NCBI GenBank assembly: GCA_015062445.1
Contig: SUUQ01000001.1
Location: 62,001-126,000 of the forward strand
Length of the DNA stretch: 64,000 bases
DNA from: Alphaproteobacteria bacterium
Lineage (GTDB): Bacteria > Pseudomonadota > Alphaproteobacteria > Rs-D84
Direction of reading: 5' to 3'
A program made the position numbers and the translations under genes. Below, one piece after another: positions 1 through 64,000 of this stretch (positions are counted from its first letter, which is position 1; each line of letters opens with the position of its first letter). Under the pieces are notes generated by a model. That model did not search any database. It worked only from the letters and a program-made list of their open reading frames with translations, and was not told the DNA's origin.

Positions 1-36
1 CGCCAATTCTAAATCACGCAGTGTTCCAAATGACAT
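1..36 (-). CDS. 5' end of a gene, possibly phosphoglycerate kinase (partial)
   Basis: Twelve codons read from the edge, beginning ATG with AAGGA about 10 nt upstream, giving MSFGTLRDLELA. The good ribosome binding site and the divergent layout with pal support a real start. The opening resembles the first residues of phosphoglycerate kinases (FxTLxDLxxxGK), but twelve residues cannot decide this. The rest lies outside the window. Confidence 0.4.
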   Translation of the reverse strand, partial: MSFGTLRDLELA

Positions 37-49
37 TTTTTGTTTTTCC

Positions 50-78
50 TTGATATTTCACATATTTTATTGTACAAT
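50..78 (+). promoter_or_regulatory. sigma70-type promoter of pal
   Basis: TTGATA, a 17-nt spacer and TACAAT, placed 36 nt before the pal ATG. Confidence 0.6.
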
Positions 79-114
79 ACAGCACGAGCAACAGAAACTC
101 AAGGGAGTATTTTC

Positions 115-534
115 ATGAAAATTAAAAACTTTGCTTTGTTGGCTGGTGTCGCAGGATTGCTGGCTGCATGTGGCGGTTCTTCTAAAATCGTAGAACCAGC
201 CGATTTGAACGAACAACGTGTTTTCTTTGGTTTCAATTCATCTGAAATTTCCGAAGAAGCAAAAAACAACCTGTTGGGTCAGGCACTGTATATGAAAAAC
301 CACGAAGATGTAAAAATCCAAATCGCAGGTAACTGTGACGAACGTGGTTCAACAGAATACAACTTGGCATTGGGTGCACGTCGTGCAAACGCAGCAAAAG
401 AAGTGTTGGTAAACGACGGCATCTGTGCAAAACGTATCTCGACCATTTCATACGGTAAAGAACGTCCATTGGTTCAGGGCTCTGGCGAAGAAGTCTGGAA
501 ATGGAACCGTAATGCCACAACAACAGTTAAATAA
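115..534 (+). CDS. pal: Peptidoglycan-associated lipoprotein PAL
   Basis: Outer-membrane lipoprotein of the Tol-Pal envelope system that binds peptidoglycan and helps outer-membrane constriction. The 139-residue product starts with a lipoprotein signal whose lipobox LLAAC places the lipidated Cys near residue 20. Residues about 35-135 form an OmpA-like domain, including GNCDERGSTEYNLALGARRA, the PAL version of the diaminopimelate-binding segment. I chose the ATG at 115 because it follows GGGAG and starts the signal peptide; an upstream extension is unlikely. It stands alone here, without tolB or ybgF beside it, and ends at a strong terminator. Confidence 0.95.
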   Translation: MKIKNFALLAGVAGLLAACGGSSKIVEPADLNEQRVFFGFNSSEISEEAKNNLLGQALYMKNHEDVKIQIAGNCDERGSTEYNLALGARRANAAKEVLVNDGICAKRISTISYGKERPLVQGSGEEVWKWNRNATTTVK

Positions 535-555
535 TAATTGTTGAAAACATATCAA

Positions 556-584
556 AAACACCGGCAATTGCCGGTGTTTTTTTG
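556..584 (+). terminator. Intrinsic terminator after pal
   Basis: ACACCGGCAATTGCCGGTGT stem followed by a T run. Confidence 0.85.
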
Positions 585-611
585 TTTTTTCCGTACATGA
601 TAAATTTTTAT

Positions 612-636
612 AAAAAATGCCGGCATTTGCCGGCAA
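612..636 (-). terminator. Intrinsic terminator of parAB
   Basis: GCCGGCA/TGCCGGC stem with two-base loop; on the minus strand it is followed by a T run. A GAACATTTTTATT tail follows on the plus strand, as in several other copies of this repeat. Confidence 0.75.
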
Positions 637-648
637 TTTTGAACATTT

Positions 649-1527
649 TTATTTGGTTAATTTTTCAACCAATTCATGCAATTGTGTACGGGTCGAAAAC
701 GATAATGTTATCTGCCCTGCCCCACCACGACGTTCAGTTAACTTTACAGACACCCCCAAGGCAGCACGAACACGTGATTCAATATCACGAACAACCGATG
801 AATCGATTGTGTTTTGCGTATGATTGCGGGTCTGTTTAGACCGTGGCGCCGACTTTACCATTTTGTCAGTTGCGGCAACAGATAATTTTTCCGCAATGAT
901 TTTGTGTGCCAATTCTTCTGGATTTTCCGCAACTGCAATTGTACGTGCGTGCGATGCAGACAATTCACCCTGGCCGACCAAATTCTGGACAGATTCTGGC
1001 AATGCAGTTAACCGCAACATATTACGAATATAACTGTCCGATTTACCAATCAGACGTGCAACATCTGACAATTCATAATCACAACATTCCATCAGTTTTT
1101 TGTAGGCATTGGCCTCTTCTATTGGGTTCAGATTTTCACGTTGAACATTTTCAATCAATGCAATTTCTGCCGCATTGTTATCATCCATCGACTTAATCAG
1201 GGCGGGAATTTCAGTTAACCCAGCTATCTTGGATGCACGAAAACGACGTTCGCCCGCAACAATTTCATACATATGTGGGCGCCCCGATACAGAACGCAAT
1301 AAAATCGGCTGTAACACACCCTTTTCACGGATAGATGCCGCCAAATCAGACAATTCTGATTCTGAAAATGTTTTGCGTGGCTGGTCCGGATTCGCACCAA
1401 TCTGGGCCAGCGGTATCTGACGCACAACGACACGTTCAGTCGGTGCCAATAACGATATATCAGGCAATGCGCCACGTGATGCGCCCAATTCTGCCAAGCC
1501 ACGTCCCAATCCAAATTTATTCGCCAT
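649..1527 (-). CDS. parB: Chromosome partitioning protein ParB
   Basis: Centromere-binding CTP hydrolase that loads at parS sites and, with ParA, segregates the chromosome. 292 residues, normal for the family. It opens with the GRGLAELG segment; the ParB/Srx domain contains the C-box-like GERRFRAS. A helix-turn-helix follows (LSDVARLIGKSDSYIRNMLR), and a C-terminal dimerisation segment ends the protein. It overlaps the end of parA by 11 nt, so the two are translationally coupled. Confidence 0.95.
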   Translation of the reverse strand: MANKFGLGRGLAELGASRGALPDISLLAPTERVVVRQIPLAQIGANPDQPRKTFSESELSDLAASIREKGVLQPILLRSVSGRPHMYEIVAGERRFRASKIAGLTEIPALIKSMDDNNAAEIALIENVQRENLNPIEEANAYKKLMECCDYELSDVARLIGKSDSYIRNMLRLTALPESVQNLVGQGELSASHARTIAVAENPEELAHKIIAEKLSVAATDKMVKSAPRSKQTRNHTQNTIDSSVVRDIESRVRAALGVSVKLTERRGGAGQITLSFSTRTQLHELVEKLTK

Positions 1528-2299
1528 ATGTCCCCCCTGTGGTTCGTTCTACAACCTCGGTCGCAACACGCAAGTATGCCTGGGCGCCGGTTGAGTTAAA
1601 ATCATAAAATAATGCAGGTTTACCATGAGATGGTGCCTCGGACACACGGACATTGCGTGGTACAACCGTCTTGAACACCAAATCACCAAACGTCTTGCGT
1701 ACATCATCATCAACCGCACGTGTCAAACCATATCGCCGGTCATACATCGTCAATAACACCCCCAAAATAGACAAGTTTGGATTCCAACGTTCACGCACAA
1801 CAGATATTGTGTCTGTCAACTGCTGAACCCCTTCGAGGGCAAAAAATTCGCACTGCAGTGGAATTATAACACTGTCGGCCGCCGTTAATGCATTTATTGT
1901 CAAAAAACCCAACGCAGGCGGACAATCCAATAAAATATAATCATAGTATTCCATTATTGGCAACAATGCATCACGCAGACGAAATTCACGATTTTGCATA
2001 TCCAACAAATCAATATCTGCACCCGCCAAGGCCTGGGATGACGGCAACAGATGTAACCCAGGTACGGCAGTTGTCAAAATATTTTCAGACACCGGAGAAT
2101 TTCCCATAATAACATCATAAACATTTTGTTTATAACCGCCACGTTCAAACCCCAGTCCAGTCCCAGCATTACCCTGTTGATCCAAATCAACCAACAAAAC
2201 ACGTTGTTTTATCGCCGCCAAGGACGCACCAATATTTATCGCAGTTGTGGTCTTGCCCACCCCGCCCTTTTGATTCGCAAATGCAATAATCTGTGTCAT
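1517..2299 (-). CDS. parA: Chromosome partitioning ATPase ParA
   Basis: ParA/Soj-type deviant Walker ATPase that acts on nucleoid DNA to move ParB-parS complexes. The P loop KGGVGKTT near residue 11 is of the two-lysine ParA type, and DCPPALGFLT is the switch II/Walker B region. I start at the ATG at 2299 (MTQIIAFANQ), giving 260 residues, because GGAAAGGGAAAA precedes it; the open frame extends 18 codons upstream without support. Forms an operon with parB. The usual neighbour mnmG is not next to rsmG here but about 13 kb away. Confidence 0.95.
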   Translation of the reverse strand: MTQIIAFANQKGGVGKTTTAINIGASLAAIKQRVLLVDLDQQGNAGTGLGFERGGYKQNVYDVIMGNSPVSENILTTAVPGLHLLPSSQALAGADIDLLDMQNREFRLRDALLPIMEYYDYILLDCPPALGFLTINALTAADSVIIPLQCEFFALEGVQQLTDTISVVRERWNPNLSILGVLLTMYDRRYGLTRAVDDDVRKTFGDLVFKTVVPRNVRVSEAPSHGKPALFYDFNSTGAQAYLRVATEVVERTTGGTYGE

Positions 2300-2404
2300 T
2301 TTTCCCTTTCCATTTATCGGTATCAGTTTATAAAAACCCACTGATTCGGTCAAGCATTTATAATTAACATTAAAAAAACATTAAAAATCAATCATTTATC
2401 AACA

Positions 2405-2418
2405 ATTTCATATGAAAT
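2405..2418. promoter_or_regulatory. parS-like palindrome 1
   Basis: Perfect palindrome ATTTCATATGAAAT just upstream of parA. The inner part resembles the parS consensus TTTCACGTGAAA with two central changes. A ParB site is an inference from location and similarity. Confidence 0.35.
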
Positions 2419-2453
2419 ATCACTTTTTTTTCACAAGAATATATTTTATAAAA

Positions 2454-2478
2454 AAACACCGGCATTTGCCGGTCTTTT
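2454..2478 (-). terminator. Intrinsic terminator downstream of rsmG
   Basis: ACCGGCATTTGCCGGT stem with a run of Ts on the minus strand; it also has a CTTTTTGAACATTTT tail on the plus strand. Confidence 0.7.
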
Positions 2479-2535
2479 TGAACATTTTATTGTATTTTTT
2501 TATAAAAACACATTATTTTCAACAATTTAACAGAT

Positions 2536-2549
2536 ATTTCACATGAAAT
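2536..2549. promoter_or_regulatory. parS-like palindrome 2
   Basis: ATTTCACATGAAAT differs from the parS core TTTCACGTGAAA at one position. It abuts the rsmG stop codon, in the parA-rsmG gap where alphaproteobacterial parS sites often cluster. Confidence 0.5.
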
Positions 2550-3109
2550 CACCGGTCAAAACGCACAGAAATTATAAAACCATCGCCTGTTTTTGACGGT
2601 GTTAAATCATACAAAAACGAATAATGCTGTTTTGCAGCATCAATTTCCCCGGCAATTTCACGACCTTTTAATAAAAAAAGCCGGCATTTTGTTGATGCAA
2701 CATAGTCCATTATCTTGGTTAACGACGCAAAGGCACGTGCTGTAAACACAATATCATGCGTTTTTGCCGGCAAATCCCGGACAAAATTTTCAACACGACC
2801 ATGATAAATCGTTAAATTATCCAGTCCCAATGCTTCTTTGACAGCGGTTAAAAATGCAACCTTTTTACCAATCGATTCAATGCACGTCACATGCCAGCCC
2901 AATATAGCCAACACAACACCAGGAAAGCCGGCACCACTGCCCAAATCAACAACACGAACATCTGATGGCAAAATGTCCGCCAGTTGGGCAGAATCTGCAA
3001 AATGACGATTTTCAATATCATTCAGTGTACTGGGGGCAACCAGGTTCATTCGCCCCGACCATTCACGCAGCAAGGCCGCATACTGTTCAAATTTGACTTT
3101 TTTACTCAT
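2549..3109 (-). CDS. rsmG: 16S rRNA (guanine-N7)-methyltransferase RsmG
   Basis: SAM-dependent methylation of G527 in the 530 loop of 16S rRNA. 186 residues. The Rossmann SAM-binding motif is VVDLGSGAGFPGVVLAI near residue 53, followed by the family's conserved ITCIE-like acidic strand (VTCIES). Located upstream of parAB as in many bacteria, but without mnmG in front. Its first codons overlap the promoter of the divergent TPR gene. Stop is TGA. Confidence 0.93.
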   Translation of the reverse strand: MSKKVKFEQYAALLREWSGRMNLVAPSTLNDIENRHFADSAQLADILPSDVRVVDLGSGAGFPGVVLAILGWHVTCIESIGKKVAFLTAVKEALGLDNLTIYHGRVENFVRDLPAKTHDIVFTARAFASLTKIMDYVASTKCRLFLLKGREIAGEIDAAKQHYSFLYDLTPSKTGDGFIISVRFDR

Positions 3110-3121
3110 AATTAGTATTCT
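3093..3121 (+). promoter_or_regulatory. Promoter of the TPR gene, implying a leaderless mRNA
   Basis: TTGACT, 17-nt spacer, TATTCT. Transcription would start about 3128, two or three bases before the ATG at 3131. No Shine-Dalgarno sequence is visible. Confidence 0.6.
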
Positions 3122-3130
3122 AGCATAATC

Positions 3131-4747
3131 ATGAGAAAAATAGAAAGCATATTTATCACATCGTGCCTGTTTGCAACAATCGCAATCACAGGAACTGCAA
3201 TTTGGAATTCTGTAAATCTGTCAGGACAGAGAGCACAATATAAATTCCCCGAAACAAAATACGGCGCATTCTTGGCGGCACAGCATGCGGTCTATGTTAA
3301 CGATTTTGATACCGCAAAAGAACTGACAAAAACACTGGGTGATGTCGAGCATACAATCGTAAAAAACACAATGTTTATTACAGATTTCCTGGGCGGTAAA
3401 ATGCCAGATAACGCACAGGAATTAAAAAAAGAAAAAAGTATGCCAGCACAGTTTATATACGACGCATACCTGGTGCAAAATGATAACTGGAAAGAACTGC
3501 ACAGCAGACATAAGACAGACGAGTCCGCATTGGCCGCACCACTGAGAATATGGCCAGCAATCGCAAATAACTGGCGAACAAACACGTTTAAGTTTATCGA
3601 CAATCTGCCAACCAATAATTCATGGAAATCCTTTATACGGGGGCAAATTTATGCAGAACTGGGCGAAGCAGACAAGGCAGCAGAACACTTTGCAAATGTG
3701 GCACCAGATTTCATGAACATAAATGATTATTTGTATATCTTGTCGTTCTATACACACCATGGTTTTGCGGACAAGGCACAGACACTGATTAACGAATTTA
3801 CAGCCAGACCAGGTGGGATGTTCATGCTGGGCTTTACAAATATTCCGGATTGGTCTGTGTACAGCGGATATAAAAACCAACTGGCATTCAGTTTGGTGCA
3901 AAATGTTTCACACACACAGATTATGATGTATTCTGATTTGGCAATGCTGATGCTGAGATTCGCAGAAATTACAGCGCCAGAATTTGCAAATCACAACAGT
4001 ACAATCGACTATTACCTGGGGAACTTTTTCTTTAACAATACAGGAAATTGGAAAAAGCATTTTGATAACATATCAGATGACAGCCCGTTCAAACTGTTCG
4101 CAGTGATGCGTGAAACAGAAAGAACAAATAACATTAAAAAACTGGAAAAAGTTTTGCAGCAACACCCACTGTTTGTGCCGGCGGTTAATAAACTGGTCGC
4201 ATACAATATACAACACGGAAATAAACGCAAGGCATTGAAAATCATTAACAATGCACTGAAAGACAACAACCTGACGGAAACAGGACATGCATTTTTTGTT
4301 AAAAGCAGGGCACAGGTACACTTTGCGTTTGGCGATTTGGATGCCGCACAGGCAGATATTCATGACGCAGCAGCAGTGCTGTTTATGGATCCAGAAATAC
4401 TGTCACTGCAGGCAAAAATTTGGGCCAGTCAAAACCGAGAATTAAATACTGCATACGAATACGCAATGACACTGGTACGACAAAACCCAACAGATATCTT
4501 GGCATGGGATACGCTGGGGTGCGTGGTGGCAAAACGTGAAGGTGTTGATGCCGCACTGGATGTGCTGGAACGGGTTGGCGAAGTATCAGAAACATGTTCG
4601 GCACTGTTTGAACATATTGGGGATATGTATGTCGCAAAAGGTGATAAAGAACATGCATTGGATGCGTATATGCGTGCAATCGAATTGTCTGATGATGGAT
4701 TAACCGTTGTCCCAACAATAGAAAGAAAAATAAGGAAAATAAAATGA
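3131..4747 (+). CDS. Membrane-anchored TPR protein of unknown function
   Basis: 538 residues. A single hydrophobic segment at about 7-27 looks like an uncleaved signal anchor, so most of the protein should be periplasmic. The C-terminal third shows helical repeats of TPR type (for example AWDTLGCVVAKREGVDAALDV and the pair starting LFEHIGDMYVAKGDKEHALD). The middle is all-helical but too divergent for me to place. Its stop overlaps the gpsA start (ATGA), suggesting coupling, but that does not reveal its role. I do not recognise a specific family. Confidence 0.8.
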   Translation: MRKIESIFITSCLFATIAITGTAIWNSVNLSGQRAQYKFPETKYGAFLAAQHAVYVNDFDTAKELTKTLGDVEHTIVKNTMFITDFLGGKMPDNAQELKKEKSMPAQFIYDAYLVQNDNWKELHSRHKTDESALAAPLRIWPAIANNWRTNTFKFIDNLPTNNSWKSFIRGQIYAELGEADKAAEHFANVAPDFMNINDYLYILSFYTHHGFADKAQTLINEFTARPGGMFMLGFTNIPDWSVYSGYKNQLAFSLVQNVSHTQIMMYSDLAMLMLRFAEITAPEFANHNSTIDYYLGNFFFNNTGNWKKHFDNISDDSPFKLFAVMRETERTNNIKKLEKVLQQHPLFVPAVNKLVAYNIQHGNKRKALKIINNALKDNNLTETGHAFFVKSRAQVHFAFGDLDAAQADIHDAAAVLFMDPEILSLQAKIWASQNRELNTAYEYAMTLVRQNPTDILAWDTLGCVVAKREGVDAALDVLERVGEVSETCSALFEHIGDMYVAKGDKEHALDAYMRAIELSDDGLTVVPTIERKIRKIK

Positions 4748-5607
4748 AAACAGGTGTAATTGGCGCAGGTGCATGGGGAACAGCACTGGCAATAACTGTG
4801 GCACGTGGAAACAATGACGTTGTTTTGTGGTCATATGATAGTGAATATAAACACTTTGACAATGTAGATATGCCAAAAAATATCCGTATAACAGGTAATA
4901 TAGCAGATATAAAAAGTGCTGAGGTGTGGCTGATTGTGACACCGGCGGCATTTATGCGGGAAACACTGAAAAAAGCAAAAGTCCACTATGACGGACAGCC
5001 AATTATCATATGTACCAAGGGGGCAGAAAGTTCAACAGGACAGTTTATGTCCGAAATATTGCAGACAGAACTGCCAGAATGTGTCGATTTTGGCGTACTG
5101 TCTGGACCACAATTTGCAGCAGAAGTTGCACGTGGTGTGCCAACAGGTTCAACACTGGCCGGAACAAACAATACGATTGTGGCAGGCATGCAGATACTGA
5201 ACAAACTGTATCTGGAAGCCAGCCAGGACATAATCGGAACAGAACTGTGCGGTGTGGGCAAAAATGCAGTTGCACTGATTTGCGGATACAACAGTGTCGC
5301 CGCAGGTGGTGAAAATGAACGTGCAATGATTTTCACACGTGCATGGAACGAAGTTGTAAAGCTGGGGATTGAAATGGGTGGACAAGAACATTCATTTCTG
5401 GGACTGTGCGGAATAGGGGATTTATTCCTGTCTGCAACATCCGTGACCAGTCGTAATTTCGCAGGCGGCATGGCAATTGCACAGGGTAAAGCACCCGAAG
5501 GTACAGTCGAAGGAATTTTTGCACTGAATGGATTGATTGAACGGGCAAACAGTTTGAATATCGACACACCTGTTTTAGTGGACATGAAAAAGAAAATGAA
5601 ATTGTAA
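4744..5607 (+). CDS. gpsA: Glycerol-3-phosphate dehydrogenase [NAD(P)+]
   Basis: Reduces dihydroxyacetone phosphate to sn-glycerol-3-phosphate for phospholipid synthesis. The N-terminal Rossmann motif is GAGAWGTALA at residue 7. The catalytic-lysine segment is GVGKNAVALICGY, followed by the family signature region with GLCGIGDLFLSATS and SRNF. At 287 residues it is about 40-50 shorter than usual (near 330), mainly from compact loops and a short C terminus; all core motifs are present. Translationally coupled to the TPR gene. Confidence 0.92.
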   Translation: MKTGVIGAGAWGTALAITVARGNNDVVLWSYDSEYKHFDNVDMPKNIRITGNIADIKSAEVWLIVTPAAFMRETLKKAKVHYDGQPIIICTKGAESSTGQFMSEILQTELPECVDFGVLSGPQFAAEVARGVPTGSTLAGTNNTIVAGMQILNKLYLEASQDIIGTELCGVGKNAVALICGYNSVAAGGENERAMIFTRAWNEVVKLGIEMGGQEHSFLGLCGIGDLFLSATSVTSRNFAGGMAIAQGKAPEGTVEGIFALNGLIERANSLNIDTPVLVDMKKKMKL

Positions 5608-5610
5608 AAA

Positions 5611-5634
5611 AATACCGGCATTTGCCGGTGTTTT

Positions 5635-5636
<2 letters not shown>
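5611..5636. terminator. Bidirectional terminator between gpsA and mreB
   Basis: ACCGGCA TT TGCCGGT stem with T runs on both strands. It overlaps the mreB stop codon. Confidence 0.8.
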
Positions 5637-6714
<1,078 letters not shown>

Positions 6715-6761
6715 CTATAATTCACGATTGACAAAAAATCAAGGCATCCACATAAATTTAT

Positions 6762-6791
6762 TTGATTTATTACAGATTGTGGTATTATATA
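6762..6791 (+). promoter_or_regulatory. rnpA promoter, implying a leaderless mRNA
   Basis: TTGATT with TATTAT (15-nt spacer) or TATATA (18-nt spacer). The predicted start site falls on or next to the rnpA ATG at 6798; there is no Shine-Dalgarno sequence. Confidence 0.5.
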
Positions 6792-6797
6792 GCCGCT

Positions 6798-7142
6798 ATG
6801 AAACGAAATACAATTAAAAATCATGTCGACTTTGCAATGGGGGATAACGACCCTGTGGCACGCTGTGGATTTTTCCTGGTGCGGGCAAAAACAGCAAAAT
6901 TCCCAGATGACCCACGGTTCGGTATTATCGTTACAAAAAAAAACTTTAAGCATGCAGTCGACAGAAATCGGGCAAAAAGATTGCTGAGGGACTGGATTGA
7001 GTTTAACGAAAACATGATGCGTGATGATTGGGACTATGTTTTCGTTATCAGACGTGATATATTGGATGCGACCAGAACAGACGGACGGGTCGCAATGAAA
7101 AAAGCACTGAATTACCTGCGTAAACAAGAAATAAACGCATAA
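6798..7142 (+). CDS. rnpA: Ribonuclease P protein component
   Basis: Protein subunit of RNase P, which processes tRNA 5' ends. 114 residues from the ATG at 6798. The hallmark RNR motif is [13 protein letters not shown], and the aromatic cleft region precedes it ([18 protein letters not shown]). rpmH, which normally sits directly upstream, is absent; mreB is divergent instead. yidD follows 13 nt later, as in the common rnpA-yidD arrangement. Confidence 0.93.
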
Positions 7143-7155
7143 TATAAATTCTGCC

Positions 7156-7371
7156 GTGAAAAAAATTTCAATCGCATTAATCAATCTGTATCAACGTGCA
7201 ATTTCCCCATTGTTCGGGGGCAGGGCAGTTTGCAGATTCACACCAACATGCAGCGAATATACCAAAATCGCAATCAGACGATACGGGGTGATGCATGGAA
7301 TATGGCTGGGGATAAAAAGAATTGTACGTTGCAACCCGTGGGGCGGATGCGGATACGACCCGGTACCTTGA
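7156..7371 (+). CDS. yidD: Membrane protein insertion efficiency factor YidD
   Basis: Small amphipathic factor associated with YidC-mediated membrane insertion. 71 residues starting with GTG. Diagnostic features are [21 protein letters not shown] and the C-terminal [12 protein letters not shown]. It follows rnpA closely and its stop overlaps the -35 box of the accB promoter. Confidence 0.95.
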
Positions 7372-7395
7372 CAATCGGGCGGATTGTGATACAAT
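7368..7395 (+). promoter_or_regulatory. Strong promoter of accBC
   Basis: Consensus TTGACA, 16-nt spacer, TACAAT; the -35 overlaps the yidD stop. Confidence 0.7.
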
Positions 7396-7438
7396 TTTAT
7401 GCTGTGCATGATGTTAAACAAAAATATAAGGATTAAAT

Positions 7439-7882
7439 ATGTCTTTTCGTGCAACCGTTGAATCTATGTCAAAAATCATGGATGATATGGGAATTACTGA
7501 ACTGGACCTGGAACGTCAATTCTTGTTCGGGGTATATCGCAAGCATATACACCTGTCAAAACAACAAACGGTCGCAGTCGCACCAACAGCCGCACTGAAC
7601 AATGATGCAAAGTGTATCAATAATGATGCAGATAAAAATACATTTTGCGGATGTGCATTGAAATCGCCAATGGTCGGGGTCGTGTATCTGGCACCAGAAC
7701 CAGGGGCAGAACCATTTGTTACAATTGGTAAATCTGTCAAGGCCGGCGATACAGTTGCACTGGTCGAAGCAATGAAAACATTTAACCCAATCAAGGCAGA
7801 TAAAGACGGAACTGTGAAAGAAATACTGGTTTCTGATGGGGCGGCGGTCGAATTTGACCAACCATTAATCGTAATCGAATAA
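7439..7882 (+). CDS. accB: Biotin carboxyl carrier protein of acetyl-CoA carboxylase
   Basis: Carries carboxybiotin from AccC to the carboxyltransferase in the first step of fatty acid synthesis. 147 residues: a helical N-terminal segment, a linker with Ala/Asn, then a biotinyl domain from about residue 70. The biotin site is EAMKTFN, with the canonical A-M-K in place of the more common EAMKLMN context. AAGGA precedes the ATG. accC follows 7 nt later. Confidence 0.95.
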   Translation: MSFRATVESMSKIMDDMGITELDLERQFLFGVYRKHIHLSKQQTVAVAPTAALNNDAKCINNDADKNTFCGCALKSPMVGVVYLAPEPGAEPFVTIGKSVKAGDTVALVEAMKTFNPIKADKDGTVKEILVSDGAAVEFDQPLIVIE

Positions 7883-7889
7883 TAAAAAA

Positions 7890-9236
7890 ATGTCACAAAT
7901 AAAAAAAGTATTGGTCGCAAATCGTGGTGAAATCGCACTGCGTATAATTCGTGCATGTCGTGATATGGGCATACGAACTGTTGCAATTTATTCAACCGCA
8001 GACCGGGATGCCATGCATGTGCAACTGGCAGATGAATCTGTCTGTATTGGACCGGCAGCCGTGCGGGATTCATACCTGAACGAATCTGCGATTCTGACGG
8101 CTGCGCTGCTGACCAATGCAGATGCAATCCACCCAGGATATGGATTCCTGTCCGAACGGGCAGACTTTGCACGCAAAGTCGAACAGCACAATATGATTTG
8201 GGTCGGCCCATCACCAGATATGATCGATAAAATGGGCGACAAGGTTAATGCAAAAAAAACCGCAATCGAATGCGGGCTGCCTGTGGTACCGGGGTCTGAT
8301 GGGGCAATAGAATCACTGGAACACGCACTGAGTATCGCAGAAAAAATTGGATACCCGATTATGCTGAAAGCCGCAGCCGGTGGTGGTGGACGTGGAATGA
8401 GACCGGTCGAAACCCCCGCAGATATGGCCGAAGCATTTAACTTGACCAAAAACGAAGCAAAATCTGCGTTTGGTGATGATACACTGTATATGGAAAAGCT
8501 GTTAACACATCCACGACATATTGAATTTCAGGTACTGGGGGATAAACACGGAAATGTCGTTATATTTGGCGAACGTGATTGTTCGCTGCAGAGACGTAAC
8601 CAAAAGGTTATGGAAGAATGCCCCGCCGCAATTCTGTCGCAAAAACAGCGGGATGATATGATAGAGATTTGCAAGGCGGCGGCAAAAAAAATGGGTTATA
8701 CAAACGCAGGTACGTTCGAATTTATGTTCGAAGATGGTAAATTCTATTTCTTGGAAATGAATACCAGATTACAGGTCGAACATCCGGTGACAGAAATGGT
8801 TTATGGGGTTGACCTGGTGCGGGAACAAATTCGTGTGGCCGCCGGGGAAAAATTAGGGTACACACAATCAAATGTTATCCCAAATGGCCACGCAATCGAA
8901 TTTCGTATCAATGCAGAAGACCCAGAAACCTTTGTGCCAAACCCAGGAAAAATCACACTGTATGCACCATCGGGGGGGATGGGGGTTCGTGTGGACAGTG
9001 CCGTCTATACAGGATATACAATTCCACCAACATATGATTCGATGATTGCAAAACTGGTTGTGCATGCACAAAACAGACCTGCATGCATCATGCGGGCAAC
9101 ACGTGCACTGGATGAATTCGTTATCGAAGGGGTAAAAACAACCATACCACTGCAACAGCGACTGTTGAAAAACAAAGATGTAAAACAGTTGAACTTTGAT
9201 AACAAATGGTTGGAAAAATTCCTGAAAAAAGATTAA
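7890..9236 (+). CDS. accC: Biotin carboxylase subunit of acetyl-CoA carboxylase
   Basis: ATP-dependent carboxylation of biotin on AccB. 448 residues, standard length. The N-terminal domain begins VLVANRGEIALRIIRACRDMG; the glycine-rich ATP-grasp loop is KAAAGGGGRGMR. The catalytic block is FLEMNTRLQVEHPVTEMV. Second gene of the accBC operon; ends at a terminator. Confidence 0.97.
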   Translation: MSQIKKVLVANRGEIALRIIRACRDMGIRTVAIYSTADRDAMHVQLADESVCIGPAAVRDSYLNESAILTAALLTNADAIHPGYGFLSERADFARKVEQHNMIWVGPSPDMIDKMGDKVNAKKTAIECGLPVVPGSDGAIESLEHALSIAEKIGYPIMLKAAAGGGGRGMRPVETPADMAEAFNLTKNEAKSAFGDDTLYMEKLLTHPRHIEFQVLGDKHGNVVIFGERDCSLQRRNQKVMEECPAAILSQKQRDDMIEICKAAAKKMGYTNAGTFEFMFEDGKFYFLEMNTRLQVEHPVTEMVYGVDLVREQIRVAAGEKLGYTQSNVIPNGHAIEFRINAEDPETFVPNPGKITLYAPSGGMGVRVDSAVYTGYTIPPTYDSMIAKLVVHAQNRPACIMRATRALDEFVIEGVKTTIPLQQRLLKNKDVKQLNFDNKWLEKFLKKD

Positions 9237-9264
9237 AAAAAGCCGGCAAATGCCGGCATTTTAT
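9236..9264. terminator. Terminator between accC and the HTH gene
   Basis: GCCGGCA AA TGCCGGC stem with T-rich flanks on both sides. Confidence 0.7.
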
Positions 9265-9449
9265 TTCACAAATTCCAGATGATGTTGGGTGGCAATAATG
9301 AACATTATTAACTGGTATATGGTGGGACGCCTGTTACGATAAATCATATGACGATATTCCGATTCTGTTATACCCATGGCATTGCATATGTCAATCACAG
9401 ATAAATTGCGCAGTTCTCGTATCATTTCCAGTTCTTGGCCAATTTTCAT
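9261..9449 (-). CDS. Small helix-turn-helix protein (copy A)
   Basis: 62 residues from the ATG at 9449 (MKIGQELEMIRELRN), preceded by GGGGTGTG. The middle, NLSVIDICNAMGITESEYRHMI, has the layout of an XRE-type helix-turn-helix, so DNA binding is likely but unproven. A paralogue at 17772-17957 shares the MKIG start, E-IR, CN, the E-EY spacing, R-P-T-YQ and IMF. Both lie just downstream of members of the same structured RNA family, on the same strand, past its terminator. This pairing suggests the RNA controls the HTH gene or the two act together. Confidence 0.7.
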   Translation of the reverse strand: MKIGQELEMIRELRNLSVIDICNAMGITESEYRHMIYRNRRPTIYQLIMFIIATQHHLEFVK

Positions 9450-9476
9450 ATCACACCCCACACAGCATTTATTATT

Positions 9477-9647
9477 AAAAAAAACCACCATAATGGGGTG
9501 GTTGGAGGTTAGAACTTTGCACAGTAGTATGCTCAGCGGTTATTCAATATATTCACCGCCCTCCAACCACAGGTTGGAGCAATTAACGTCTGCGCAGACG
9601 ACTACTGGGCGAGCGTTCTAATCTCGCATAACGGTTTCCCCATTACA
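9477..9647 (-). ncRNA. Structured switch-like RNA, family member A
   Basis: About 171 nt from a sigma70-type promoter to an intrinsic terminator. Predicted order, 5' to 3': P1 (GUAAUGG/CCGUUAU); P2 outer (GAUUAGAAC/GUUCUAACC) and P2 inner (CAGUAGU/ACUACUG), both long-range; P3 (CGUCUGCGCAGACG); P4 (CUCCAACC UGU GGUUGGAG); P5 (GCGGU/ACCGC, 14-nt loop GAAUAUAUUGAAUA); then the terminator AACCACC/GGUGGUU. The 3' strand of P4 (GUGGUUGGAGG) can instead pair perfectly with CCUCCAACCAC, which overlaps the terminator's 5' arm. That is attenuator or riboswitch logic. Not a family I can name. Fold was done by eye. Confidence 0.75.
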
Positions 9648-9653
9648 ATTGGT

Positions 9654-9705
9654 ATTATATCCCATGATAAATATTGTTTGCAATTAAAAATTTCTTTGTT
9701 ATAAT
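9654..9705. promoter_or_regulatory. Divergent promoters sharing one TTGCAA box
   Basis: The palindrome TTGCAA (9678-9683) serves as -35 both ways: rightward to TATAAT at 9700-9705 (16-nt spacer) for tRNA-Val, and leftward to TATAAT at 9659-9654 (18-nt spacer) for RNA A. Confidence 0.6.
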
Positions 9706-9717
9706 CGTTTGCGCAAT

Positions 9718-9794
9718 GGGTGGTTAGCTCAGTTGGTTAGAGCGTTACGTTGACATCGTAAAGGTCGTTGGTTCGAGTCCAATACCACCCACCA
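9718..9794 (+). tRNA. tRNA-Val (GAC)
   Basis: Complete cloverleaf: acceptor GGGTGGT/ACCACCC, anticodon stem TTACG/CGTAA with loop TTGACAT (anticodon GAC), T arm GGTTCGAGTCC, encoded CCA. Confidence 0.97.
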
Positions 9795-9808
9795 GGATTA
9801 AAATTAAT

Positions 9809-9833
9809 CACCGGCAGATGTCGGTGTTTTTTT
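9809..9833 (+). terminator. Terminator after tRNA-Val
   Basis: ACCGGCA GA TGTCGGT followed by eight Ts. Confidence 0.75.
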
Positions 9834-9860
9834 GTACAGACAACACATCTGTTATAAATG

Positions 9861-9888
9861 TTGATTTCTGAAAAATATGCTCTATAAT
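9861..9888 (+). promoter_or_regulatory. metG promoter
   Basis: TTGATT, 16-nt spacer, TATAAT. Start site expected near 9895, immediately before a five-codon reading frame. Confidence 0.6.
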
Positions 9889-9895
9889 GGCGTGC

Positions 9896-9913
9896 ATGCG
9901 AATGCACAGATAA
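9896..9913 (+). CDS. Putative metG leader peptide (MRMHR)
   Basis: Five codons, ATG CGA ATG CAC AGA TAA, starting at the predicted transcription start, so it would be leaderless. It includes an internal Met codon and ends 7 nt before the segment that can form an antiterminator. A ribosome paused at the second AUG would leave that segment free; one at the stop codon would mask it. Inferred from layout only. Confidence 0.4.
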   Translation: MRMHR

Positions 9914-9920
9914 TCTTGGA

Positions 9921-9968
9921 CGATATTCAACGGGAATCACACGATGCCCCCGTTGGCATCGTTTTTTT
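9921..9968 (+). terminator. Attenuator terminator upstream of metG, with antiterminator
   Basis: ACGATGCC (9941-9948) pairs with GGCATCGT (9955-9962) before seven Ts, only 19 nt from the metG ATG. The upstream segment CGATATTCAACGGG (9921-9934) can pair with CCCGTTGGCATCG (9949-9961), which would break the terminator. Confidence 0.65.
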
Positions 9969-9986
9969 AACAAAGGACAGATAGAC

Positions 9987-11969
9987 ATGGCAAAAAAATA
10001 TCTTATAACATCGGCACTGCCATATGTGAATAATAACCTGCATATCGGGCATTTGGTGGGATGCTGGCTGCCCAGTGATGTGTATGCACGATTCTGCCGG
10101 GCAATGGGACGTGATGTCTTGTACGTCTGCGGGGCAGATGAACACGGTACAACCAGTGAAGTCGGTGCGTTAAAGGAAAATATGCCAATCGAAGAATATG
10201 TCGATAAATATCGGGCGGCACACGAACAGTCCGTACGGGATTTTAATCTGTCTTTTGATATATACGGACGAACACATACGAAACTGCATGAGAAATTAAT
10301 CCAGGAACTGTTCCAAAGACTGCAAGAAAAAAATATGCTGGTCGAAAAAGTGGCAATGCAGCCGTTCTCGATCAAAGAAAATATGTTCTTGGCAGACAGG
10401 TTTGTTGTCGGCACATGCCCACGTTGCGGATTTGACAAGGCATACGGAAACGAATGTGGTAAATGCAGCGCAACACTGGAACCAGATCAATTAATTAACC
10501 CACGCAGCGCAATTAACCCAGATTCGCCAGTCGAAATGCGGGAAACAAAACACATGTATTTCAAATTAAGCGAAATGGGCGATAAACTGCGGCAATGGAT
10601 TAATTCACGTAAGGGATGGCCAAAGACCGCATTGGCGATTACCAATAAATGGCTGGATGAAGGATTGCGTGACAGCCCAATTACACGGGATATAAAATGG
10701 GGTATACCTGTTAATAAACCAGGTTATGAAAATAAAGTATTCTATGTGTGGTTCGATGCACCATGGGGGTATGTTTCTATTTCCCAGCATGCAAATGAAA
10801 ACTGGGCCGATTGGTGGCACGGTGGGGATGATGTGCACTATGCACAGTTTATGGCCAAAGATAATATTTCTTTCCATTCTATATTCTTTCCTGCACAGGA
10901 ATTGGCAATGGATGACAACTGGAAAACTGTGGATTTATTAAAGGGTTTGAACTTTTTGAACTTTAACGGGGCAAAAATTTCCAAATCAACCGGTAATGGA
11001 ATTTTCTTGAACGATGCAATCAAAGAAGCACCAGCAGACGCATGGCGCTATGCGTTGATGGCAAGCGCACCTGAAACAGATGATACAGACTTTACAATCG
11101 AAAGATTCGCAGATATCGTTAATAAAGACCTGAACGGCATGTTGGGGAACTTTGTTTCACGTGTTTGTAAACTGACACAAAAGAACTTTGGCAATAATGT
11201 GCCGGCAACAAATGCAACAGATGCAGAACTGAAATCACAAATCGATGAAAAATTGTCAGAACTGACACAGGCATTGGATGCGTGCGAATTTCGCGCAACA
11301 ATCGCAGCGCTGCGGGGACTGTATGCAATCGGAAACGAATATATGACCAAGCATGAACCGTGGACATTGGTTAAAAATGGAAATACAGATGCCGCCGCAG
11401 CCGTTCTGAACGAATGTATGCAAATGATTGACCTGTTCGCACGGGTGTCGGCGCCAATTATCCCAGACGCAGCAGAAAAAATGCAAAATATTTTTGCCAA
11501 AAAGCATGACATGGTATGGCCAACAGAATACGAACATCGTATTGAAAATAACGCAGAATTTGCTGTGCCAGAAAACCTGTTTAACCGAATTGATGACGAC
11601 AGGGTGCGGGAACTGAACGAAAAATATTCTGTCAAAAAACAAGATATTTCGCCAAAGCCCGTTGTCGCAGAAATTGTCGCAGTTGAAAAACACCCAACAC
11701 GTGATGACCTGCATGTACTGATGGTTAATTGCGGCGCAGATAAACCTGTTCAGATTGTTTGCGGGGCAAAAAATGTCAGTGTCGGATTTCGTGGTGTACT
11801 GGCCCCAGTGGGATGTAAACTGCCCCAGGTAAAAAAACCAATGGCGCAACGTACTGTCGCAGGCATAGAATCGTTCGGCATGATGTGCAGCAGTGCAGAA
11901 CTGGGTATCGGAACAGACGCAGATAACCTGATTCAAATCACAGATAAAAATATAGGAACCGAGGTATAA
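9987..11969 (+). CDS. metG: Methionyl-tRNA synthetase
   Basis: Charges initiator and elongator tRNA-Met. 660 residues. The class I HIGH motif is near residue 19 (LHIGHLVG) and the KMSKS equivalent KISKSTGNG near 330. A zinc knuckle CPRCG...CGKC lies near 144. The C-terminal 110 residues form a tRNA-binding OB fold (VAEIVAVEKHPTRDDLHVLMV), which dimerises MetRS. AAAGGA precedes the ATG. Expression is probably gated by the attenuator just upstream. Confidence 0.97.
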   Translation: MAKKYLITSALPYVNNNLHIGHLVGCWLPSDVYARFCRAMGRDVLYVCGADEHGTTSEVGALKENMPIEEYVDKYRAAHEQSVRDFNLSFDIYGRTHTKLHEKLIQELFQRLQEKNMLVEKVAMQPFSIKENMFLADRFVVGTCPRCGFDKAYGNECGKCSATLEPDQLINPRSAINPDSPVEMRETKHMYFKLSEMGDKLRQWINSRKGWPKTALAITNKWLDEGLRDSPITRDIKWGIPVNKPGYENKVFYVWFDAPWGYVSISQHANENWADWWHGGDDVHYAQFMAKDNISFHSIFFPAQELAMDDNWKTVDLLKGLNFLNFNGAKISKSTGNGIFLNDAIKEAPADAWRYALMASAPETDDTDFTIERFADIVNKDLNGMLGNFVSRVCKLTQKNFGNNVPATNATDAELKSQIDEKLSELTQALDACEFRATIAALRGLYAIGNEYMTKHEPWTLVKNGNTDAAAAVLNECMQMIDLFARVSAPIIPDAAEKMQNIFAKKHDMVWPTEYEHRIENNAEFAVPENLFNRIDDDRVRELNEKYSVKKQDISPKPVVAEIVAVEKHPTRDDLHVLMVNCGADKPVQIVCGAKNVSVGFRGVLAPVGCKLPQVKKPMAQRTVAGIESFGMMCSSAELGIGTDADNLIQITDKNIGTEV

Positions 11970-11970
11970 T

Positions 11971-12273
11971 ATGTTCAAAAATCTAGAAAAAACTATCAAT
12001 ATTACTGGGTATAATACACAACACACTTTGGCAGAAAAAATGTTTTCTGCGACTTTCCGTTGCTGTAACTGTAAACATATTCTAGAATGTGCAGATGTCG
12101 AAAAATGCACGTTTGTAAAATATATCCAGGACAGAATTACAGATACTGTTTATGAATGCAAAACAGTAAACCCACAATTAACAATTATCTTAAACAATCC
12201 AGACGCATGCCAAAAGGCAATGCAGACAATTATACGGGCAAAAAAACTGCGTTCATACAGCAAAGGCAGATAA
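11971..12273 (+). CDS. Conserved-looking small protein, unknown function
   Basis: 100 residues beginning one base after the metG stop, with GAGG upstream. It holds a Cys-rich patch, CCNCKHILECADVEKC, that could bind a metal, and a basic C terminus (RAKKLRSYSKGR). No family recognised. It sits between metG and queH, 6 nt from the latter, so it is likely co-transcribed with both. Confidence 0.65.
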   Translation: MFKNLEKTINITGYNTQHTLAEKMFSATFRCCNCKHILECADVEKCTFVKYIQDRITDTVYECKTVNPQLTIILNNPDACQKAMQTIIRAKKLRSYSKGR

Positions 12274-12279
12274 TATCTT

Positions 12280-12822
12280 ATGCAAGAAAATATGCGGTTG
12301 GTTTTGTTGTCTTGTTGTGGACCATGCAGTGCAGGGGCAATAAAACAACTGGTTGATGGTAAAATTTATGGGGTGGATGATTTTATTGTCCTGTTCTTTA
12401 ACCCGAATATTTTCCCAGAAACAGAATACAACAAAAGACGGGACGAACAGATAAAATACTGTGAACAGGTCGGTGCAAAGTATGCAGTATTGGAATATGA
12501 CCATGAAACATGGCGGACGGCAGTCCAAGGGTTCGAAGCAGAACCCGAACGTGGACAGCGCTGCGCATTGTGCTTTGCGTATCGATTTCGGCGTGCGGTG
12601 CAATTTGCCCATGAAAATGGATATAACGCAATTGCAAGTGTACTGGGGGTTTCACGACACAAAGACCAATCGCAGGTCGATAATGCCGCACGGCAGGCAT
12701 GCACAGACGTTTTGTATTTACCAATTAAATGGGATGAAAATCTGCGTGTGCAGATAAATCGTGAACATAATTTCTATCGACAAAATTACTGCGGGTGTGA
12801 ATTTTCTGTCAGAAAAATTTAA
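12280..12822 (+). CDS. queH: Epoxyqueuosine reductase QueH
   Basis: Catalyses the last step of queuosine synthesis at the tRNA wobble position, as a cobalamin-independent alternative to QueG. 180 residues, typical of the former DUF208 family. Visible motifs are LLSCCGPCS near residue 9, FFNPNIFPETEYNKR, RCALCFAYR and a C-terminal CGC. The paired cysteines fit the family's iron-sulfur and metal sites. Ends the metG-queH run before a terminator. Confidence 0.92.
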   Translation: MQENMRLVLLSCCGPCSAGAIKQLVDGKIYGVDDFIVLFFNPNIFPETEYNKRRDEQIKYCEQVGAKYAVLEYDHETWRTAVQGFEAEPERGQRCALCFAYRFRRAVQFAHENGYNAIASVLGVSRHKDQSQVDNAARQACTDVLYLPIKWDENLRVQINREHNFYRQNYCGCEFSVRKI

Positions 12823-12823
12823 T

Positions 12824-12851
12824 AAAAATGCCGGCATTTGCCGGTGTTTTT
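12824..12851 (+). terminator. Terminator after queH
   Basis: GCCGGCA TT TGCCGGT stem plus T run. Confidence 0.75.
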
Positions 12852-12893
12852 ACATATTTTTCATCGCCACATTTTGGGTGCACACAAAATATA

Positions 12894-12922
12894 TTGAACA
12901 TTTTTACAATCAATTGTATAAT
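12894..12922 (+). promoter_or_regulatory. Promoter of structured RNA C
   Basis: TTGAAC, exactly 17 nt, TATAAT. Confidence 0.65.
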
Positions 12923-12928
12923 AAAACC

Positions 12929-13088
12929 AGACATTTGTAGGTATACGGCCTTGAACAAGCCATACAACCATAAAATTTACATTTGTCCCGATCTGTTGGT
13001 CGGGATGTCGTATGTCGCAAGGCATGCGAGGTTTTGGTTGTAAAACTTGTTCAACTCCCGACCACTTTACAAATGTGGTCTTTTTTTT
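12929..13088 (+). ncRNA. Structured switch-like RNA C (variant)
   Basis: About 160 nt ending at terminator GACCAC/GUGGUC plus eight Ts. Long-range stems UUGAACAAG/CUUGUUCAA and ACAACCA/UGGUUGU enclose hairpin UCCCGAUC UGUU GGUCGGGA and hairpin UCGUAUG/CAUGCGA. The strand UGGUCGGGA (12997-13005) can also pair with UCCCGACCA (13056-13064), which covers the terminator's 5' arm. The sequence before the terminator (AACTCCCGACC) matches the AAC-YCC-RACC pattern of RNAs A, B and D. It lacks their 14-nt loop and a clear P3. Confidence 0.65.
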
Positions 13089-13107
13089 ATTAACACAAGG
13101 ATTACAC

Positions 13108-13278
13108 ATGGGAAGATTAATAGACGAGATTTCCAAACCACCAATTCACCCATACAAAATGTTACTGCGACAGCAATATATTGATTTACAATATATTCAC
13201 AAGAAACTGGGGGAAATTATAACTGTTTTATCATCGATTCAGCCATGGCTGGAAAATCAGTCAAAACAACAACAATAA
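13108..13278 (+). CDS. Small protein of unknown function
   Basis: 56 residues from the ATG at 13108, with AAGG 8 nt upstream. Begins MGRLIDEISKPPIHPYKM, then a helical stretch rich in Q, L and I that looks amphipathic or coiled. It starts 19 nt after the terminator of RNA C, so its transcription would depend on readthrough there. No family recognised. Confidence 0.55.
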   Translation: MGRLIDEISKPPIHPYKMLLRQQYIDLQYIHKKLGEIITVLSSIQPWLENQSKQQQ

Positions 13279-13305
13279 AAATGCCGGCTTTTGCCGGTGT
13301 TTTTA
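13278..13305. terminator. Terminator between convergent genes
   Basis: TGCCGGC TT TTGCCGGTG stem with T run; overlaps the stop of the minus-strand gene. Confidence 0.7.
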
Positions 13306-13725
13306 TCGCTGTTTGATGGACGGCAATGAATAAAAATCAGGAAACAACATTACCCCCAGGGTTTTGCGCATAAAATCATCATTGCAGGCACCACATGCCA
13401 GGCGATTCTTGCAAAATGTAACCTGTTGTTCAGGGGATAATTTCTGGGCAATGCCGGATACACACTTGAAACAAACAGATGGATTAAAACGTACGTGTAT
13501 CTTTAAATTCGCCAAGGCAGATGCATACCCCGCCGCAGATACCGTTTCATTGGCAAACGAACTGTCCAGACGTGATATACATGATTTATGCGGAACCTGG
13601 GAATACATTAACGTTATCTGCATGTCAACCGCACGGTGCATATCCAGGGGCTGGCCCAGCAGGACACCAAAACCACCTGTGTCCTTGTGAATTAAAAATG
13701 GTTGAACAGATTTCTTTTGTATCAT
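13303..13725 (-). CDS. Hypothetical protein with Cys-rich C-terminal half
   Basis: 140 residues; start at 13725 follows AGGAAT. Cysteines in FKCVSG and TFCKNRLACGACNDDF could form a metal site or disulfides. No signal peptide or membrane segment is obvious. Divergent from fabD. Family not recognised; coding status rests on length, ribosome site and absence of competing frames. Confidence 0.6.
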   Translation of the reverse strand: MIQKKSVQPFLIHKDTGGFGVLLGQPLDMHRAVDMQITLMYSQVPHKSCISRLDSSFANETVSAAGYASALANLKIHVRFNPSVCFKCVSGIAQKLSPEQQVTFCKNRLACGACNDDFMRKTLGVMLFPDFYSLPSIKQR

Positions 13726-13796
13726 CTGATTTTATTCCTGAATACAGAACATAATCTAGCATATGTATGGGGGTGGGTGTCAATAACAATCATTTA

Positions 13797-13825
13797 TTGC
13801 GATTGGTGTTTTTTCTGTCTATAAT
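13797..13825 (+). promoter_or_regulatory. Promoter of fabD-fabG-mnmG
   Basis: TTGCGA, 17 nt, TATAAT, 32 nt before the fabD ATG. Confidence 0.6.
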
Positions 13826-13857
13826 AAGGCAAATAAACTGTAAACAAAGGATGTTTT

Positions 13858-14733
13858 ATGTCGTCTGTTTTCGTATTCCCAGGCCAGGGGGCACAAAGTG
13901 TCGGTATGGGTAAAGATTTATATGAAACCAATGCACATGCACGGGCCGTGTTCGATGAAGTTGATGTGGCACTGAATCAAAAACTGTCGGATATTATCTT
14001 TAATGGGCCAATGGATGAATTAACACTGACTGCAAATGTGCAACCAGCAATTATGGCAACATCAATCGCAATGCTGCGGGCGGCAAATGCAAATATCCCA
14101 GAATATGTCGCAGGACATTCGCTGGGGGAATATACCGCACTGTGTGCCACAGGGGCACTAACTGTTGGCGAGGCCGCAAAACTGCTGCGGGTGCGGGGCA
14201 ACGCAATGCAAAGCGCAGTGCCTGTGGGACATGGACTGACCGCAGTGGTACTGGGGATGGATATTGATGTACTGCGTGATATTTGTGAAAATAATGACTG
14301 TGATGTCGCAAATGATAATTCGCCAGGACAAGTCGTGATTTCAGGTCTGAAAGAAAATGTCGAGGCAGCAATGGCCGCTGCAAAAGAAAATGGCGCAAAA
14401 CGGGCAATGCCATTGGCACTGTCGGTGCCGGTACACTGTCGTGTGCAAAAACCCGCCGCAGATGCAATGCGGGCAGCACTGGAAACAGTCGATTTCAAAC
14501 AACCAATTGTACCAATCATATTGAACAAAACATGCCAGCCAACACAGGATATCGATGAAATAAAAGATGCGCTGGTATACCAAATGACACACGGTGTGCG
14601 TTGGCGTGAAAGCGTGCTGAATATGGTAAACCTGGGTATCACAGAACAAATCGAAGTCGGACCAGGGAATGTTCTGACGGGGCTGTGTTCCAGAATCACA
14701 GACAAAATAATCGCAAAAAAATTGGAGTTTTAA
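13858..14733 (+). CDS. fabD: Malonyl-CoA:ACP transacylase
   Basis: Loads malonyl groups onto acyl carrier protein for fatty acid elongation. 291 residues. It opens with FPGQGAQSVGMG; the nucleophile serine is in GHSLGEYTAL near residue 91; the catalytic-histidine region is SVPVHCRVQ near 200. AAAGGA precedes the ATG. First gene of an operon with fabG and mnmG. Confidence 0.96.
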   Translation: MSSVFVFPGQGAQSVGMGKDLYETNAHARAVFDEVDVALNQKLSDIIFNGPMDELTLTANVQPAIMATSIAMLRAANANIPEYVAGHSLGEYTALCATGALTVGEAAKLLRVRGNAMQSAVPVGHGLTAVVLGMDIDVLRDICENNDCDVANDNSPGQVVISGLKENVEAAMAAAKENGAKRAMPLALSVPVHCRVQKPAADAMRAALETVDFKQPIVPIILNKTCQPTQDIDEIKDALVYQMTHGVRWRESVLNMVNLGITEQIEVGPGNVLTGLCSRITDKIIAKKLEF

Positions 14734-14735
14734 TT

Positions 14736-15464
14736 ATGTTTGATTTATCAGGTAAAGTCGCACTGATTACAGGCGCAACCGGTGGTATCGGGGGCGCAAT
14801 CGCAAAAAAAATGCAGGCCGCAGGGGCAACCGTTGTCGTGTCTGGGCGCAATATCGCAAAAATGGACGCAGAATTTGATGATTCTTATGTGAAAATCCCA
14901 TGCGATTTGGCCACTGATGGTGGGGCGGTCGAACTGGTCATGAATACAATTGAAAAATGCGGGAAAATCGATATCTTAATCAACAACGCAGGTATCACAA
15001 AAGATACACTGATTATGCGTATGACAGACGAACAATTCGATGACGTGATTAATACAAATCTGCGGTCATGCTTTAAAATGTGTCGGGCCGCAATTATGCC
15101 AATGATGAAAAACAGATTTGGACGTATTATTAATATGGCATCTATTATCGGGGCCATCGGGGGACCAGGACAGGCAAACTATGCTGCGTCAAAAGGCGGT
15201 ATGATTGCAATGACAAAATCAATCGCCGCCGAGGTTGCCAGTCGTGGTATCACAGCAAACGCAATCGCACCTGGGTTTATCAAAACACCAATGACAGATG
15301 TTCTGCCAGAAGAACTGAAAAAATCATACCTGGCACAAATCCCAGCAGGACGATTTGGCGAACCAGACGATATCGCAAATGCATGCGTGTTCCTGGCATC
15401 GGATGAAGCCGCATATATAAACGGACAAACACTGCATGTAAATGGTGGTATGGGGCGCTTTTAA
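14736..15464 (+). CDS. fabG: 3-oxoacyl-ACP reductase
   Basis: NADPH-dependent reduction of 3-oxoacyl-ACP. 242 residues, short-chain dehydrogenase fold: cofactor loop TGATGGIGGAIA near residue 13, NNAG motif (LINNAGITKD), catalytic Ser in NMASIIG and Tyr/Lys in YAASKGG. I use the ATG at 14736, preceded by GGAG, not the 17-codon upstream extension that would overlap fabD. Stop overlaps the mnmG start by one base. Confidence 0.96.
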   Translation: MFDLSGKVALITGATGGIGGAIAKKMQAAGATVVVSGRNIAKMDAEFDDSYVKIPCDLATDGGAVELVMNTIEKCGKIDILINNAGITKDTLIMRMTDEQFDDVINTNLRSCFKMCRAAIMPMMKNRFGRIINMASIIGAIGGPGQANYAASKGGMIAMTKSIAAEVASRGITANAIAPGFIKTPMTDVLPEELKKSYLAQIPAGRFGEPDDIANACVFLASDEAAYINGQTLHVNGGMGRF

Positions 15465-17107
15465 TGAAACAGTATGATGTGATTGTTATCGGCGGGGGAC
15501 ACGCAGGGGTCGAAGCCGCAACAGCCGCCGCCAGACGTGGGGCAAAAACACTGCTGATGACCCAGCGGGTCGATGACCTGGGCGCATTGTCGTGTAACCC
15601 CAGTATCGGGGGACCGGGAAAATCACAAATGGTGGCCGAAATGGACGCATTGGGCGGTGTTATGCCACGGGCTGCAGATCGTGCCGGTATTCATTGGCGT
15701 ACACTGAATGCAACACATGGGGCCGCAACCCAGGCACTGAGGGCGCAAATCGACCGAAACCTGTATCACAGGGCAATTGTCGATATACTGGGGGAATATA
15801 AAAACCTGGATACAGTATTTGAAACAGTCGTTGATATCGATAAAACTGCAACAATTATTAATGATAAATACCAGGGCAGGGCAATCGTTTTTACAACTGG
15901 GACTTTCCTGAACGGGATGGTCACATGTGGCGATGAAAAAATACCGTCTGGACGACTGATGGACAGCGGGCAATACCAAGAAAACGATGCAAAAACATCG
16001 AATTTCTTGCAAGAAATGGGATTTAAAATACTGCGACTGAAAACAGGAACACCGGCACGACTGAGACGGGACAGCATAAACTGGGACGTGTGCGAAGTGC
16101 AACCAGGTGATATGCCACATGACTGGTTTTCAGATGGTGATGAAAATAATAATTATGAATCTGTGTGCTTTATAACCCATACAAATGAAAATACACACAG
16201 TGTCATTCGGGAAAATATAAAAAATGCACCAATGTATAACGGGGACATAGTCGGAACAGGGCCACGGTACTGCCCCAGTATCGAAGACAAAGTTATGCGG
16301 TTCCCAGAACACACATCACACCACGTGTTCCTGGAACCCGAAGGGGCAGACAGTGATATAATCTATCCAAATGGATTGTCCACCAGTTTCGGCAAAGACG
16401 AACAAGAAAAATGGCTGCGGACAATTCCAGGACTGGAAAACGTGGAAATCGTTCGCTATGGATACGCAATCGAATATGACGCAATCGATGCACGGGCGCT
16501 GAATGATAAACTGCAAAGCAAAGACTGGCCACACCTGTTCTTTGCGGGGCAAATTAACGGAACCTCGGGTTATGAAGAGGCGGCGGCCCAGGGACTGGTC
16601 GCAGGCGCAAATGCCGCGGCATATGCGTGCGGGCTGCAGCCACTGGTCATAGACCGTACAAATTCAATGATTGGGGTTTTAATTGACGATATAACAACAA
16701 TCGGGGTCGATGAACCATATCGTATGTTTACATCACGGGCAGAATATCGTTTGCACCTGCGGGCAGATAATGCAATTAAACGATTGGGAAAAATCGGTGT
16801 GGAACTGGGACTGATTGGACAGGGTGCGTATGAAAAAAAACTGGCCGCCAAGGCAGATATTTTTACAAAAAACGATGCGTTCTATGCCGGATATATCGCC
16901 CGCAACGAACGGGAAATTGCCGCATATAAACGTGATGCAGAATTAAAAATACCGGTCGATTTTGTTTATGCAGGATTGCCGGGGTTGACCAATGAATTGG
17001 TTGAAAAACTGACTGCGACACGGCCGGAAAATATCGCCGATTTGTCCCGCATACCGGGCATGACCCCCGCAGGGATTATGGTGGTGCTGCGAAAAATCAA
17101 GGCATAA
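15464..17107 (+). CDS. mnmG: tRNA uridine 5-carboxymethylaminomethyl modification enzyme MnmG (short form)
   Basis: FAD enzyme that, with MnmE, modifies the wobble uridine of certain tRNAs. The FAD-binding motif GGGHAGVEAA is near residue 11; CNPSIGGPGKS and the SAEYRLHLR-like SRAEYRLHLRADNA block are present. At 547 residues it is about 70 shorter than usual, with the missing part in the C-terminal helical region before YIARNEREI. The last 14 residues (TPAGIMVVLRKIKA) are also encoded, slightly differently, past the GIY-YIG insertion, so the 3' end appears to have been duplicated or replaced. Confidence 0.93.
   Translation: MKQYDVIVIGGGHAGVEAATAAARRGAKTLLMTQRVDDLGALSCNPSIGGPGKSQMVAEMDALGGVMPRAADRAGIHWRTLNATHGAATQALRAQIDRNLYHRAIVDILGEYKNLDTVFETVVDIDKTATIINDKYQGRAIVFTTGTFLNGMVTCGDEKIPSGRLMDSGQYQENDAKTSNFLQEMGFKILRLKTGTPARLRRDSINWDVCEVQPGDMPHDWFSDGDENNNYESVCFITHTNENTHSVIRENIKNAPMYNGDIVGTGPRYCPSIEDKVMRFPEHTSHHVFLEPEGADSDIIYPNGLSTSFGKDEQEKWLRTIPGLENVEIVRYGYAIEYDAIDARALNDKLQSKDWPHLFFAGQINGTSGYEEAAAQGLVAGANAAAYACGLQPLVIDRTNSMIGVLIDDITTIGVDEPYRMFTSRAEYRLHLRADNAIKRLGKIGVELGLIGQGAYEKKLAAKADIFTKNDAFYAGYIARNEREIAAYKRDAELKIPVDFVYAGLPGLTNELVEKLTATRPENIADLSRIPGMTPAGIMVVLRKIKA
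17066..17091 (+). repeat. Direct repeat, copy 1 (inside the mnmG 3' end)
   Basis: 26 nt, starting CCCGCAGGGATT and ending GTGCTGCG, identical to 17703-17728. The two copies bracket the GIY-YIG insertion. Confidence 0.9.
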
Positions 17108-17170
17108 AAATCACAGCCCTTTTTGTCATTCCCGCGTATGGGATGTTTGAATATGCACCCCCTTTTTTTT

Positions 17171-17197
17171 GTCATTCCCGCGCAGGCGGGAATAGGG
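17171..17197 (+). repeat. Left inverted repeat of the GIY-YIG element
   Basis: 27 bp containing ATTCCCGCGCAGGCGGGAAT, itself palindromic; exact reverse complement of 17566-17592. The ATTCCC-N8-GGGAAT form resembles the dRS3 repeats of Neisseria. Confidence 0.9.
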
Positions 17198-17234
17198 ACT
17201 TGAAAAATTTTGTATACCCTTGTACTATTTTGAT

Positions 17235-17564
17235 ATGAAGGATTATAATTTCTGGGTTTATATACTGTTTGATGAACGGGCCAAAGGAACGTATATTGGT
17301 GTGACGAATAATCTTGAACGGCGTATGCATGAACATAAAATGGGATTGGATGACGGATACACAAAAAAAAAGAATATTCACAAACTGGGGTATTTTGAGT
17401 ATTACAAATATGTAGACAATGCGATTGCGCGTGAAAAACAATTAAAGAAATGGAATCGGGCATGGAAATATCGACTGATTGAAACAATGAATCCAAATTG
17501 GGTTGATTTGGCTGATGATTTAGAGAAAAACATTGAATTTTGGAAAAATAAAGAAACTGAATAG
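17235..17564 (+). CDS. GIY-YIG family nuclease (YhbQ/UPF0213-like)
   Basis: 109 residues forming a single GIY-YIG catalytic domain: VYILFDERAKGTYIGVTNNLERRMHEH holds the two Tyr strands and the catalytic Arg, and the downstream helix has AREKQLKKW. Such single-domain proteins are often of unknown function; some are homing or repeat-associated nucleases. The promoter TTGAAA-17-TACTAT lies just upstream. The gene fits tightly between 27-bp inverted repeats, the right one starting 2 bp after its stop, which supports a mobile role. Confidence 0.88.
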   Translation: MKDYNFWVYILFDERAKGTYIGVTNNLERRMHEHKMGLDDGYTKKKNIHKLGYFEYYKYVDNAIAREKQLKKWNRAWKYRLIETMNPNWVDLADDLEKNIEFWKNKETE

Positions 17565-17565
17565 A

Positions 17566-17592
17566 CCCTATTCCCGCCTGCGCGGGAATGAC
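17566..17592 (-). repeat. Right inverted repeat of the GIY-YIG element
   Basis: Exact reverse complement of the left repeat at 17171-17197. Confidence 0.9.
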
Positions 17593-17690
17593 AAAAGATA
17601 TTGGTGCATAAACAAACCTAAACCCTGCGCGGGAATGACAAAAGATATTGGTGCATAAACAAACCTGAACCCTGCGCGGGAATGATAAAT
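17581..17690 (+). repeat. 47-bp tandem repeat
   Basis: CGCGGGAATGACAAAAGATA units begin at 17581 and 17628, with a partial third at 17675; one base differs between the full copies. Confidence 0.85.
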
Positions 17691-17702
17691 AAAAGGAGTA
17701 TA

Positions 17703-17744
17703 CCCGCAGGGATTATGGTGGTGCTGCGCCGGATTAAAAATTGA
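17703..17744 (+). pseudogene. mnmG: Stranded former 3' end of mnmG
   Basis: The 26-nt repeat plus CGGATTAAAAATTGA encodes ...AGIMVVLRRIKN and a stop, in the MnmG frame. It has no start of its own. It reads as the original tail displaced by the insertion. Confidence 0.65.
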
Positions 17745-17748
17745 TAAA

Positions 17749-17774
17749 AACACCGGTAAACGCCGGTGTTTTTA
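17749..17774. terminator. Terminator between the mnmG remnant and the HTH gene
   Basis: CACCGG TAAACG CCGGTG with T runs on both strands. Confidence 0.7.
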
Positions 17775-17957
17775 TATATCCAACGCACGACATGTATTTA
17801 CAACAAACATTATTTTCTGGTATGTCGTTAAGGGCTTTCGTCCAATTATTATTTGATGATATTCCAATTCTGTTTCAATTGATAAAATATTACACATAAT
17901 AAATATAGGAATATTTTCCGATATGCGTATCTGTTCAATTTGTGCACCAATTTTCAT
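17772..17957 (-). CDS. Small helix-turn-helix protein (copy B)
   Basis: 61 residues from the ATG at 17957 (MKIGAQIEQIRISEN), preceded by GGGGCAAGA. Paralogue of the 9261-9449 protein with shared MKIG, IR, CN, E-EY, R-P-T-YQ-IMF and a final T. The helix-turn-helix is more degraded in appearance than in copy A. It lies directly downstream of RNA B on the same strand. Confidence 0.68.
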   Translation of the reverse strand: MKIGAQIEQIRISENIPIFIMCNILSIETELEYHQIIIGRKPLTTYQKIMFVVNTCRALDI

Positions 17958-17982
17958 TCTTGCCCCACGATATAATATAAAT

Positions 17983-18156
17983 AAAAAACCGCATTTGATT
18001 ATCAAAAGCGGTTGGAGTTCAAACACTATCAAAGCGAATAGCGGGTTTATTCAATATATTCACCACACTCCAACCGCATCATGGTCGGAGTTTTTTACGC
18101 CACCTCTGGCGCGCTTTGAAGGGTGTTTGATACCCGCGCCAGGAATTCCCCAGCGC
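17983..18156 (-). ncRNA. Structured switch-like RNA, family member B
   Basis: About 174 nt. Same order as RNA A with different bases: P1 GCGCUGGGG/UCCUGGCGC; P2 outer UCAAACAC/GUGUUUGA; P2 inner UCAAAGCG/CGCUUUGA; P3 CGCCA GAGG UGGCG; P4 ACUCCGACC/GGUUGGAGU; P5 GGU/ACC with the identical 14-nt loop; terminator AACCGC/GCGGUU. The P4 3' strand GCGGUUGGAGU pairs perfectly with ACUCCAACCGC at the terminator. Stem bases differ from A but pairing is kept in P1, P2, P3 and the antiterminator. This covariation supports a real RNA. Confidence 0.78.
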
Positions 18157-18162
18157 ATTCGT

Positions 18163-18191
18163 ATTATAATGATAAAAATATCAAAACGCAA
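18163..18191 (-). promoter_or_regulatory. Promoter of RNA B
   Basis: TTGCGT, 17 nt, TATAAT on the minus strand. Confidence 0.65.
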
Positions 18192-18257
18192 TGTTTAGAT
18201 AAATAAAAAATCACTGGAAATTATTTCCATTATGATTTATAGTTTTTGCACATGTCG

Positions 18258-18333
18258 GCCGGTGTAGCTCAGCTGGTAGAGCATCTCATTCGTAATGAGG
18301 GGGTCGCAGGTTCAAGTCCTGTCACCGGCACCA
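18258..18333 (+). tRNA. tRNA-Thr (CGT)
   Basis: Acceptor GCCGGTG/CACCGGC, anticodon loop TTCGTAA (CGT), T arm GGTTCAAGTCC, encoded CCA. Confidence 0.96.
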
Positions 18334-18380
18334 GTTTTTCCCACCACGTTTATGGGGGGATTTTTTATATATATCTGTAC

Positions 18381-18409
18381 TTGCATTTATTCAAATTACA
18401 GTGTATCCT
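18381..18409 (+). promoter_or_regulatory. ileS promoter
   Basis: TTGCAT, 17 nt, TATCCT. The predicted start is at or just before the ATG of the leader peptide at 18417. Confidence 0.6.
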
Positions 18410-18416
18410 GTGCCAC

Positions 18417-18449
18417 ATGAAACCAACAACAATAATTATTATTAAATAA
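18417..18449 (+). CDS. ileS leader peptide (MKPTTIIIIK)
   Basis: Ten codons with four consecutive isoleucine codons (ATA ATT ATT ATT), then AAA TAA. It begins about 7 nt after the -10 box, so it is probably leaderless, and is followed within 30 nt by an intrinsic terminator before ileS. Runs of the cognate codon are the hallmark of ribosome-mediated attenuation, here sensing Ile-tRNA charging. Confidence 0.75.
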   Translation: MKPTTIIIIK

Positions 18450-18456
18450 TCGGCTG

Positions 18457-18500
18457 GACGCACTTTGGCGGCGGCTGGGGTGCATCGCACCCTTTTTTTA
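18457..18500 (+). terminator. ileS attenuator: terminator and antiterminator
   Basis: Terminator GGGTGC (18478-18483), loop ATC, GCACCC (18487-18492), then seven Ts. The segment GACGCACTT (18457-18465) can pair with GGGTGCATC (18478-18486) with one mismatch, replacing the terminator. A ribosome at the leader stop would cover this segment; one stalled on the Ile codons would not. Confidence 0.75.
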
Positions 18501-18531
18501 ATATAAACAAAATGACGAGGCATCAAGTAAA

Positions 18532-21500
18532 ATGGCATACAAAAAAACAGATACACGCACAAATTTTACAGAACTGGAACAAAACGTCTTGCAGTACTGG
18601 AAAGATAACAACACTTTTCATAAATCATTGGATAAAACAAAATCTGGACGCCCATTTTCTTTCTATGACGGGCCACCATTTGCAAATGGTACACCACACT
18701 GGGGACACCTGGGGGTGACAGTTGTAAAAGATATGGTGTCCAGATTCCAAACAATGAACGGACGATTTGTCAGACGTGAACTGGGGTGGGATTGCCATGG
18801 ATTGCCTGCGGAAAACTCGGTCGAGAAAAAACAGGCACGGGCCGCAAAAGATATCGTTGCAAATGACGGAATCGATGCGTTCTGTGATATGTGCCGCACA
18901 GATGTTATGACGTATTCAAACGAATGGAACCGATTTATCACACGTATGGGACGTTGGGTCGATATCGGTGATGGATATGGATACAAAACCATGGATAAAA
19001 ATTACATGGAATCTATGCTGTGGACACTGAAATCACTGTATGAAAAAGGATTGTTGTACAAAGATTACAGTGTCAATCCGTATGACTGGGTTAATGGCAC
19101 GGTTGTTTCAAATTCCGAAGCATCCAGTGATTACCGTGAAATTGTTGACGATGCATTGACAGTATGGTTCGAACTGAGCAATGGCGACAGGGTCATCGCA
19201 TGGACAACAACCCCCTGGACGTTGCCTGCAAACAGTGCGTTGGCTGTTAATCCAAATATGACATATCTGCGTATGGCGGATTCAGATGGACATGTTTATG
19301 TCGTGGCAGAATCCAGATTAAAGGCATATGAAAAGCAATTCGCAAACGCAACCCAGGTCGGGACTGTGCGTGGAACAGATTTGGTGGGTATGCACTATAC
19401 ACCATTGTTTCCGTACTATGCCGGGGTGTCTGAAATGCTGTTCCAGGTGATACCTGCGGATTATGTTTCAGACAGTGATGGTACAGGTATCGTGCATATC
19501 GCACCAGCATACGGGGCAGACGATTTCTGGGCGGCCAAGGCAATTGACCCAAAATTCCCAGTACTGTTAAATGTAGACGACTATGGCAACTTTGACGAAA
19601 CAGTCGTGGATTTCGCAGGCAGAAATATCTTTGCAGCAACACCTGCGATAATAGATTGGCTGAAGGCAAATGGTAAACTGGTTAAAAAGGAACAGTATAA
19701 ACATTCCTATCCGTTTGGCGACCGGTCAAAAGAAAAACTTATCTATCGTGCGACAGATTCATGGTATATCGATGTGCCGAAAATCAAAGATAAACTGATT
19801 GCAAATAACAATAAGGTTAACTGGACATCGGCAGGTGAACGTTTCCGTTCGTGGATTGAAAATGCACGTCCGTGGTCTATTTCACGAAATCGTTTCTGGG
19901 GGATGCCGTTGCCAATCTGGGAACGCAACGGCGAATACAAGGTATTTGGTTCAATCGCAGAACTGGAAGAGTTCTTTGGAGTAAAAGTCGATGACCTGCA
20001 TCGGCCAACATTAGATAAACTGGAAAAAGACGGATGGAAACGCATAACAGACGTTTTAGATTGCTGGGTGGAAAGTGGTTCTATGCCATGGGCATCGCTG
20101 CATTACCCATTTGAAAATACAGACCGATTTAATGCCAGTTTCCCAGCAGATTATATTATCGAAGGACAAGATCAAACACGTGGCTGGTTCTATGCATTGA
20201 TGGTGTTGGCAACGGCGCTGTTCGATAAACCTGCGTTTATGAGTGTGTCTGCAAATGGTATGGTGGTGGATGAAAACAAGAAAAAGTTTTCTAAATCATT
20301 GCGGAACTTTGTCGACCCATCTGAACAAATCGAACAGTATGGGGCAGATGCGGTGCGGTTGTATATATTGGGGTCAAACTTTATGAAGGCAGAACCAGTA
20401 CCAGTCGACAAAGAAGGAAAAGTGTTCGCAGAATCAACAAAAACAATCCAAACACCACTGTGGAATGCGTACCACTTCTTTACACTGTATGCAAACGCAG
20501 GAAATATAACAGCAACAGAAATAACCAACCCAACAAATGTGCTGGATAAATATATTCTGGCAGAACTGGGGGAATTGGTGCAGACAGTTAAAAAAACACT
20601 GGACGAATACAAACCAGATGCAGCAATCAAAGAATTTGTTCGTTTCTTGGATATACTGAACAACTGGTACATTCGCCGTGGTCGTGCACGGTTCTGGGAC
20701 GAAGAACAAGACGCATTCGATACGTTGTATACAGTGCTGGTCACACTGTGCCAGGTGCTGGCACCGTTCGCACCGTTTGTGTCTGAATATATCTGGCGCA
20801 ATTTGACCGATGGCGAATCTGTGCATTTGACAGATTGGCCATGCGTGATGAACATAGATAACAAAATTATGACCGATATGCGGCGTGTTCAGATGGTCGT
20901 ATCAACCGGTAAACAGTTGCGTGAACAATATAAACTGCGAAACCGCTTGCCATTAAATTCATTGACAGTGGCGGGCGCAAATATGCCGGACTATGCCGAT
21001 ATTATTCAAGATGAACTGAATGTGAAATCCGTTGTATTCCAAGAATCTTTTGGTGATGTCGCAGACAGTTTTGTCTATCTGATTACACCAAAAATAGGCG
21101 CACGTCTGGGCGGGGCATTGAAAGATATTATCCCGGCCGTTAAACGTGGCGATTATGAACTGGTGGGTGATAAACTGGTGGCTGCGGGATACGAATTAAA
21201 TTCAGACGAATTTGAAATGCGTCTGACTGTGCGCAGCGGTATAACAGGAGCAGCACTGGCCGATAATACGGCGGTAATTGTGCTGGATACAGAAACAAAC
21301 GCAGAACTGGTGGCCGAAGGACTGGCAAACGATGCGTTGCGCTTTATCCAGGATACACGCAAGGCAGCAGGGCTGGATGTGTCTGACCGTATCATTTTAA
21401 CGTATTCAGCCGACCCAGCATTGGCAAATGCAATGGAAGCCCATAAAAAACGTATTATGCGTGAGGCGTTAATCGTTGATATGGTTGCGGGCGATGGCGA

Positions 21501-21555
21501 ATACGAAACAGAAATCGAAGGGTATTCGTTGGCAATCTCGGTTAAAAAGGCATAA
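18532..21555 (+). CDS. ileS: Isoleucyl-tRNA synthetase
   Basis: Charges tRNA-Ile. 1007 residues. The class I signature is PHWGHLG near residue 55, and the second motif is KKFSKSLRNF near 585, followed by DPSEQIEQYGADAVRLY. The HWGH form and overall length fit the class 2 IleRS type; members of that type are often less sensitive to mupirocin, but that is not testable here. The editing domain and anticodon-binding domain are in the usual order. Controlled by the leader peptide upstream. Confidence 0.96.
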   Translation: MAYKKTDTRTNFTELEQNVLQYWKDNNTFHKSLDKTKSGRPFSFYDGPPFANGTPHWGHLGVTVVKDMVSRFQTMNGRFVRRELGWDCHGLPAENSVEKKQARAAKDIVANDGIDAFCDMCRTDVMTYSNEWNRFITRMGRWVDIGDGYGYKTMDKNYMESMLWTLKSLYEKGLLYKDYSVNPYDWVNGTVVSNSEASSDYREIVDDALTVWFELSNGDRVIAWTTTPWTLPANSALAVNPNMTYLRMADSDGHVYVVAESRLKAYEKQFANATQVGTVRGTDLVGMHYTPLFPYYAGVSEMLFQVIPADYVSDSDGTGIVHIAPAYGADDFWAAKAIDPKFPVLLNVDDYGNFDETVVDFAGRNIFAATPAIIDWLKANGKLVKKEQYKHSYPFGDRSKEKLIYRATDSWYIDVPKIKDKLIANNNKVNWTSAGERFRSWIENARPWSISRNRFWGMPLPIWERNGEYKVFGSIAELEEFFGVKVDDLHRPTLDKLEKDGWKRITDVLDCWVESGSMPWASLHYPFENTDRFNASFPADYIIEGQDQTRGWFYALMVLATALFDKPAFMSVSANGMVVDENKKKFSKSLRNFVDPSEQIEQYGADAVRLYILGSNFMKAEPVPVDKEGKVFAESTKTIQTPLWNAYHFFTLYANAGNITATEITNPTNVLDKYILAELGELVQTVKKTLDEYKPDAAIKEFVRFLDILNNWYIRRGRARFWDEEQDAFDTLYTVLVTLCQVLAPFAPFVSEYIWRNLTDGESVHLTDWPCVMNIDNKIMTDMRRVQMVVSTGKQLREQYKLRNRLPLNSLTVAGANMPDYADIIQDELNVKSVVFQESFGDVADSFVYLITPKIGARLGGALKDIIPAVKRGDYELVGDKLVAAGYELNSDEFEMRLTVRSGITGAALADNTAVIVLDTETNAELVAEGLANDALRFIQDTRKAAGLDVSDRIILTYSADPALANAMEAHKKRIMREALIVDMVAGDGEYETEIEGYSLAISVKKA

Positions 21556-21560
21556 AAGAC

Positions 21561-21767
21561 ATGAATGATAAAAAAAGGTTTTGCTCTTTATATTTCACCG
21601 GTTCAACACAATGTCAATGGCTTCGCCATGGCGGCCACTGTGTAAGAAAATTTGCGTGTATGGACGAGGTAGAACTGACCGCCAAAGAATATATCACTAT
21701 GTATAATCTGATGGCCATCAGAACACAAAATGAGAAAATAATAGAACTGTTGCAAAAGACAAAATAA
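21561..21767 (+). CDS. Small protein of unknown function
   Basis: 68 residues lying between ileS and nth, abutting nth with no gap (TAAATG). Contains three Cys in the first half (FCSLY, TQCQW, HCVRKFAC) and a helical, charged C terminus. Its tight position suggests co-transcription with both neighbours. Not recognised. Confidence 0.55.
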   Translation: MNDKKRFCSLYFTGSTQCQWLRHGGHCVRKFACMDEVELTAKEYITMYNLMAIRTQNEKIIELLQKTK

Positions 21768-22421
21768 ATGAAACTGACGCCGCAAAGATATTTCGAATTG
21801 GTACCACCGACCGTTGATATGACAATTCGGTCGGAACTGTATCACACAAACGAATTTAACTTTGCGGTGGCGGTTATTTTATCTGCCCAGGCAACCGATA
21901 AAAAAGTAAATGAAGTAACACCTGAACTGTTCCGTGTGGCACCAACACCACAAAAAATGCTGGAACTGGGAATCGATGGACTGATAAAGCACATCAAGGT
22001 TATTTCGTTCTTTAATAACAAAGCAAAAAATATAATCGCATTGGCCCAAATACTGGCGGGTGAAAATATGACTGATGCGTTTCCGGAAAAATATCATAAT
22101 CGTGATGCGCTGATGAAATTACCAGGTATTGGACAAAAGACTGCGAACGTCATCTGCAATGTGCTGTGGCAGATGCCGTGCATTGGGGTCGATACGCACG
22201 TTTTCCGCAATGCACACAGATATGGTTGGGTTGACGATGCAGACAATACACCAGAACGGGTGGAACGGCGACTGTTGGAAATAGTTCCAAAAAAATATCA
22301 CCCAATTGTAAATCATGTGATGGTTTTACATGGGCGGTACGTTTGCCGGGCACTGCGACCGATGTGCGAAAACTGCGTGGTCGCAAAATGGTGCGATTAT
22401 AAAAAAAATAACAAACAGTAA
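21768..22421 (+). CDS. nth: Endonuclease III
   Basis: Base-excision glycosylase/AP lyase for oxidised pyrimidines. 217 residues. The helix-hairpin-helix LPGIGQKTANVI carries the catalytic Lys and GVDTHVFR the catalytic Asp. A C-terminal 4Fe-4S loop has the C-x6-C-x2-C-x5-C spacing (CRALRPMCENCVVAKWC). Confidence 0.96.
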   Translation: MKLTPQRYFELVPPTVDMTIRSELYHTNEFNFAVAVILSAQATDKKVNEVTPELFRVAPTPQKMLELGIDGLIKHIKVISFFNNKAKNIIALAQILAGENMTDAFPEKYHNRDALMKLPGIGQKTANVICNVLWQMPCIGVDTHVFRNAHRYGWVDDADNTPERVERRLLEIVPKKYHPIVNHVMVLHGRYVCRALRPMCENCVVAKWCDYKKNNKQ

Positions 22422-22422
22422 A

Positions 22423-22486
22423 GTCCCGGCATTTGCCGGCATTTTTGAACATTTTTATTAAAAAAGCCGGGAAATTTTCCCGGACT
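22423..22486. terminator. Double terminator containing the long GAACATTTTTATT repeat
   Basis: CCGGC ATTT GCCGG, then the shared linker with TTTTTGAACATTTTTATT, then CCGGGAAATTTTCCCGG. Serves nth and the convergent adaptor gene. Confidence 0.75.
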
Positions 22487-22490
22487 TTTA

Positions 22491-23705
22491 TTATCGCATT
22501 CGTGGGCCACGCATTGGATTCATCTGCTGGCCGGTGCCGGCGGATGTCATGCCAACCTTGCCAACAATGATTTTATCACCCATTTGTATTTCTTCGGAAA
22601 TAACCTCGGTTTCGGTGGCGGTTGTTAAACCTTTGGAATACGGTACCAAAACAACAACACCATCACGCAACAGCGCCAAATGCGACACAGGGGTTGCACC
22701 GTTTATCTGTTCTGGGGTCAAGAAACGGTCAAAACTGCGTACCAAGAATGCAGAATTTGCCGCACGCCATACGTTTTCTTTTTCAGATATTATAATTGTT
22801 ACAAATGCCGTCATGCCAGGCATCAGACGCAGGTCTGTGTTGTCAACATCAATCACAACAGTATAAACAACAACGTTCGATGTCGTTGTCGGAGATAAAC
22901 GTATTTGACGAACAACACCATCAAATGTTTCGGTCGGATATGCATCAACAGTAAAGGTTACAGGTTGGCCTTCTTGGATGACACCGATGTCTGCCTCGGA
23001 TACGGCGGTTTCAATTTGCATCTTGGTTAAATCTTCGGCAATTTCAAATAAATCTGGTGTTTGAAACGATGCAGCAACCGTTTGACCAACGTCAACCTTG
23101 CGGGAAATAACAGTACCATCAACAGGTGATGTTATTGTGGCATAACCCAAATTTGTTACAGCACGGTCATATGTTGACTGGGCACGTTTGACAGATTGTT
23201 CTGCCTGTTCATACTGGGTCTGGGATTGTTCCATTTCAGCACGGGCAATAAAACCTTCGCTGTATAACATTTTGTTGCGTTCATATTCGTTTTTGGCAAA
23301 GTTGCGCTGGGATATTGCACTGTCTAATGATGCACGTGATTCATCAACAGATGCCTGGAGAACAGATGGTTCAATCGTTAACAAAATGTCGCCTTTTTTT
23401 ACCTTGGAATTAAAATCAACGTACAGATTATCAATCGTACCAGATACCTGGGAACCAACATTGACCGTGTTCACAGGCATTATTTCACCAGTGGCGGTTA
23501 CAACCTGGCGCAGGTCACCACGGGTTATGTTTAATGTGATATATTCTGGGACACCGGCAGTATTTCGTCCAAATATCAACCAGCACCCCGTAAATATACA
23601 CAAAAACAATATTATCCACCACTTTTTACGCCACAATAATCCAAACATGCGGCGAACATGTGATTTTGTTGGAGTGGATAGGTTGGTTTTCTTATTCTGT
23701 TTCAT
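22491..23705 (-). CDS. Periplasmic adaptor (membrane fusion) protein, MacA/HlyD type
   Basis: Bridges an inner-membrane pump and TolC. 404 residues from the ATG at 23705. One membrane segment lies near residues 30-48. It is followed by the first half of a lipoyl domain (GSQVSGTIDNLYVDFNSKVKKGD), a coiled-coil hairpin with many Gln/Ala, the second lipoyl half (ITSPVDGTVISRKVDVGQTV) and a beta-barrel domain. This order fits MacA. The C terminus is Met/Gly rich. Overlaps the tolC-like gene by 14 nt. No MacB-like permease is present next to it. Confidence 0.88.
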   Translation of the reverse strand: MKQNKKTNLSTPTKSHVRRMFGLLWRKKWWIILFLCIFTGCWLIFGRNTAGVPEYITLNITRGDLRQVVTATGEIMPVNTVNVGSQVSGTIDNLYVDFNSKVKKGDILLTIEPSVLQASVDESRASLDSAISQRNFAKNEYERNKMLYSEGFIARAEMEQSQTQYEQAEQSVKRAQSTYDRAVTNLGYATITSPVDGTVISRKVDVGQTVAASFQTPDLFEIAEDLTKMQIETAVSEADIGVIQEGQPVTFTVDAYPTETFDGVVRQIRLSPTTTSNVVVYTVVIDVDNTDLRLMPGMTAFVTIIISEKENVWRAANSAFLVRSFDRFLTPEQINGATPVSHLALLRDGVVVLVPYSKGLTTATETEVISEEIQMGDKIIVGKVGMTSAGTGQQMNPMRGPRMR

Positions 23706-25026
23706 GGGGTTTGTCCTTTGATAATTCGTTGCGAATTTCACCAACAGCCAGCGCAACAGCCGCACGTTTGGTAAATAAATCATATCTGGCAGCATTGTTT
23801 TGACGCTCGGCGGATACTAATTCAGATTGGGCCGTCTGCCAATCCAACATAGTTGCACGACCAACACGATACATGCCCGCCGTTACACGTTCGGATTCTG
23901 TGGCAGATTTCAGCAACGTTTCTGTTTGACGCAATACAGTTTGGGCCGTCTTATAGTTCTGGTATGCTGTAAAGATGTCCAATGTGGCACTGTCTATGGT
24001 TTGACGTTCTTGTTCAACGGCCCGATCATAATTTGCCGCCGCCGCACGGGCATTATATAAATTCGCAAAACCCGCAAATAAAGGCATTGATGCACGGATA
24101 CCAATGCTGGCACTGATGTTATCATTGCCTGCACCAAATGTTTCAGATGGGGTGTCGTTCCATGACAACGAACCAGACGCAGATATTGTCGGCAGATTAC
24201 TGAGCCAGATACTGTTTCGGCGATGCCAGGCAGAATCTTTGTTTGCAGTTGCACGCAACAGGTCAGGGCGTGTCTGTTGCGCCTGGGCAAATAATTCGTC
24301 CAACGTTTTGGTTTCTGATGGTGTGCCAATTTCAGACGGCAGGTCGGCAATTTCAATTTTCTGGTCGGCAGGGAACGACAACTTTGTCAGCAATGTACCC
24401 TGGGCAATTTCACGGTTGTTTTTCGCACGTTCCAGTTCCAATTCACGACTGGCCAGTGTGGTGTCCGCCTTGAGTACATCGGCCTTGGCCACAGAACCGG
24501 CCTGGAATTTTTTCTGTGCGGTGTCACGGGCGGTTTTAGCAACCTGTAATAACATTTCAGCAGATTTAACGTCTGCATCCGCATTCAACAGTGCATAATA
24601 CGACCCAATTATGCCGTATATATAGTTCTGAACAGTTTCGTCATAGTCAAAACCCGCAGCACGCCATGCAGCAGATGCCTGGTTCAGGTCAGCCAACCTT
24701 TTGCCAAAATCAAATATCAAATATGATGCAGAAACAGATGCACCATACGACCAATCCCCCCACTGTTCATTTCGATATGGCAATGATGCATTCGCAGATG
24801 CATTAACAGATGGTAAATAGTCTGCATAGTTTGCATTTTTCTGCAGACGTGCCGATTCATATGCCAAATATGATGCCGCAGTTTGTGGATTGCGACATAA
24901 CCCCAATTCAATCACCTGGGGCAGATTTAATCGACCCGCAGGAACAGAACTGCGTGTCATACAATCTTCGATTGCATATGCAGAAAAAGGTACAAAAAAC
25001 AACAATAAATATGACAGTTTTCTCAT
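23692..25026 (-). CDS. TolC-family outer-membrane efflux channel
   Basis: 444 residues from the ATG at 25026 after GAGAG; a signal peptide ends near AYA. Two structural repeats of the TolC fold can be seen: LNLPQVIELGLCRNPQTAASYLA in the first and TLDELFAQAQQTRPDLLRATAN at the start of the second. Alpha-barrel heptads surround them. Forms an operon with the adaptor. Substrate unknown. Confidence 0.9.
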   Translation of the reverse strand: MRKLSYLLLFFVPFSAYAIEDCMTRSSVPAGRLNLPQVIELGLCRNPQTAASYLAYESARLQKNANYADYLPSVNASANASLPYRNEQWGDWSYGASVSASYLIFDFGKRLADLNQASAAWRAAGFDYDETVQNYIYGIIGSYYALLNADADVKSAEMLLQVAKTARDTAQKKFQAGSVAKADVLKADTTLASRELELERAKNNREIAQGTLLTKLSFPADQKIEIADLPSEIGTPSETKTLDELFAQAQQTRPDLLRATANKDSAWHRRNSIWLSNLPTISASGSLSWNDTPSETFGAGNDNISASIGIRASMPLFAGFANLYNARAAAANYDRAVEQERQTIDSATLDIFTAYQNYKTAQTVLRQTETLLKSATESERVTAGMYRVGRATMLDWQTAQSELVSAERQNNAARYDLFTKRAAVALAVGEIRNELSKDKPHETE

Positions 25027-25121
25027 GTACATTCTCTCGATAAAAAACTTTCTTTTGCAATTATACAATTTTTATGTTGAATTACAATTTTTTTTTGCGT
25101 AAGATAGCATCACGAAGTTTA

Positions 25122-25195
25122 GGCCTGGTGGCAGAGTGGTTATGCAGAGGACTGCAAATCCTTGGATGCCGGTTCGATTCCGACCCAGGCCTCCA
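25122..25195 (+). tRNA. tRNA-Cys (GCA)
   Basis: Acceptor GGCCTGG/CCAGGCC, anticodon loop CTGCAAA (GCA), T arm GGTTCGATTCC, encoded CCA. Confidence 0.96.
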
Positions 25196-25215
25196 CCATA
25201 AAAAAATAAAAAATA

Positions 25216-25251
25216 TCACCCCTTGCGGGTGGTTTTTTATTTGTGTATTAT
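25216..25251 (+). promoter_or_regulatory. tRNA-Cys terminator overlapping the recF promoter
   Basis: Hairpin CACCC CUUGC GGGUG with T run. TTGCGG inside it, 17 nt and TATTAT (25246-25251) form a promoter whose start coincides with the recF ATG at 25258: a leaderless mRNA. Confidence 0.55.
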
Positions 25252-25257
25252 GGGCCC

Positions 25258-26337
25258 ATGATTAATACACTGACACTGACAGATTTCAGAAATCATCCTG
25301 CATGCCGTATCACAACATACGGCAAACGAAATATTATTATAACTGGACCAAATGGGGCAGGTAAAACAGCAATACTGGAGGCCGTATCACTGCTGGGGGG
25401 GGAACGGGGAATGCGGGGTGTGCAAATGTCTGATATCGCACGTTTTGCAGGAAATGGCGGTTTCGGTGTGGTTGCAAACCTGGGCGATGATACACAGATA
25501 TCAATTCAGTTTAATGGTGGCGATAATAACAGACGGGCAAAAATCGATAATGAAAATGCAAATCTGACAGACCTGGCCAAACTGATGCGTATCGTTTGGA
25601 TTACACCACGTGAAGACAGACTGTTCGTTGACAGCAGTGCAGACAGACGGGCATTCTTTGACAGGTTGGCAACCAGTTTCGACGCATCACATGCAGGACG
25701 CTGCGCAAAACTGAGCAAGTTGTTAAGCGAGCGGGCATTCGCACTGAAATCTGGGGCAGACACACGGTGGATTGATGCACTGGATGTGCAAATCGCAGGG
25801 GTCGCAGTCGCAATCGCAGCAGCACGTATCCAATATGCGGGGGAACTGAATTATTTCTTGAAAAACTGTGCGGTGTCGGTTAATGGAATTATCGAAAAAA
25901 TGCAAATCGATGGTATGTCCAGCGGTGATGCAGAAAGACAATATTTGGATTACCTGAAAAATAACAGAACACTGGTCGGTGATAAAATGATTCTGGACGG
26001 TCCACATAAATCTGATATGGGGGTGTTTAATAATGTTCTGAATCTGCCAGCATATCTGACCAGTACAGGACAACAAAAAACTGTACTGATGGAACTGATA
26101 CTGGCACATGCAAAACTGGTGCATACAAAAACAGGTAAAAAACCAATCATTTTACTGGACGAAGCGGCAGCACACCTGGATGACAATGCACGAAATAAAC
26201 TGTTCCAAGAACTGGGGGCGGCAGATGCACAGGTGTGGGCAACAGGACTGGATGTAAATATTTTCAAAAATGTACCTGATGCCGTATTTGTTGCTTGCCA
26301 GGACGGGGATATTAATAATATAGTAGTGGCGGAGTAA
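25258..26337 (+). CDS. recF: DNA replication and repair protein RecF
   Basis: SMC-like ATPase that helps load RecA at gaps. 359 residues. Begins INTLTLTDFRNH; Walker A GPNGAGKTA near residue 30; Walker B region with LLDEAAAHLD near 300. I start at 25258, excluding five upstream codons that lie in the promoter. Not next to dnaA, dnaN or gyrB here. Confidence 0.95.
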   Translation: MINTLTLTDFRNHPACRITTYGKRNIIITGPNGAGKTAILEAVSLLGGERGMRGVQMSDIARFAGNGGFGVVANLGDDTQISIQFNGGDNNRRAKIDNENANLTDLAKLMRIVWITPREDRLFVDSSADRRAFFDRLATSFDASHAGRCAKLSKLLSERAFALKSGADTRWIDALDVQIAGVAVAIAAARIQYAGELNYFLKNCAVSVNGIIEKMQIDGMSSGDAERQYLDYLKNNRTLVGDKMILDGPHKSDMGVFNNVLNLPAYLTSTGQQKTVLMELILAHAKLVHTKTGKKPIILLDEAAAHLDDNARNKLFQELGAADAQVWATGLDVNIFKNVPDAVFVACQDGDINNIVVAE

Positions 26338-26345
26338 AAATTATC

Positions 26346-26813
26346 ATGGCACGTATAGATTATCAAACATTATTGGATAACGCATTAAAGTCTGTCGTTA
26401 AGGATGCATTGGTGCACGCACAATTTAACGGACTGGGGGATGGAACACATTTCTTTATCACATTCCGTACACGAGACAATGGGGTCGTGTTGCCAGATTT
26501 CCTGCGAATCAGATACCCAGATTTAATGACAATCGTACTGCAATATTCATATAACAATCTGCATGTGTCAGATAAAGAATTTGGTGTACAACTGACATTT
26601 GATGGACGTCCATTTTTTATTCGAGTGCCATTTACTGCACTGGTCGAATTCAAAGACCCTTCGGTGGACTTTATGTTATCATTTCAAAACAAGGGGCAAC
26701 CAGCAGCTGCAGATAACGACATGGAACTGCCACTGGATGAAAAACCAGGAACAGTGCCAGACCCAGGCCGGGTGGTTTCATTGGATGAATTTAGAAAAAA
26801 TAAAAAGTATTAA
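26346..26813 (+). CDS. sspB: SspB-like ClpXP adaptor
   Basis: Delivers ssrA-tagged and other substrates to ClpXP. 155 residues. The SspB core is visible in IRYPDLMTIVLQYSYNNL, GVQLTFDGRPFFIRVPFTALVEFKDPSV and LSFQ. A flexible acidic tail ends in a short VVSLDEFRKNKK segment, the ClpX-binding type of tail seen in alphaproteobacterial SspB. Follows recF by 8 nt. Confidence 0.88.
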   Translation: MARIDYQTLLDNALKSVVKDALVHAQFNGLGDGTHFFITFRTRDNGVVLPDFLRIRYPDLMTIVLQYSYNNLHVSDKEFGVQLTFDGRPFFIRVPFTALVEFKDPSVDFMLSFQNKGQPAAADNDMELPLDEKPGTVPDPGRVVSLDEFRKNKKY

Positions 26814-26815
26814 AA

Positions 26816-26841
26816 AACACCGGCAAATGCCGGCGTTTTTG
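26816..26841. terminator. Bidirectional terminator between sspB and pheT
   Basis: ACCGGCA AA TGCCGGC stem with T runs. Confidence 0.75.
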
Positions 26842-26844
26842 TTT

Positions 26845-29148
26845 TTATCTGTCACGGATTTTTGCATTGCACTTTTTTTCAACCAACTGTATTACAGATT
26901 CTTGCAGTGACAATAAATCAGAATCTGACATGTTATCGTTTGGCTGAATCGTTATTGTAAATGCAATCGATTTTGTGCCGTCATTCATATCAAACGCATC
27001 AAATACAACAACGTCTGTTATACGATTGTCGGCACTGCGGGCAACAGATGTTAATTTATCAGCCATCGTGTCTGCAGATACAATAAATGCAAAATCACGT
27101 GTTATTGGTTGAAATTCTGATAAAGCGGGCTGGCGGCCACAACGCATGGCCGGCAATACAGAAATATCATCAACAATCGCAATTACTGTGTTCGTCTTGA
27201 TACGCAATTTTTTCGCAACAGACGGATGCAATTCACCAAATTCTGCAATCTTCTTTTTGCCCTGCATTAACGCACCATAACGATATGGATGCGCCCAACG
27301 TGGTGCATTGTCAGACGATACTGTAAAACGTTGACCCGACATCAGGGCGATTAAGTCTGCCTTGACATCATATATATCAACACTGCGATTGCGGCCTGTC
27401 CAATGCTTTGGCGATGTGGCGCCCGTTCTGACAATTGCAACCTGGGTGTGCTGCTGCCCAGGCATATCACCATCAAAAACAGTTCCCAATTCAAACAGGT
27501 TCAAGTCTGGATAACCACGTTTTTCGTTATTTGATACCGCAGACAATAATCCGTACAGCAACCCATTGCGCATCGTGTCATAGTCCGATGTTATCGGATT
27601 TGCAATTTTTATATTAGGTCTGTCTGACAATAACTGTTCAATCGACAAATTGCCAAAACCAAATGAACGACACTCGTTCAAGCCACGGGATGATAACAAT
27701 TTCTTGATATCAATTTCATGCGTGTCATGTGGACGGGCATCGCCAATCGTATGGCCAGACGATGTCGCAATACGTTCATAACCATAAATACGCATCAGGT
27801 CTGCAACAATCGTTTCTGGAATATCGATATCAACACGTGATGTGTGCGGTGTTATAAGCCAACCAGATTCAGACACATCGACCCTGTGCCCCAGGGCAGT
27901 TAAAATATCACGCTGGGTATCAGCAGGCATTTCTATGCCGGTCTTGATCAAGAAATAGTTCGGATTGTATTTTATCTGTTTTTCAAATGGGGCATCTGTG
28001 CCAGCAGCAAATGTACCAACAATATCACCACCACATGCATCCATTATAATCTGGGCGGCACGCATGGCGGCAACACCTGTTATTGTTGGATCAATGCCAC
28101 GTTCATAGCGATATGATGCATCAGTGGATATCCCCAATCTTTTTGCAGATTTACGAACAGACACGGGGTCAAAGTATGCAGATTCCAGAATTATGTTCTG
28201 GGTCGTGTCCGTTGTCGATGCACGCATACCACCAATAACACCCGCCAATGCCAAAATGCCATCATTATCAGCAATAACCATGTCATTTTCGGTCAATTCG
28301 TGCCCATTCCCAAACAAGTCTGTAAAGACTTCGCCAGATTTGGCCATACGTACAACAATATCACCATGAACCGCATCCGCATCAAAGCAATGCATGGGTT
28401 GCGCCATGTCATAACAAATATAGTTCGTTGCGTCCACAGGTGCATTTTTCGGATTTATACCAATCGCAGCCAATCGTGATGCAATTCTGGTATTGCTGGG
28501 GCGGACCGTTACACCATGAATTTCAATCATTTTATATGCACGACATTTGTCTGTCTTTATCAAAACAGAACGGTCTGCAGGTTTATTTTCAAATTCTGGG
28601 TCCGTTGGTGTCAGATATTCGCCAATCCCAGATGCAGATAAATCACGTACAATGCCACGAACAGATAAATAGTCTGGACGATTTGGGGTGATACCTGCAT
28701 CAAATACAGTCTTGACATCAATCACAGGTGTACCAACAACCGTATCCGATGGCAATTCAATAATACCACTGTGGTCATCACCAATCCCCAGTTCACGTGA
28801 TGAACACATCATACCGTCTGACAACACACCACGCAATTTACCAGATTTGATTTCCATACCACCAACAACACAACCAGGTACCGCCAAGGCAGATATCAAC
28901 CCCACACGAGCATTTGGTGCACCACATACAACCTGACGCAGGGTGCCGGTGCCATCATCAACCATCAACACATGCAAATGGTCACTGTTTTCATGCGGTT
29001 TACATTCTACAATGCGGGCCGCAATCGGTGCAATTGGCGATATAACTTCGTCTACCTCGAGACCAGTGCAGGTCAATTTGTCTGCAATCGCATCGGCCGA
29101 TGCGTCTGTCTTTAAATACTCGGTCAACCAATCATATGTCCATTTCAT
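26845..29148 (-). CDS. pheT: Phenylalanyl-tRNA synthetase beta subunit
   Basis: Forms the alpha2-beta2 PheRS. 767 residues: an N-terminal tRNA-binding OB fold (ARIVECKPHENSDHLHVLMV), the B3/B4 editing region, the B5 domain and a C-terminal anticodon-binding fold ending at VIQLVEKKCNAKIRDR. Gap to pheS is 17 nt. Confidence 0.96.
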   Translation of the reverse strand: MKWTYDWLTEYLKTDASADAIADKLTCTGLEVDEVISPIAPIAARIVECKPHENSDHLHVLMVDDGTGTLRQVVCGAPNARVGLISALAVPGCVVGGMEIKSGKLRGVLSDGMMCSSRELGIGDDHSGIIELPSDTVVGTPVIDVKTVFDAGITPNRPDYLSVRGIVRDLSASGIGEYLTPTDPEFENKPADRSVLIKTDKCRAYKMIEIHGVTVRPSNTRIASRLAAIGINPKNAPVDATNYICYDMAQPMHCFDADAVHGDIVVRMAKSGEVFTDLFGNGHELTENDMVIADNDGILALAGVIGGMRASTTDTTQNIILESAYFDPVSVRKSAKRLGISTDASYRYERGIDPTITGVAAMRAAQIIMDACGGDIVGTFAAGTDAPFEKQIKYNPNYFLIKTGIEMPADTQRDILTALGHRVDVSESGWLITPHTSRVDIDIPETIVADLMRIYGYERIATSSGHTIGDARPHDTHEIDIKKLLSSRGLNECRSFGFGNLSIEQLLSDRPNIKIANPITSDYDTMRNGLLYGLLSAVSNNEKRGYPDLNLFELGTVFDGDMPGQQHTQVAIVRTGATSPKHWTGRNRSVDIYDVKADLIALMSGQRFTVSSDNAPRWAHPYRYGALMQGKKKIAEFGELHPSVAKKLRIKTNTVIAIVDDISVLPAMRCGRQPALSEFQPITRDFAFIVSADTMADKLTSVARSADNRITDVVVFDAFDMNDGTKSIAFTITIQPNDNMSDSDLLSLQESVIQLVEKKCNAKIRDR

Positions 29149-29165
29149 TTTTTATTCCCCCGTTT

Positions 29166-30113
29166 TTAGAACCCAGCACTTTTTAACCAGCGCACATCAT
29201 TGTTATACAAATCACGCAAATCAGGCAGATTATATTTTAACATCGCCAATCTGTCCCAACCAAAACCAAAGGCAAAACCCTGGTACACATCTGGGTCAAT
29301 GCCACAATTGCGCAGTACGTTCGGATGAACCATGCCCGCCCCCATAAGTTCTAGCCATTTGTCGTTTTTCCATTTCATGTCAACCTCGATAGACGGATCA
29401 GTAAATGGAAAATAAGATGGGCGAATACGCAATTCTATGTTGTCCAATTCAAAAAAGCGGGATAAAAATGCACGAATGTCCGCAATCAAGTCTGACATCG
29501 TTATGTTTTTATCAATATATAAACCTTCGATTTGACCAAACATTGGACCATGGGTTGCATCCCATTCTTTGCGATACGTAGACCCAACACCAAACATTTT
29601 AATCGGTACACCATCACGTTCCATTGCACGAATCTGAATCGCAGATGTCTGGGTACGCAACACGTTGCCGTTTGGTAAAAAGAATGTGTCCTGCATATCA
29701 CGGGCAGGATGATAGGCCGGTGTATTTAATGCCGTAAAATTGTGCCAATCATCTTCGATTTCTGGGCCGGTATACATCGTATAGCCAAACGATTCCAATA
29801 TGTGCGATATTGTAGATAAACTGTGTGTCAAAGGGTGCAATGTACCACGATTTTCAGCCATTGGATTTAACGAGACATCCAATTTCTGTTTCTGCAGCCC
29901 AGCCATTAAAACTGCATTTTCAATTTCTGTTTGACGTGTTTTGAATAATTCACGCAAAAACTGGTTTTCCTGGTTCAGTGCCGCACGGGCATCATTGTCC
30001 AAATTCTTCATATCACGCAGACGCATGGTCATTGTGCCATTTTTACCAAAGGTTGCAGTGTATAATGCCTGCAAATCTTCCAATGTGTTTATATTCTTTA
30101 TTTGTTCGTGCAT
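29166..30113 (-). CDS. pheS: Phenylalanyl-tRNA synthetase alpha subunit
   Basis: Class II catalytic subunit. 315 residues, slightly shorter at the N terminus than average. Motif 2 is FGVGSTYRKEWDATHGPMFGQ minus its first residue (GSTYRKEWDATH visible), and motif 3 is FGFGWDRLAMLKYNLPDLR. Separated from rplT by an intrinsic terminator, so either an internal promoter or readthrough feeds pheST. Confidence 0.95.
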   Translation of the reverse strand: MHEQIKNINTLEDLQALYTATFGKNGTMTMRLRDMKNLDNDARAALNQENQFLRELFKTRQTEIENAVLMAGLQKQKLDVSLNPMAENRGTLHPLTHSLSTISHILESFGYTMYTGPEIEDDWHNFTALNTPAYHPARDMQDTFFLPNGNVLRTQTSAIQIRAMERDGVPIKMFGVGSTYRKEWDATHGPMFGQIEGLYIDKNITMSDLIADIRAFLSRFFELDNIELRIRPSYFPFTDPSIEVDMKWKNDKWLELMGAGMVHPNVLRNCGIDPDVYQGFAFGFGWDRLAMLKYNLPDLRDLYNNDVRWLKSAGF

Positions 30114-30132
30114 GTCTTTTTACCTTAAACTG

Positions 30133-30158
30133 AAAAAAAAGCCGTCATGTGACGGCCT
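30133..30158 (-). terminator. Terminator between rplT and pheS
   Basis: GCCGTC ACAT GACGGC followed by eight Ts on the minus strand. Confidence 0.8.
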
Positions 30159-30194
30159 TTATTATTACAAAACAGATACCCCGCCGACAAGGTA

Positions 30195-30563
30195 TTATTT
30201 ACTTTCGGCAGAAATAAATCGTTTCGCTGTGTCAACCAATTTGACGAAGTTTGCATCACCTGCATATGCCATTTCGGCCAGAACCTTGCGGTCCAGGGCA
30301 ATGCCGGCCTTTTTCAAGCCGTTCATAAACTGGCTGTAAGTCATACCATTTGCACGTACCGCAGCATTAATGCGGACAATCCACAAACCACGAAATTCAC
30401 GTTTTTTAACACGTCTGTCACGGTATGCGTACTGACCTGCCTTTTCTGTCTTTTCACGGGCGGCACGATATGTTGAATGATGACGGCCCAGGTACCCCTT
30501 GGCACGCGCCAATATTTTATTATGTTTTTGTTTTACGGTTGTTCCGCGTTTAACTCTTGCCAT
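30195..30563 (-). CDS. rplT: 50S ribosomal protein L20
   Basis: Early-assembly 23S rRNA binder. 122 residues, with the basic N terminus [19 protein letters not shown] and [13 protein letters not shown]20 also represses its own operon in many bacteria. Follows rpmI by 13 nt; infC is not upstream. Confidence 0.98.
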
Positions 30564-30576
30564 GACTTATACCCCC

Positions 30577-30780
30577 TTATTTCAAACCGTATGGCGCCAA
30601 GATTTTCGCCTGACCCATCATGTTTTCGTTCAGATACTGTGGTTTTGCACCCGCTTTGTTCGCACGTGCAGACTTTTTACGCAACAGTTTCTTGTGAGAG
30701 TTACGTGCAACACGGATTTTCCCAGTCGCAGTCATAGAAGCGCGCTTTTTCAAGTACGACTTTGTCTTTAATTTTGGCAT
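30577..30780 (-). CDS. rpmI: 50S ribosomal protein L35
   Basis: 67 residues, family-standard: begins MPKLKTKSYLKKRASMTATG and has the basic core KLLRKKSARANKA. AAGGA precedes the start. First gene of the rpmI-rplT unit. Confidence 0.98.
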   Translation of the reverse strand: MPKLKTKSYLKKRASMTATGKIRVARNSHKKLLRKKSARANKAGAKPQYLNENMMGQAKILAPYGLK

Positions 30781-30885
30781 TTTATATCCTTTTGATTTTA
30801 AGATAGTTTTTATGGCCTGATGGCAATGCCTGCCACTTTGACCAGGTACTATTTTGGCATAAATAAAACAAAAATCAAGTTTTTA

Positions 30886-30914
30886 TTGAATATCTGACTT
30901 TTAAGGGGTAAAGT
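30886..30914 (+). promoter_or_regulatory. Promoter of the mreC operon, implying a leaderless mRNA
   Basis: TTGAAT, 17 nt, TAAAGT; ATG of mreC lies 9 nt after the -10, with no Shine-Dalgarno sequence in range. Confidence 0.5.
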
Positions 30915-30922
30915 ATCCCACA

Positions 30923-31747
30923 ATGAAGACAAATAAAGCATCATCCAGATTATACCCAATCATTCGGGCAGCCGCAGCCGCAGCCGTGCTGCCAGTGCTG
31001 TTCATTTATATCATGATTGCAAAACCAGACTATGCATTAATGAATGCGCTGGGGCATGTTGTCGTGCCGGTCGCACAGGTCGTGGGTGATGTCGTAACCT
31101 GGCCGTTCAGGGTCATCGCAAACGCATTTGATGGGATTATGCAAATATCGGTGCTGAGGGCGGAAAACCAAGAACTGAGAGCAAGATTAGATGCGGCATT
31201 GATTGATAAAAACCTGTGCGATGTCGCAATCGCAGATAATAAAAAACTGGAGAACGAACTTAACCTGGTCAAGGCACAACCATATGATGCAATTATCGCA
31301 GATGTTATTCACGATAACAGCACAATGGGACATAATACATTTATTATTAATCGGGGACAAAATGACGGGGTTATCGCAGATATGGTGGTCGCAACAACTG
31401 ATATGATGTTGGCAGGGGTTGTTATAGATTCTGCCAATAACTTTGCACGGGTGCGGGCACTGACAGATTCTGATACAAATATCGCCGTCAGAATCGCAGG
31501 GACAGATGTGTATGGTTTTATGACAGGAAATGGTTCAAAACATCCAACACTGGGGTTCTTTAGCAACCCAAACTTTCAGCCGGTTGCAGGTGTAAAGCTG
31601 GTGACCAGCAATATATCTGGTGTATTGCCAGCAGGACTGATGGTTGGCGAAATGCAGGATGATACAGATGTTAATGTCGTTAAACATAATCAAATTTCCA
31701 GGGTTATGGTACTGAAATTCAATACACCACAAAATGAATACAGATGA
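30923..31747 (+). CDS. mreC: Rod-shape protein MreC
   Basis: Periplasmic scaffold of the elongasome. 274 residues: a signal anchor at about 12-32, a coiled coil near 70-120, and the two beta-barrel lobes containing NTFIINRGQNDGVIADMVV and LVTSNISGVLPAGLMVG. The last 4 nt overlap mreD. Confidence 0.93.
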   Translation: MKTNKASSRLYPIIRAAAAAAVLPVLFIYIMIAKPDYALMNALGHVVVPVAQVVGDVVTWPFRVIANAFDGIMQISVLRAENQELRARLDAALIDKNLCDVAIADNKKLENELNLVKAQPYDAIIADVIHDNSTMGHNTFIINRGQNDGVIADMVVATTDMMLAGVVIDSANNFARVRALTDSDTNIAVRIAGTDVYGFMTGNGSKHPTLGFFSNPNFQPVAGVKLVTSNISGVLPAGLMVGEMQDDTDVNVVKHNQISRVMVLKFNTPQNEYR

Positions 31748-32196
31748 AATATAATTTGTTAAAATTTTTACAGACTGCGTTCCCGTTTTTATTAACAATC
31801 GGACTGTGGCGGTGCGCACACCCAATTTGGAACCCGGGTGGTATTCTGGCAATCATTCCAATATTTTACTGTTCTTTTGTGCGGCCAACACAGTGGTTTC
31901 CACTGTTTTGTGTTATTATGTGCATTTGTTTGGATTATAATTTCGAAACTGTTTGTTTTTGGTTGGCGATATATTGTTTTTGCTGTGCCGTGAACGGATT
32001 TCAAAACTGGATTGATATCACACATGTTGACCATGATGCGTTTGTGATTTTTGCGTTCGTGGTACTGTGTGCAATTCTGATGCAAATTATCGCAAATTTT
32101 ACATGGGTTAATATCGCAAAAGGTATGTGGATAATACTGGTAATGCTGGTGATGTATAAACCATGTGTGTGGATGATTAAAAAGGTGCAGAAATGA
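31744..32196 (+). CDS. mreD: Rod-shape protein MreD
   Basis: Polytopic partner of MreC. 150 residues, about five hydrophobic segments, and unusually rich in Cys and Trp. Sequence similarity to MreD is weak, as is normal for this family. The identification rests on size, topology and location between mreC and mrdA, overlapping both. Confidence 0.8.
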   Translation: MKYNLLKFLQTAFPFLLTIGLWRCAHPIWNPGGILAIIPIFYCSFVRPTQWFPLFCVIMCICLDYNFETVCFWLAIYCFCCAVNGFQNWIDITHVDHDAFVIFAFVVLCAILMQIIANFTWVNIAKGMWIILVMLVMYKPCVWMIKKVQK

Positions 32197-33968
32197 TTGA
32201 TACAGAAGTTTCACGTACCTTTGACAGACGCAGTGCATTGTTCCTGGGCGCAGGGGCGGTGCTGACATCTGTGTTGGTGATGCGTATGCTGCAGATGCAG
32301 TTGTTTAATTATCAGGACTATAAAAAGAAAAGCGAAAATAACTCGTTCCGTATTCAAATCGATATGCCAGAACGTGGAAAAATATTAAGCAGAAACAATA
32401 CACCAATTTCACGTGATGTGCAAATTTACAGAATATATATCATACCAGAAGAAGCATATGATATCGATGAATTGGTCAATACAGTTGCAATCGAATTAAA
32501 TCTGAAACAGAAAAAAGTCGATAAAATCCGGGCAAAAATAAAAAAACAAATGAAGTTCCAACCTGTGTTGGTTAGCGAAAATACAGACTGGAACACATTG
32601 GCAAAGTTACAGGCAAAAAATCTGGCGGGACTGCATGTAGAAAGCGGGTATGCACGTGTGTATGAACTGGGGCCGGCAGGGGCACAAATATTTGGATATG
32701 TGGGCGATCCTGCAAAACCTGTGCCAAACGCACCGTTCTTGACCACAGGTATCACAGGACTGGAAAAACGTTTTAACGATAGTATGAAAGGGGTCGCAGG
32801 ACAGACCGTGATGATTACAAACGCAGTTGGACGTATCACAGGCGAAGATAAATCACAATTCGTACCACCAATTGTCGGTGATAACCTGAAAACAACAATC
32901 AGCGATAATGCACAACGGGTTTTATATGATGCATTAACACAGCACAGGTCAGGTTGTGGGGTGGCACTGGATATCAGAACAGGCGATATTTTGGCAATGG
33001 TGTCAACCCCCAGTTTTGACCCAAATCTGTTCCGACAAGATGATGGCGATGAATATATTGATAATCTGAGGGCAGATATCGCAAAACCTTTTATGAACAA
33101 GGCAATAGAAGGACAATATCCACCGGGCTCGACATTCAAAATCGTGGTGGCATTGGCCGCACTGGAAGCGGGCGCAATAAACCCAAAAGAAAAAATATTC
33201 TGTCCGGGATATTGGGACTATGGCGACAGGCGTTATCACTGTTGGGAACACAAAGGACATGGGAAAGTCGACCTGGCAGGGGCATTGCAACACTCGTGCG
33301 ATATCTATTTCTATCAGATTGCGTTGCGTATCGGTATTGATGCAATCAAAGATATGGCTGTGCGACTGGGGTTCACAGAAAAGTTTATGGATGATATGTT
33401 GTCACGTGAAATGGGCGGTGTTATGCCAGATAGATACTGGAAAGAAAAAAATATCGGATACAGGTGGGTACATGGCGATACCGTTATTTCTGGTATCGGG
33501 CAAGGATTCATTTTGGCAAACTGTCTGCAACTGGCCGTTATGATGGCACGGACTGCGTCAAACAAGCAGGTCGTCCCCAGGTTAATCACAGATAGCAAGG
33601 TACCAAAATTCAAATCAATGAATCTGCAACAGAAAAATATTCAGGCGGTGTTGCAGGGACTGGAATTAGTATTGAAAAAAGGCGGTACCGCAGTCGGCAG
33701 CGCAATTAATGTAAACGGTATGCGTATGGGCGGAAAAACAGGTACTTCACAGGTGCGCAGCATTTCAAAAAAAGAACGTGAAAGCGGGGTTCTGACAAAC
33801 GAACAATTGCAGTGGCATATGCGAAACCATGGACTGTTTGTAGGATATGCACCCACCGATAAACCAAAATATGCAGTATGTGTTGTAACAGAACACGCAG
33901 GGGGCAGTGGACCTGCAGCAAGAACCGCAGCAAAACTGATGAAAGAACTGTTAACAGGGAACGTATAA
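32193..33968 (+). CDS. mrdA: Penicillin-binding protein 2 (peptidoglycan transpeptidase)
   Basis: Monofunctional elongasome transpeptidase. 591 residues: membrane anchor near 18-36, pedestal domain, then the catalytic domain. The active-site motif SxxK is in PPGSTFKIV near residue 312, the second motif is HSCD, and KTG is in GGKTGTSQ near 515. Confidence 0.95.
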   Translation: MIDTEVSRTFDRRSALFLGAGAVLTSVLVMRMLQMQLFNYQDYKKKSENNSFRIQIDMPERGKILSRNNTPISRDVQIYRIYIIPEEAYDIDELVNTVAIELNLKQKKVDKIRAKIKKQMKFQPVLVSENTDWNTLAKLQAKNLAGLHVESGYARVYELGPAGAQIFGYVGDPAKPVPNAPFLTTGITGLEKRFNDSMKGVAGQTVMITNAVGRITGEDKSQFVPPIVGDNLKTTISDNAQRVLYDALTQHRSGCGVALDIRTGDILAMVSTPSFDPNLFRQDDGDEYIDNLRADIAKPFMNKAIEGQYPPGSTFKIVVALAALEAGAINPKEKIFCPGYWDYGDRRYHCWEHKGHGKVDLAGALQHSCDIYFYQIALRIGIDAIKDMAVRLGFTEKFMDDMLSREMGGVMPDRYWKEKNIGYRWVHGDTVISGIGQGFILANCLQLAVMMARTASNKQVVPRLITDSKVPKFKSMNLQQKNIQAVLQGLELVLKKGGTAVGSAINVNGMRMGGKTGTSQVRSISKKERESGVLTNEQLQWHMRNHGLFVGYAPTDKPKYAVCVVTEHAGGSGPAARTAAKLMKELLTGNV

Positions 33969-33969
33969 A

Positions 33970-35115
33970 ATGGCACGACAAACACGTGTATCAAACGCAA
34001 ATATGATGACACTGTCTGAAAAGTTAGGACGCTTTTCATTGGGGATGTTTGTGCCAATGTGTATGGTGCTGGCGGTGTCAATTGTGGTGCTGTATTCGGC
34101 AGGTGGGGGAAACTGGAAACCATTTGCATTGTCACAACTGATGAAAATTATACTGGGGTTTGTGGTGTTCTTTTTCGCAGCATTTACAAATATAAAAACA
34201 TGGATAAAGTCTGCGTATCTGATTTATGCGGTGGCATTAATCATGATTATCTTGGTCACATTTGTTGGACACACAGGTATGGGGGCCCAGCGATGGTTAA
34301 ACCTGGGGATTATTCATATACAGCCATCAGAACTGATTAAAATTGCGCTGGTGCTGGCATTGGCACGATATTTTGCATGGTTTAATTCTGTGGAACTGTC
34401 ACAGTTCAAAAACTATCTGGTGCCGGGGCTGATGCTGCTGGTGCCGTTCGGACTGATTGTGGCACAGCCGGATTTAGGGACAGCTTTATCACTGGGGATG
34501 ATTACAGTTGGGGTGTTCTATATCGTTGGGGCAAATAAAAAATGGTTCATTATCGCAGCAATACTGGGGTTGATGGCGGCACCTGCAATTTGGTATGGGG
34601 GACTGCACGACTATCAGCGGGGACGGATTATTACACTGTTCAACCCAGACAGCGACTTGCAAGGCGCAGGTTATCAGATAAACCAGGCAAAAATCGCATT
34701 CGGCAGTGGCGGTATGACTGGCAAAGGGTATATGCAGGGCTCGCAATCACAACAATCGTTCCTGCCAGAAAAACAAACAGACTTTATTTTCACTATGCTG
34801 GGCGAAGAATTTGGATTTATTGGTGCGTTCGGGTTGTTGATGATTTATACATGGACGGTGGTCGTACTGTTCTGGGCGGCAAAAAAATGCAGAAACAGAT
34901 TTGGGCAACTGATTTGCTTTGGTTTTATGTTGAACTTTTTTGTTTATTATTTTATAAATATCTCGATGGTTTTGGGTTTACTGCCGACGGTGGGGGTGCC
35001 GTTGCCACTGATGTCGTTCGGAGGCAGCAGCTTGCTATCACTGATGTTCGGATTCGGTTTATGCCAAAACGCATACATTCACAAAGACCAACAATTATCT
35101 GCAAAGGGGAGTTAA
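33970..35115 (+). CDS. rodA: Peptidoglycan polymerase RodA (SEDS family)
   Basis: SEDS glycosyltransferase that pairs with PBP2. 381 residues with about ten membrane segments. SEDS hallmarks include GAQRWLNLGIIHIQPSELIK, QPDLGTALSL and the C-terminal GLLPTVGVPLPLMSFGGSS minus nothing essential. Starts one base after mrdA ends. Confidence 0.96.
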   Translation: MARQTRVSNANMMTLSEKLGRFSLGMFVPMCMVLAVSIVVLYSAGGGNWKPFALSQLMKIILGFVVFFFAAFTNIKTWIKSAYLIYAVALIMIILVTFVGHTGMGAQRWLNLGIIHIQPSELIKIALVLALARYFAWFNSVELSQFKNYLVPGLMLLVPFGLIVAQPDLGTALSLGMITVGVFYIVGANKKWFIIAAILGLMAAPAIWYGGLHDYQRGRIITLFNPDSDLQGAGYQINQAKIAFGSGGMTGKGYMQGSQSQQSFLPEKQTDFIFTMLGEEFGFIGAFGLLMIYTWTVVVLFWAAKKCRNRFGQLICFGFMLNFFVYYFINISMVLGLLPTVGVPLPLMSFGGSSLLSLMFGFGLCQNAYIHKDQQLSAKGS

Positions 35116-35119
35116 GGAT

Positions 35120-37360
35120 ATGAATTTACTGATTGTGGAATCACCGTCAAAGGCAAAAACAATTGAAAAATACCTGGGGGCCGGGTGGCGGGTGGTCGCA
35201 TCTGTTGGTCATGTGCGGGACTTGGTGCCGGAAAACGGCAGTGTCGACACAGAAAATAAATTCAAAATGAAATGGCATATCATGCCAGGAAAAGAAAAAC
35301 AAATTAAACTGATTACAGATGAACTGAAAAAAGCAGATGCAGTTTATCTGGCAAGCGACCCGGACCGTGAAGGTGAAGCAATCGCATGGCATTTGCTGGA
35401 TATTCTGAAGACAAAAAAATTGCTGAAAGATAAAAAAGTTTACCGTGTCGCATTTCATGAAATTACAAAAAAAGCCGTCCAGGCCGCAATCGAAAATCCA
35501 CGTGAAATAGACAAAAACCTGGTGGATGCATATTTGGTGCGGCGGGCATTGGATTATTTAATCGGATTTGGGATTTCACCATTACTGTGGCGGCGAAATC
35601 TGGGAAAATCAGCCGGACGGGTTCAGTCGGTGGCGGTTAAACTGGTGGTGGACCGAGAAAAAGAAATCGAATCTTTTAAACCACAAGAATACTGGTCGCT
35701 GGAATCGTTGTGTACGGCAGAATCTGCCCAGTTCAAGGCAATACTGAATAAATTTAATGGTCAGAAAATCGAAAAGATGACCATTGAAAATAAACAGCAA
35801 ATTGATGATATGCTGGGGGAACTGGGGACACCAAATGTGGCGGCATGCGTGATTAATGTGGATAAGAAAAAAACATCCAGAAAACCCGCCGCACCATTTA
35901 CAACGTCAACACTGCAACAGGAAGCGGCACGTAAACTGTATTTTTCTTCAAAACGAACAATGACCGCAGCACAACATCTGTATGAACAGGGGTTAATCAC
36001 ATATATGCGTACAGACGCAACAAACCTGAATGCAGATGCAGTCACAGAAATAAGAAACTTTATCGGACGGGAATATGGTGATAACTTCTTGCCAAAGTCC
36101 GCAAATGTTTATGCAACAAAATCAAAAAATGCACAGGAAGCACACGAAGCAATTCGACCAACACACTTTGATGCGCCTGCAAAAAATCTATCCGGGGACG
36201 AAGCAAAACTGTATGATTTAATTTGGAAACGTACAATCGCATGCCAAATGGCAAATGCAGAATTCGATTCTGTCGCAGCAGATATCGAAACAGATAATCA
36301 TGTCGGTGTATTTCATGCAGTCGGTTCAACTCGTACATTCGATGGCTTTATGCGTGTGTATACCGAAGATAAAGACGATGATGATGATAAAAAAGATACA
36401 AAGTTACCACCACTGAATGTCGGTGATAAAATTGTTATCACTGAATTTATCCCTGAACAACACTTTACACAGCCACCCGCAAGATATACAGAAGCATCAC
36501 TGGTGAAAAAGTTGGAAGAACTGGGTATCGGACGACCATCAACATACGCAACAATCATGTCAACAATCGTTGACCGCGAATATGTCGAACAAGATAAACA
36601 AAGACGATTCCATCCAACAAATGGTGGTTGGGTTATCGCATCGTATCTGAATAAATATTTTACAGATTTGGTCGATGTTAACTTTACCGCAAAAACAGAA
36701 GATACACTGGACGATGTGTCAAATGGTAAACAAGATAAATTAACCGCACTGGAAAATTTCTGGGGACCAACAAATAAAATGATTGATGGGGCACGGGGAA
36801 TTAAAACATCTGATATAATCGATGAAATAAACGAATTTATGCACAAACACTTGTTTGCAGATGATGATGATAAATGCCCAGATTGTGGCGCAAAACTGGG
36901 GATAAAATTATCTAAGTTTGGACCGTTTATCGGATGTGAAAACTATCCAAACTGTAAATATACAAAACAACTGGGCAAGGTTGATGCGGCCGCACAGGTC
37001 GATGCCGCTGCAGCCGCACAGGTAAAATCTGATGCAGTCGAACTGGGGGACGGTATCGAATTTCGTGTCGGAAAATTCGGGCCATATGTCACAGATGGTG
37101 CAAAAAATGTCGCTGCAAAACAATATACCGCAGAAACAATAACACTGGAAATCGCACGTGATTTGCTGGCAAATGCAAATAAAAAAGCAGAACCTGTTAA
37201 AATCGGTGAAAACCCACAAACAAAAAAGATGATTTTCTTTTATCCAACTGGACGATATGGGGCATATATTTCATCAGACAGAATTAATGTTTCTGTCAAA
37301 TCACAACCAGATTTAGAAACCGCAATTAAACTGATAAATAACAAGATAAAGAAAAAATAA
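35120..37360 (+). CDS. topA: DNA topoisomerase I
   Basis: Type IA topoisomerase that relaxes negative supercoils. 746 residues. Toprim: IVESPSKAKTIEKYLG at the start and SDPDREGEAIAWH. The active-site Tyr is in ITYMRTDATNL near residue 296. One C-terminal zinc finger (CPDCGAKLG...CENYPNC) is followed by a degenerate repeat without Cys. Stop overlaps the dnaG start. Confidence 0.96.
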   Translation: MNLLIVESPSKAKTIEKYLGAGWRVVASVGHVRDLVPENGSVDTENKFKMKWHIMPGKEKQIKLITDELKKADAVYLASDPDREGEAIAWHLLDILKTKKLLKDKKVYRVAFHEITKKAVQAAIENPREIDKNLVDAYLVRRALDYLIGFGISPLLWRRNLGKSAGRVQSVAVKLVVDREKEIESFKPQEYWSLESLCTAESAQFKAILNKFNGQKIEKMTIENKQQIDDMLGELGTPNVAACVINVDKKKTSRKPAAPFTTSTLQQEAARKLYFSSKRTMTAAQHLYEQGLITYMRTDATNLNADAVTEIRNFIGREYGDNFLPKSANVYATKSKNAQEAHEAIRPTHFDAPAKNLSGDEAKLYDLIWKRTIACQMANAEFDSVAADIETDNHVGVFHAVGSTRTFDGFMRVYTEDKDDDDDKKDTKLPPLNVGDKIVITEFIPEQHFTQPPARYTEASLVKKLEELGIGRPSTYATIMSTIVDREYVEQDKQRRFHPTNGGWVIASYLNKYFTDLVDVNFTAKTEDTLDDVSNGKQDKLTALENFWGPTNKMIDGARGIKTSDIIDEINEFMHKHLFADDDDKCPDCGAKLGIKLSKFGPFIGCENYPNCKYTKQLGKVDAAAQVDAAAAAQVKSDAVELGDGIEFRVGKFGPYVTDGAKNVAAKQYTAETITLEIARDLLANANKKAEPVKIGENPQTKKMIFFYPTGRYGAYISSDRINVSVKSQPDLETAIKLINNKIKKK

Positions 37361-38982
37361 TGGCACCAAACAGAACCAATTTTTCCAACTTTACAGACGA
37401 ACTGCGGGCACGTTTGTCAATCGTAGACGTGGTGGGAAAACGGGTGCCACTGACAAAAAAAGGCGACAGATACTGGGGGTGCTGTCCGTTCCATAATGAA
37501 AAAACCCCCAGTTTTACCGTTGTCGAAGACAAAGGTTTTTATAAATGCTTTGGCTGTGGCGAAGGCGGCGATATTATTTCGTTCACAATGAAACTGAATA
37601 ATATGGATTTCAGGGCCGCTATCGAAGAACTGGCCAATATGGCAGGGATGAAATTGCCGGACTATAAACCACGCGACCCAAATGTCGTTAAACGTGAAGA
37701 AGAACTGTTTAATATATGTGATGCAGCCGCACAAACATTCCAAGAAAAATTATTTACCCCAGATGGCGCAGCAGCACTGGAATATGTGCGTAGACGTGGT
37801 TTTACAGATGATATGATAAAAAAATATCGTATCGGTTATGCACCCAAAAATAATATCATCGCAAATAAATTCGCAGGGTCAAAATATCTGGTCGATGCAG
37901 GACTGTGCCGGCGAGGAGATTTCGGATTGTATGATTTCTTTCGTGACAGATTGATGTTCCCGCTGTTTAACGCAAATGGTAAAATTGTGGCATTTTCTGG
38001 ACGATCGCTGGATGGGTCTGAACCAAAATACAAAAACACAACCGATACAGATGTTTTTCATAAAAGACGGACTGTGTTTGGATTGAACTTTGCACGGGAC
38101 GCAATTCATCGTGCAAACCGCAGCATCGTTGTCGAAGGACAAATTGATGCAATCAAAATGCAAACAAATGGTTTTGGTGAAACAGTTGCACCATTGGGAA
38201 CCGCACTGACCGATGAACATATTGCAACACTGTGTAAACTGAACAGAAATATCACGTTCTGTTTTGATGGTGATGGGGCCGGACAAAAGGCCGCTGCACG
38301 GGCATGCGGTATTATGATGCCGTTCCTGCGGGATACATCTGATGTAAAATTCGCATTTGTTTCAGGCGGAAAAGACCCAGATGAAATACTGGAAAAAAAT
38401 GGCGCAGATGCCATGAAAAAAATAATCGATGATGCAGTGCCACTGGTTGATTTTCTGTGGGAATTGGCAAATAAAAACTTTGTTGTCGCAACCCCAGGGG
38501 GAAAATTGCAGGCGGAAAAATTCTTGGATGCAGAACTGGATAAAATCGCAGACCCAGAATTAAAAAAATTCTATAAGCAAGAATACGATAAAAGAAAATT
38601 TCAATCCTGGCAAAGTTGGAAAAAAACAAAGGAAGTTGTTAAAATAGACTTGCCAGATATTGATGCAATTACAAAAAATACACTGATTTATATCGTGAAT
38701 AATTTCCCAGAACTGGCCGAAAAATATTTGGATTTTTTAGGGACACTGGGAATCGATTTTGATGGTACTGCGGCTGAATTAAATATGGATTTGGCGGCGG
38801 CTGAAAAGTTTATTGTGTCACTGAAACTGCACAGGTATTTGGATAAACTGAATCTGCAAAAGCGTGAGTTGACAAATCGATGGCTGGAAACCGGTGATGC
38901 AACCATCAGTGACGAGATAAATGCAATAAACACAGAAATTGAAAAATATACAGAAAAGCTAGAAGTTTTGTTGTCTATTTAA
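37360..38982 (+). CDS. dnaG: DNA primase
   Basis: Makes RNA primers at the fork. 540 residues. N-terminal CHC2 zinc-binding domain: CCPFHNEKTPSF near 40 and CFGCGEGGD. The Toprim core has VVEGQIDAIKM and FDGDGAGQKAA. The C-terminal helicase-binding region is short and divergent. rpoD, a common follower, is absent. Confidence 0.95.
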   Translation: MAPNRTNFSNFTDELRARLSIVDVVGKRVPLTKKGDRYWGCCPFHNEKTPSFTVVEDKGFYKCFGCGEGGDIISFTMKLNNMDFRAAIEELANMAGMKLPDYKPRDPNVVKREEELFNICDAAAQTFQEKLFTPDGAAALEYVRRRGFTDDMIKKYRIGYAPKNNIIANKFAGSKYLVDAGLCRRGDFGLYDFFRDRLMFPLFNANGKIVAFSGRSLDGSEPKYKNTTDTDVFHKRRTVFGLNFARDAIHRANRSIVVEGQIDAIKMQTNGFGETVAPLGTALTDEHIATLCKLNRNITFCFDGDGAGQKAAARACGIMMPFLRDTSDVKFAFVSGGKDPDEILEKNGADAMKKIIDDAVPLVDFLWELANKNFVVATPGGKLQAEKFLDAELDKIADPELKKFYKQEYDKRKFQSWQSWKKTKEVVKIDLPDIDAITKNTLIYIVNNFPELAEKYLDFLGTLGIDFDGTAAELNMDLAAAEKFIVSLKLHRYLDKLNLQKRELTNRWLETGDATISDEINAINTEIEKYTEKLEVLLSI

Positions 38983-38990
38983 TTTTATTT

Positions 38991-39031
38991 TTCCCGGCCT
39001 TTTTGAACATTTTTATTAAAAAAGCCGGGAA
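38991..39031. terminator. Long-loop palindrome after dnaG
   Basis: CCCGGC and GCCGGG arms around the shared TTTTTGAACATTTTTATT loop. Confidence 0.6.
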
Positions 39032-39080
39032 ATTGTTTTATTTTTTTATTAAACTTTACCTGGCAAATATATTACAAAAA

Positions 39081-39107
39081 AACACCGGCATTTGCCGGCT
39101 TTTTTTA
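39081..39107. terminator. Terminator between dnaG and ychF
   Basis: GCCGGCAAATGCCGGT-type stem (ACCGGCATTTGCCGG on the plus strand) and T runs. Confidence 0.7.
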
Positions 39108-39121
39108 ACATTTTTACCGTT

Positions 39122-40201
39122 TTATGTGTTAAACAGAAAATGACAAATGTCGCCGGGTTGCATCACATAATCACGACCAACCAGACGCATTTTACCGGCC
39201 TCTTTTACGGCAACTTCGCCGCCCAGAGAAATATAATCTGCGGGGGATATAACCTCGGCACGGATGAATCCACGTTCAAAATCTGTGTGGATTTTGCCCG
39301 CCGCCTGGGGGGCAGTCATACCAACTGTTATTGTCCAGGCATGTGCCTCTTTGGGGCCAATGGTATAATATGTTTGCAGACCCAATGTTTTATAACCAGT
39401 CTTGATAACCTGGTCCAGGCCGGATTCTGTTAACCCCAGGTCGTCCAAAAACATTTTCCGTTCGTCTGGGTCAACAATTTGTGATATTTCCATCTCTATC
39501 TTGGACGAAATAATCAAAACATCATTTGTCGTGCCAAACTTTTCACGAACCTGGTCGGAATATTTATTGCCGGTGGCGGCCGAGCCCTCGTCCACATTAC
39601 AGACATAAATAACAGGTTTGCTTGTTAATAAATTAAATGGCGCAGCATCAACATCACCCAAACGGGCAGGTATTGATTTCTGTAAATTTTCACGAATTGT
39701 ATTCGCATCTGCCAATAATTTTATGGCATCTTTGTCCAGACCACGGGCACGCTTTTCCAGATTTTTTATCTGCTTTTCAATGCTTTCCAGGTCAGCCAGC
39801 ATCAATTCCGTTTCAATCGTTTCAATGTCACCCAATGGGTCGATTTTACCGTGCACATGCACAATGTCATCATTTTCAAAGCAACGTACAACGTGAATTA
39901 TCGCATCAGTTGACAGAATATTGCCCAGGAATTTATTCCCCAGACCTTCGCCCGTTGATGCACCACGGACCAAACCCGCAATGTCCACAATTTCCAATTG
40001 TGTCGGTATAATCTTTTGTGCACCAGAAATCGCAGCCAATTCGTGCAATGTCGCATCAGGTACAACAACACGGCCGGTGTTCGGTTCAATTGTACAAAAT
40101 GGATAGTTCTGTGCGTCGGCCGCCGCACTTTGTGTTAATGCATTAAATAATGTCGATTTGCCAACGTTTGGTAAACCAACAATACCACAGTTGAATCCCA
40201 T
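39122..40201 (-). CDS. ychF: Ribosome-associated ATPase YchF/OLA1
   Basis: Obg-family NTPase that prefers ATP. 359 residues. P loop GLPNVGKSTLFNALT at residue 8; switch region DIAGLVRGASTGEGLGNKFL; C-terminal TGS domain with GPKEAHAWTI and FERGFIRAEVIS. AAGGA precedes the start. The divergent sufBD-like promoter overlaps its 5' end. Confidence 0.96.
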   Translation of the reverse strand: MGFNCGIVGLPNVGKSTLFNALTQSAAADAQNYPFCTIEPNTGRVVVPDATLHELAAISGAQKIIPTQLEIVDIAGLVRGASTGEGLGNKFLGNILSTDAIIHVVRCFENDDIVHVHGKIDPLGDIETIETELMLADLESIEKQIKNLEKRARGLDKDAIKLLADANTIRENLQKSIPARLGDVDAAPFNLLTSKPVIYVCNVDEGSAATGNKYSDQVREKFGTTNDVLIISSKIEMEISQIVDPDERKMFLDDLGLTESGLDQVIKTGYKTLGLQTYYTIGPKEAHAWTITVGMTAPQAAGKIHTDFERGFIRAEVISPADYISLGGEVAVKEAGKMRLVGRDYVMQPGDICHFLFNT

Positions 40202-40219
40202 AATAAAATCCTTTATAAT
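40191..40219 (+). promoter_or_regulatory. Promoter of the SufBD-like gene, nearly leaderless
   Basis: TTGAAT, 17 nt, TATAAT; the ATG at 40229 is 10 nt after the -10, and no ribosome site is visible. Confidence 0.55.
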
Positions 40220-40228
40220 GCGATTAAT

Positions 40229-40900
40229 ATGTCATACATGTGGAATGAATTCAACATAAAAACAATGCCTGCGGAAACAATTGTTTTCCGTGATGGTGAA
40301 TTTTGCCCAGAATTATCCACACTGGATTATAAATCAATTGATAAAAATTACGATTTGCCAATTCATATTATCTATGTCGGTGAAATTGATGGTGATAAAT
40401 CTTTGGATGTCGATGTCGCAACAGATAACCAAATTGTTTTTATCAGTGCAAATGTAAAAATAAAAAAGCCGGCCTTTTTGAACATTTTTATTAAAAATGC
40501 CGGGAAAAATTCTAAAATTTCTGGAATCGTACTGATTGATAATCAATCGGATTTAAATTATGTCTGTGATGCAGAGCATTTTCAAAAAAATACGGCCGTT
40601 TTGATAAAAACTAAGGTTTTGGCCGGGAAAAATTCTGTTTCTAAAATAGCAGGAAACGCAATCATAAATAAAAACTGTGATGATTGTGTGTCAAATATAG
40701 AACTGGTCGCAATGGCAGATGAAAACGCCAAAATCGAATTTATGCCAACACAAAAAATCAAGGCAGAACCAATTCGGGCAGACCACAGCGCAGCAATCTT
40801 TAAACCGACAGATGCACAAGTATTTTATCTGCGGGGTGCCGGATTGTCTGGGGCCGAAGTTGATACGGCATTAAAAGAATCATTTTTATCGTTTGATTAA
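40229..40900 (+). CDS. Short SufB/SufD-like Fe-S assembly scaffold protein
   Basis: 223 residues. The C-terminal block matches the SufBD signature: FMPTQKIKAEPIRADHSAAI followed by YLRGAGLSGAEVDTALKESFLS, where ADHSA is family-typical. The N-terminal two thirds would be beta-helix. It is about half the length of SufB or SufD, and no other suf genes are adjacent. A copy of the genomic palindromic repeat (40468-40504) is read in frame as part of the protein (KKPAFLNIFIKNAGKN). Confidence 0.75.
   Translation: MSYMWNEFNIKTMPAETIVFRDGEFCPELSTLDYKSIDKNYDLPIHIIYVGEIDGDKSLDVDVATDNQIVFISANVKIKKPAFLNIFIKNAGKNSKISGIVLIDNQSDLNYVCDAEHFQKNTAVLIKTKVLAGKNSVSKIAGNAIINKNCDDCVSNIELVAMADENAKIEFMPTQKIKAEPIRADHSAAIFKPTDAQVFYLRGAGLSGAEVDTALKESFLSFD
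40468..40504 (+). repeat. Palindromic repeat inserted in frame in the SufBD-like gene
   Basis: GCCGGC and GCCGGG arms around the same TTTTTGAACATTTTTATT loop found in the intergenic copies at 22445, 38991 and 40903. Confidence 0.85.
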
Positions 40901-40902
40901 AT

Positions 40903-40947
40903 TCCCGGCTTTTTTGAACATTTTTATTAAAAATGCCGGGATTTTTT
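40903..40947 (+). terminator. Long-loop palindrome after the SufBD-like gene
   Basis: CCCGGC ... GCCGGG with the shared loop, then six Ts. Confidence 0.65.
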
Positions 40948-40972
40948 ACAATATTTTCCCTGCGGGCAATGG

Positions 40973-40992
40973 ATTCCTGTCTGTGCAGGAAT
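40973..40992. repeat. dRS3-like short palindrome
   Basis: ATTCCTGTCTGTGCAGGAAT, a relative of the ATTCCC...GGGAAT repeats at the GIY-YIG element. Confidence 0.55.
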
Positions 40993-41024
40993 GATGAATT
41001 TTTATAAAAATGATTGAATATCTT

Positions 41025-41053
41025 AAAAAAAAATCCGCCAGTTGGCGGGATTT
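41025..41053 (-). terminator. Terminator of rpmJ
   Basis: ATCCCGCCA AC TGGCGGAT stem on the minus strand, then nine Ts. Confidence 0.8.
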
Positions 41054-41188
41054 TTATTTCTTCTTGAAACCCTGTTTCGCTTTGAATTTAGGATTGTCAG
41101 GATCAATCAAGATAACCTGTTTGCCACGGCGAATCTGTTTGACGTTGCCACGTTTCTTCCAGGCCTTTAATGAACTTAAAAACTTCAT
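41054..41188 (-). CDS. rpmJ: 50S ribosomal protein L36
   Basis: 44 residues: starts MKFLSSLKAWKKRG, then KQIRRGKQVILIDPDNP and ends FKAKQGFKKK. The pattern MK-SSLK, R-R-K, and P-(R/K)FKA(R/K)QG is that of the Cys-less L36 typical of Alphaproteobacteria. AAGGA lies 8 nt upstream of the ATG. Confidence 0.88.
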   Translation of the reverse strand: MKFLSSLKAWKKRGNVKQIRRGKQVILIDPDNPKFKAKQGFKKK

Positions 41189-41517
41189 ATCTTTATCCTT
41201 TTTACATGCAGATTATATACATATTTTTTGAAAAATCAAATATTATTATCTGTTTGTATGTTTTGTATGTTCTGGGTGGTTTTTAACATGATTTTTATTT
41301 TCCCCGTTTATTTATATTTATTGTAGTTGTTGTAGTAGGGGCTGTTGAAATTGTTGAAAACTGTTTTGAACATTTATTTAACAAGTTTTTAACAAAAAAT
41401 TCCATGGTTTCTGCGTGGTTTATAATTTTTGTTGAAAATTTATGCAAGTTTTTAACATGTTGAAAATTATCCAGTTATTAACATTTTTAACAATTTTTTG
41501 TGGGGGTCAGTTTGTAC
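41189..41517. other. AT-rich intergenic region with repeated heptamers
   Basis: About 330 bp without a gene. From 41340 on it holds roughly ten copies of GTTGAAA or TTTAACA and one DnaA-box-like TTATCCAGT (41467-41475, 7 of 9 matches). No hairpin terminator or long palindrome. The role is unclear: a regulatory region of the virB genes or a protein-binding array. Confidence 0.4.
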
Positions 41518-41546
41518 TTGTTGAAAAGTGTTGAAATTGGTATAAT
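41518..41546 (+). promoter_or_regulatory. Promoter of virB3-virB4
   Basis: TTGTTG, 17 nt, TATAAT, 20 nt before the virB3 ATG, which has AAGGA. Confidence 0.55.
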
Positions 41547-41566
41547 TATCAACAAGGACGTAGAGA

Positions 41567-41863
41567 ATGAAACAGCAAGTTTTAAAAGCACTGGCAAACC
41601 CATCACATATTTTTTATGTGCCATATTCGTTGGCAGTGTTGAATTTCTTGATTCAATTTCTGATTTTTTCTGTGGTGTTTGTGATTTCTGTGATTGCAAC
41701 CAGTGGTAAAAATCCACTGAATCCACTGTTCTTTTTACTGTCCGTTATTGCTGTACATTCGATTATTGCAATCTTTTCAAAACGTGACCCACAATTGGGG
41801 CAGATTGTGTCCGCAAAAATTCAACTGTTCAAAAAGAAAATACCGGGAAAGTTAGCAGCATGA
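41567..41863 (+). CDS. virB3: Type IV secretion protein VirB3
   Basis: Small inner-membrane component of type IV secretion. 98 residues with two membrane segments (about 22-45 and 53-70). It begins with the family-typical LANPSHIFYVPYSLAVLNF minus leading residues. Its stop overlaps the virB4 start, and it is always paired with VirB4. Confidence 0.88.
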   Translation: MKQQVLKALANPSHIFYVPYSLAVLNFLIQFLIFSVVFVISVIATSGKNPLNPLFFLLSVIAVHSIIAIFSKRDPQLGQIVSAKIQLFKKKIPGKLAA

Positions 41864-44292
41864 TGAACCAATTAAATGATTTCTTTGATTACTTTGCAGG
41901 CAGCGGTTTTGAAATTACCACCGCTGTGATGGTGATGATTACTGTGTTGGTGTTTATTGTGTTGCTGATTTTCGTGCCGACACTGACAAAAAAAGTATTC
42001 CCACGGTTCGGTTATAGTAAATATGCAAACTATTTACCGTTCAAGACTGTGTTTAATGATAATTCAATGGAATTGACAGATGGCAGTTTAATTCGAGTCT
42101 ATCGTGTCGCAGGACTGCAGACCAGTATGCAAGACGATAAAACAAAAGAAAAATTCCTGGATCTGAGGGCGCAATTGTTTAATCAAATTCGGGACCCAAA
42201 TGTCGTGCTGAGATTCTATATGGTGCGTGATGCAGCCGATGAAAATACAGATTATGAATTTGACCAGCCAACACTGCAACGTATTTATAATAAGTGGCGG
42301 GGCCAGGGGTTAAAAATATTCTTGAATAATTATTATATCGTTCTGTCTGTGGCAGGTGTAGATGCACGGGCAAAGTTGAATCAATATGGAAACTATATCG
42401 AATCAATACTGGCCGCATATAAACCACAGGTGTTGAAAAATAACAGCCGTGATAATATGGCACGTTTCTTGGGCAGAATATTGTCGCCAATTTCAAAGCC
42501 GCAACCAAAATTCGCAGATAACAATATTGCAAAGCTGACAACGGTCGATGATGTTGAATTCTTGAATAACGGTTTAATCCGCTATGTCAGTGGTGGAAAG
42601 CAATCATTCGCAGCATGCGTGTCGTTCAAAATATCGCCCGATTATCTGGATGAAGAGTTTTTTGATACTGTGTCGACAATTCAGACAGAAATGATTTGTA
42701 TGAACGGTTTTCATATCATGGGGGCAACAGATATAGAAAAAACATTCAGACAAAGACGGGCCGCCGCTACGGAAAAACAAACGTCAACCGAAGAACAGAT
42801 TTTGCACGCAGAATCTGCAATGGATGAAAATATTTCTGGAAACCAAAGTTTGGTTAACTATTATCCGCTGTTCGTGCTGTTCGGCGCAACCGTAGATGAT
42901 GTTAATAAATATGTGGCAGAGTTTAAAAAAATTGCAGCTGGATTTGGAATTTCGCCAGTTGCAGAAACCTTTGCATCAAAAGTGTCTTGGTTCGCACAAA
43001 TCCCAGGTTTTGACGTGTTTCCACGGACGTTTAAGTTGCTGTCACGGGCCGCTGCAATCACAATACCAATGTCAACGCAACCACGTGGGGTGGAAAATTC
43101 AGACTGGGGGCCGGGACCGTTGGTCGTGTTCCCAACCGCACAGGGAACACCATATCAGTTCCAATTCCATGTGTCTGATAAGCCAGCAGCGGTCGGACAT
43201 ACATTGACAATCGGGCCAACAGGTGGTGGTAAAACAACGTTGTTCTCGTTCTTAATCGCACAAAGTTTAAGACACCCAAAGTTAAAAGCATTTTTCTTTG
43301 ACCGTAATAAAGGTGCAGAAATATTTACTTTGGCGGTGGGTGGAAAATATATAACTATGCAGGGAAAAGAAAAAAGTGCAGGAAATAGTGTTGAACAATC
43401 TTTCTTGACACACTTGAACCCGTTGAAAATGCCAGACAGTGCAGCAAATAGAGCATTCTTGCGTCGCTGGTTTGCGATTATTTCAGGGCAAAATGATGCG
43501 TTGTCTGCAGATGAAATTGCACGGGCTGTGTCCGTTAATTTCGATTATCTGAATGATAAAGACAGATTGTTGAAAAATCTGTGGGAAAGTTGCTTTTCTT
43601 CGGCTGGAAAAATGCGGCCCGCACTGAAAAAATGGATAGATCCATTGCAGTATGGGGATATATTTAACGAGGCATCTGATACGTTGGATTTACATTCTCG
43701 ACTGACAACATTTGACTTTACCGATATTTTGCAGGACGAAACATTGGCACCGGCAGTCATTTCTTATATTTTGCACAGAATTAATAATGTTACTGTGTCG
43801 GGGGGCAATCCATCACTGATTATGATTGACGAAACTGCGCCAATGCTGGAAAATAAAATGTTCCGTGATAACTTTATCACAGGTTTGCAAGAAGGACGTA
43901 AAAATAGACAGGCATATATGGTGGCTTTTCAGCGGGCAAATGTTCTGGATAAGCTGGGTATCGGTGATGTTGTGCGTGGACAGGCACAGACAGTCATGTT
44001 CTTTAGAAACCCGGCCGCAGATGCAAATGACTATGCGCACTGGAACCTGAACCCAATGGAAATGGCATTTATCCAAGGCAAGGCATATCCAAACCTGAAA
44101 CGGGCGGTGTTGCTGTCACGGCCAGTTAATGGTGAATCTGTGATTTTAAATACAGAATTGGGCGGACTGGGGAATATGCTGCGGCTGTTTGAATCAGGGC
44201 GGTCGTCTGTGTTACTGGCAGAAGAATTATATAAGATGTATGGAAATAACTTTGTTAATGAATATCTGAAAAGACAAGGGGCTGCGGACTAG
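41860..44292 (+). CDS. virB4: Type IV secretion ATPase VirB4
   Basis: Cytoplasmic ATPase that powers pilus biogenesis and substrate transfer. 810 residues. An N-terminal membrane segment (about 20-42) precedes the CagE/TrbE/VirB domain. Walker A GPTGGGKTT is near 452, Walker B LIMIDETAPML near 650, and a RecA-like motif GLQEGRKNRQAYMVAFQ follows. No other vir genes are in the window, so the rest of the system lies elsewhere, as in Rickettsiales with scattered rvh genes. Confidence 0.95.
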   Translation: MMNQLNDFFDYFAGSGFEITTAVMVMITVLVFIVLLIFVPTLTKKVFPRFGYSKYANYLPFKTVFNDNSMELTDGSLIRVYRVAGLQTSMQDDKTKEKFLDLRAQLFNQIRDPNVVLRFYMVRDAADENTDYEFDQPTLQRIYNKWRGQGLKIFLNNYYIVLSVAGVDARAKLNQYGNYIESILAAYKPQVLKNNSRDNMARFLGRILSPISKPQPKFADNNIAKLTTVDDVEFLNNGLIRYVSGGKQSFAACVSFKISPDYLDEEFFDTVSTIQTEMICMNGFHIMGATDIEKTFRQRRAAATEKQTSTEEQILHAESAMDENISGNQSLVNYYPLFVLFGATVDDVNKYVAEFKKIAAGFGISPVAETFASKVSWFAQIPGFDVFPRTFKLLSRAAAITIPMSTQPRGVENSDWGPGPLVVFPTAQGTPYQFQFHVSDKPAAVGHTLTIGPTGGGKTTLFSFLIAQSLRHPKLKAFFFDRNKGAEIFTLAVGGKYITMQGKEKSAGNSVEQSFLTHLNPLKMPDSAANRAFLRRWFAIISGQNDALSADEIARAVSVNFDYLNDKDRLLKNLWESCFSSAGKMRPALKKWIDPLQYGDIFNEASDTLDLHSRLTTFDFTDILQDETLAPAVISYILHRINNVTVSGGNPSLIMIDETAPMLENKMFRDNFITGLQEGRKNRQAYMVAFQRANVLDKLGIGDVVRGQAQTVMFFRNPAADANDYAHWNLNPMEMAFIQGKAYPNLKRAVLLSRPVNGESVILNTELGGLGNMLRLFESGRSSVLLAEELYKMYGNNFVNEYLKRQGAAD

Positions 44293-44309
44293 GCAGGTGT
44301 AAAATACAG

Positions 44310-44921
44310 ATGATTAAGTTTTTGGGGCCTTGGTTTTGTTTGTTTTGGACAGTGACGGCGAATGCAGGTGACTGTCTGGAATATAAAAATATACCACGTA
44401 TTATTATTAATGTTCCAGACTGGGAAAAAACAGTCGTTCAGCCAATTCAACCATTGAATCTGTATCATGGTAATGTCGTGGCAACCTTGGTCGAAAATCT
44501 GGAAATTATCACAGATGTTAAAAAAATTGACGATGGGTTTTGCGTGGCACTGAAAACAGTCAACGCAGAAATAGGATATAATCAGTTTGATGTGCAAATC
44601 GATATCAGACATAAACCAAATTCGTGCCAGTATAATGCTGTGCTGGAACATGAAGATAAGCATATTAATACATATCTGAAGGTGGTCGATAATCACAAAG
44701 TAGACTTGCACAAGGCGGTATATACGGCGGCAGATTCTGTTATGCCAGTGTTTGTAAAATCACAGGATGACGTTGATGTAATTGTTAATCAAATGCATGA
44801 TAGCATAATTATGCACCCAGACTTTGTGCTGATTAAACAAAAAATTCATGCCGCAGAAGAAATTGAAAACAAACAGGTAGATGTGCTGGAAACAGGGGCA
44901 GACCTGAAAAAATGTGGGTAA
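44310..44921 (+). CDS. Secreted protein with an HExxH motif, possible metalloprotease
   Basis: 203 residues with a signal peptide ending near ANAG. The sequence NAVLEHEDKHINTYLKVV contains HEDKH, a zinc-protease type HExxH, in a helix-like context. Cysteines are scattered (DCLEY, GFCVAL, NSCQY) and may form disulfides in the periplasm. It follows virB4 by 17 nt, so it may be a secretion-system accessory. A DUF922-like fold is possible; not confirmed. Confidence 0.6.
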   Translation: MIKFLGPWFCLFWTVTANAGDCLEYKNIPRIIINVPDWEKTVVQPIQPLNLYHGNVVATLVENLEIITDVKKIDDGFCVALKTVNAEIGYNQFDVQIDIRHKPNSCQYNAVLEHEDKHINTYLKVVDNHKVDLHKAVYTAADSVMPVFVKSQDDVDVIVNQMHDSIIMHPDFVLIKQKIHAAEEIENKQVDVLETGADLKKCG

Positions 44922-44947
44922 AATTTTCGCTGCGGTGGGGCAGGTTT

Positions 44948-45535
44948 TTAAAATGTGTATCGTATCCCAATCGAAAATTCGGACATGTTATTGAACAGTT
45001 CACTGGATAATGGGGTATATTGATACTGAAGCAGGCCAGATATATTGTCGCCAGGAAATGTGTATAAGATGCCAATGCCAAATCGACTGCTTACATTGTT
45101 GTCAGATGTGGTTAAAGATGTTTCTAAAAATGGTTCAATGTATTCGTATTTGTTATAAACCTTGTAATTGGCAATGCCAAATGATGTGAAAAAATCAAAG
45201 TTTCTAGATACTGGGTAATAACCAAATATGTCAAAGCCATAACCCATATAATAAACTTCGTGGTCAAGGGTGCTGAATGAATCAATCATGCTGAGGTTGT
45301 TTGTGGACGAGTGGGTAAAAAATAACTCGACCCCGAAATTGTGACCAATGCGGGCACCGGCATTTATGGTCGCAGAATAGTATGTGTCGTCCAGGTCCGT
45401 TTCATAGGTATAATCAGATATATTTACCCCTGCATCAATGCCAATATAGGGACGAAAATTTGATGCGTTTGTATAGATGCCTGCGTTTGCAGACATTGTA
45501 AACATAATCGCAAATATTGTAAATGTTTGTTTCAT
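44948..45535 (-). CDS. Outer-membrane beta-barrel protein
   Basis: 195 residues: signal peptide ending SANAG, then alternating amphipathic strands rich in Tyr, Phe and Gly (GIDAGVNISDYTYETD, NAGARIGHNFGVELFFTH). The chain ends with a final strand SEFSIGIRYTF, whose terminal Phe is the BamA recognition signal. Size suggests an eight-stranded barrel of OmpA/OmpX type. Function unknown. Confidence 0.82.
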   Translation of the reverse strand: MKQTFTIFAIMFTMSANAGIYTNASNFRPYIGIDAGVNISDYTYETDLDDTYYSATINAGARIGHNFGVELFFTHSSTNNLSMIDSFSTLDHEVYYMGYGFDIFGYYPVSRNFDFFTSFGIANYKVYNKYEYIEPFLETSLTTSDNNVSSRFGIGILYTFPGDNISGLLQYQYTPLSSELFNNMSEFSIGIRYTF

Positions 45536-45613
45536 TTGTATTCCGTGTCTTGGTACGTATTAACATTAATAAAAATAATATTCTGCCGCAACAGGATTAT
45601 GATTTTTTAAATG

Positions 45614-45645
45614 TAAAAAACTACCCCGATTGGGGTAGTTTTATT
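45614..45645. terminator. Terminator downstream of tRNA-fMet
   Basis: CTACCCC GATT GGGGTAG with T runs on both strands. Confidence 0.8.
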
Positions 45646-45650
45646 AAAAC

Positions 45651-45727
<77 letters not shown>

Positions 45728-45740
45728 ATAAGGTGTGTGT

Positions 45741-45768
45741 ATTATATACTATTTTCGCAAATAGTCAA
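45741..45768 (-). promoter_or_regulatory. Promoter of tRNA-fMet
   Basis: TTGACT, 16 nt, TATAAT on the minus strand. Confidence 0.6.
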
Positions 45769-45883
45769 ATAAAAAAATTGTGTTTCTGTGTAGGGGGGGC
45801 TTTTGTTAGTACTGTCTTGAATTGTTTGGATTTTGTTGCTAACATGTTCCACGGCATATGTTAAGAAAATATAGGGTTTTGTC

Positions 45884-46681
45884 GTGATTCATAATAAAAC
45901 GTTCAGAAAATGGTGGAAAAAATTCTGGCAGCCAATACTGGGACTGGGGATTTTTCAATGGGTTGTTGCAATTTTTATGGCAATCCCAATCTGGTTTACT
46001 TATTTCACATCAAAAAAAGTAATTTCAAATATTGATGTGTTTTATAAATATCGTAAAAAACCCGCAATTTTTGTGTTTTGGCATGGACGTAGTTTGATGT
46101 TGAGCCCCATTATCTGTTTGGGGGGAATGCGGGCATATGCCGTGGCCAGTCGTCATAAAGATGGACGGATGATGGCAAAACTGCAACATTTGTTCGGATT
46201 GCGGGCGATTTATGGGTCTTCGTCCAAGGGCGGGGTGTCTGTGTTGCGTGAGGGACTGCGTGTGTTGCAGCAGGGGGATCATGGAATTTGTATGTCGCCA
46301 GATGGCCCAGGTGGACCGTCGCTGCGTGTGCAAGATGGCGCACTGTATTTCGCAAAAATGAGTGGCGCACCAATTATTCCTGTTTGCTATACCGCATCAA
46401 AAGCATGGATTCAAGATAGGTGGGATAGGTATTTGCTGGCATTGCCTTTTTCAAAAATTGTGTGCAATGTGGGAAATCCTGTGTTCGTACCTAAAAAGGC
46501 AACACATGAAGAATTTGAATGTATCAGACAAAGCTTGGAAGATTTTATGGTTAAACAAATGCGGGAACTGGATGCGGAATTTGGTCTGCCGGTGATAGAA
46601 CAGGATTTGACAGCATCAGAATTCAAAAGAAAAAAACGTGAGGCGGCGGCTGCAAAAAAACAACAGAAAAAAAGGAAGTAA
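45884..46681 (+). CDS. DUF374/LpxL-like lysophospholipid acyltransferase
   Basis: 265 residues from a GTG start. A membrane segment (about 20-42) is followed by the acyltransferase-like core: FWHGRSLMLSP, ASRHKDGRMMAKL and SPDGPGGPSLRVQDGALYFA with SGAPIIPV. These are the conserved blocks of DUF374. The C terminus is extremely Lys/Ala rich. The next two genes make lipid A, so a role in lipopolysaccharide acylation or transport is likely. Confidence 0.85.
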   Translation: MIHNKTFRKWWKKFWQPILGLGIFQWVVAIFMAIPIWFTYFTSKKVISNIDVFYKYRKKPAIFVFWHGRSLMLSPIICLGGMRAYAVASRHKDGRMMAKLQHLFGLRAIYGSSSKGGVSVLREGLRVLQQGDHGICMSPDGPGGPSLRVQDGALYFAKMSGAPIIPVCYTASKAWIQDRWDRYLLALPFSKIVCNVGNPVFVPKKATHEEFECIRQSLEDFMVKQMRELDAEFGLPVIEQDLTASEFKRKKREAAAAKKQQKKRK

Positions 46682-46684
46682 ATA

Positions 46685-47587
46685 ATGAAAACACCATGGT
46701 GGTTTTTATCAAAAAATCCAGTCGCAATTTTGTTGGTGCCTGTGTCGTGGATTTATTTTGGTATCAGTCAAATTGTCTTTCATTTCAGAAAGCTGAAACC
46801 AATTAAATCAAAACGTAAAATTATTTGTGTGGGAAATGTACTGGCCGGAGGGGTCGGAAAAACACCTGTTGTGCGACAAATCGCAGGACGTTTGGGGGTG
46901 CCAATCGTTATGCGGGGGTATAAAAAAAATAAAAAAACAGGCGATATTGGTGATGAAGCGACTATGCTGAGTCGGGCAGGGTTGACAGTGCATGTAGGGG
47001 ATAGAAAGTCAAATATCTTGTTGTTGAACAGGCAAGATGATAATTCGCCAATCGTTATGGATGATGGTTTGCAAAACCCAACAATCAAAAAAGATATTTC
47101 AATTGTTGTGTTTGACGAAAGTCTGGGGGTGGGAAATGGATTTTTGCTGCCGGCGGGGCCGTTAAGGGTGCCAAAAAGGTTCGTTAGTCGTGCAGATGCA
47201 ATTATTGTCATCAAAAATAAAAAAAGTAAAAAAAGTTTTAATCTGCCTGTGGGGGTGCCTGTGTTTTATGCAGAAAATCAAACTGTGTCGCCATATGATG
47301 AAAATCAAAAACTGGTCGCATTTGCAGGTATTGGATATCCAAAAAAGTTCTTTGGGGCATTGAAAAATGTTGTCGCACGGCGTGGATTCCCAGACCACTA
47401 TCAATATACAAATGAAGATTTAGAAAAATTGCTGATGCTGGCAAAAAAGAAAAATGCAAAACTGATTACAACAGAAAAAGACTGGGTAAGATTAACACCG
47501 CAAATGCAAGATCAAATTAAATATGCAAAACTGGAAACAGTGATTGATGGACTGTTTTGGGATTGGCTGAAGGAGAAATTAAAATGA
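46685..47587 (+). CDS. lpxK: Tetraacyldisaccharide 4'-kinase
   Basis: Phosphorylates the lipid A disaccharide. 300 residues with an N-terminal membrane-associated helix. The P loop is NVLAGGVGKTPVV near residue 56, VMDDGLQNP carries the DDG catalytic segment, and TEKDWVRL is the C-terminal signature. Overlaps lpxC by 4 nt. Confidence 0.94.
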   Translation: MKTPWWFLSKNPVAILLVPVSWIYFGISQIVFHFRKLKPIKSKRKIICVGNVLAGGVGKTPVVRQIAGRLGVPIVMRGYKKNKKTGDIGDEATMLSRAGLTVHVGDRKSNILLLNRQDDNSPIVMDDGLQNPTIKKDISIVVFDESLGVGNGFLLPAGPLRVPKRFVSRADAIIVIKNKKSKKSFNLPVGVPVFYAENQTVSPYDENQKLVAFAGIGYPKKFFGALKNVVARRGFPDHYQYTNEDLEKLLMLAKKKNAKLITTEKDWVRLTPQMQDQIKYAKLETVIDGLFWDWLKEKLK

Positions 47588-48525
47588 CGACTGTTTTGAA
47601 AAATGTTAATATCACTGGGGTGGGAATTCATTCGGGAACACAGGTTAATGTTACTGTTATGCCAACCGATAAAAATGGTATTTGGTTTCGCAGAACTGAT
47701 ATAAATCCATCAGATTTAATCGCAGCATCGTGGAATAATGTAGGTGAAGCAAAATTGCGAAATACAACAATCGGTAAATTAAATGCAGAACATGTTCAGA
47801 CAATAGAACATCTGATGGCGGCACTGTTTATCGTTGGTGTCGATAGTGCAATTATTGATATTGATGGACCAGAAACACCAATACTGGATGGCAGTGCAGC
47901 ACAATTTATCGATATGTTCAGACAGGCAGGGGTAACAAATGGTAATCTGAAAAAGATTGTTGTAAAACAGCCAGTTATTGTTAATGCAACAGAAATATTG
48001 AAGCAGCTGCCGTGGTGGGTGCGTGTAAAATTGGCAATCATTAACAAAATCGCAGGTAGAAAAAGCGATGGATTTGTTAAACTGGTGCCAAATGGTGGGC
48101 AGGGATTAAGAATCAATGCAACACTGGTATATCCAGAAAAAATAATAGGAAAACAGTCTTGTTCTTATTTTTATGACGGGTCAGAAAAGTCAATTAGTGA
48201 TTTTATTGATAACTTTGCACGGGCCAGAACCTTTGGTAAGTTTTCCGAGTGGGAATATCTGAAAAAACATGGCATGGGACGGGGGGCAAATGAAAATAAT
48301 GTTATCGCACTGAATGATGCAGGTGATGGGACGTTGAATAAAACAATCTGGCCAGATGAATTTGTTAGACATAAAATTATTGATGCAGTCGGTGATATGT
48401 TTACCAGTGGTGGTATAATCTGTGGCGATTTAATATCATACAAGGGCAGTCATGCAATGAATAATGAAGTGCTGAAAAAGTTGTTCAGTGATGAAAAGAA
48501 TTATGATATAATTGATGCAGAATAA
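47584..48525 (+). CDS. lpxC: UDP-3-O-acyl-N-acetylglucosamine deacetylase
   Basis: Committed zinc-dependent step of lipid A synthesis. 313 residues from the ATG at 47584, preceded by AAGGAGA. Zinc and catalytic motifs: GVGIHSG, EHLMAAL, DGPETPILDGSA, RHKIIDAVGDM and SHAMNNEVL. Grouping lpxK with lpxC departs from the usual ftsZ-lpxC order. Confidence 0.96.
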   Translation: MTTVLKNVNITGVGIHSGTQVNVTVMPTDKNGIWFRRTDINPSDLIAASWNNVGEAKLRNTTIGKLNAEHVQTIEHLMAALFIVGVDSAIIDIDGPETPILDGSAAQFIDMFRQAGVTNGNLKKIVVKQPVIVNATEILKQLPWWVRVKLAIINKIAGRKSDGFVKLVPNGGQGLRINATLVYPEKIIGKQSCSYFYDGSEKSISDFIDNFARARTFGKFSEWEYLKKHGMGRGANENNVIALNDAGDGTLNKTIWPDEFVRHKIIDAVGDMFTSGGIICGDLISYKGSHAMNNEVLKKLFSDEKNYDIIDAE

Positions 48526-48540
48526 AAAAAGAAGGATGTT

Positions 48541-48957
48541 ATGAAAAAGTTTTTCGCAATCTTTGCAGTTCTGTTTTCGGTCGTGGCATGCGGCGGTATG
48601 ATTAAAAATGAAAATGGCAGTCAGTATCTGGTTCAGTTAGAAGCAGAACCAATCGGATGTACGTTCTTGTATAAACTGGAATCAGAAGTGTCTGTTTATG
48701 ATGTCGATGATGCACGCAGATATCTGGAAAATCGTATAGTTGACCAGGCAAGACCAGGAAATGCGTATTGGATTACCAGTCAAAGAACAAAACCAAATGA
48801 ATGGGTGATATTTGGACCAGAACGGGCGTTCGTATTGGTGGCAAATGTTTATGATTGTCCACATCCAAATAATGTGCGTACTGCAAAAGATGGCGGACCA
48901 CAGACCGTGTCGGTGCCAAATGTTTATCAGGGATGTACGTATGGTACATGCTATTAA
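48541..48957 (+). CDS. Small lipoprotein of unknown function
   Basis: 138 residues. Signal sequence with lipobox VVAC (lipidated Cys near 17). The mature part has a conserved-looking alpha/beta core (VQLEAEPIGCTFLYKLESEV, DDARRYLENRIVDQARPGNAYWI) and several Cys near the end. It somewhat resembles DUF4156/RcsF-like lipoproteins (the C-x-FL opening), but I cannot confirm this. Follows lpxC by 15 nt and ends at a terminator. Confidence 0.65.
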   Translation: MKKFFAIFAVLFSVVACGGMIKNENGSQYLVQLEAEPIGCTFLYKLESEVSVYDVDDARRYLENRIVDQARPGNAYWITSQRTKPNEWVIFGPERAFVLVANVYDCPHPNNVRTAKDGGPQTVSVPNVYQGCTYGTCY

Positions 48958-48960
48958 TAA

Positions 48961-48990
48961 AACAGCCCACCAAATGGTGGGTGTTTTTTT
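48961..48990 (+). terminator. Terminator after the lipoprotein gene
   Basis: CCCACCA AA TGGTGGG followed by TGTTTTTTT. Confidence 0.8.
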
Positions 48991-49018
48991 GCAGTTTGAT
49001 GTGCGCAGTTAAAGTGTT

Positions 49019-49048
49019 TGCGTTGTTTTGGGGTTTTGTGTTATAATT
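49019..49048 (+). promoter_or_regulatory. Promoter of the pil operon
   Basis: TTGCGT, 18 nt, TATAAT. Confidence 0.5.
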
Positions 49049-49078
49049 ATTCACAGAATATTCAGAGAGAGAAAATTA

Positions 49079-50347
49079 TTGGCCAGTCAAACTATATCAG
49101 TTAATCGAAAAAAATATGCAGTGGGGTTGTTTTGGCAGCCCATTGCATCTGGTTTTGCTGCACGTAATTATGCACGGGCATTGGCACGTAATATCGATAG
49201 AAAGTTAAACCTGTATACAGAATACAGGGCGATGGTCGGTCTGGGGGCAGGCAGATTCGGACAGCGGTCGGGTATTGTGGCGGCGGCGGCCGAGGTTATG
49301 GAAAGCTTTTCAGAATATACATCTTTCTTGGCGGTGTTTCGGGTGGATAAGGTTTTCTATCTGGTGGCGGCACGTAATGGGGTGATTCTGGCAGACCAGG
49401 TGTTTGAGTCAGAAGATGCAGCACGTAATGAATATGTAAAACTGTCTGAAATCCCAGACTGGGGGGCTTTCTTTGCACCGGGGGAATGGGGAATGCCACG
49501 GGCCGCAGAAAGAAATCTGGCAGATTTGCTGACCGGGCATTCACATGCAACATTGCATGCAATCAGTCGATTTGGGACAGGTATGGTGTCTGTGATTTTA
49601 ATCGGGCTGTTTGTTGTTGGATTGGGGGCGATATTTTGGGATTCTGTGCGGCAGGCATTCAGTCCCAAACCACAAATAAATGAATTGAGTCCAGAACTGG
49701 CGGCGGAATATCATAAAAGAATAGAAGAAAAAAATAAAGAACTGGATGTGCAGTTCGATATAGAAAAAGTCGCACCAGCAGAACCAATCGTGATGCCGTA
49801 TGAATTGTTGCCAGATGTTTCGCAACGTGCAAAATTATGCTATCAGGCGATGGGATTTCTGATGCAGCCAATTCCAGGATGGAACCAAATTTGGGTCGAA
49901 TGTGGCGAAGATGTTGCAACAGTAGAATTAAAACGAAGCTTTGGTACGTTGGGGGATTTTTATGCAGTGGCAACAGAACTGATGCCGGGGGCATTGGTTC
50001 AAGAAATTAATGATGATACACTGCGGATTCAGGCAACGTTGCCGCAGCTGGATGTGGTGGCATCACAAGATGAGCGGGATGTGGACAGTGTCGTGCGTGA
50101 CGTTGTAACAGCATTCCAAGAAATTGATACTGATGTCAGTACAAATGTTGTTTTTGATACACTGACCAATGGGGTGGATGTCGCAAATGTCAACCTGGTC
50201 GAGGTAGAGGTGGAATCAAAACTGGTGCCAATGCAATTGATGCAGATTTTTCAACAAAAAGAATTTGGCGGCGTGTATATGATGCGGTGTGCATGGGATG
50301 TGCGGTCGCGTTCCTGGAACTATGAGGTGATAATCTATGCAAAATAA
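49079..50347 (+). CDS. pilO: Type IVb pilus accessory protein PilO (PilO2 family)
   Basis: 422 residues starting at TTG 49079 after GAGAGAG; the first ATG in this frame is too far upstream and unsupported. The N-terminal actin-like region has the family-typical VNRKKYAVGLFWQP start. One membrane segment lies near 180-200 (SVILIGLFVVGLGAIFW), and a periplasmic domain follows. In plasmid R64-type thin pili this protein links the ATPase to the periplasmic machinery. Overlaps pilP by 11 nt. Confidence 0.8.
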   Translation: MASQTISVNRKKYAVGLFWQPIASGFAARNYARALARNIDRKLNLYTEYRAMVGLGAGRFGQRSGIVAAAAEVMESFSEYTSFLAVFRVDKVFYLVAARNGVILADQVFESEDAARNEYVKLSEIPDWGAFFAPGEWGMPRAAERNLADLLTGHSHATLHAISRFGTGMVSVILIGLFVVGLGAIFWDSVRQAFSPKPQINELSPELAAEYHKRIEEKNKELDVQFDIEKVAPAEPIVMPYELLPDVSQRAKLCYQAMGFLMQPIPGWNQIWVECGEDVATVELKRSFGTLGDFYAVATELMPGALVQEINDDTLRIQATLPQLDVVASQDERDVDSVVRDVVTAFQEIDTDVSTNVVFDTLTNGVDVANVNLVEVEVESKLVPMQLMQIFQQKEFGGVYMMRCAWDVRSRSWNYEVIIYAK

Positions 50348-51023
50348 AAAAATGTTCGTGTTTGGGATGGTTTTGTCTGTGCTGTGTGTGGCAGGTAACG
50401 CACGTGCCGATGAATTAATAGAAGATGTTCAAATCGATGTTGAACAGGTTGATGATGTGTCCGCAGATGCAGTCGCAGCATATCAAGTTGAAGGTTCATT
50501 GTTTCAGCAAATCACAGAACTGGAACAAGAAAAAGTCTTGATGCAGCTGGAAAAAGAACGGGCCCAGTTGGATTTAGAACTGGATAGATTGGCGGCAGAA
50601 AAAATAAAACTGCATATGGAAATTGATACCTTGTCTGGACGTGCAGAACAACAACAACAGGAAATCGAAACACAAAAAGCAAAACTGGAGGCAGAGGCCG
50701 CACGTATCGAACGTGAAAAAGAATCTTGGCTGGCCGATGCAGAAAGAAAAGCAACATTGGCATCGAAATCTTTGTCGTATTCGCAACAAGAAGAAGCGCC
50801 ACAGGTCGATATTACAAAAAAATACAGATTGGTTAATGTTGTTGGGGCAGGTGCACAACTGCAGGCAACAGTCGAAGATCTAGACAGTGGACAAAGCAGA
50901 CGTATCAGTGTGGGACGTGATTTAGATGGATTTACGGTAAAGTCGATTTCACTGTATGATGGGGTTGTCTTTGTCGGACCAGATGGTGTCACACAAACAC
51001 TGAATGTCAGTAATGGGAAATAA
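50337..51023 (+). CDS. pilP: Type IVb pilus periplasmic protein PilP
   Basis: 228 residues: signal peptide ending near ARAD, a long coiled coil (about 60-145, rich in E, K, L and Q), and a C-terminal beta domain with YRLVNVVGAGAQLQATVED that fits PilP. Position between pilO and pilQ supports it. Confidence 0.78.
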   Translation: MQNKKMFVFGMVLSVLCVAGNARADELIEDVQIDVEQVDDVSADAVAAYQVEGSLFQQITELEQEKVLMQLEKERAQLDLELDRLAAEKIKLHMEIDTLSGRAEQQQQEIETQKAKLEAEAARIEREKESWLADAERKATLASKSLSYSQQEEAPQVDITKKYRLVNVVGAGAQLQATVEDLDSGQSRRISVGRDLDGFTVKSISLYDGVVFVGPDGVTQTLNVSNGK

Positions 51024-51029
51024 TTAAAA

Positions 51030-52667
51030 ATGGATAATACAGAAAAAGATATCTTGGGAAATCTGAATGTGGATGGCCAACTGTCGATTCCAGTGGGGCT
51101 GGAAAATGCAGAGTCCAAAGATATTATCGATTATTTGTTTTCAAATGGAAATCGACTGCTGACCGTGACAGGGGCGATGTTCGAACTGCCACGTGATACG
51201 CAGAGTATTGTTGCATACTTTTCAGGTGGTGAAATTATTATTTCCAGAACACACAGGTATGATGGACGGGTGTTGGCATTTGTTGAACTGCTGAAAAAAC
51301 GTGGGAAAAAAATCCGGGAACCATTTTATTCAGACCTGGGGTTGGTGGCGAATATTTACAAGTCTTATGAATTAAAACTGGGGGCAGGGGGACGTGCCAG
51401 AACAGATTTTGATAACCAAATGCAAAAGGACTTTGTTGATATTATCGCCAAGGCCGCATCGCAAAAGGTATCTGACGTTCATATAGAGGTTGCAGACCAA
51501 ACAACAATTTTCTTTCGTATAGATGGTAGTATGCAACCTGTACTGGAATATAATTCACAGTGGGGGGAATCGTTTGTGCGTGCAGCATTTGCATCGTCTG
51601 ATATGTCAAATGCAAACTATGCACAAAATGAATATCAGTCAGCACAAAAAGATGGACGCACACCATTGCGTGGAACCAAGGATTTATATCTGCCAAGTGG
51701 GGTGCTGGCGGTGCGTATGCAGTTTAACCCAATCGCATTCGGCAGCAGATATGTGGTTATGCGTCTGTTGTATGATAATCCGTCCGAAGGTATTAAGACA
51801 GAACAAGAATTTGGACCGTATGAGCAAAAAATGCTGGCACGTATGCGGTCGTTCCCAACAGGATTGGTTATTGTCGCAGGTCCAACCAGTTCAGGTAAAT
51901 CAACGACACTGGTGCGGAATATGTCACTGATGCTGAAAGAAAGAAATTATGAAATTAACCTGATTACAGTGGAAAATCCGGTTGAACAGAAAATATTCGG
52001 CGCACGACAGATGCCGGTCGTTAATACAACAAACGAAGAACAACGTGAAGAAAAATATGTCGAAGCACTGGCGGCGGCACTGCGAAGTGACCCGGATACG
52101 TTGATGGTGGGGGAAATTCGTACGTTGGCAGCGGCTGAACTGACTGTGCGGGGGGCATTGTCTGGACATAATGTGTGGACAACACTGCATGCGAATTCTG
52201 CAATGGCGGCACTGACCAGATTATTAGACCTGGGGGTCGAACCGTTTAAGTTAAAAGAAGAAACTTTGATGCGGGGACTGGTGTCAATGCGGTTGTTCAA
52301 AAAACTGTGTCCGTATTGTCGGGAACGGTTGATTAATCACCCAGAACGTGGCGAATATAAACGTATGATGGATATGTATGGTGAACTGGGGGTAAATCAG
52401 GCATTTGTCCGGGGACTGGGGTGTTCACACTGCAAAGGTACAGGAACAATCGGACGTATCAAAGCAGGGGAAATTATTATCACAAACAGTGAATTTTTAA
52501 GATTGGCACTGGCGGGGGATACAGACGGGGCAATTCGATACTGGTTAGAAGAATTAAATGGCAGAACGTTAAAAGAAGCGGCGGCGGCACTGGTTCTGCA
52601 GGGAATTATCGGGGTCGATGAACTGGAACGATGGGTCGGACATGTGGATGAACCTGGGGCATACTGA
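51030..52667 (+). CDS. pilQ: Type IVb pilus assembly ATPase (PilQ of the thin-pilus type; GspE/PilB/PilT superfamily)
   Basis: 545 residues. Walker A GPTSSGKSTT near 286; Walker B LMVGEIRTLAAAE; His box TTLHANSAMAALTRLLDLG. A tetracysteine zinc motif (CPYCRERL ... GCSHCKGTG) is diagnostic of assembly ATPases. Hexameric motor at the inner membrane. Stop overlaps the pilR start. Confidence 0.93.
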   Translation: MDNTEKDILGNLNVDGQLSIPVGLENAESKDIIDYLFSNGNRLLTVTGAMFELPRDTQSIVAYFSGGEIIISRTHRYDGRVLAFVELLKKRGKKIREPFYSDLGLVANIYKSYELKLGAGGRARTDFDNQMQKDFVDIIAKAASQKVSDVHIEVADQTTIFFRIDGSMQPVLEYNSQWGESFVRAAFASSDMSNANYAQNEYQSAQKDGRTPLRGTKDLYLPSGVLAVRMQFNPIAFGSRYVVMRLLYDNPSEGIKTEQEFGPYEQKMLARMRSFPTGLVIVAGPTSSGKSTTLVRNMSLMLKERNYEINLITVENPVEQKIFGARQMPVVNTTNEEQREEKYVEALAAALRSDPDTLMVGEIRTLAAAELTVRGALSGHNVWTTLHANSAMAALTRLLDLGVEPFKLKEETLMRGLVSMRLFKKLCPYCRERLINHPERGEYKRMMDMYGELGVNQAFVRGLGCSHCKGTGTIGRIKAGEIIITNSEFLRLALAGDTDGAIRYWLEELNGRTLKEAAAALVLQGIIGVDELERWVGHVDEPGAY

Positions 52668-53740
52668 TGTTAAATAAATTGGAATTATTGTATGCAAAGT
52701 TAATGTTTCGGACAAATACCGAAAAACGTATGGCCATCTGTCGCAAGTTGGCATCGCTGTTGCGTAATGACTTTACACTGATTGATGCGCTGGAACGACT
52801 GGAAATGGTCGAATCAAAAAATGGAAAAAAACCAAACGAACCATTTGCAATCGTTATGCGAGAATGGCAAAAAAATCTGGAACGTGGTATGACTTTTTCC
52901 GAGGCAACACGTGGTTGGGTGCCACCAGAAGAAACCCTGTTGGTGACCAGTGGTAATCTGTCAAATCTGGTTGTGGCACTGGAAAATGTTGGGCGGGTCG
53001 TTGATGGGACACAACGTATCAGACGTGCAATGACAGGGGCAATCGCATATCCACTGTTTTTGTTGCTGTTGACGTTCGCAATTATTATGATGGTGGGAAT
53101 TTATCTGGTGCCGCCATTGATGGATGTCGCAACGACAAATATCGTTTGGACAGGAACTGCAAAGTCGCTGATTGTGTTGTCGGATTGGGCAAATGAATAC
53201 TGGTATAGTTTCTTGATTGGTTTTGCAGGTGTTGTAGGGGTTATATGGCTAAGCTTGCCAAATTGGACCGGACGTATGCGGACAGTTGCAGATAATCTGC
53301 CCCCGTGGAGTGTGTATAAAATTCAGGTTTCGGTCGGCTGGTTGATGAGTTTGGCGGCCATGGTCGGGGCAGGGGTCACAATACCAGATGCAATGCGGAT
53401 GTTGGCAGATAATGCAAACAGGTATTTGCGTAATATCCTGGAAAAAGCACTGCGATTTGTCGCAAATGGTGAAAATCTGGGGCGGGCCCTGGAACATACA
53501 AAAAGCAATTTCCCAGATTCTGAAATTATCGGCGATTTGACAATTTATGCAGATATGAATGGTTTTGAAGAAAACTTGAACCAGGTTGCCAATGATTATC
53601 TGAACGAGTCTGTTCGTAAAATGGAAAAAATATCCAACATCATGAACAGTCTGGGGATTTTGTTAGTGTCGTTGATAATCGCCTGGGTGGTGTTTGGTAC
53701 GTTCCAGATGCAGGAACAAATCACAGCTGTCCTATCATAA
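52667..53740 (+). CDS. pilR: Type IV pilus inner-membrane platform protein (PilR/GspF family)
   Basis: 357 residues. Two T2SSF repeats: RKLASLLRNDFTLIDALERL near the start and LAAMVGAGVTIPDAMRMLADN in the second half. Three to four membrane segments include the final one, ILLVSLIIAWVVFGTFQM. In R64-type clusters the prepilin gene pilS follows; here a repeat array follows instead. Confidence 0.9.
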   Translation: MLNKLELLYAKLMFRTNTEKRMAICRKLASLLRNDFTLIDALERLEMVESKNGKKPNEPFAIVMREWQKNLERGMTFSEATRGWVPPEETLLVTSGNLSNLVVALENVGRVVDGTQRIRRAMTGAIAYPLFLLLLTFAIIMMVGIYLVPPLMDVATTNIVWTGTAKSLIVLSDWANEYWYSFLIGFAGVVGVIWLSLPNWTGRMRTVADNLPPWSVYKIQVSVGWLMSLAAMVGAGVTIPDAMRMLADNANRYLRNILEKALRFVANGENLGRALEHTKSNFPDSEIIGDLTIYADMNGFEENLNQVANDYLNESVRKMEKISNIMNSLGILLVSLIIAWVVFGTFQMQEQITAVLS

Positions 53741-53743
53741 AAA

Positions 53744-54299
53744 TAAATTATAATAATTCATCTACGAGCGGGGGCGACAACTCATGTAACGTCTTGTACA
53801 CTTCGTTGTCGCCCCCGTCTCGTATCTAAATCATTCTAATTTATTTTACGCATCTGATGTGCTGTGTGCGGGAACGGGCAACTTATGTAACGTTATGTAC
53901 ACTGCGATGCCCGATTTTGTTTTATCTAAATCATTCTAATTTATTTTTTTCTGAGCCAAGTTTTGTAGTTGGGGTTGGGGCAACTCATGTAGCATTTTGT
54001 ACACATCGTTGTCGCCCCCGTCTCGTATCTAAATCATTCTAATTTATTTTACGCACCTGATGTGTTGTGTGTGGGAATGGGCATCTTATGTAACGTTATG
54101 TACACTGCGATGCCCGATTTTGTTTTATCTAAATCATTCTAATTTATTTTACGCACCTAATGTGCTGTGTGTGTGGGGGGCACAATGGATACCGGCCGCC
54201 GCCGGTATGACGATAGTGTGTGTATGGTGCTGCAATGACAAGGGGTGGGGCCCACCCCAGCACCGAGCGCCCCCCTGTCTCGTATCTAAATCATTATTA
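53744..54299 (+). repeat. Tandem array R1 of ~101-nt hairpin units
   Basis: Four clear units (core starts at 53782, 53883, 53984, 54086) and a fifth, altered one. Each has a core TYATGTARC(G)..TGTACAC flanked by arms that pair: CGGGGGCGACAA/TTGTCGCCCCCG, CGGGCA/TGCCCG, GGGGCAAC/GTTG..CCCC and GGGCATC/GATGCCC. A spacer with CTAAATCATTCTAATTTATT follows. Units alternate in type (1 with 3, 2 with 4). The fifth unit keeps GGGGGGC/GCCCCCC arms but contains other hairpins, including a CCGGCCGCCGCCGG palindrome. No gene in this stretch. Confidence 0.85.
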
Positions 54300-54325
54300 A
54301 AATCCCCCGGTTGGGGGCTTTTTCT
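54300..54325. terminator. Terminator between array R1 and the RusA-like gene
   Basis: CCCCC GGTT GGGGG with a T run on the plus strand. Confidence 0.65.
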
Positions 54326-54893
54326 ATACCATAAATGGCAGGTTTTCCAGTGTTCCTTCGGCAACACGGACGTTCACGTCCAGCATCATAAATACTGAAT
54401 CTGGTGTGCACATTGCGTGATTGGCAAATATTTCAGAATCCAGCAAGTGACTGGTATTAACAGATAACTTGGTTATCAAATGGTCGTCGTCCAGCAATGT
54501 ATAAATTGGGCCAATATCACGTGGGGTATTCGCACCAATTTCGTGTTCGTTCTGGGGACAACGCAGGCCGTCCATTATCGTTTTTACACGGTTGTCAATG
54601 TCGCTGCGTGGAACTCCAACAATTTCAGGGTGCAACATCTGGATGTCCAGTTCTGCAATCAATTTCAGGTTCGGTGTAATTATTGGATTCCAATCAATTC
54701 CACCAACGTGGCGGGTGGTAATAGGGCTTTTGGTCGGGTTGGGAACCATGTACTGGGTCAGGTTATTCCATGGGCTGTGTTCCACCAGTTTTTTTAACTG
54801 GGGATGAAACTGCATGCGGATGTCGGCGATGTGTTGGGCCCGCTTTTTCGGGTTAATTAAAATGTCGCCAAAGTATAATAATTTAAATTTCAT
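54324..54893 (-). CDS. Possible RusA-like Holliday junction endonuclease
   Basis: 189 residues; start at 54893 follows GGGGA. The segment RSDIDNRVKTIMDGL with a later LLDDDHLITKLSV matches the RusA pattern (D-DN-xKxxxDxL, then DD), where the aspartates bind metal. The rest is not clearly RusA-like and is longer than the typical 120 residues. RusA proteins are usually phage-derived, but no other phage genes are near. Confidence 0.5.
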   Translation of the reverse strand: MKFKLLYFGDILINPKKRAQHIADIRMQFHPQLKKLVEHSPWNNLTQYMVPNPTKSPITTRHVGGIDWNPIITPNLKLIAELDIQMLHPEIVGVPRSDIDNRVKTIMDGLRCPQNEHEIGANTPRDIGPIYTLLDDDHLITKLSVNTSHLLDSEIFANHAMCTPDSVFMMLDVNVRVAEGTLENLPFMV

Positions 54894-54911
54894 AAAAATC
54901 CCCTTTTTTCT

Positions 54912-57367
<2,456 letters not shown>

Positions 57368-57372
57368 TAATA

Positions 57373-57400
57373 TGGTGCGGTTTTCCGCACCTTGTTTTTA
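57373..57400 (+). terminator. Terminator after gyrB
   Basis: GGTGCGG TTTT CCGCACC, then TTGTTTTT; it lies only 12 nt from the next start codon. Confidence 0.75.
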
Positions 57401-57411
57401 TAGGATGAAAA

Positions 57412-57666
57412 ATGGCAAGTAAACAAGATTTAACCCAGGAATTACACAGGTTAGAAGCGGAACTGGAATCCTATGGTTCGGCCGTGTCGGAATCGCAAAT
57501 TTGGCATAAAAAGGCCAGAATTGAACAGATAAAAAAAGAACTGGCTGAATTGGATAAGCCAAAAAATCAACTGAATGCAGGCACAGATATGCTGAAGGAA
57601 AAAATGGCAAATATGCAAAAGTTAACCCCTGAACAAATTGCAGAAATTAATGCAGGGCGGCAATAA
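57412..57666 (+). CDS. Small coiled-coil protein
   Basis: 84 residues with AGGA upstream. Heptad-like pattern from 6 to 45 (LTQELHRLEAELESY, ARIEQIKKELAELD). No signal or membrane segment. The stop overlaps the next gene's ATG, so the two are coupled. Function unknown. Confidence 0.65.
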   Translation: MASKQDLTQELHRLEAELESYGSAVSESQIWHKKARIEQIKKELAELDKPKNQLNAGTDMLKEKMANMQKLTPEQIAEINAGRQ

Positions 57667-58337
57667 TGCAATTTTCACGGGATTGGTTTTTTGATTTAGA
57701 CAGGTGTTTGCGTGCGGCGGGGTTAGACAGCGATGTGCAATCGTTTGATGAAATACTGGAAAACCTGCGTGCACGGAAAATTTATGATGCAGATACGTTT
57801 GCAGCACACTGTGTGTATGTAATTCTGGCAGGCGGATTTTCACAAAAAACAGCAAAAGTTAAACACTTGGAAATAATGACCGTTTTGACCGCAGTTGGGG
57901 CAGATTTTGAAATGCTGATTCATTTGTTTAATAACAAAAATAAAATTAATGCGATTTGTAAAATCTGGAATAATCGAAAACAGTTGCGTGATGGGTATTA
58001 TGAACAAATGACGTTGGATGACAGGTTAAAATATCTGGAAAAATTGCCGCATATCGGAAAAATAACTGCAAACCATTTGGCACGAAATCTGGGCGAAGAT
58101 ATTGTAAAGTATGATGTATGGATTCAACGACTGGGGTGTGCGTTTGCAGGTAAAAAATTGGTGGTCGATAATGCAAAATTGTCGCCGGAAATCAAAGATG
58201 CCTGTGATGCGATGTTTGCGCATTTGGTAGGGCAGACAGGTTTACCACGGGGGTATATTGATGTGGTTCTGTGGAAATCTTGTCAGGTAAAATTAATTTC
58301 TATGGACGATTACTTGCACAAACCGCCGGTCATGTAG
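57666..58337 (+). CDS. HhH-GPD-like DNA glycosylase, function uncertain
   Basis: 223 residues. YVILAGGFSQKTAKVKHL and LEKLPHIGKITANHLARNL followed by KYDVWIQRLG fit the helix-hairpin-helix plus Asp arrangement of HhH-GPD glycosylases. The Lys used by bifunctional lyases is replaced (G-K-I-T-A), suggesting a monofunctional enzyme. No Fe-S cluster cysteines. The last 11 residues (MDDYLHKPPVM) are encoded by the first unit of repeat array R2, so the natural C terminus has probably been altered. ung is the next gene, which fits a base-excision pair. Confidence 0.65.
   Translation: MQFSRDWFFDLDRCLRAAGLDSDVQSFDEILENLRARKIYDADTFAAHCVYVILAGGFSQKTAKVKHLEIMTVLTAVGADFEMLIHLFNNKNKINAICKIWNNRKQLRDGYYEQMTLDDRLKYLEKLPHIGKITANHLARNLGEDIVKYDVWIQRLGCAFAGKKLVVDNAKLSPEIKDACDAMFAHLVGQTGLPRGYIDVVLWKSCQVKLISMDDYLHKPPVM
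58265..58276 (+). repeat. 12-bp direct repeat, left copy
   Basis: GGTTCTGTGGAA, repeated exactly at 58648-58659; the two copies bracket array R2. Confidence 0.75.
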
Positions 58338-58647
58338 CGAGTAGTACACTCCCTTTGGTTTGTGCTGCGTACTCGTCTCATATAAATTAATTTTAAAAAA
58401 GTATGGACGATTACTTGCACAAACCGCCGGTCATGTAGCGAGTAGTACACTCCCTTTGGTTTGTGTTGCGTACTCGTCTCATATAAATTAATTTAAAAAA
58501 AGTATGGACGATTACTTGTACAAACCGTCGGTCATGTAGCGAGTAGTACACTCCCTTTGGTTTGCGCTGCGTACTCGTCTCATATAAATTAATTTTAAAA
58601 AATGTATAGACGATTACTTGCACAAACCGTCGGTCATGTAGCGAGTA
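58300..58647 (+). repeat. Tandem array R2 of ~101-nt hairpin units
   Basis: Four units, cores (TCATGTAGCGAG) starting at 58330, 58431, 58532 and 58634, the last truncated. Arms GCACAAACC/GGTTTGTGC enclose the core, which ends GTACACT; then GTACTCGTCTCATATAAATT and a short AT spacer. Period, core motif and the CGTCTCRTAT element match array R1 although the arms differ. Unit 1 begins inside the upstream gene. No gene within. Confidence 0.88.
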
Positions 58648-58684
58648 GGTTCTGTGGAAGGGGGCAGCAGGGGTTAATAAAACT

Positions 58685-59347
58685 ATGAATGTGAAAATTG
58701 AACAATCTTGGAAAAATGCCTTGGCGGCAGAGTTTGACAAGGATTACTTTATCAAACTGACAGATTTTGTGCGTGGGGAATATCTGTCGGGAAAAACTGT
58801 TTATCCGGCACCACAAAATATCTTTAATGCATTTAATTTGTGCCCGCTGGAAAATGTCCGGGTTGTTATCATCGGCCAGGACCCATATCACGAACCTGGC
58901 CAGGCACATGGGTTATCTTTTTCTGTGTTGCCACCTACACCGGTGCCACCAAGTTTGCGAAATATCTATAAGGAAATCGAATCTGATTTGGGACGAAAAT
59001 CAAAGACAAATGGTGATTTAACATACTGGGCAAACCAGGGGGTGTTGCTGTTGAATGCGACTTTGACTGTTCTGGCACATCAGGCGGGGTCGCACTTTGG
59101 TCGTGGATGGGAACAATTTACAGATGCGGTTATTCGCCAGGTCGCAGAACGTGAAAATATTGTCTATATGCTGTGGGGAAATTATGCCCAGAAAAAAGCG
59201 GCACTGGTTAATCGTGATAAAAACCTGGTGTTGCAAAGTGTACATCCGTCACCGTTGTCGGCCAGTCGGGGATTCTTTGGGTGTAAACACTTCAGCCAGG
59301 CAAATGAATATCTGGTCAAATGTGGAAAATCACCAATCGATTGGTGA
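58685..59347 (+). CDS. ung: Uracil-DNA glycosylase
   Basis: Removes uracil from DNA. 220 residues, family 1. The water-activating loop is GQDPYHEPGQAHGLSFSV near residue 62, and the Leu-intercalation loop HPSPLSASRGFFG near 187. Starts 26 nt after the right copy of the 12-bp repeat. Confidence 0.97.
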   Translation: MNVKIEQSWKNALAAEFDKDYFIKLTDFVRGEYLSGKTVYPAPQNIFNAFNLCPLENVRVVIIGQDPYHEPGQAHGLSFSVLPPTPVPPSLRNIYKEIESDLGRKSKTNGDLTYWANQGVLLLNATLTVLAHQAGSHFGRGWEQFTDAVIRQVAERENIVYMLWGNYAQKKAALVNRDKNLVLQSVHPSPLSASRGFFGCKHFSQANEYLVKCGKSPIDW

Positions 59348-59365
59348 AAATGGATATCAAAATAT

Positions 59366-59394
59366 TTGAAATATTTGGTCTTTTGTTGTATAAT
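59366..59394 (+). promoter_or_regulatory. Promoter of structured RNA D
   Basis: TTGAAA, exactly 17 nt, TATAAT. Confidence 0.7.
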
Positions 59395-59400
59395 TACCAG

Positions 59401-59613
59401 GAATCCAAAGGGATTTGGGTTTGGGACCTTAGAAAGTCCAGTCATTTCGGTGCAAATGCATCGTAATCCGATGTTATCGGTGTTTTTTGCACCGTTATTT
59501 TTACCCCACGAAATATGTCGGGGTGCTGTTGTTATATGTTGAAGGCAACAGGAATCGTTAAATGACTGATTTTTCTAACACCCCGACCGTCATTTCCCAA
59601 TGGCGGTCTTTTC
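59401..59613 (+). ncRNA. Structured switch-like RNA, family member D
   Basis: About 210 nt. Order: P1 GAAUCC/GGAUUU; P2 outer UUAGAAA (59430-59436)/UUUCUAA (59572-59578); P2 inner AGUCAUUU/AAAUGACU; P3 CGGUGCAAA/UUUGCACCG with an inner hairpin; P4 ACCCC-CGA/UCGGGGU; P5 CUGUUG/CAACAG with a 14-nt loop UUAUAUGUUGAAGG. Terminator GACCGTCATT/AATGGCGGTC follows. The P4 strand GUCGGGGUG (59517-59525) can also pair with CACCCCGAC (59579-59587), which overlaps the terminator. The loop agrees with RNA A at 9 of 14 positions without gaps. Confidence 0.75.
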
Positions 59614-59635
59614 TTGTTGTGTGTTGGAGAAATGT

Positions 59636-60322
59636 ATGAGGTTTTTATTATTTGTCTTTCTTTTTTTGGGGGCACATGGGGGCGCGTTGGCCGCACTGTG
59701 TGATGATGGGTATTATCCAGTGGGTGGTGTGTGTACAGAATGTGGTTATGGATATTATTGTCGTGATGATATAAGAAACAAATGTCCCGATGATACAACA
59801 GATTGGATTGGAATATTTGGTGCAAATGGTCATACTGTGCCAGCGATTGCCACCTGGGCGGAATCTGGGAATGTCAGATATACAACATGTTGGCTGATAA
59901 CACAATGTCGTTCGATGTTGGATGTTTATATGACAGGGGGAACGTTTCATACGGAATGTCCGTATAATGTATCTCGTGGGGATTATTATTGTGATTCCAA
60001 GTTGTGGTACCAGGCAAATCCAGGATATTATTTGTCGGGGTATTGGTGGTCAAGTTATGAAGATTGGTATTATTATGTAAAGCCGTGTACTAATGCAATT
60101 CCGGAATACTCGCATTACAGTGGTGCAGGAACACCAAACACTAATGATTGTCCGTGGGAATGTGATAACGGTTATGCCCAACCTGTTGGACGGAACGAAT
60201 GTTTGCCACTGTGTGCAGCAGGTATAACAACATTGAATACCAGTACAGGACTGAAGTATAATCTGTGGCAAGACCGTCAGACAGTCCCATCATTGGTTGT
60301 GCAATATAATAGAATGATGTGA
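59636..60322 (+). CDS. Secreted Cys-rich protein, possibly truncated by an in-frame TGA
   Basis: 228 residues with signal peptide ending near GGALAA. The mature protein has many Cys, Tyr and Gly (DDGYYPVGGVCTECGYGYYC, NPGYYLSGYWW, CPWECDNGYAQPVGRNECLP), a layout of disulfide-knotted surface proteins. After the TGA at 60320-60322 the same frame stays open for 26 more codons to another TGA at 60401-60403. That stretch continues in the same style (YANMIPGVADNSVNILFDG). Starts 23 nt after the terminator of RNA D, so readthrough there would control it. Confidence 0.7.
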   Translation: MRFLLFVFLFLGAHGGALAALCDDGYYPVGGVCTECGYGYYCRDDIRNKCPDDTTDWIGIFGANGHTVPAIATWAESGNVRYTTCWLITQCRSMLDVYMTGGTFHTECPYNVSRGDYYCDSKLWYQANPGYYLSGYWWSSYEDWYYYVKPCTNAIPEYSHYSGAGTPNTNDCPWECDNGYAQPVGRNECLPLCAAGITTLNTSTGLKYNLWQDRQTVPSLVVQYNRMM

Positions 60323-60412
60323 TATGCTAATATGATTCCAGGGGTGGCAGATAACAGTGTTAATATATTGTTTGATGGAAAAAATTATCATGTGTCCAAT
60401 TGATTGGTGCAG

Positions 60413-60970
60413 CTAGAAACTGTACGTCAGCCCAAGCCCATAAAATGCATATGAATTATTCTCGGGGGCGGTGTTGCCGTTGGAATAGTGCTGCATAAAC
60501 AGTTCTATGCCAACACAATCAGATATCTTGTATCCGGTGCCCAGTTTAAATCCAAACAATAACTTGGACCCGATGCGTTCGTTTTGCTGGGCCTGCATGC
60601 CAACCCCCAGGCCAATAAATGTGTACCAATCTTGGCCATGAAATGGAATTACATCTTCGCTTAACATCGCAATGGGAATTGTGTATTTGTCCCAGTGCCA
60701 TCCGTATTTCGAACCGTGCCCCAGTGTCTGAATAATATTTAACGATTTGCGTGCAGGCAGACGAAAAAACTCGGTTGGTTGAGAATACTGAATCTGAAAC
60801 ATGTTAAAGGGTACAAATTGGGTCGGTGGTGGCAGTAAAAAACCACTGTTTACACCATAGCCAAAGTTGAAAGCAACCTGGTTTTCATAGCCATTAAAAA
60901 ATGGATTCGTATCTGCGTGGGCAGCCGCCACAACACATGATAATATCAAAGGGCATAAGATTTTTGTCAT
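60413..60970 (-). CDS. PagL-like lipid A 3-O-deacylase / acyloxyacyl hydrolase-like barrel
   Basis: 185 residues with a signal peptide ending near AHAD. The C-terminal strands include VGIELFMQHYSNGNTAPENNS and end AFYGLGLTYSF. The H-x-S-N pattern and following E/N match the PagL catalytic region, and the terminal Phe marks an outer-membrane barrel. PagL trims lipid A acyl chains. Confidence is moderate because only the C-terminal signature is clear. Confidence 0.72.
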   Translation of the reverse strand: MTKILCPLILSCVVAAAHADTNPFFNGYENQVAFNFGYGVNSGFLLPPPTQFVPFNMFQIQYSQPTEFFRLPARKSLNIIQTLGHGSKYGWHWDKYTIPIAMLSEDVIPFHGQDWYTFIGLGVGMQAQQNERIGSKLLFGFKLGTGYKISDCVGIELFMQHYSNGNTAPENNSYAFYGLGLTYSF

Positions 60971-61067
60971 AGTGCATATATTATCACAAAATGTGTTTGG
61001 ATTAAAGTAAAATTATTAAATATTATAATGTTTGTAAACAAGAATAAAATCATAGTGGTGGTTTTGC

Positions 61068-61095
61068 TTGCATTTGAAAAAAATGATGTTATAAT
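61068..61095 (+). promoter_or_regulatory. Promoter of the CAT tRNA
   Basis: TTGCAT, 16 nt, TATAAT. Confidence 0.55.
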
Positions 61096-61106
61096 CTGTG
61101 TCGCTT

Positions 61107-61181
61107 GGCAGCGTAGCTCAGTGGTAGAGCAGAGGAATCATAATCCTTTGGTCGGGGGTCCGAATCCCTCCGCTGCTACCA
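61107..61181 (+). tRNA. tRNA-Met (CAT), elongator type, with unusual bases
   Basis: Acceptor GGCAGCG/CGCTGCT (G1-U72 wobble), anticodon stem GAGGA/TCCTT with loop ATCATAA (CAT), encoded CCA. The T loop reads TCCGAAT, with C instead of the near-universal T at position 55. A tRNA-Ile with modified CAT is the alternative. Confidence 0.85.
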
Positions 61182-61187
61182 GAATTC

Positions 61188-61213
61188 AAACCGCCCGTTT
61201 GGGCGGTGTTTTT
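61188..61213 (+). terminator. Terminator after the CAT tRNA
   Basis: ACCGCCC GTTT GGGCGGT, then GTTTTT. Confidence 0.75.
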
Positions 61214-61372
61214 AACAGCAACAGTTCCAGTGCCAAAAAAATCGGCTGTATACGCAGAAATCAGGGGTTTTTATTGTGTGCTGTTGTGTAAAAATGGAAA
61301 GTAGTATGCAAATATGTAACATTTTTTGTAAATTTCTATATGATTTATCGTTATAACAAATAAATTTGTAAT
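61214..61372. other. Intergenic gap, nothing recognised
   Basis: AT-rich, no clear hairpin, promoter pair or reading frame with a ribosome site. It holds the downstream flank of the Slam gene. Confidence 0.4.
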
Positions 61373-62710
61373 CTAAAACCGTTGATGCATTGTGAATTCA
61401 GTTGTATATTTTTCATATTCACGATTTGGTATATTGGAATCTCGTTTTGTATAACTGAATGTGAGTGTGGGAACAAATCCCCAAATGTCTATTTTATTGT
61501 TTGATAAAGACACAGAATAACGTTGCGTAAAATCACGTTCTGCCAGTTGCGTAAATGTTTCGTTTTTTACAATCCATCTTTCGCCGTCATAGTTAGACCA
61601 TATAAAAGACGGTTCCAAGTAAACATGAAAGCCCCAAGGCAATTCAGCTCCAAAACCTATACCTGTGGAATAACGCCAATTTGCATAAATGTCGTCATTT
61701 GCGGTATCTCGATCAACCCCACCACGCAATACAATATATTTTGTCGTATCCAGATAATACGATGTTCTTAAATTAGCAGAATACGTTTGCCCATTCATCC
61801 AATCGCCATACTCATCATAAGTATTGTCCATTATTCTAAAGGATACGCCTGTTGATAATTTACGTGTAAAGTCATAATTCAAATCTAACTTTCCACCGTA
61901 TGCCCAGTTATAACGATCCCAGCCATACCAACGTCGTGAAGCAATACCTGCCAACCATATGTCCCCATTTTTCCAAACATATCGTGGTCCGGTACTGGTT
62001 GATAAATATAAATCGTCATAATCGTGTTTATTATAAATATTCGTGTATATGTTGGCATCACTTTTCCAACGCCAATTATCTGTAAGCTTGAATTCGTAAT
62101 TGCCACCCAGCATTAAATTATACCCAACCGCTGATACAGGGTCAGGTAATTGTCTACAAAAAGTCCCCCATTCATTTGTGACACATTCTTCGCCACCAGC
62201 AACTTGATTTATATTATTATCTGGTGCAGCACCAAAGTTAAACCAAACATTCCAGTTTTTGTTCTGACGTGCCACATAACGGTAATATAACATTCGTTGT
62301 TTGATTTCGTCCGGAATATCTTTACCTGCCATTGCTAAGCGCAAATGATGGTCGGCACGATACCATTGCTTTTTGTGCATATAACATAAAGCCAGTTCAT
62401 ATCTAATCTTTACTAAATCCGGTTGTTCGTCCAGTATTTTGCGATATATTCTAATTGCCTCGTCAATGTTACCCTTGCGTTGCTCTATCTGTGCAATCAA
62501 ATACCAACGTTCTATTTCAATTGGTGTCTGTCCTGTTTGGGGCATTTGAGTAAGAATTTGTAATGCACTGTCATACTTACCAGCCGTAACTAAATCGCCA
62601 GCTACTTGTACAGCTTCTAATTCTGACAAAGTCACTTGCGTTGTATTTGATTTGGCCCATATTGCTATGGGCCAAACCAATATCAATAAAATGAAAATAT
62701 TTCGTTTCAC
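61373..62710 (-). CDS. Surface lipoprotein assembly modulator (Slam, DUF560 family)
   Basis: 445 residues from a GTG at 62710, two bases after the upstream stop. A signal peptide ends near IWAK. An N-terminal TPR domain (about 45-140: ALQILTQMPQTGQ, IDEAIRIYRKILDEQPD, RYELALCYMHKKQW) is followed by a beta-barrel of DUF560 type that begins near WFNFGAAPDNNINQVAGG and ends in MHQRF. Slam proteins move specific lipoproteins across the outer membrane. The adjacent upstream gene encodes a probable client. Confidence 0.88.
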   Translation of the reverse strand: MKRNIFILLILVWPIAIWAKSNTTQVTLSELEAVQVAGDLVTAGKYDSALQILTQMPQTGQTPIEIERWYLIAQIEQRKGNIDEAIRIYRKILDEQPDLVKIRYELALCYMHKKQWYRADHHLRLAMAGKDIPDEIKQRMLYYRYVARQNKNWNVWFNFGAAPDNNINQVAGGEECVTNEWGTFCRQLPDPVSAVGYNLMLGGNYEFKLTDNWRWKSDANIYTNIYNKHDYDDLYLSTSTGPRYVWKNGDIWLAGIASRRWYGWDRYNWAYGGKLDLNYDFTRKLSTGVSFRIMDNTYDEYGDWMNGQTYSANLRTSYYLDTTKYIVLRGGVDRDTANDDIYANWRYSTGIGFGAELPWGFHVYLEPSFIWSNYDGERWIVKNETFTQLAERDFTQRYSVSLSNNKIDIWGFVPTLTFSYTKRDSNIPNREYEKYTTEFTMHQRF

Positions 62711-62712
62711 AG

Positions 62713-64000
62713 TTATTGCTTTTGCATACCATAAGCCGCTTGAACTTCCCACTCACGTGTAACGTTAGTATCAAGTTCTTGTTCTGTGTAATAACGAGCC
62801 GTACCAGCAGCCTCGACAGGTGTATTCACACCATAATATCCTGGTGTAAATTCTCCCTCTGTGCTACTTGGGGTCGGATTGTTATTCATACGATATTGTG
62901 CTTCACTTGGTGTCCCATCAAAATTAACATTTATTTCATTGCTACTATTTTTTGTGATCGTCACGTCATAGAATGTATCCGATGTATCACTTTGCGTATT
63001 AAACGGCATGACCAACGTCTGTGTACCATCTGCACCAATCGTCATTGTTGCTTCTGATGTTGTGTATGCTTTGGCCATATCATGTCCTGCGTTTTCAGAC
63101 CATGCATCTGGTATGTTATCATCGTCTGTATCCAAATCATAAGGTACATTCCATGCAGTTAAATATGCTGTCCTATCTACATCATTACTTTGTATTGATG
63201 TATAAACACGACCAACTGCTTTTCCTTTGTATGTGTTGTTACCCTCCGCAGGAACTGGTACTGGCAAACTATCCAACATATTTGTTCCGGAAATAGCATA
63301 TCCACCAGCAAATAATTGATAATCTTCTTTTGCTAACAATGCATTGAATTCTTCATCTGTACGATATTTATCTAAATCCGCACTACGATTCAAAGTTCCT
63401 GCACGTGCGGCAAGGATATCTGCATCAGATGATAATTCTTTATTTTTTGATCTGTATATTGGATTGAAATGACCAAAGTCAGAATATTGCAATCCGGCAT
63501 CTTCACCGTTTGTACCGAAAATCATTCTTTCGTCTACGCGATTCCAATGACCACCGGATAAATTGTTTTGTGTCGCCAACGCATTCAAAGCAGCCATATC
63601 TTGACCATTATCTACAACGCGGAATTGTGCTTTGTCTTCGCCGTCTAATGTGTATTCAAATATTGGTCCGGCAAATGTTGTCGTGTCTGTGGTATCTCTG
63701 GCTATACGACCACTTGCTTCGCCACCAACCATCATTTTTACAGCATCGATTTCGCCAGTATTATTGTTCAATTCCAGATTTATGTATGAATGTCCAGATG
63801 TATCTAAATTTTCAGCTGTGAATAATTTAACATCATCTAATCTGTATGATGTATATGTAACACCGCCATTGTTTACTGTTGCGGAACGAACAACAGATAC
63901 AGGTGTATTGCTGTTGGATGCAACAACTATTTCAGATGACATATTTGTTATTTCTGCGTTACTTGTTGCTACCCCTGGTGTAACAGCAGGTCTTGGTGCA
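62713..64000 (-). CDS. Probable Slam-dependent surface lipoprotein, TbpB-like C-terminal barrel (partial)
   Basis: The frame is open to the window edge; at least 428 residues are visible and the signal peptide lies outside. The visible N-terminal part, PRPAVTPGVAT, resembles a lipoprotein linker. The C-terminal 60 residues contain GYYGVNTPVEAAGTARYYTE and end REWEVQAAYGMQKQ, matching the small barrel of TbpB-like clients (G-x-YG-x-E-x-x-G). A Ca-binding type segment DLDTDDDNIPDAWSENAG sits in the middle. Same operon as the Slam gene, order client then Slam. Confidence 0.78.
   Translation of the reverse strand, partial: APRPAVTPGVATSNAEITNMSSEIVVASNSNTPVSVVRSATVNNGGVTYTSYRLDDVKLFTAENLDTSGHSYINLELNNNTGEIDAVKMMVGGEASGRIARDTTDTTTFAGPIFEYTLDGEDKAQFRVVDNGQDMAALNALATQNNLSGGHWNRVDERMIFGTNGEDAGLQYSDFGHFNPIYRSKNKELSSDADILAARAGTLNRSADLDKYRTDEEFNALLAKEDYQLFAGGYAISGTNMLDSLPVPVPAEGNNTYKGKAVGRVYTSIQSNDVDRTAYLTAWNVPYDLDTDDDNIPDAWSENAGHDMAKAYTTSEATMTIGADGTQTLVMPFNTQSDTSDTFYDVTITKNSSNEINVNFDGTPSEAQYRMNNNPTPSSTEGEFTPGYYGVNTPVEAAGTARYYTEQELDTNVTREWEVQAAYGMQKQ

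Follow-up and report, generated by a model that had tools for sequence, protein, structure and literature searches.

Layout of RNA A and of its second copy

The DNA analysed here is a stretch of 64 kb, which we refer to as the window. On its minus strand, at 9646-9477, lies an RNA (RNA A) in which every element named by a first-pass annotation of the same DNA is present; all RNA A and RNA B elements given below are on this strand. The annotation had assigned RNA A a promoter of its own, and a sigma-70-like, promoter-like site is indeed found, TTGCAA-18-TATAAT (9654-9683, with TATAAT at 9659-9654). The 5' end of the transcript would form a hairpin, P0 (9628-9646, read from the sequence), followed by hairpin P1 (GCGAG..CUCGC, 9609-9627), whose loop UUAGAAC (9621-9615) is an a1-like element and pairs with 9515-9509 to give the helix PK1. 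The 5' strand of P2 (CAGUAGU, 9601-9607), a b1-like element, pairs with the loop of hairpin P6 (9528-9522). There follow hairpin P3 (9587-9600), which is absent from some copies of the leader RNA; strand X (9572-9579, CUCCAACC), the 5' arm of helix P4; and strand X' (9560-9570, GUGGUUGGAGG), which has a GGW motif and is either the 3' arm of P4 or the 5' arm of a closing, or antiterminator, helix X':X2. Hairpin P5 (9536-9559) has the conserved loop GAAUAUAUUGAAUAA, with an AAUA/GAAUAA motif that is also present in the Rfam family RF02221, and P6 (9519-9532) carries in its loop the b'-like antisense element ACUACUG. The 3' strand of PK1 (GUUCUAA, 9509-9515), an a'-like antisense element, adjoins X2 (9498-9508, CCUCCAACCAC), the 3' arm of X':X2, which overlaps the 5' arm of an intrinsic terminator (AACCACC..GGUGGUU UUUUUU, 9477-9503; 7 bp, then a T run).

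A strand with two exclusive pairings, one in P4 and one over 11 bases at the 5' arm of the terminator, had been described, and this is exactly what we find: all 11 bases of X2 are complementary to X', which can alternatively pair with X in P4. The terminator and antiterminator helices are thus mutually exclusive, as in a terminator switch. The branched fold P1-P5 needs amendment; its elements are present, but two of the helices are hairpin-loop pseudoknots, and the P1 and P6 hairpins exist besides the nested fold. RNA A folds better than all 200 of its dinucleotide shuffles (z -4.5). A leader peptide in P5 (GUG AAU AUA UUG AAU) was considered and rejected, because other copies do not keep its frame and have inserted hairpins.

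The ORF 3' of RNA A encodes a small HTH-like protein of 62 aa (9264-9449, minus strand) and starts at 9449, 28 nt past the terminator. Its HTH_3 match is weak (E 0.04), while a profile of 11 relatives of such small ORFs matches PDB 5v5t (E 0.0065); the predicted HTH assignment of the ORFs behind RNA A and its second copy is weak on its own.

This second copy, RNA B (17980-18156), had been said to repeat the whole arrangement with compensating base changes and the same P5 loop, and it does: the P2, P3 and pseudoknot sequences differ from those of RNA A, the P5 loop is identical, and the fold is better than all 200 dinucleotide shuffles (z -6.2). Its elements are a TATAAT box at 18168-18163, P0 at 18136-18156, P1 at 18121-18135, P2 at 18112-18118, P3 at 18098-18111, X at 18090-18083, X' at 18077-18067, P5 at 18064-18044, P6 at 18041-18026, X2 at 18018-18008 and the terminator at 18013-17980. 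The HTH-like ORF of 61 aa behind it (17775-17957, minus strand) is 40% identical to that of RNA A; a search of this ORF for an HTH domain gave no match. The covariance model described below did not recover a third member ("D") claimed for the window; apart from RNA A and RNA B, its one match there, at 39076-39242, is no better than chance (E 1.5).

Both RNAs start back-to-back with a tRNA gene (9718-9791 and 18258-18330, both on the plus strand), which for RNA A is tRNA-Val(gac); MetRS- and IleRS-like genes come after these tRNAs. The same back-to-back arrangement is seen at loci L204 (1283-1358) and L260 (1249-1325), the latter in Enterousia intestinigallinarum and also adjoining tRNA-Val(gac), which suggests that the RNA A locus is conserved between species. 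A T-box was considered given the adjoining tRNA genes, and dropped for lack of an Rfam T-box match.

Conservation of the structure

The proposal that RNA A is a structured leader RNA around an intrinsic terminator is well supported by its relatives. In an alignment of 130 of them, 95.4% of the cells of the named structure are paired, compared to 72.2% in shuffled alignments and 36-46% when the structure is slid by 1-3 columns. A second, mostly model-selected alignment agrees, with 95-96% paired vs 72-73% in shuffles across both sets; this alignment is largely free of the selection bias for GGTTGGAG. The covariation check that the annotation had called for is likewise positive: for 23 column pairs of 129 aligned relatives, the covariation is higher than in any of 20 tree-based null simulations. 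Five of these pairs are in PK1, six in P2, three in P3, four in P5, one each in P6 and X':X2, and two in the terminator; one further contact joins the first base of the P1 loop with the base after P5. PK1 is paired in 97.8% of cells, with two-sided changes at all 6 pairs, and P2, with the P6 loop, in 96.6%, with all 6 pairs covarying. In the pattern-selected set there is little covariation in helix P4, because GGTTGGAG was a fixed part of the scan.

Distribution and copy number

A covariance model (R1) built from 22 seeds was searched against related genomes, as had been recommended, and homologues were found in 176 of the 190 genomes sampled from the order, covering 18 of 22 genera; within the genus, 87 of 96 sampled genomes match. 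Copies of the leader RNA number roughly 10 to 30 per genome, and several genomes carry at least 31 matches to the model. The complete 1.0-Mb genome of Candidatus Enterousia intestinigallinarum (OX097180.1) has 30 copies, and the window's own genome has 13 matches with E below 0.001. Outside the order the leader RNA is sparse, with matches in 10 of 289 sampled genomes of the class, and a sample of 347 further genomes of the phylum gave a single short marginal match. The copies outside the order that were read (L223-L229) keep the architecture with different P4/X2 sequences, such as X' GGCAGGAAG with X2 CUUCCUGCC, or X' GGCGAGAGGU with X2 ACCUCUCGCC. Among named genomes, matches to the sequence pattern fall in proteobacterial metagenome-assembled genomes, mostly labelled Alphaproteobacteria, and the hosts are largely ruminant, bird and apparently termite guts. 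A viral origin of the copies themselves was rejected, as pattern matches occur in three IMG/VR contigs only (L198, L199 and L200, which may be true phages or host fragments).

At several loci (L173, 3937-5044; L182, 1062-1707; L165, 4298-4692; L020, 1263-2563), a single gene is preceded by copies in tandem, ~240 nt apart. Such arrays have 2 to 6 or more units, complete or decayed, and the a1/b1 pairs differ between those units that we looked at.

Position of the leader RNA and the genes behind it

In the pattern-selected copies, a start codon follows within 40 nt of the terminator in 91 of 125 cases and within 60 nt in 97 of 125 (median 26 nt), whereas on the divergent side a start codon at such a distance is seen in 1 of 36; of the 28 exceptions, copies with no near start codon, 14 have another copy behind them in tandem. 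Nearly every copy in the window's own genome and in that of Enterousia lies 3-37 nt before a start codon. Upstream of the RNA, a perfect TATAAT is present in 58% of 227 copies vs 13% in shuffles.

With its own promoter and strong terminator, each copy could in principle be a stand-alone trans-acting sRNA gene whose position before another gene is incidental; sRNA-Xcc1, discussed below, accumulates and maps as an 88-nt RNA (PMC2996969), and the C4-like sRNAs of Acinetobacter are abundant and processed (PMC5320573). However, a stand-alone gene would not account for the short, fixed, same-strand distance to the start codon, which is lacking on the other side, or for the overlap of X2 with the terminator. 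Because of these two features we favor control of the adjacent gene, and regard the stand-alone sRNA as quite unlikely.

As to what these adjacent genes are, 29 of the 42 proteins behind leader RNAs in the window's own and the Enterousia genomes look secreted (including one clearly false call), compared to a baseline of 13 of 57 genes in the window, as judged by a simple, heuristic test for a hydrophobic N-terminus. The other downstream proteins are mostly small HTH proteins, with Pfam also identifying PLD-like nucleases, an outer-membrane barrel and an N6 methylase. Secreted and small HTH proteins thus make up most of the genes preceded by the leader RNA. A small HTH-like gene is found behind RNA A where an HTH gene had been predicted, but it does not define the context of the RNA, since 28 of 42 downstream genes look secreted, and the survey leads us to reject an HTH-specific autoregulation. 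The leader RNA instead appears to be reused across an order of gut bacteria to control secreted and small DNA-binding proteins.

Among the secreted proteins, Enterousia intestinigallinarum has a multi-gene family (...AVTKCV...; L262, L264-L270, L283, L287) in which each copy found has its own leader RNA; the one member tested is without a Pfam match. Secreted proteins of the PLD-like (PLDc_2) type are also recurrent, being found behind the leader RNA at L209, L210 and L177.

Relationship to sRNA-Xcc1 and C4 antisense RNAs

Phages use antisense RNA units of the C4/sRNA-Xcc1 type to silence antirepressor genes, and C4 (phages P1/P7) and CI RNA (phage P4) keep out incoming elements of the same address. 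The annotation had taken RNA A for a new RNA class with no named family. This does not hold, as its 3' half is covered by RF02221 (sRNA-Xcc1) and its layout is also that of the C4 antisense RNAs. At the gathering threshold no Rfam family matches RNA A, and below it only RF02221 recurs in register (26.4 bits for RNA A, against a cut-off of 53); Plastid-ycf2 and other weak Rfam matches were put down to antisense-tRNA or chance. RF02221 matches four RNA A-type loci, all below threshold, in the same register from X' to X2 and including the P5 motif AAUA..GAAUAA. In the genus, it matches 35 of 59 genomes, twice above the cut-off (57.8 and 55.5 bits), and none of 14 control genomes. RF02221 and R1 matches coincide at several loci, among them G004:C11:49088-49161 (R1 49070-49218), G090:C4:23069-23145 (R1 23052-23210) and G000:C4:112335-112429 (R1 112318-112525). 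The RNA A family shares with RF02221 a closing helix around a P5-like hairpin with AAUA/GAAUAA, the P6 hairpin and the single strand.

Reading 30 RF02221 loci from the phylum revealed an upstream half that Rfam does not model. It has a GGG..CCC hairpin, with a loop complementary to the strand that precedes X2, and another strand complementary to the P6 loop. In these loci the upstream complementarity is 14.4 within the own locus vs 11.0 with other loci, and a second, downstream complementarity near the next gene is 11.6 vs 9.6 (0 of 2000 permutations in both cases). The reverse search of the RF02221 loci with model R1 gave no convincing match; the case for homology consequently rests on RF02221 finding the family, together with the shared layout and the permutation tests. 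sRNA-Xcc1 corresponds to the 3' half of the leader RNA's design, aligned from X' to X2. Unlike the leader family, the sRNA-Xcc1 loci have second targets close to where the next gene begins. In these loci X' is preceded by a long spacer containing a terminator-like hairpin (at the site that P3 occupies in the leader RNA), and X2 is usually followed by no clear terminator. They precede genes for SymE, Bro-N, KilA-N, P22_AR_N or Rha; in Xanthomonas integrons, sRNA-Xcc1 has been placed upstream of symE (PMC12444791).

The compact pseudoknotted fold, the strongly conserved P5 loop, a single regulon over many genes, the tandem copies and the terminator/antiterminator overlap are all features one might expect of an OFF-type ligand-binding riboswitch, in which the double pseudoknot and P5 loop would act as aptamer and the ligand would lock P4, letting the terminator form. 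However, RF02221 has the P5 motif as well, and its members, which carry second targets, are antisense-type units of phages; outside P5 there are few invariant unpaired bases; and the downstream genes (secreted proteins, HTH proteins, methyltransferase, capsule-like transferase) suggest no metabolite pathway. No known riboswitch family matches the RNA A-type loci. We thus consider a ligand riboswitch unlikely, and find that antisense-type self-pairing explains more of the evidence.

This self-pairing has a close parallel in C4. In the GenBank record of phage P1, a1, b1, the C4 RNA, a2 and b2 lie in that order before icd; we verified these elements letter by letter, with one mismatch at b1, and C4 folds into a closing helix, a hairpin, a hairpin with the b' loop, and the a' strand. 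The leader RNA has in common with C4 of P1/P7 (RF01695; c4-a1b1 RF03163; clan CL00128) the order a1, b1 and closing-helix unit, the order within that unit (closing helix, hairpin, hairpin with b' loop, a' strand, closing helix), the position before a gene, and a GGW at the start of the RNA. In C4 the GGW motif is the RNase P site (PMC5320573). The GGW at X', present in 236 of 260 copies of the leader RNA, resembles this site. As in C4, the a1/b1 strands of the RNA A family are complementary to a'/b' of the same copy (11.6 vs 7.1; 0 of 1000 permutations). RF01695 recognizes C4 of phage P1 and the immunity region of phage P4, whereas the Rfam C4 models RF01695, RF02944 and RF03163 have no match on the RNA A-type loci; the link between RNA A and C4 would therefore run through RF02221 and the shared layout.

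The leader RNA differs from C4 in being multi-copy and chromosomal, in having its terminator fused to the closing helix, and in being without a2/b2 at the ribosome-binding site: complementarity to the ribosome-binding site of the next gene is 7.42 in the RNA A family vs 7.33 for other loci (181 of 1000 permutations). With the downstream complementarity gone, we suggest that the ribosome-binding-site target was lost and that a terminator overlapping X2 took its place. Antisense repression of translation in trans is not supported for the leader family, because this target of the published C4 mechanism is absent. It also bears on whether the copies could be active immunity units, which exclude incoming phages or mobile elements of the same address and have their downstream genes as mere passengers. 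The homology to phage immunity RNAs, the presence of the element on three viral contigs and a phage-type copy with an antirepressor in the genus would fit such a role, but with a2/b2 gone at the downstream gene, and with downstream genes that are consistently secreted or HTH proteins and not phage genes, we hold it to be very improbable.

The phage-type copy just mentioned is an RF02221 member above the Rfam cut-off (L291, G020:C7:79900-81400), in front of a Rha-like antirepressor gene that has a b-type target close to its start; it is likely a living relative of the ancestor. The same genus has terminator-type copies before capsule-like transferase or secreted proteins (L293, L296-L298; gene names here and at L291 are from translations).

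A proposed self-addressed attenuator

Based on this, we suggest that RNA A, as a 5' leader, governs transcription of the gene behind it by premature termination, and that it is derived from a phage antisense unit of the C4/sRNA-Xcc1 type, a reading drawn from sequence comparison to which we give a probability of about 0.72. A domesticated, self-addressed C4-type attenuator is in our opinion the best reading of the family. As the sequences show, its upstream half has two short targets, a1 in the P1 loop and b1 in P2, and its downstream half two antisense elements, b' in the P6 loop and a' adjoining X2, complementary to b1 and a1 copy by copy. X' has X and X2 as alternative partners, of which X2 usually gives the better pairing; X2 in turn overlaps the 5' arm of a terminator that ends ~20-35 nt upstream of the start codon. 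With a1:a' and b1:b' paired in the nascent transcript, P4 would be kept, X2 would stay free, the terminator would form and the gene would be off. If a second RNA of the same kind, or another factor, prevents this cis pairing of a1/b1, X':X2 could form as in free C4 RNA, the terminator would be lost and the gene would be read.

In 227 copies, X':X2 has a median of 10 bp and -15.5 kcal/mol, vs 8 bp and -10.4 kcal/mol for P4, and is the longer helix in 89%; the terminators have a median of -10.2 kcal/mol, and 93% have a U run. In nested energies, which ignore pseudoknots, the state with P4 plus terminator is favored in 88% of 222 copies, by a median of 12.7 kcal/mol, and this margin is only 2.6 kcal/mol when a1/b1 are blocked; for RNA A itself the two states are equal in the same pseudoknot-blind model. 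The nested-fold energies suggest that cis pairing of a1:a' and b1:b' keeps the leader off by default, and that the leader is released when this pairing is prevented.

Each copy has a private address, because full pairing at both PK1 and P2 is found only between cognate halves (16 of 28 and 9 of 15 in two genomes, counts limited by the alignment) and in none of the 756 and 210 non-cognate combinations. Private addresses are what a trans mechanism needs, although neutral drift of a purely cis pseudoknot would give the same. The product of termination or processing could act in trans, with its own locus as the sole address, and we tentatively speculate that the short RNA of each copy decides in trans, at this locus alone, whether the leader terminates.

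Related systems offer precedents of both signs. CI RNA of the satellite phage P4 brings about premature transcription termination (PMC4825925). It has the order seqA-seqB-seqC, belongs to the same Rfam C4 family and shares with the leader RNA an antisense element with complements on both sides; it acts in trans from the prophage, whereas the leader RNA is one self-contained copy per gene. IsrK of Gifsy-1 (RF01394), a short terminated leader like the RNA described here, competes in trans with its own copy in the long mRNA, which increases readthrough and expression of its own operon and of an antirepressor (PMC4825925). Unlike the leader RNA, IsrK acts through an upstream ORF, and on phages P1 and P4 its model overlaps the a1/b1 half only. 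Many C4-like RNAs on one chromosome, with variable a' regions, are known from Acinetobacter baumannii (Group 1; PMC5320573), but these have been described as sRNAs of unknown targets and not as terminator leaders before secreted-protein genes.

The relationship proposed here connects the orphan sRNA-Xcc1 of integrons and prophages, the C4/CI RNAs of classical phage immunity and a large regulon of host-associated Alphaproteobacteria, and it reveals the missing half of RF02221. The copies are natural sets of tens of sequence-distinct RNA attenuators per genome, and bear on whether phage antisense immunity became a general control of surface proteins. If control in trans were true, a genome of ~1 Mb would have about 30 RNA switches of phage-immunity origin, domesticated, independent of one another and self-addressed, and each surface-protein gene would have private feedback or bistable on/off control.

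Other repeats in the window

Beside RNA B (17577-17670) there is a 47-nt tandem pair of near-identical repeats, and further near-identical units occur at 58301-58648 (~101 nt, in tandem) and at 53778-54150 (a 170-nt pair with a spacing of 203 nt). In addition, closely alike terminators of the GCCGGCATTTGCCGGC type are found at at least 12 intergenic sites of the window, for example at 543-590, 2441-2488, 9238-9267 and 39067-39114.

Follow-up and report, generated by a model that had tools for sequence, protein, structure and literature searches.

RNA copies and HTH genes in the window

The window, which is the whole stretch of 64,000 nt that was analysed, contains two modules in which an RNA precedes a gene for a small HTH protein. 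Both modules lie on the minus strand, with their parts in equal order, and are about 8.5 kb apart. Their features and those of two further RNA copies are the following.

17982..18136, minus strand: candidate RNA switch copy B, the main element, with a1 in hairpin P0, b1, P3, P4/P7, P5, P6 with b', a' and the terminator (covariance model R1, 130.9 bits, E 9e-36)
18163..18168, minus strand: -10 box TATAAT of copy B, 32-33 nt 5' of the model start, which is the most frequent distance among family members
18124..18129, minus strand: a1 strand CAAACA of copy B in the P0 loop, partner of a' (P1), from covariation
18113..18118, minus strand: b1 strand CAAAGC of copy B, partner of b' in the P6 loop (P2), from covariation
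18083..18090, minus strand: segment 1 of copy B, CTCCGACC, the 5' arm of P4
18067..18075, minus strand: segment 2 of copy B, GGTTGGAGT, partner of segment 1 (P4) or segment 3 (P7)
18010..18018, minus strand: segment 3 of copy B, ACTCCAACC, the 3' arm of P7, whose last 4 nt double as terminator 5' arm
17983..18013, minus strand: intrinsic terminator of copy B, AACCGC..GCGGTT TTTT, read from the sequence
18001-18076, minus strand: match of R3, the phage/plasmid-only model, within copy B
17772..17957, minus strand: ORF of a 61-aa XRE/Cro-type HTH protein, 24 nt after copy B
9478..9626, minus strand: candidate RNA switch copy A (R1 101.9 bits, E 3e-27; R3 match at 9492-9568)
9654..9659, minus strand: -10 box TATAAT of copy A, from sequence and family statistics
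9261..9449, minus strand: ORF of a 62-aa XRE/Cro-type HTH protein, 28 nt after copy A
12946..13086, plus strand: divergent third RNA copy with segments CCCGA / TCGGGA / CTCCCGACC (R1 39.7 bits; R2 55.4 bits)
13108..13278, plus strand: 56-aa ORF of unknown function behind the third RNA copy
59422..59613, plus strand: divergent and weak fourth RNA copy (R2 26.3 bits, E 0.0003)
59636..60322, plus strand: ORF of a secreted Cys-rich protein behind the fourth RNA copy

The original prediction held that the RNA and the HTH gene each occur twice, on one strand and in one order, with divergence in both parts. This is confirmed by the R1 scores of 130.9 and 101.9 bits, which are seed scores as both copies are among the 8 copies from the source genome that make up R1, and by the 40% identity of the two proteins (61 aa and 62 aa). 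In each copy a TATAAT box precedes the model start by about 30 nt, and an intrinsic terminator is present. The prediction missed the third and fourth copies, which stand ahead of other genes; the third is not an R1 seed, but is one of the 54 seeds of R2, a refined covariance model. Comparison within the genome also finds the RNA stretches ahead of unrelated genes. The two divergent copies belong to a low-scoring subclass (genome G000, L046-L052; window 12946 and 59422), several members of which have CCCGAC/GTCGGG-type segments, and RNAs of this type stand before NucT-like nucleases and secreted Cys-rich proteins.

The ORF at 17220-17564, in the region 17120-17743 of the window, presumably resembles a GIY-YIG-type endonuclease. 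Repeats of the form 'cccgc..cgcgggaatgacaaa' flank this ORF, and at about 17704-17727 there is a repeat of a stretch (gcagggattatggtggtgctgcg) similar to the 3' end of the mnmG-like ORF upstream. The region 17120-17743 is possibly an insertion.

The 62-aa HTH protein of copy A is a minimal XRE domain (AF2 pLDDT 93) whose nearest PDB folds are DdrO, restriction controllers and SinR, while its Pfam scores are weak. An additional sensor or toxin domain was considered and rejected, as the Pfam, AF2 and PDB comparisons give the XRE fold only. The source genome has a third copy of this HTH gene, again behind an RNA. Homologues in relatives, which the prediction proposed to check, have the RNA immediately upstream in 32 of the 33 loci examined in the genus, the exception being a partial match in a 66%-complete genome (G722). 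In G004 (L026 / L357), an HTH match has an in-frame TAA despite the upstream RNA copy.

The idea that RNA and HTH protein form one system therefore stands for their co-occurrence at HTH loci and falls for their exclusiveness, because most RNA copies precede secreted, other XRE or nuclease genes, and genome G010 carries 46 RNA copies and no HTH protein of this family. RNAs that lack an HTH gene are also what the prediction itself had named as evidence against it. For the same reasons the HTH protein is rejected as an obligate partner, and its gene is more likely a target of the RNA. The suggested toxin-antitoxin-like pair finds no backing, as no toxin-antitoxin partner was found and the RNA and HTH gene are not always together.

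The prediction also placed both modules beside tRNA genes and took this to fit integration. The proximity is real, with tRNA-Thr 122 nt from the 5' side of the copy B RNA and tRNA-Val 92 nt from that of copy A, and 18 of 143 copies are within 300 nt of a tRNA compared with 3.9% of random positions in the same loci, which is a moderate enrichment. Integration is unsupported and was rejected: integrases use the 3' end of tRNAs, both window RNAs are on the tRNA 5' side, and no junction is seen at a tRNA 3' end. The accC / tRNA-Val / RNA-HTH arrangement is also present in further species (G004 and others), which fits vertical inheritance.

Distribution, promoters and downstream genes

At E < 1e-4, R1 finds about 16 RNA copies in the source genome, and it is positive in 51 of 59 genomes of relatives, with up to about 46 copies per 1-Mb genome. 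Of 385 Alphaproteobacteria genomes sampled, 24 have an R2 match, and the positive genomes outside the order have sizes of 0.9-2.4 Mb. A phylum-wide sample of 299 genomes gives 2 matches, both in this genus. Where pattern matches fall in named records, these are metagenome-assembled Alphaproteobacteria, many of them sampled from the gut, and include Candidatus Enterousia intestinigallinarum and avistercoris. The genus is placed in the order Rs-D84 and has genomes of about 1 Mb (PMC12306168), and the host bacteria seem to be known only as metagenome assemblies. Rfam at gathering threshold reports tRNAs alone in the examined loci and no family for the RNA, and a literature search found no paper describing such an RNA in Enterousia or Rs-D84. 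Three IMG/VR contigs classed as viral (L294-L296) bear an Enterousia-type RNA copy (92.9-113 bits).

Placement was analysed in 143 copies, 121 of which have no further RNA behind them (non-tandem). A typical copy has its own -10 box and an intrinsic terminator, usually followed by an ORF. The -10 box is at the expected place in 92% of copies and in 23% of controls, which are random positions in the same loci and not matched intergenic sites. An ORF starts at most 70 nt after the RNA in 112 of the 121 non-tandem copies, mostly at 14-37 nt, and a strict criterion (ATG, Shine-Dalgarno and at least 40 codons) is satisfied behind 102 of 120 copies compared with 5.8% of control positions. As the start codon is so near the terminator, transcription of the gene should depend on read-through.

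Most downstream products are secreted or surface proteins, and by eye many of the products seem to have signal peptides; the others are XRE regulators or nucleases. They include several XRE proteins, OmpA/beta-barrel proteins, NucT-like nuclease, LPS glycosyltransferase, lipid A phosphatase-like PAP2 and trypsin-like protease. Outside the order, the genes encode lipoproteins, outer membrane proteins, pilin-like proteins and glycosyltransferases, as named from sequence. The RNA also forms tandem arrays of 2 to 6 copies. One six-copy array in G010 (L133, 2599-3901, minus strand) stands ahead of one XRE gene, and most of its copies have a recognisable promoter of their own, while some terminators are degenerate.

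Covarying helices and phage relatives

The alignment of 145 copies has strong covariation for helices P1-P6 and for the alternative helix P7. APC-corrected mutual information, calculated from 118 copies (effective number 107) without structure input, recovers P1 (a1:a', up to z 32), P2 (b1:b'), P3, P4 (segment 1:2), P5, P6, the terminator and P7 (segment 2:3), and also the non-nested pair 6-96. P7 and P6 were absent from the model structure used for the alignment. P7 has 93.6% paired cells and 103 double changes (30 in shuffles), and P4 has 94.1% paired cells and 108 double changes; P0, P6 and the pair 6-96 likewise exceed shuffles. Segment 2 is able to pair with both of its partners in 839 of 938 triplet cells, and P7 is complete (9/9) in 26 of 28 copies outside the order, whose sequences are widely varied.

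P7 competes with hairpin P4 and with the base of the terminator, and it is mutually exclusive with the full terminator in Enterousia-type copies, since segment 3 shares 4 nt with the terminator 5' arm. The RNA is, as in riboswitches, a conserved structured leader with terminator and antiterminator alternatives. Among nested folds, the predicted stability of the P1/P4 fold (fold A) exceeds that of the P7 fold by about 10 kcal/mol (median), so the default state is probably off. Unpaired loop residues are conserved as GAAUA..AAUA and CACUAU, and P7 could coexist with P1/P2 as a pseudoknot, as in a ligand-binding aptamer. The a/b addresses are distinct in 46 of 47 cases in G010 and in 17 of 17 in the source genome; these distinct pairs fit orthogonal antisense addressing, and neutral drift of paired strands fits them equally.

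Permissive Rfam scans repeatedly return sRNA-Xcc1 (RF02221), in register, with P7 enclosing P5 and P6. The scores are 45.5 (L319, the best), 44.1, 39.0 and 36.6 bits outside the order and 35.2, 34.9 and 33.2 bits for Enterousia copies, and one copy alone gives 35.2 bits with E 7e-5. None reaches the RF02221 gathering score of 53 bits, so the RNA is not a formal member and is filed as a homologous branch. A search with the RF02221 consensus gives phage and plasmid members, nine of them confirmed with 56-86 bits; a chromosomal stretch similar to this consensus is also found in 217 of 5,426 complete E. coli genomes. Eight of the nine phage/plasmid loci are annotated, and there the distance from the RNA to the start of the next gene is 36-55 nt. 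In 6 of 8 this gene is Ant, KilA-N, BRO, or a short ORF ahead of Bro-N, as listed here.

Haemophilus phage Aaphi23 and Pasteurella phage Pmp3: Ant
Acinetobacter phage 4316 and Kingella plasmid: KilA-N
Pseudomonas plasmid: BRO-family
Azospirillum: short hypothetical ORF, then Bro-N
Moraxella phage Mcat15 and Nitratidesulfovibrio plasmid: hypothetical

The core-only covariance model R3, built from these nine phage/plasmid sequences alone, gives 41 matches with E up to 0.03 in 217 kb of RNA loci, and all 41 are at the RNAs described here, including both module copies of the window with E about 5e-4. R2 does not recognise the phage members as wholes; the probable cause is the larger distance between their halves, and the link therefore required the core-only R3. 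In 7 of 9 members, a hairpin with a loop complementary to a' lies 70-130 nt upstream, and behind it comes a segment with complementarity to the P6 loop, while shuffled upstream sequences give an expectation of 0.09 of nine. Searched singly, neither the a segments nor the loop segments reach significance at most of the phage-member loci, while the joint test of order, spacing and hairpin is significant. The 5' half with a1 and b1 is thus shared, and RF02221 omits it. Sequence comparison firmly supports the homology of the RNA family with the phage/plasmid members of sRNA-Xcc1.

The core shared with sRNA-Xcc1 is P7 enclosing P5 (AAUA..AAUA) and P6, followed by a' and the P7 3' arm. While RF02221 covers only this 3' part and the literature terms sRNA-Xcc1 a trans-acting sRNA, the Enterousia-type RNA has a terminator directly before the gene and an integral and close 5' half, and reaches 46 copies in a genome, most of them ahead of genes for surface and secreted proteins. 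sRNA-Xcc1 sits upstream of symE in Xanthomonas (PMC12444791), and five clustered or tandem copies are reported in Xylella (PMC12189769).

Gifsy-1 IsrK / STnc1160 is a leader with a terminator, complementary upstream and downstream segments, two folds, a downstream antirepressor gene and a short trans RNA (PMC4825925). The leader, terminator, complementary segments and alternative folds are shared with the RNA described here, whereas IsrK regulates translation of orf45-anrP and its target is located after the terminator (PMC4825925). In P4 CI/seqA-seqC pairing causes termination (PMC4825925), and the immunity of such systems is sequence-specific (PMC12197685). With these and the P1/P7 c4 RNA (RF01695, c4-a1b1 RF03163), the RNA shares an antisense that is complementary to a target in its own leader: its antisense segments match a target further upstream in the transcript that carries them, from the covariation of P1 and P2 and the layout of the seven phage/plasmid members. 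A c4 system would also have a second target, a2/b2, near the ribosome-binding site of the gene. In the RNA described here, only 14-37 nt separate the terminator from the start codon. The isrK model (RF01394) gives no match to this RNA, nor does c4 (RF01695) at E <= 5, <= 1 or <= 0.5 depending on the scan, and c4-a1b1 (RF03163) gives one sub-threshold match (L201, 20.6 bits).

Candidate mechanism and its alternatives

We hold with moderate confidence that the RNA is an exapted, cis-acting and self-complementary antisense transcription attenuator of c4/CI/IsrK-like type, which descends from or shares ancestry with the sRNA-Xcc1-type RNAs. This reading is favoured by the layout, which resembles that of c4, CI/seqA and IsrK/STnc1160, with target segments upstream, antisense downstream and a regulator gene behind. 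A terminator-like stretch between b1 and P7 in the phage members, which means that their wiring differs, counts against it, and so do the lack of an RF01695 match, the equal fit of neutral drift to the distinct a/b pairs and the conceivable P7 and P1/P2 pseudoknot.

The homology, both pairings, the promoter, the terminator and the position relative to genes come from the analysis itself, while regulated read-through, its direction and a signal in trans are what we infer here. The promoter would transcribe the 5' target part first, with a1 in the P0 loop and then b1, followed by the antisense part, with P7 enclosing P5 and P6, b' in the P6 loop, and then a'. In fold A, a1-b1 would pair with a'-b' (P1, P2) and segment 1 would hold segment 2 (P4), leaving segment 3 free; this would let the terminator form and keep the gene, 14-37 nt further on, switched off. 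Fold B would pair segments 2 and 3 (P7) at the expense of the lowest base pairs of the terminator and turn the gene on. The balance may be tipped by an antisense in trans, which would be switch RNA set free from a copy with the same a/b type, or by co-transcriptional timing. In these alphaproteobacteria, the element would have multiplied and come to control surface, secreted and XRE genes.

The main rival, which we consider unlikely, is a metabolite- or ion-binding riboswitch with P0-P2, P5 and P6 as a pseudoknotted aptamer and P7 versus P4/terminator as the expression platform. The leader position, promoter, terminator, mutually exclusive helices, tandem arrays, conserved unpaired residues and non-nested pair 6-96 all agree with it, and the high copy number before surface genes resembles the regulons of c-di-GMP riboswitches, which occur in many copies per genome before surface genes. 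However, the Rfam riboswitch models give no match, and the relatives of the RNA are phage RNAs ahead of antirepressor genes, with a self-antisense layout and no known ligand. The c-di-GMP riboswitch in particular is rejected for Enterousia, as it gives no Rfam match and GGDEF domains are absent from the five Enterousia genomes tested, which makes c-di-GMP an unlikely ligand.

A leader controlled by a trans-acting protein, either an RNA-binding antiterminator or an XRE protein that stabilises P7, has a small chance of being correct; many targets encode XRE proteins, so feedback is conceivable, but no single protein family seems to track all copies and genomes without this HTH protein keep many RNAs. 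Small RNAs that act independently in trans, in line with the description of sRNA-Xcc1, and whose downstream genes are incidental, would agree with the own promoter and terminator of each RNA, with tandem members that have own promoters and in part degenerate terminators, and with the five clustered copies in Xylella (PMC12189769). This is highly improbable, as nearly every non-tandem copy has an ORF start 14-37 nt past its terminator, whichever of the unrelated gene families and lineages it is found in. So short a gap leaves hardly any space for a second promoter, so read-through must matter, and the released RNA may additionally act in trans. The RNA and HTH gene as one unit, for autoregulation, as toxin-antitoxin or as a mobile module at tRNA genes, is almost certainly incorrect. 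The pairing at HTH loci and the mild tRNA enrichment speak for it, but most RNAs precede other genes, G010 lacks this HTH protein, and the tRNAs are on the wrong side for integrase targeting at a position conserved between species.

The self-antisense attenuator reading predicts which genes the RNA controls, and through its pairing rule (a1:a', b1:b', P4 versus P7) the mechanism can be tested with ordinary reporters. It also reinterprets sRNA-Xcc1, as the Rfam entry seems to cover no more than the 3' half of a self-complementary leader, one frequently located ahead of antirepressor genes. A bolder extension, tentative and rather doubtful, is that a domesticated phage-immunity antisense RNA became dozens of orthogonal, individually addressed switches for single surface or regulator genes, possibly with stochastic surface variation, in reduced-genome gut bacteria without c-di-GMP signalling. 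If the attenuator reading is true, a phage-type antisense RNA would be among the most used regulatory elements of a bacterial lineage.

Follow-up and report, generated by a model that had tools for sequence, protein, structure and literature searches.

The window analysed here, a 64,000-nucleotide stretch from a genome of 1.05 Mb (G000), raises the question of how expression of ileS, the gene for isoleucyl-tRNA synthetase, is controlled. An earlier note had proposed that the gene is preceded by an isoleucine leader-peptide attenuator. The ileS product scored 775 bits against TIGR00392 (cut-off 621), and its closest relatives (about 70-94% identity) come from gut alphaproteobacterial MAGs, including Candidatus Enterousia. 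For the order Rs-D84, a published study describes genomes of about 1 Mb in which amino-acid biosynthesis is reportedly absent, as are standard amino-acid or peptide transporters (PMC12306168); given the reported absence of biosynthesis, a synthetase gene would be a sensible remaining target for this type of control. From sequence comparisons and folding models, we put the probability that ileS is controlled by ribosome-mediated transcription attenuation at roughly 0.88. The features of the locus are collected in Table 1.

Table 1. Features upstream of and including ileS (positions in the window)
Feature	Position	Strand	Basis
tRNA-Thr (CGT)	18258..18333	+	ARAGORN, Rfam, relatives
-35-like box TTGCAT, candidate leader promoter	18381..18386	+	Pattern recurs in relatives
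-10-like box TATCCT	18404..18409	+	Pattern; ends 7 nt 5' of leader ATG
Leader ORF MKPTTIIIIK (stop), four Ile codons at 18432-18443	18417..18449	+	Sequence; conserved in 66 distinct sequences
1:2 'protector' hairpin, 18451-18456/18472-18477 with 18459-18461/18468-18470	18451..18477	+	MFE fold
Antiterminator (2:3), GCACUUUGGC (18460-18469) pairs with GCUGGGGUGC (18474-18483)	18460..18483	+	Folding, compensatory changes
Intrinsic terminator (3:4), GGGGUGC-AUC-GCACCCU, U-run 18493-18499	18477..18499	+	Folding, covariation
ileS, isoleucyl-tRNA synthetase, 1007 aa, putatively regulated gene	18532..21555	+	TIGR00392

The leader ORF and its candidate promoter

The ten-codon leader with four consecutive Ile codons described in the earlier note can be read directly in the sequence (ATG AAA CCA ACA ACA ATA ATT ATT ATT AAA TAA). 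Among dinucleotide shuffles of 18331-18540, 0.17% contained a short ORF with IIII. When both strands of the 64-kb window were scanned, no second short ORF combined an Ile run of at least three with a strong terminator in the next 130 nt; the remaining matches of the scan were runs of residues other than Ile. We then compared 66 distinct leaders taken from upstream of ileS, the window's own included. Exactly four Ile codons are present in 59 (three or five in the remainder), 53 are ten codons long, and in 52 the last residue before the stop is Lys. Substitutions within the Ile run (n = 43) are distributed 35:5:3 over codon positions 3, 2 and 1; as judged from these alignments, the Ile codons are maintained through synonymous change.

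Most relatives in which the leader has no adjacent tRNA gene carry a CTTG- or CTGG-type box followed, after 17 nt, by a TAnnnT-type box that ends 6-10 nt before the leader ATG, and the two boxes of the window match this promoter-like layout. About 24 others have the leader ORF 9-23 nt behind the CCA of a tRNA-Thr gene. Either layout, the promoter spacing or the nearby tRNA, implies that the 5' UTR is very short or missing and that there is no Shine-Dalgarno sequence. Because the -10-like box of the window is so close to the ATG, transcription would start approximately at the ATG itself. The leader mRNA is probably leaderless, with the start site placed from this spacing and the promoter assigned by pattern. 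In the window, the segment from 18334 to 18417 holds a terminator-like hairpin and T-run belonging to the tRNA-Thr gene (about 18340-18370), and then the promoter-like element before the leader. That the leader sits directly behind the tRNA gene in about 24 relatives and not in the window indicates that members of the genus have come to differ in how the ileS promoter is arranged.

Antiterminator, terminator and the position of the ribosome

The terminator proposed earlier, GGGTGC-ATC-GCACCC with seven T residues (18493-18499) ending 32 nt 5' of the ileS ATG at 18532, was confirmed in the sequence. The alternative stem, placed in the earlier note at 18457-18465/18478-18486, had the right register, but a mismatch interrupts it, conservation does not extend to its two outermost pairs, and it leaves out four inner pairs. 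The best antiterminator stem is longer, with 10 bp and a free energy of -14.3 kcal/mol. Its 3' arm overlaps the 5' arm of the terminator, and the two hairpins are mutually exclusive. The 1:2 hairpin belongs to the fold of lowest energy computed for the entire leader and was also predicted in the other examples inspected, with comparative support weaker than for the antiterminator or the terminator.

Folding was modelled for 65 sequences, the window and 64 distinct relatives; L055 was omitted because its sequence is too divergent. The leader, an antiterminator of 9-12 bp and a terminator were found in all 65. With 18447, where the leader stop codon begins, numbered S1, the antiterminator of the window extends from S14 to S37 and the terminator from S31 to S47. 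The antiterminator starts at nucleotides 10-14 from the first stop base in 64 of the 65 sequences, and at nucleotides 9-13 in all 13 sister-genus regions examined.

Covariation was computed on a 62-row alignment, in which four antiterminator pairs and two terminator pairs have changed on both sides. When the partner columns were slid, pairing fell from 92% to 32-57% for the antiterminator and from 98% to 37-69% for the terminator. Two triples of alignment positions, 39/61/72 and 37/63/70, change in concert from G-C-G to A-U-A, one being carried by the window, L001 and L002 and the other by L049. Since the window, L001 and L002 are close relatives, their triple probably reflects one event. In this alignment, both hairpins are preserved by three-way compensatory changes. 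Moreover, the apical part of the antiterminator stem, which lies outside the terminator, varies and yet stays paired (GGC/GCU, GAC/GUC, GCAG/CUGU and GCC/GGC, compared by eye). Shuffle controls gave a modest signal, because the element is highly conserved; our covariation argument rests on the position triples and the apical stem, not on these controls.

These observations bear on the possibility that the terminator is constitutive, for example that of the upstream tRNA-Thr unit, and that the leader ORF is translated but non-regulatory. A terminator behind a tRNA gene is normal, and one same-genus locus (L028) has a plain terminator between tRNA-Thr and ileS and no leader. In the window, however, tRNA-Thr has a hairpin and T-run of its own, and a promoter-like element intervenes before the leader. 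An antiterminator apical stem that is conserved and varies while paired, and Ile codons kept by synonymous change, also speak against a constitutive terminator. We therefore regard a constitutive terminator as improbable, even if it is the best placed of the alternatives.

In the attenuation mechanism that we favor, RNA polymerase would start at about the leader ATG, and a ribosome would initiate on the leaderless, or nearly leaderless, mRNA and translate MKPTTIIIIK. With Ile-tRNA(Ile) scarce, the ribosome would be expected to stall on the Ile codons, which lie ahead of the antiterminator, and to weaken the small 1:2 hairpin; 18460-18469 could then pair with 18474-18483 ahead of synthesis of the terminator 3' arm, and the polymerase would enter ileS. 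With plentiful charged tRNA, a ribosome at the stop codon would cover the start of the antiterminator 5' arm, and with the antiterminator blocked the terminator (18477-18493) would form and transcription would end before ileS. The predicted net response is an increase in ileS expression when charged Ile-tRNA is short.

We computed the energetics of this switch at 37 °C, leaving tertiary structure and the polymerase aside, and assuming a ribosome edge 12-15 nt away from the A-site codon, counted from that codon's first base. With the edge at S7-S11, as when the A site holds the last Ile codons, the probability of the antiterminator before the terminator 3' arm emerges was 1.0. The mean probability at this stage was 0.5 with the edge at S14 and 0.05 at S16 (0.75 and 0.22, respectively, for the window itself), and in complete folds the terminator was favored in all 65 sequences once the edge was at or past S14. 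The modelled geometry agrees with the earlier proposal that the Ile codons and the stop codon place the ribosome suitably for the switch, but with a qualification. As the antiterminator starts at nucleotides 10-14, a ribosome on the stop codon must cover the RNA to about nucleotide 13-14 or beyond, a footprint at the upper end of the normal range; with a shorter one, just 0-3 bp of the antiterminator would be blocked. In ribosome-free equilibrium, the fold containing the terminator and the 1:2 hairpin was favored in about 72% of the sequences and the antiterminator in about 28%; for a ribosome stalled at the first Ile codon, the response would therefore depend on kinetics. Equilibrium folding of the free RNA was also considered as a guide to the direction of the switch, and was found indecisive; folding order and ribosome position were needed.

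Distribution of the element among relatives

When Ile-rich leaders were sought upstream of ileS in relatives, as the earlier note had advised, they proved to be conserved across the genus and in most sister genera, so that the refuting outcome named there, a leader without conservation, did not occur. A covariance model of the element gave strong matches (E of 7.5e-9 or better) in 64 of 70 same-genus genomes; the remaining six lacked the leader (G074), had no full ileS match, or were incomplete. There was one match per genome, except in G018, which has a second at a contig end, and those compared with ileS coordinates lay just 5' of ileS. Besides the ileS site, the model found just one match in the source genome, with E = 0.29. 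Outside the genus, 13 of 19 ileS upstream regions at the family level have an Ile-run leader of the same layout and six do not. Twelve of these 13 leaders are directly comparable and one, L122, has a differing hairpin sequence; a single genome contains two of the 13 as copies. Among 15 sampled ileS upstream regions from other families of the order, an Ile leader of the same layout was found in none, and at the class level one of 30 ileS genes (L179) has an Ile leader, of a different kind.

Three of these loci differ from the rest. In a sister genus (L122/L055, genome G149), the leader reads MTTIIIF before its stop codon and the two-hairpin layout is kept with an almost wholly different hairpin sequence. 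The locus of another alphaproteobacterial family (L179, genome G207) has the leader MSDIRSISIIISIIIP, ending at a stop codon, some 300 nt ahead of the signature motif of ileS and followed directly by an ATCCC-TTA-GGGGAT hairpin with a U-rich tail. The same-genus genome G074 (L028/L152) has no leader or attenuator, and a plain terminator hairpin lies between tRNA-Thr and ileS.

Because ileS is kept without the leader in one same-genus genome (L028 in G074) and in six family-level genomes, the leader is dispensable. The distribution over the genus, its sister genera and the other families suggests that the ancestor of the family most likely already had the element, with several losses since. The conservation strongly supports the Ile attenuator and, extending as it does over dozens of species, is in our judgment the decisive evidence that the arrangement is real.

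The comparison also speaks to the possibility that the RNA is sensed otherwise, with IleRS binding its own mRNA or a tRNA binding a T-box-like element, and with the leader ORF secondary. In E. coli, the threonyl-tRNA synthetase regulates its own gene, thrS, by binding the mRNA, which sets a precedent for the former. For the latter, translational ileS T-boxes occur in Actinobacteria (PMC1262725). A T-box match was found neither in the window at the gathering threshold nor on 18331-18560 at E values up to 10, and the element matched no other Rfam family, the Trp, His, Thr, Leu, Phe and other leader families among those searched. Moreover, the distant relative L122 has changed its hairpin sequence and kept the Ile run, and no loop resembling an Ile anticodon was apparent by eye in the hairpins, so that sensing of this type is slightly less probable still than a constitutive terminator. 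Least probable of all is a role in trans for the leader peptide or the terminated transcript, besides or instead of attenuation in cis, as reported for rnTrpL/peTrpL of Sinorhizobium meliloti, also a leaderless attenuator transcript (PMC7298713), since the residues outside the Ile run vary freely between species, which argues against a conserved function of the peptide.

In the same genus, thrS has a Thr-rich leader of its own, for example MNLFKSFFTTTTTTPLGV with its stop codon in the source genome (G000:C9, about 209196-209252, outside the window). This leader ends with an ACCCC-NNN-GGGGGU hairpin about 80 nt before thrS (L207-L221), and 25 of 35 same-genus genomes show the pattern, as does one genome of another family. 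A codon-run scan of the source genome gave no convincing leader before leuS, valS, metG or pheS, and when two class Ib (Trp/Tyr) and several class II synthetase genes were scanned, only thrS was convincing. We see about even odds that ileS has, throughout the family, a leaderless Ile attenuator as its principal sensor of charging, as part of a wider attenuation of synthetase genes, ileS and thrS, that followed the loss of biosynthetic operons in gut bacteria unable to make amino acids.

Relation to known attenuators

Attenuation of ileS would extend the classical mechanism to this gene in uncultured bacteria whose genomes measure about 1 Mb and reportedly encode no amino-acid biosynthesis. A switch of this kind suggests that such cells still monitor tRNA charging, adjusting the synthetase rather than the amino-acid supply, and that a regulator of about 85 nt can survive strong genome reduction. 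The covariance model and the natural variants, losses included, offer material for the study of ribosome-RNA polymerase coupling on a leaderless mRNA.

The earlier note knew of no described attenuation of ileS. In the open-access literature, a search that did not extend to the 2004 and 2010 attenuator surveys, we likewise found no mechanism; a short ORF upstream of ileS had, however, already been named in Caulobacter crescentus ('ileS leader CDS', CCNA_03934; PMC4117421). In the portion of this ribosome-profiling study that concerns it, the ORF serves as a negative control and no mechanism is given, and the likeness to the present leader lies in a short ORF upstream of ileS in an alphaproteobacterium. 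The Caulobacter lineage is distant: class-level ileS products from outside the order are about 29-47% identical to Enterousia IleS. A key survey of aminoacyl-tRNA synthetase attenuators (Lopatovskaya 2010) is cited in PMC4833913.

The actinobacterial ileS T-box is also an RNA control by Ile-tRNA charging, but it senses the tRNA directly and has no leader peptide. The pheST attenuator of Gammaproteobacteria, likened here by mechanism, acts on a synthetase gene, although for a different amino acid and gene. The same applies to the attenuators predicted for trpS and leuS in Streptomyces (PMC1262725), whereas the element described here belongs to Alphaproteobacteria. Closer in lineage is the leaderless trpL of S. 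meliloti, also alphaproteobacterial and transcribed from the leader ATG, which controls trpE(G) and senses Trp (PMC7298713). The trpL, hisL, thrL, ilv and leu leaders likewise combine a short ORF, tandem codons for the sensed amino acid, 1:2, 2:3 and 3:4 hairpins and a terminator before the gene; unlike these, the present element would target a tRNA synthetase gene, in bacteria for which amino-acid biosynthesis is reported absent, and it matches no Rfam family. As far as can be read from sequence, the element shares the features of ribosome-mediated attenuators: a predicted short leader ORF between promoter and gene, tandem cognate codons (Ile before ileS), an intrinsic terminator that separates the leader from the gene (all 65 sequences modelled), an antiterminator that excludes the terminator through a common arm (65/65, with three-way compensation), and codon and stop positions computed, for the assumed footprint edge, to be able to switch the fold.

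Follow-up and report, generated by a model that had tools for sequence, protein, structure and literature searches.

What is the array of tandem hairpins that stands directly behind a T2SSF/PilC-like gene in this alphaproteobacterial genome, and which of its two strands is the one that folds? We examined the array in the window, that is the whole 64,000-nt stretch of DNA, and in the genomes of relatives. All genomes used here are metagenome assemblies with simple gene calls, and 72 kb are masked in one contig of the source genome (G000; ~1.05 Mb in 15 contigs).

Anatomy of two arrays in the window

The array R1 (53738-54299) contains four copies of a hairpin whose loop, ATGTARC-N4-TGTACAC, never changes while its pairing arms vary. 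The original prediction described a hairpin core repeated at about 101 nt, and four exact cores do begin at 53784, 53885, 53987, and 54088 (spacing 101/102/101 nt). The two alternating unit types that it distinguished, with GGGGGCGACAAC and GGGCATC arms, are both real, and at a period of 203 the array reads as two copies matching at ~95%. Its parts are:

52667-53740, + strand: T2SSF/PilC-like gene (Pfam T2SSF); the first palindrome opens with its TAA stop at 53738-53740
53738-53847, + strand: R1 unit 1, a complete imperfect palindrome (read from the sequence; covariance-model match G000:C9:115739-115848, E 5.9e-22)
53848-53872, + strand: linker between R1 units, a degenerate terminator-like hairpin ACGCATCTGATGTGCTGTGTGCGGG (sequence; the same linker occurs in other arrays)
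53873-53947, + strand: R1 unit 2, 5'-truncated, GGGCATC-type arms, core 53885-53902 (sequence and covariance model)
53976-54050, + strand: R1 unit 3, 5'-truncated, GGGGGCGACAAC-type right arm, core 53987-54004 (sequence and covariance model)
54051-54150, + strand: linker and R1 unit 4, 5'-truncated, GGGCATC type, core 54088-54105 (sequence and covariance model)
54151-54299, + strand: degenerate fifth unit, broken by another inverted repeat of the GGATACCGGCC..GCCGGTATGACG type (sequence)
54303-54322, + strand: ordinary intrinsic terminator after R1, common to the convergent gene (sequence)

Unit 1 is made of an outer AT-rich stem, T-C mismatches, the GGGGGCGACAAC arm, and the loop core at 53784-53801. 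Pairing arms had been described for every unit. This holds in full for unit 1, which is a palindrome of ~107 nt, but units 2-4 keep only the core and the right half, lack the outer left arm, and pair through the inner stem alone. The sole remnant of the fifth unit is the right-arm end CTGTCTCGTATCTAAATCATT; the repeat that interrupts it, at 54187-54215, is unrelated, and short repeats of this kind (CCTGCGCGGGAATGACA type; GGATACCGGCC..GCCGGTATGACG) also stand in tandem at 17577-17689. In the other arrays that we compared, the linkers are copies of the terminator stem, and we therefore read an array as a duplication of half an element together with its terminator. The tandem array would thus be secondary, each new copy having lost the outer left arm.

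A second array in the window, array 2 (58287-58650), belongs to the same family and has different arms, with three cores within 58301-58650:

58287-58395, + strand: array 2 unit 1, a divergent family member with arms GCACAAACC/GGTTTGTGC, core 58332-58349 (core match and orthologue comparison)
58396-58650, + strand: array 2 units 2 and 3, followed by part of a fourth, repeating every 101 nt (core matches, periodicity)

Here the upstream DNA-glycosylase-like gene takes its final codons and its TAG stop (58335-58337) from unit 1, which rewrites the C-terminus and parts the gene from ung. The ancestral end, ...QQGLIKL* overlapping ung, has been replaced by ...LISMDDYLHKPPVM*, with the stop within the loop. 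Clean empty sites are found in some near relatives, and about 17 nt gave way to the insertion. Filled and empty sites, when compared, show no target duplication, and for the array-2 site we rejected a clean transposition of the kind that duplicates its target. In two species (loci L213 and L223) another tandem repeat (GACCACTACCCCGTC..CCCCTTCGCCAG..) lies at the same gene junction, which therefore looks like a hot spot for different repeats. The in-frame extension of a reading frame is confined to this one site; nearly all other elements lie after the stop codon.

Covariation and the strand that folds better

The full unit is an imperfect palindrome of nearly constant length whose arm letters are almost free. 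What is conserved is the apical loop YATGTA...TACACT, the paired T-C mismatch blocks (TATCTA facing TATCTA), and the overall length. Across 38 diverse elements, 93.9% of cells pair. The covariation score of this set is 0.655, versus 0.170 +/- 0.010 when shuffled and at most 0.127 when slid, and at a single orthologous locus (after efp, 19 sequences/species) it is 0.483 versus 0.155. These values strongly support the proposed constraint on a hairpin with a recognised loop. Arms that fail to co-vary, which the original prediction had named as the observation to set against it, did not occur: both sides have changed in 29 of 36 pairs.

Some individual elements depart from the usual form. At locus L094 (5690-5830, after yebC), the outer arms have their usual orientation and the core is inverted, as if the loop had been flipped between the inner arms. 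At L126, L134, and L151, the palindrome reaches into the coding sequence, since the final codons of the gene before it are complementary to its right outer arm.

The mismatches in the stem are strongly asymmetric. When the arms are compared on the gene strand, the census gives 384 T-C/C-T, 170 A-C/C-A, 88 G-T/T-G, and 18 purine-purine mismatches, and outside the conserved motifs pyrimidine-pyrimidine mismatches outnumber purine-purine ones in 49 elements, against 2 the other way. Nearly all mismatches on the gene strand are T-C or A-C, which lets the complementary strand fold better. On the bottom strand T-C becomes G-A and A-C becomes G-T, with tandem 5'-GA-3'/5'-GA-3' where TATCTA faces TATCTA. 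Folding energies favour the bottom strand in 74 of 82 elements when computed with RNA parameters and in 79 of 82 with DNA parameters; in other genera and families they do so in 20 of 21. These counts are not fully independent, since the elements share ancestry. Strand-biased mutation (C to T on the leading strand) was rejected as the source of the T-C excess, for it would yield G-T and not T-C. The G-A and G-T pattern is what selection for a bottom-strand fold would predict. The original prediction had offered a recombination site, a protein-bound hairpin, or an RNA; across these options the strand evidence leans towards the bottom strand.

Spread, gene ends and the search for a partner

Core matches in the window number 7, where 0.02 are expected in shuffles. 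A genome-wide core search, suggested together with the original prediction, returned 30 exact cores in G000 and none for the reversed-pattern control, and a covariance model places 14 first-unit loci in this genome. Near-identical copies stand behind unrelated genes. In named collections, the relatives of G000 are MAGs of gut Alphaproteobacteria, Candidatus Enterousia onthequi among them. By covariance model we find the element in 52 of the 59 genomes of the genus, with 1 to 43 matches each (these counts include truncated units and reverse readings of one palindrome), and, at the level of the order, in 130 of 201 genomes, most of which belong to the same family. In other genera the loop takes the form GGTCATGTA...TACACTCCC, which is also the form of array 2.

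The first unit of an array starts at the stop codon of the upstream gene, in sense orientation to it, and its first letters form or abut the stop. In 147 of 164 arrays, a sense reading frame stops within -60..+8 of the core (with TAA in 138), and most of the others follow a short gene such as rpsR. The genes that recur upstream, whose names come from a reading of their proteins and not from a family search, are efp, dnaN, rpoA, yebC, ftsK, secretin, rpsM, rpsK, rpsR, acyl-CoA synthetase, and outer-membrane proteins; the element is also found between rpsM and rpsK, inside the operon. R1 had been thought to occupy the place of the pilin genes in a thin-pilus operon. This idea fails on two counts. 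The element follows many unrelated genes (efp, rpsR, rpsM, rpoA, dnaN, ftsK, yebC, and outer-membrane genes among them), and behind the same pilC-like gene other species show a short intergenic region of the ordinary kind. Specifically, 7 of 30 species carry the element after this T2SSF gene, with differing arm classes and, in 2 of the 7, an earlier stop given by the element itself. Many species carry the element at the same gene ends, and genomes with few copies retain the efp site, which suggests a kept function rather than pure mobility.

Placement also follows the replication strand. All 13 detected gene-associated arrays of G000 are sense to a leading-strand gene, as are all 14 gene-associated elements of a second genome, G086, where a fifteenth detected place is the reverse reading of one of them. 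Each genome alone gives only p near 0.01-0.02, because ~72% of G000 genes are already leading. On contigs with at least two elements the orientations are never mixed among the matches listed (contig counts were read by hand); if elements are independent, the probability of this is 4e-12 at 72% leading and only 1e-4 at 90%. In G086 the elements keep to a single segment of the chromosome: all lie in C2:14-221 kb and in C3, with none in the 489-kb C1. G000 seems to be divided into an arc of strong GC skew, where the elements lie, and an arc with almost none; at about 1-9000 of the window (G000:C9 60-70 kb) the GC skew passes from weakly negative to strongly positive.

Our search for a partner covered three protein families: Y1 transposase, reverse transcriptase, and tyrosine recombinase. 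The Y1/RAYT transposase (PF01797) is present in 1 of the 59 genus genomes and absent from G000. Reverse transcriptase is missing from several high-copy genomes and was set aside, as its presence does not match element copy number. The general PF00589 model finds two near-universal proteins of ~300 aa (XerC/XerD size) and prophage-sized integrases, and with only this universal pair and prophage-like enzymes, tyrosine recombinases were rejected as well. A search of G000 for a larger autonomous relative gave only one partial extra match, and matches in the viral collection look like chance, lying in unrelated sequence. Against Rfam, the window has no match at the gathering threshold, and ten element loci searched at a permissive threshold gave none above gathering. 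Lastly, we rejected a role as intrinsic terminator. Such a terminator closes a transcription unit and has a G+C-rich stem with a U tract right behind it; here the stem beside the T-rich end consists of A+T, R1 has a terminator of its own behind it, and the element also sits between rpsM and rpsK.

Explanations and known systems

Our best explanation, to which we give a probability of about 0.42, is that the bottom-strand DNA hairpin is acted on by a putative factor. The recognised form would be the hairpin of the bottom (template-polarity) strand, in which T-C reads as G-A and A-C as G-T. A factor of the host or of a mobile element may act on this hairpin, as REPs or attC sites are acted on, and its action could lead to occasional spread to the ends of leading-strand genes and to homogenisation within a genome. 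Covariation, bottom-strand stability, the stop-codon position, the existence of filled and empty sites, and the range of 1-43 matches per genome count for this explanation, as do the sense and leading-strand placement and our finding no antisense promoter candidate beside R1. Counting against it are the lack of a transposase or recombinase partner among the families searched, the missing target duplication, and the inverted core of L094. A further point against it is that the strand exposed as lagging-strand template would be the top one and not the bottom one.

The main rival is a function of the sense mRNA, a possibility to be taken seriously even though we think it unlikely: a 3'-UTR or intercistronic hairpin at the stop codon that would block 3' exonucleases or serve as a processing site, like transcribed REPs, and mark growth genes. 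The strict sense orientation and stop-codon position fit it well, as does conservation at efp, rpsR, rpsM, rpoA, and dnaN and inside the rpsM-rpsK operon, and R1 would be transcribed, since a separate terminator follows it. However, the sense mismatches are the unfavourable U-C and A-C, with U-U rare, 74 of 82 elements fold less stably on the sense strand, and lagging-strand genes lack the element in the two genomes examined (G000, G086). A structured antisense RNA made from the bottom strand would account for the G-A and G-T(U) pattern, which suits an RNA fold. Yet the right flanks are not conserved past the element, we found no bottom-strand promoter candidate beside R1, the element is found inside ribosomal operons, and there is no Rfam match, and we regard this reading as quite improbable.

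Two further explanations dispense with a recognised hairpin. Templated self-correction (quasipalindrome repair) could hold a functionless palindrome symmetrical while rare rearrangement spreads it; the right arms that copy the gene's coding end at L126, L134, and L151 point this way, and the truncations and linkers of the arrays resemble template switching. We find this improbable: such repair would remove mismatches, whereas across genera the loop and the length are retained and T-C mismatches stay at fixed positions. Plain tandem slippage or a chance repeat without a conserved hairpin finds its one argument in the R1 array, which is a tandem duplication, and this we consider secondary. For the element itself slippage is refuted by the covariation controls, and recurrence with covariation through the genome, the genus, and the family leaves it a practically negligible chance.

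Returning to the bottom-strand DNA hairpin, we can outline a more specific and, in our judgement, rather unlikely form of it. In a family-wide system, a putative factor would recognise the folded single-stranded hairpin of template polarity at leading-strand stop codons in one chromosome segment, in an attC- or REP-like manner without integron integrase or RAYT, possibly coupled to the ends of replication or transcription. Whatever its role, the element is a well-bounded natural experiment, in which structure is kept and sequence is free at core-gene stop codons of a widespread uncultured gut lineage. With dozens of filled and empty sites, this family allows the folded strand to be inferred from sequence alone. 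It also raises a testable question: by what are such hairpins recognised, in a reduced genome that has neither the known REP enzymes nor those of integrons?

Like MITEs, the elements are short, non-coding, and dispersed, with inverted ends and variable copy number; they differ in having no parent element found in G000, no target duplication, and arms free in sequence. Integron attC sites lie after the stop codon, in the orientation of the gene. It is the bottom-strand hairpin of attC that is used (PMC8876359), and the bottom-strand hairpin of our element likewise adjoins the stop codon. In contrast to attC, the consensus of 38 elements has no GTTRRRY/RYYYAAC end boxes, the loop is conserved where that of attC is variable, what is gained is the element and not a gene cassette, and no integron-integrase pattern was seen, as judged with the general PF00589 model.

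The closest likeness is to REPs and RPEs. REPs are palindromes of 20-40 bp, one end of which carries an unpaired GTAG or CGTC tag; they mostly lie shortly behind a gene, no more than 20 bp from the ORF 3' end, and in some cases provide the stop codon (PMC3733652). Both are dispersed palindromes, single or clustered, extragenic and near gene 3' ends. BIMEs combine alternating unit types, which recalls the two types of R1. The present element, however, is ~107 nt long with a conserved apical loop and freely co-varying arms. It lacks a conserved unpaired end tag (the consensus ends are TAAATAAAT/ATTTATTT, and GTAG occurs only inside the loop), and it is strictly sense and leading-strand. GTAG REPs go together with a RAYT (Y1) transposase, whose gene is absent from 58 of the 59 genus genomes. 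Insertion within ORFs is what RPEs are known for (PMC3733652), whereas these elements stand at gene ends. Both are palindromes of reduced alphaproteobacterial genomes, and RPEs may extend a coding sequence in frame, which here is seen at array 2 alone; the comparison with RPE families was made by description and not by sequence. We thus read R1 as belonging to a previously undescribed family of palindromic DNA elements of ~107 nt that is REP/RPE-like, the RPE likeness being one of description.
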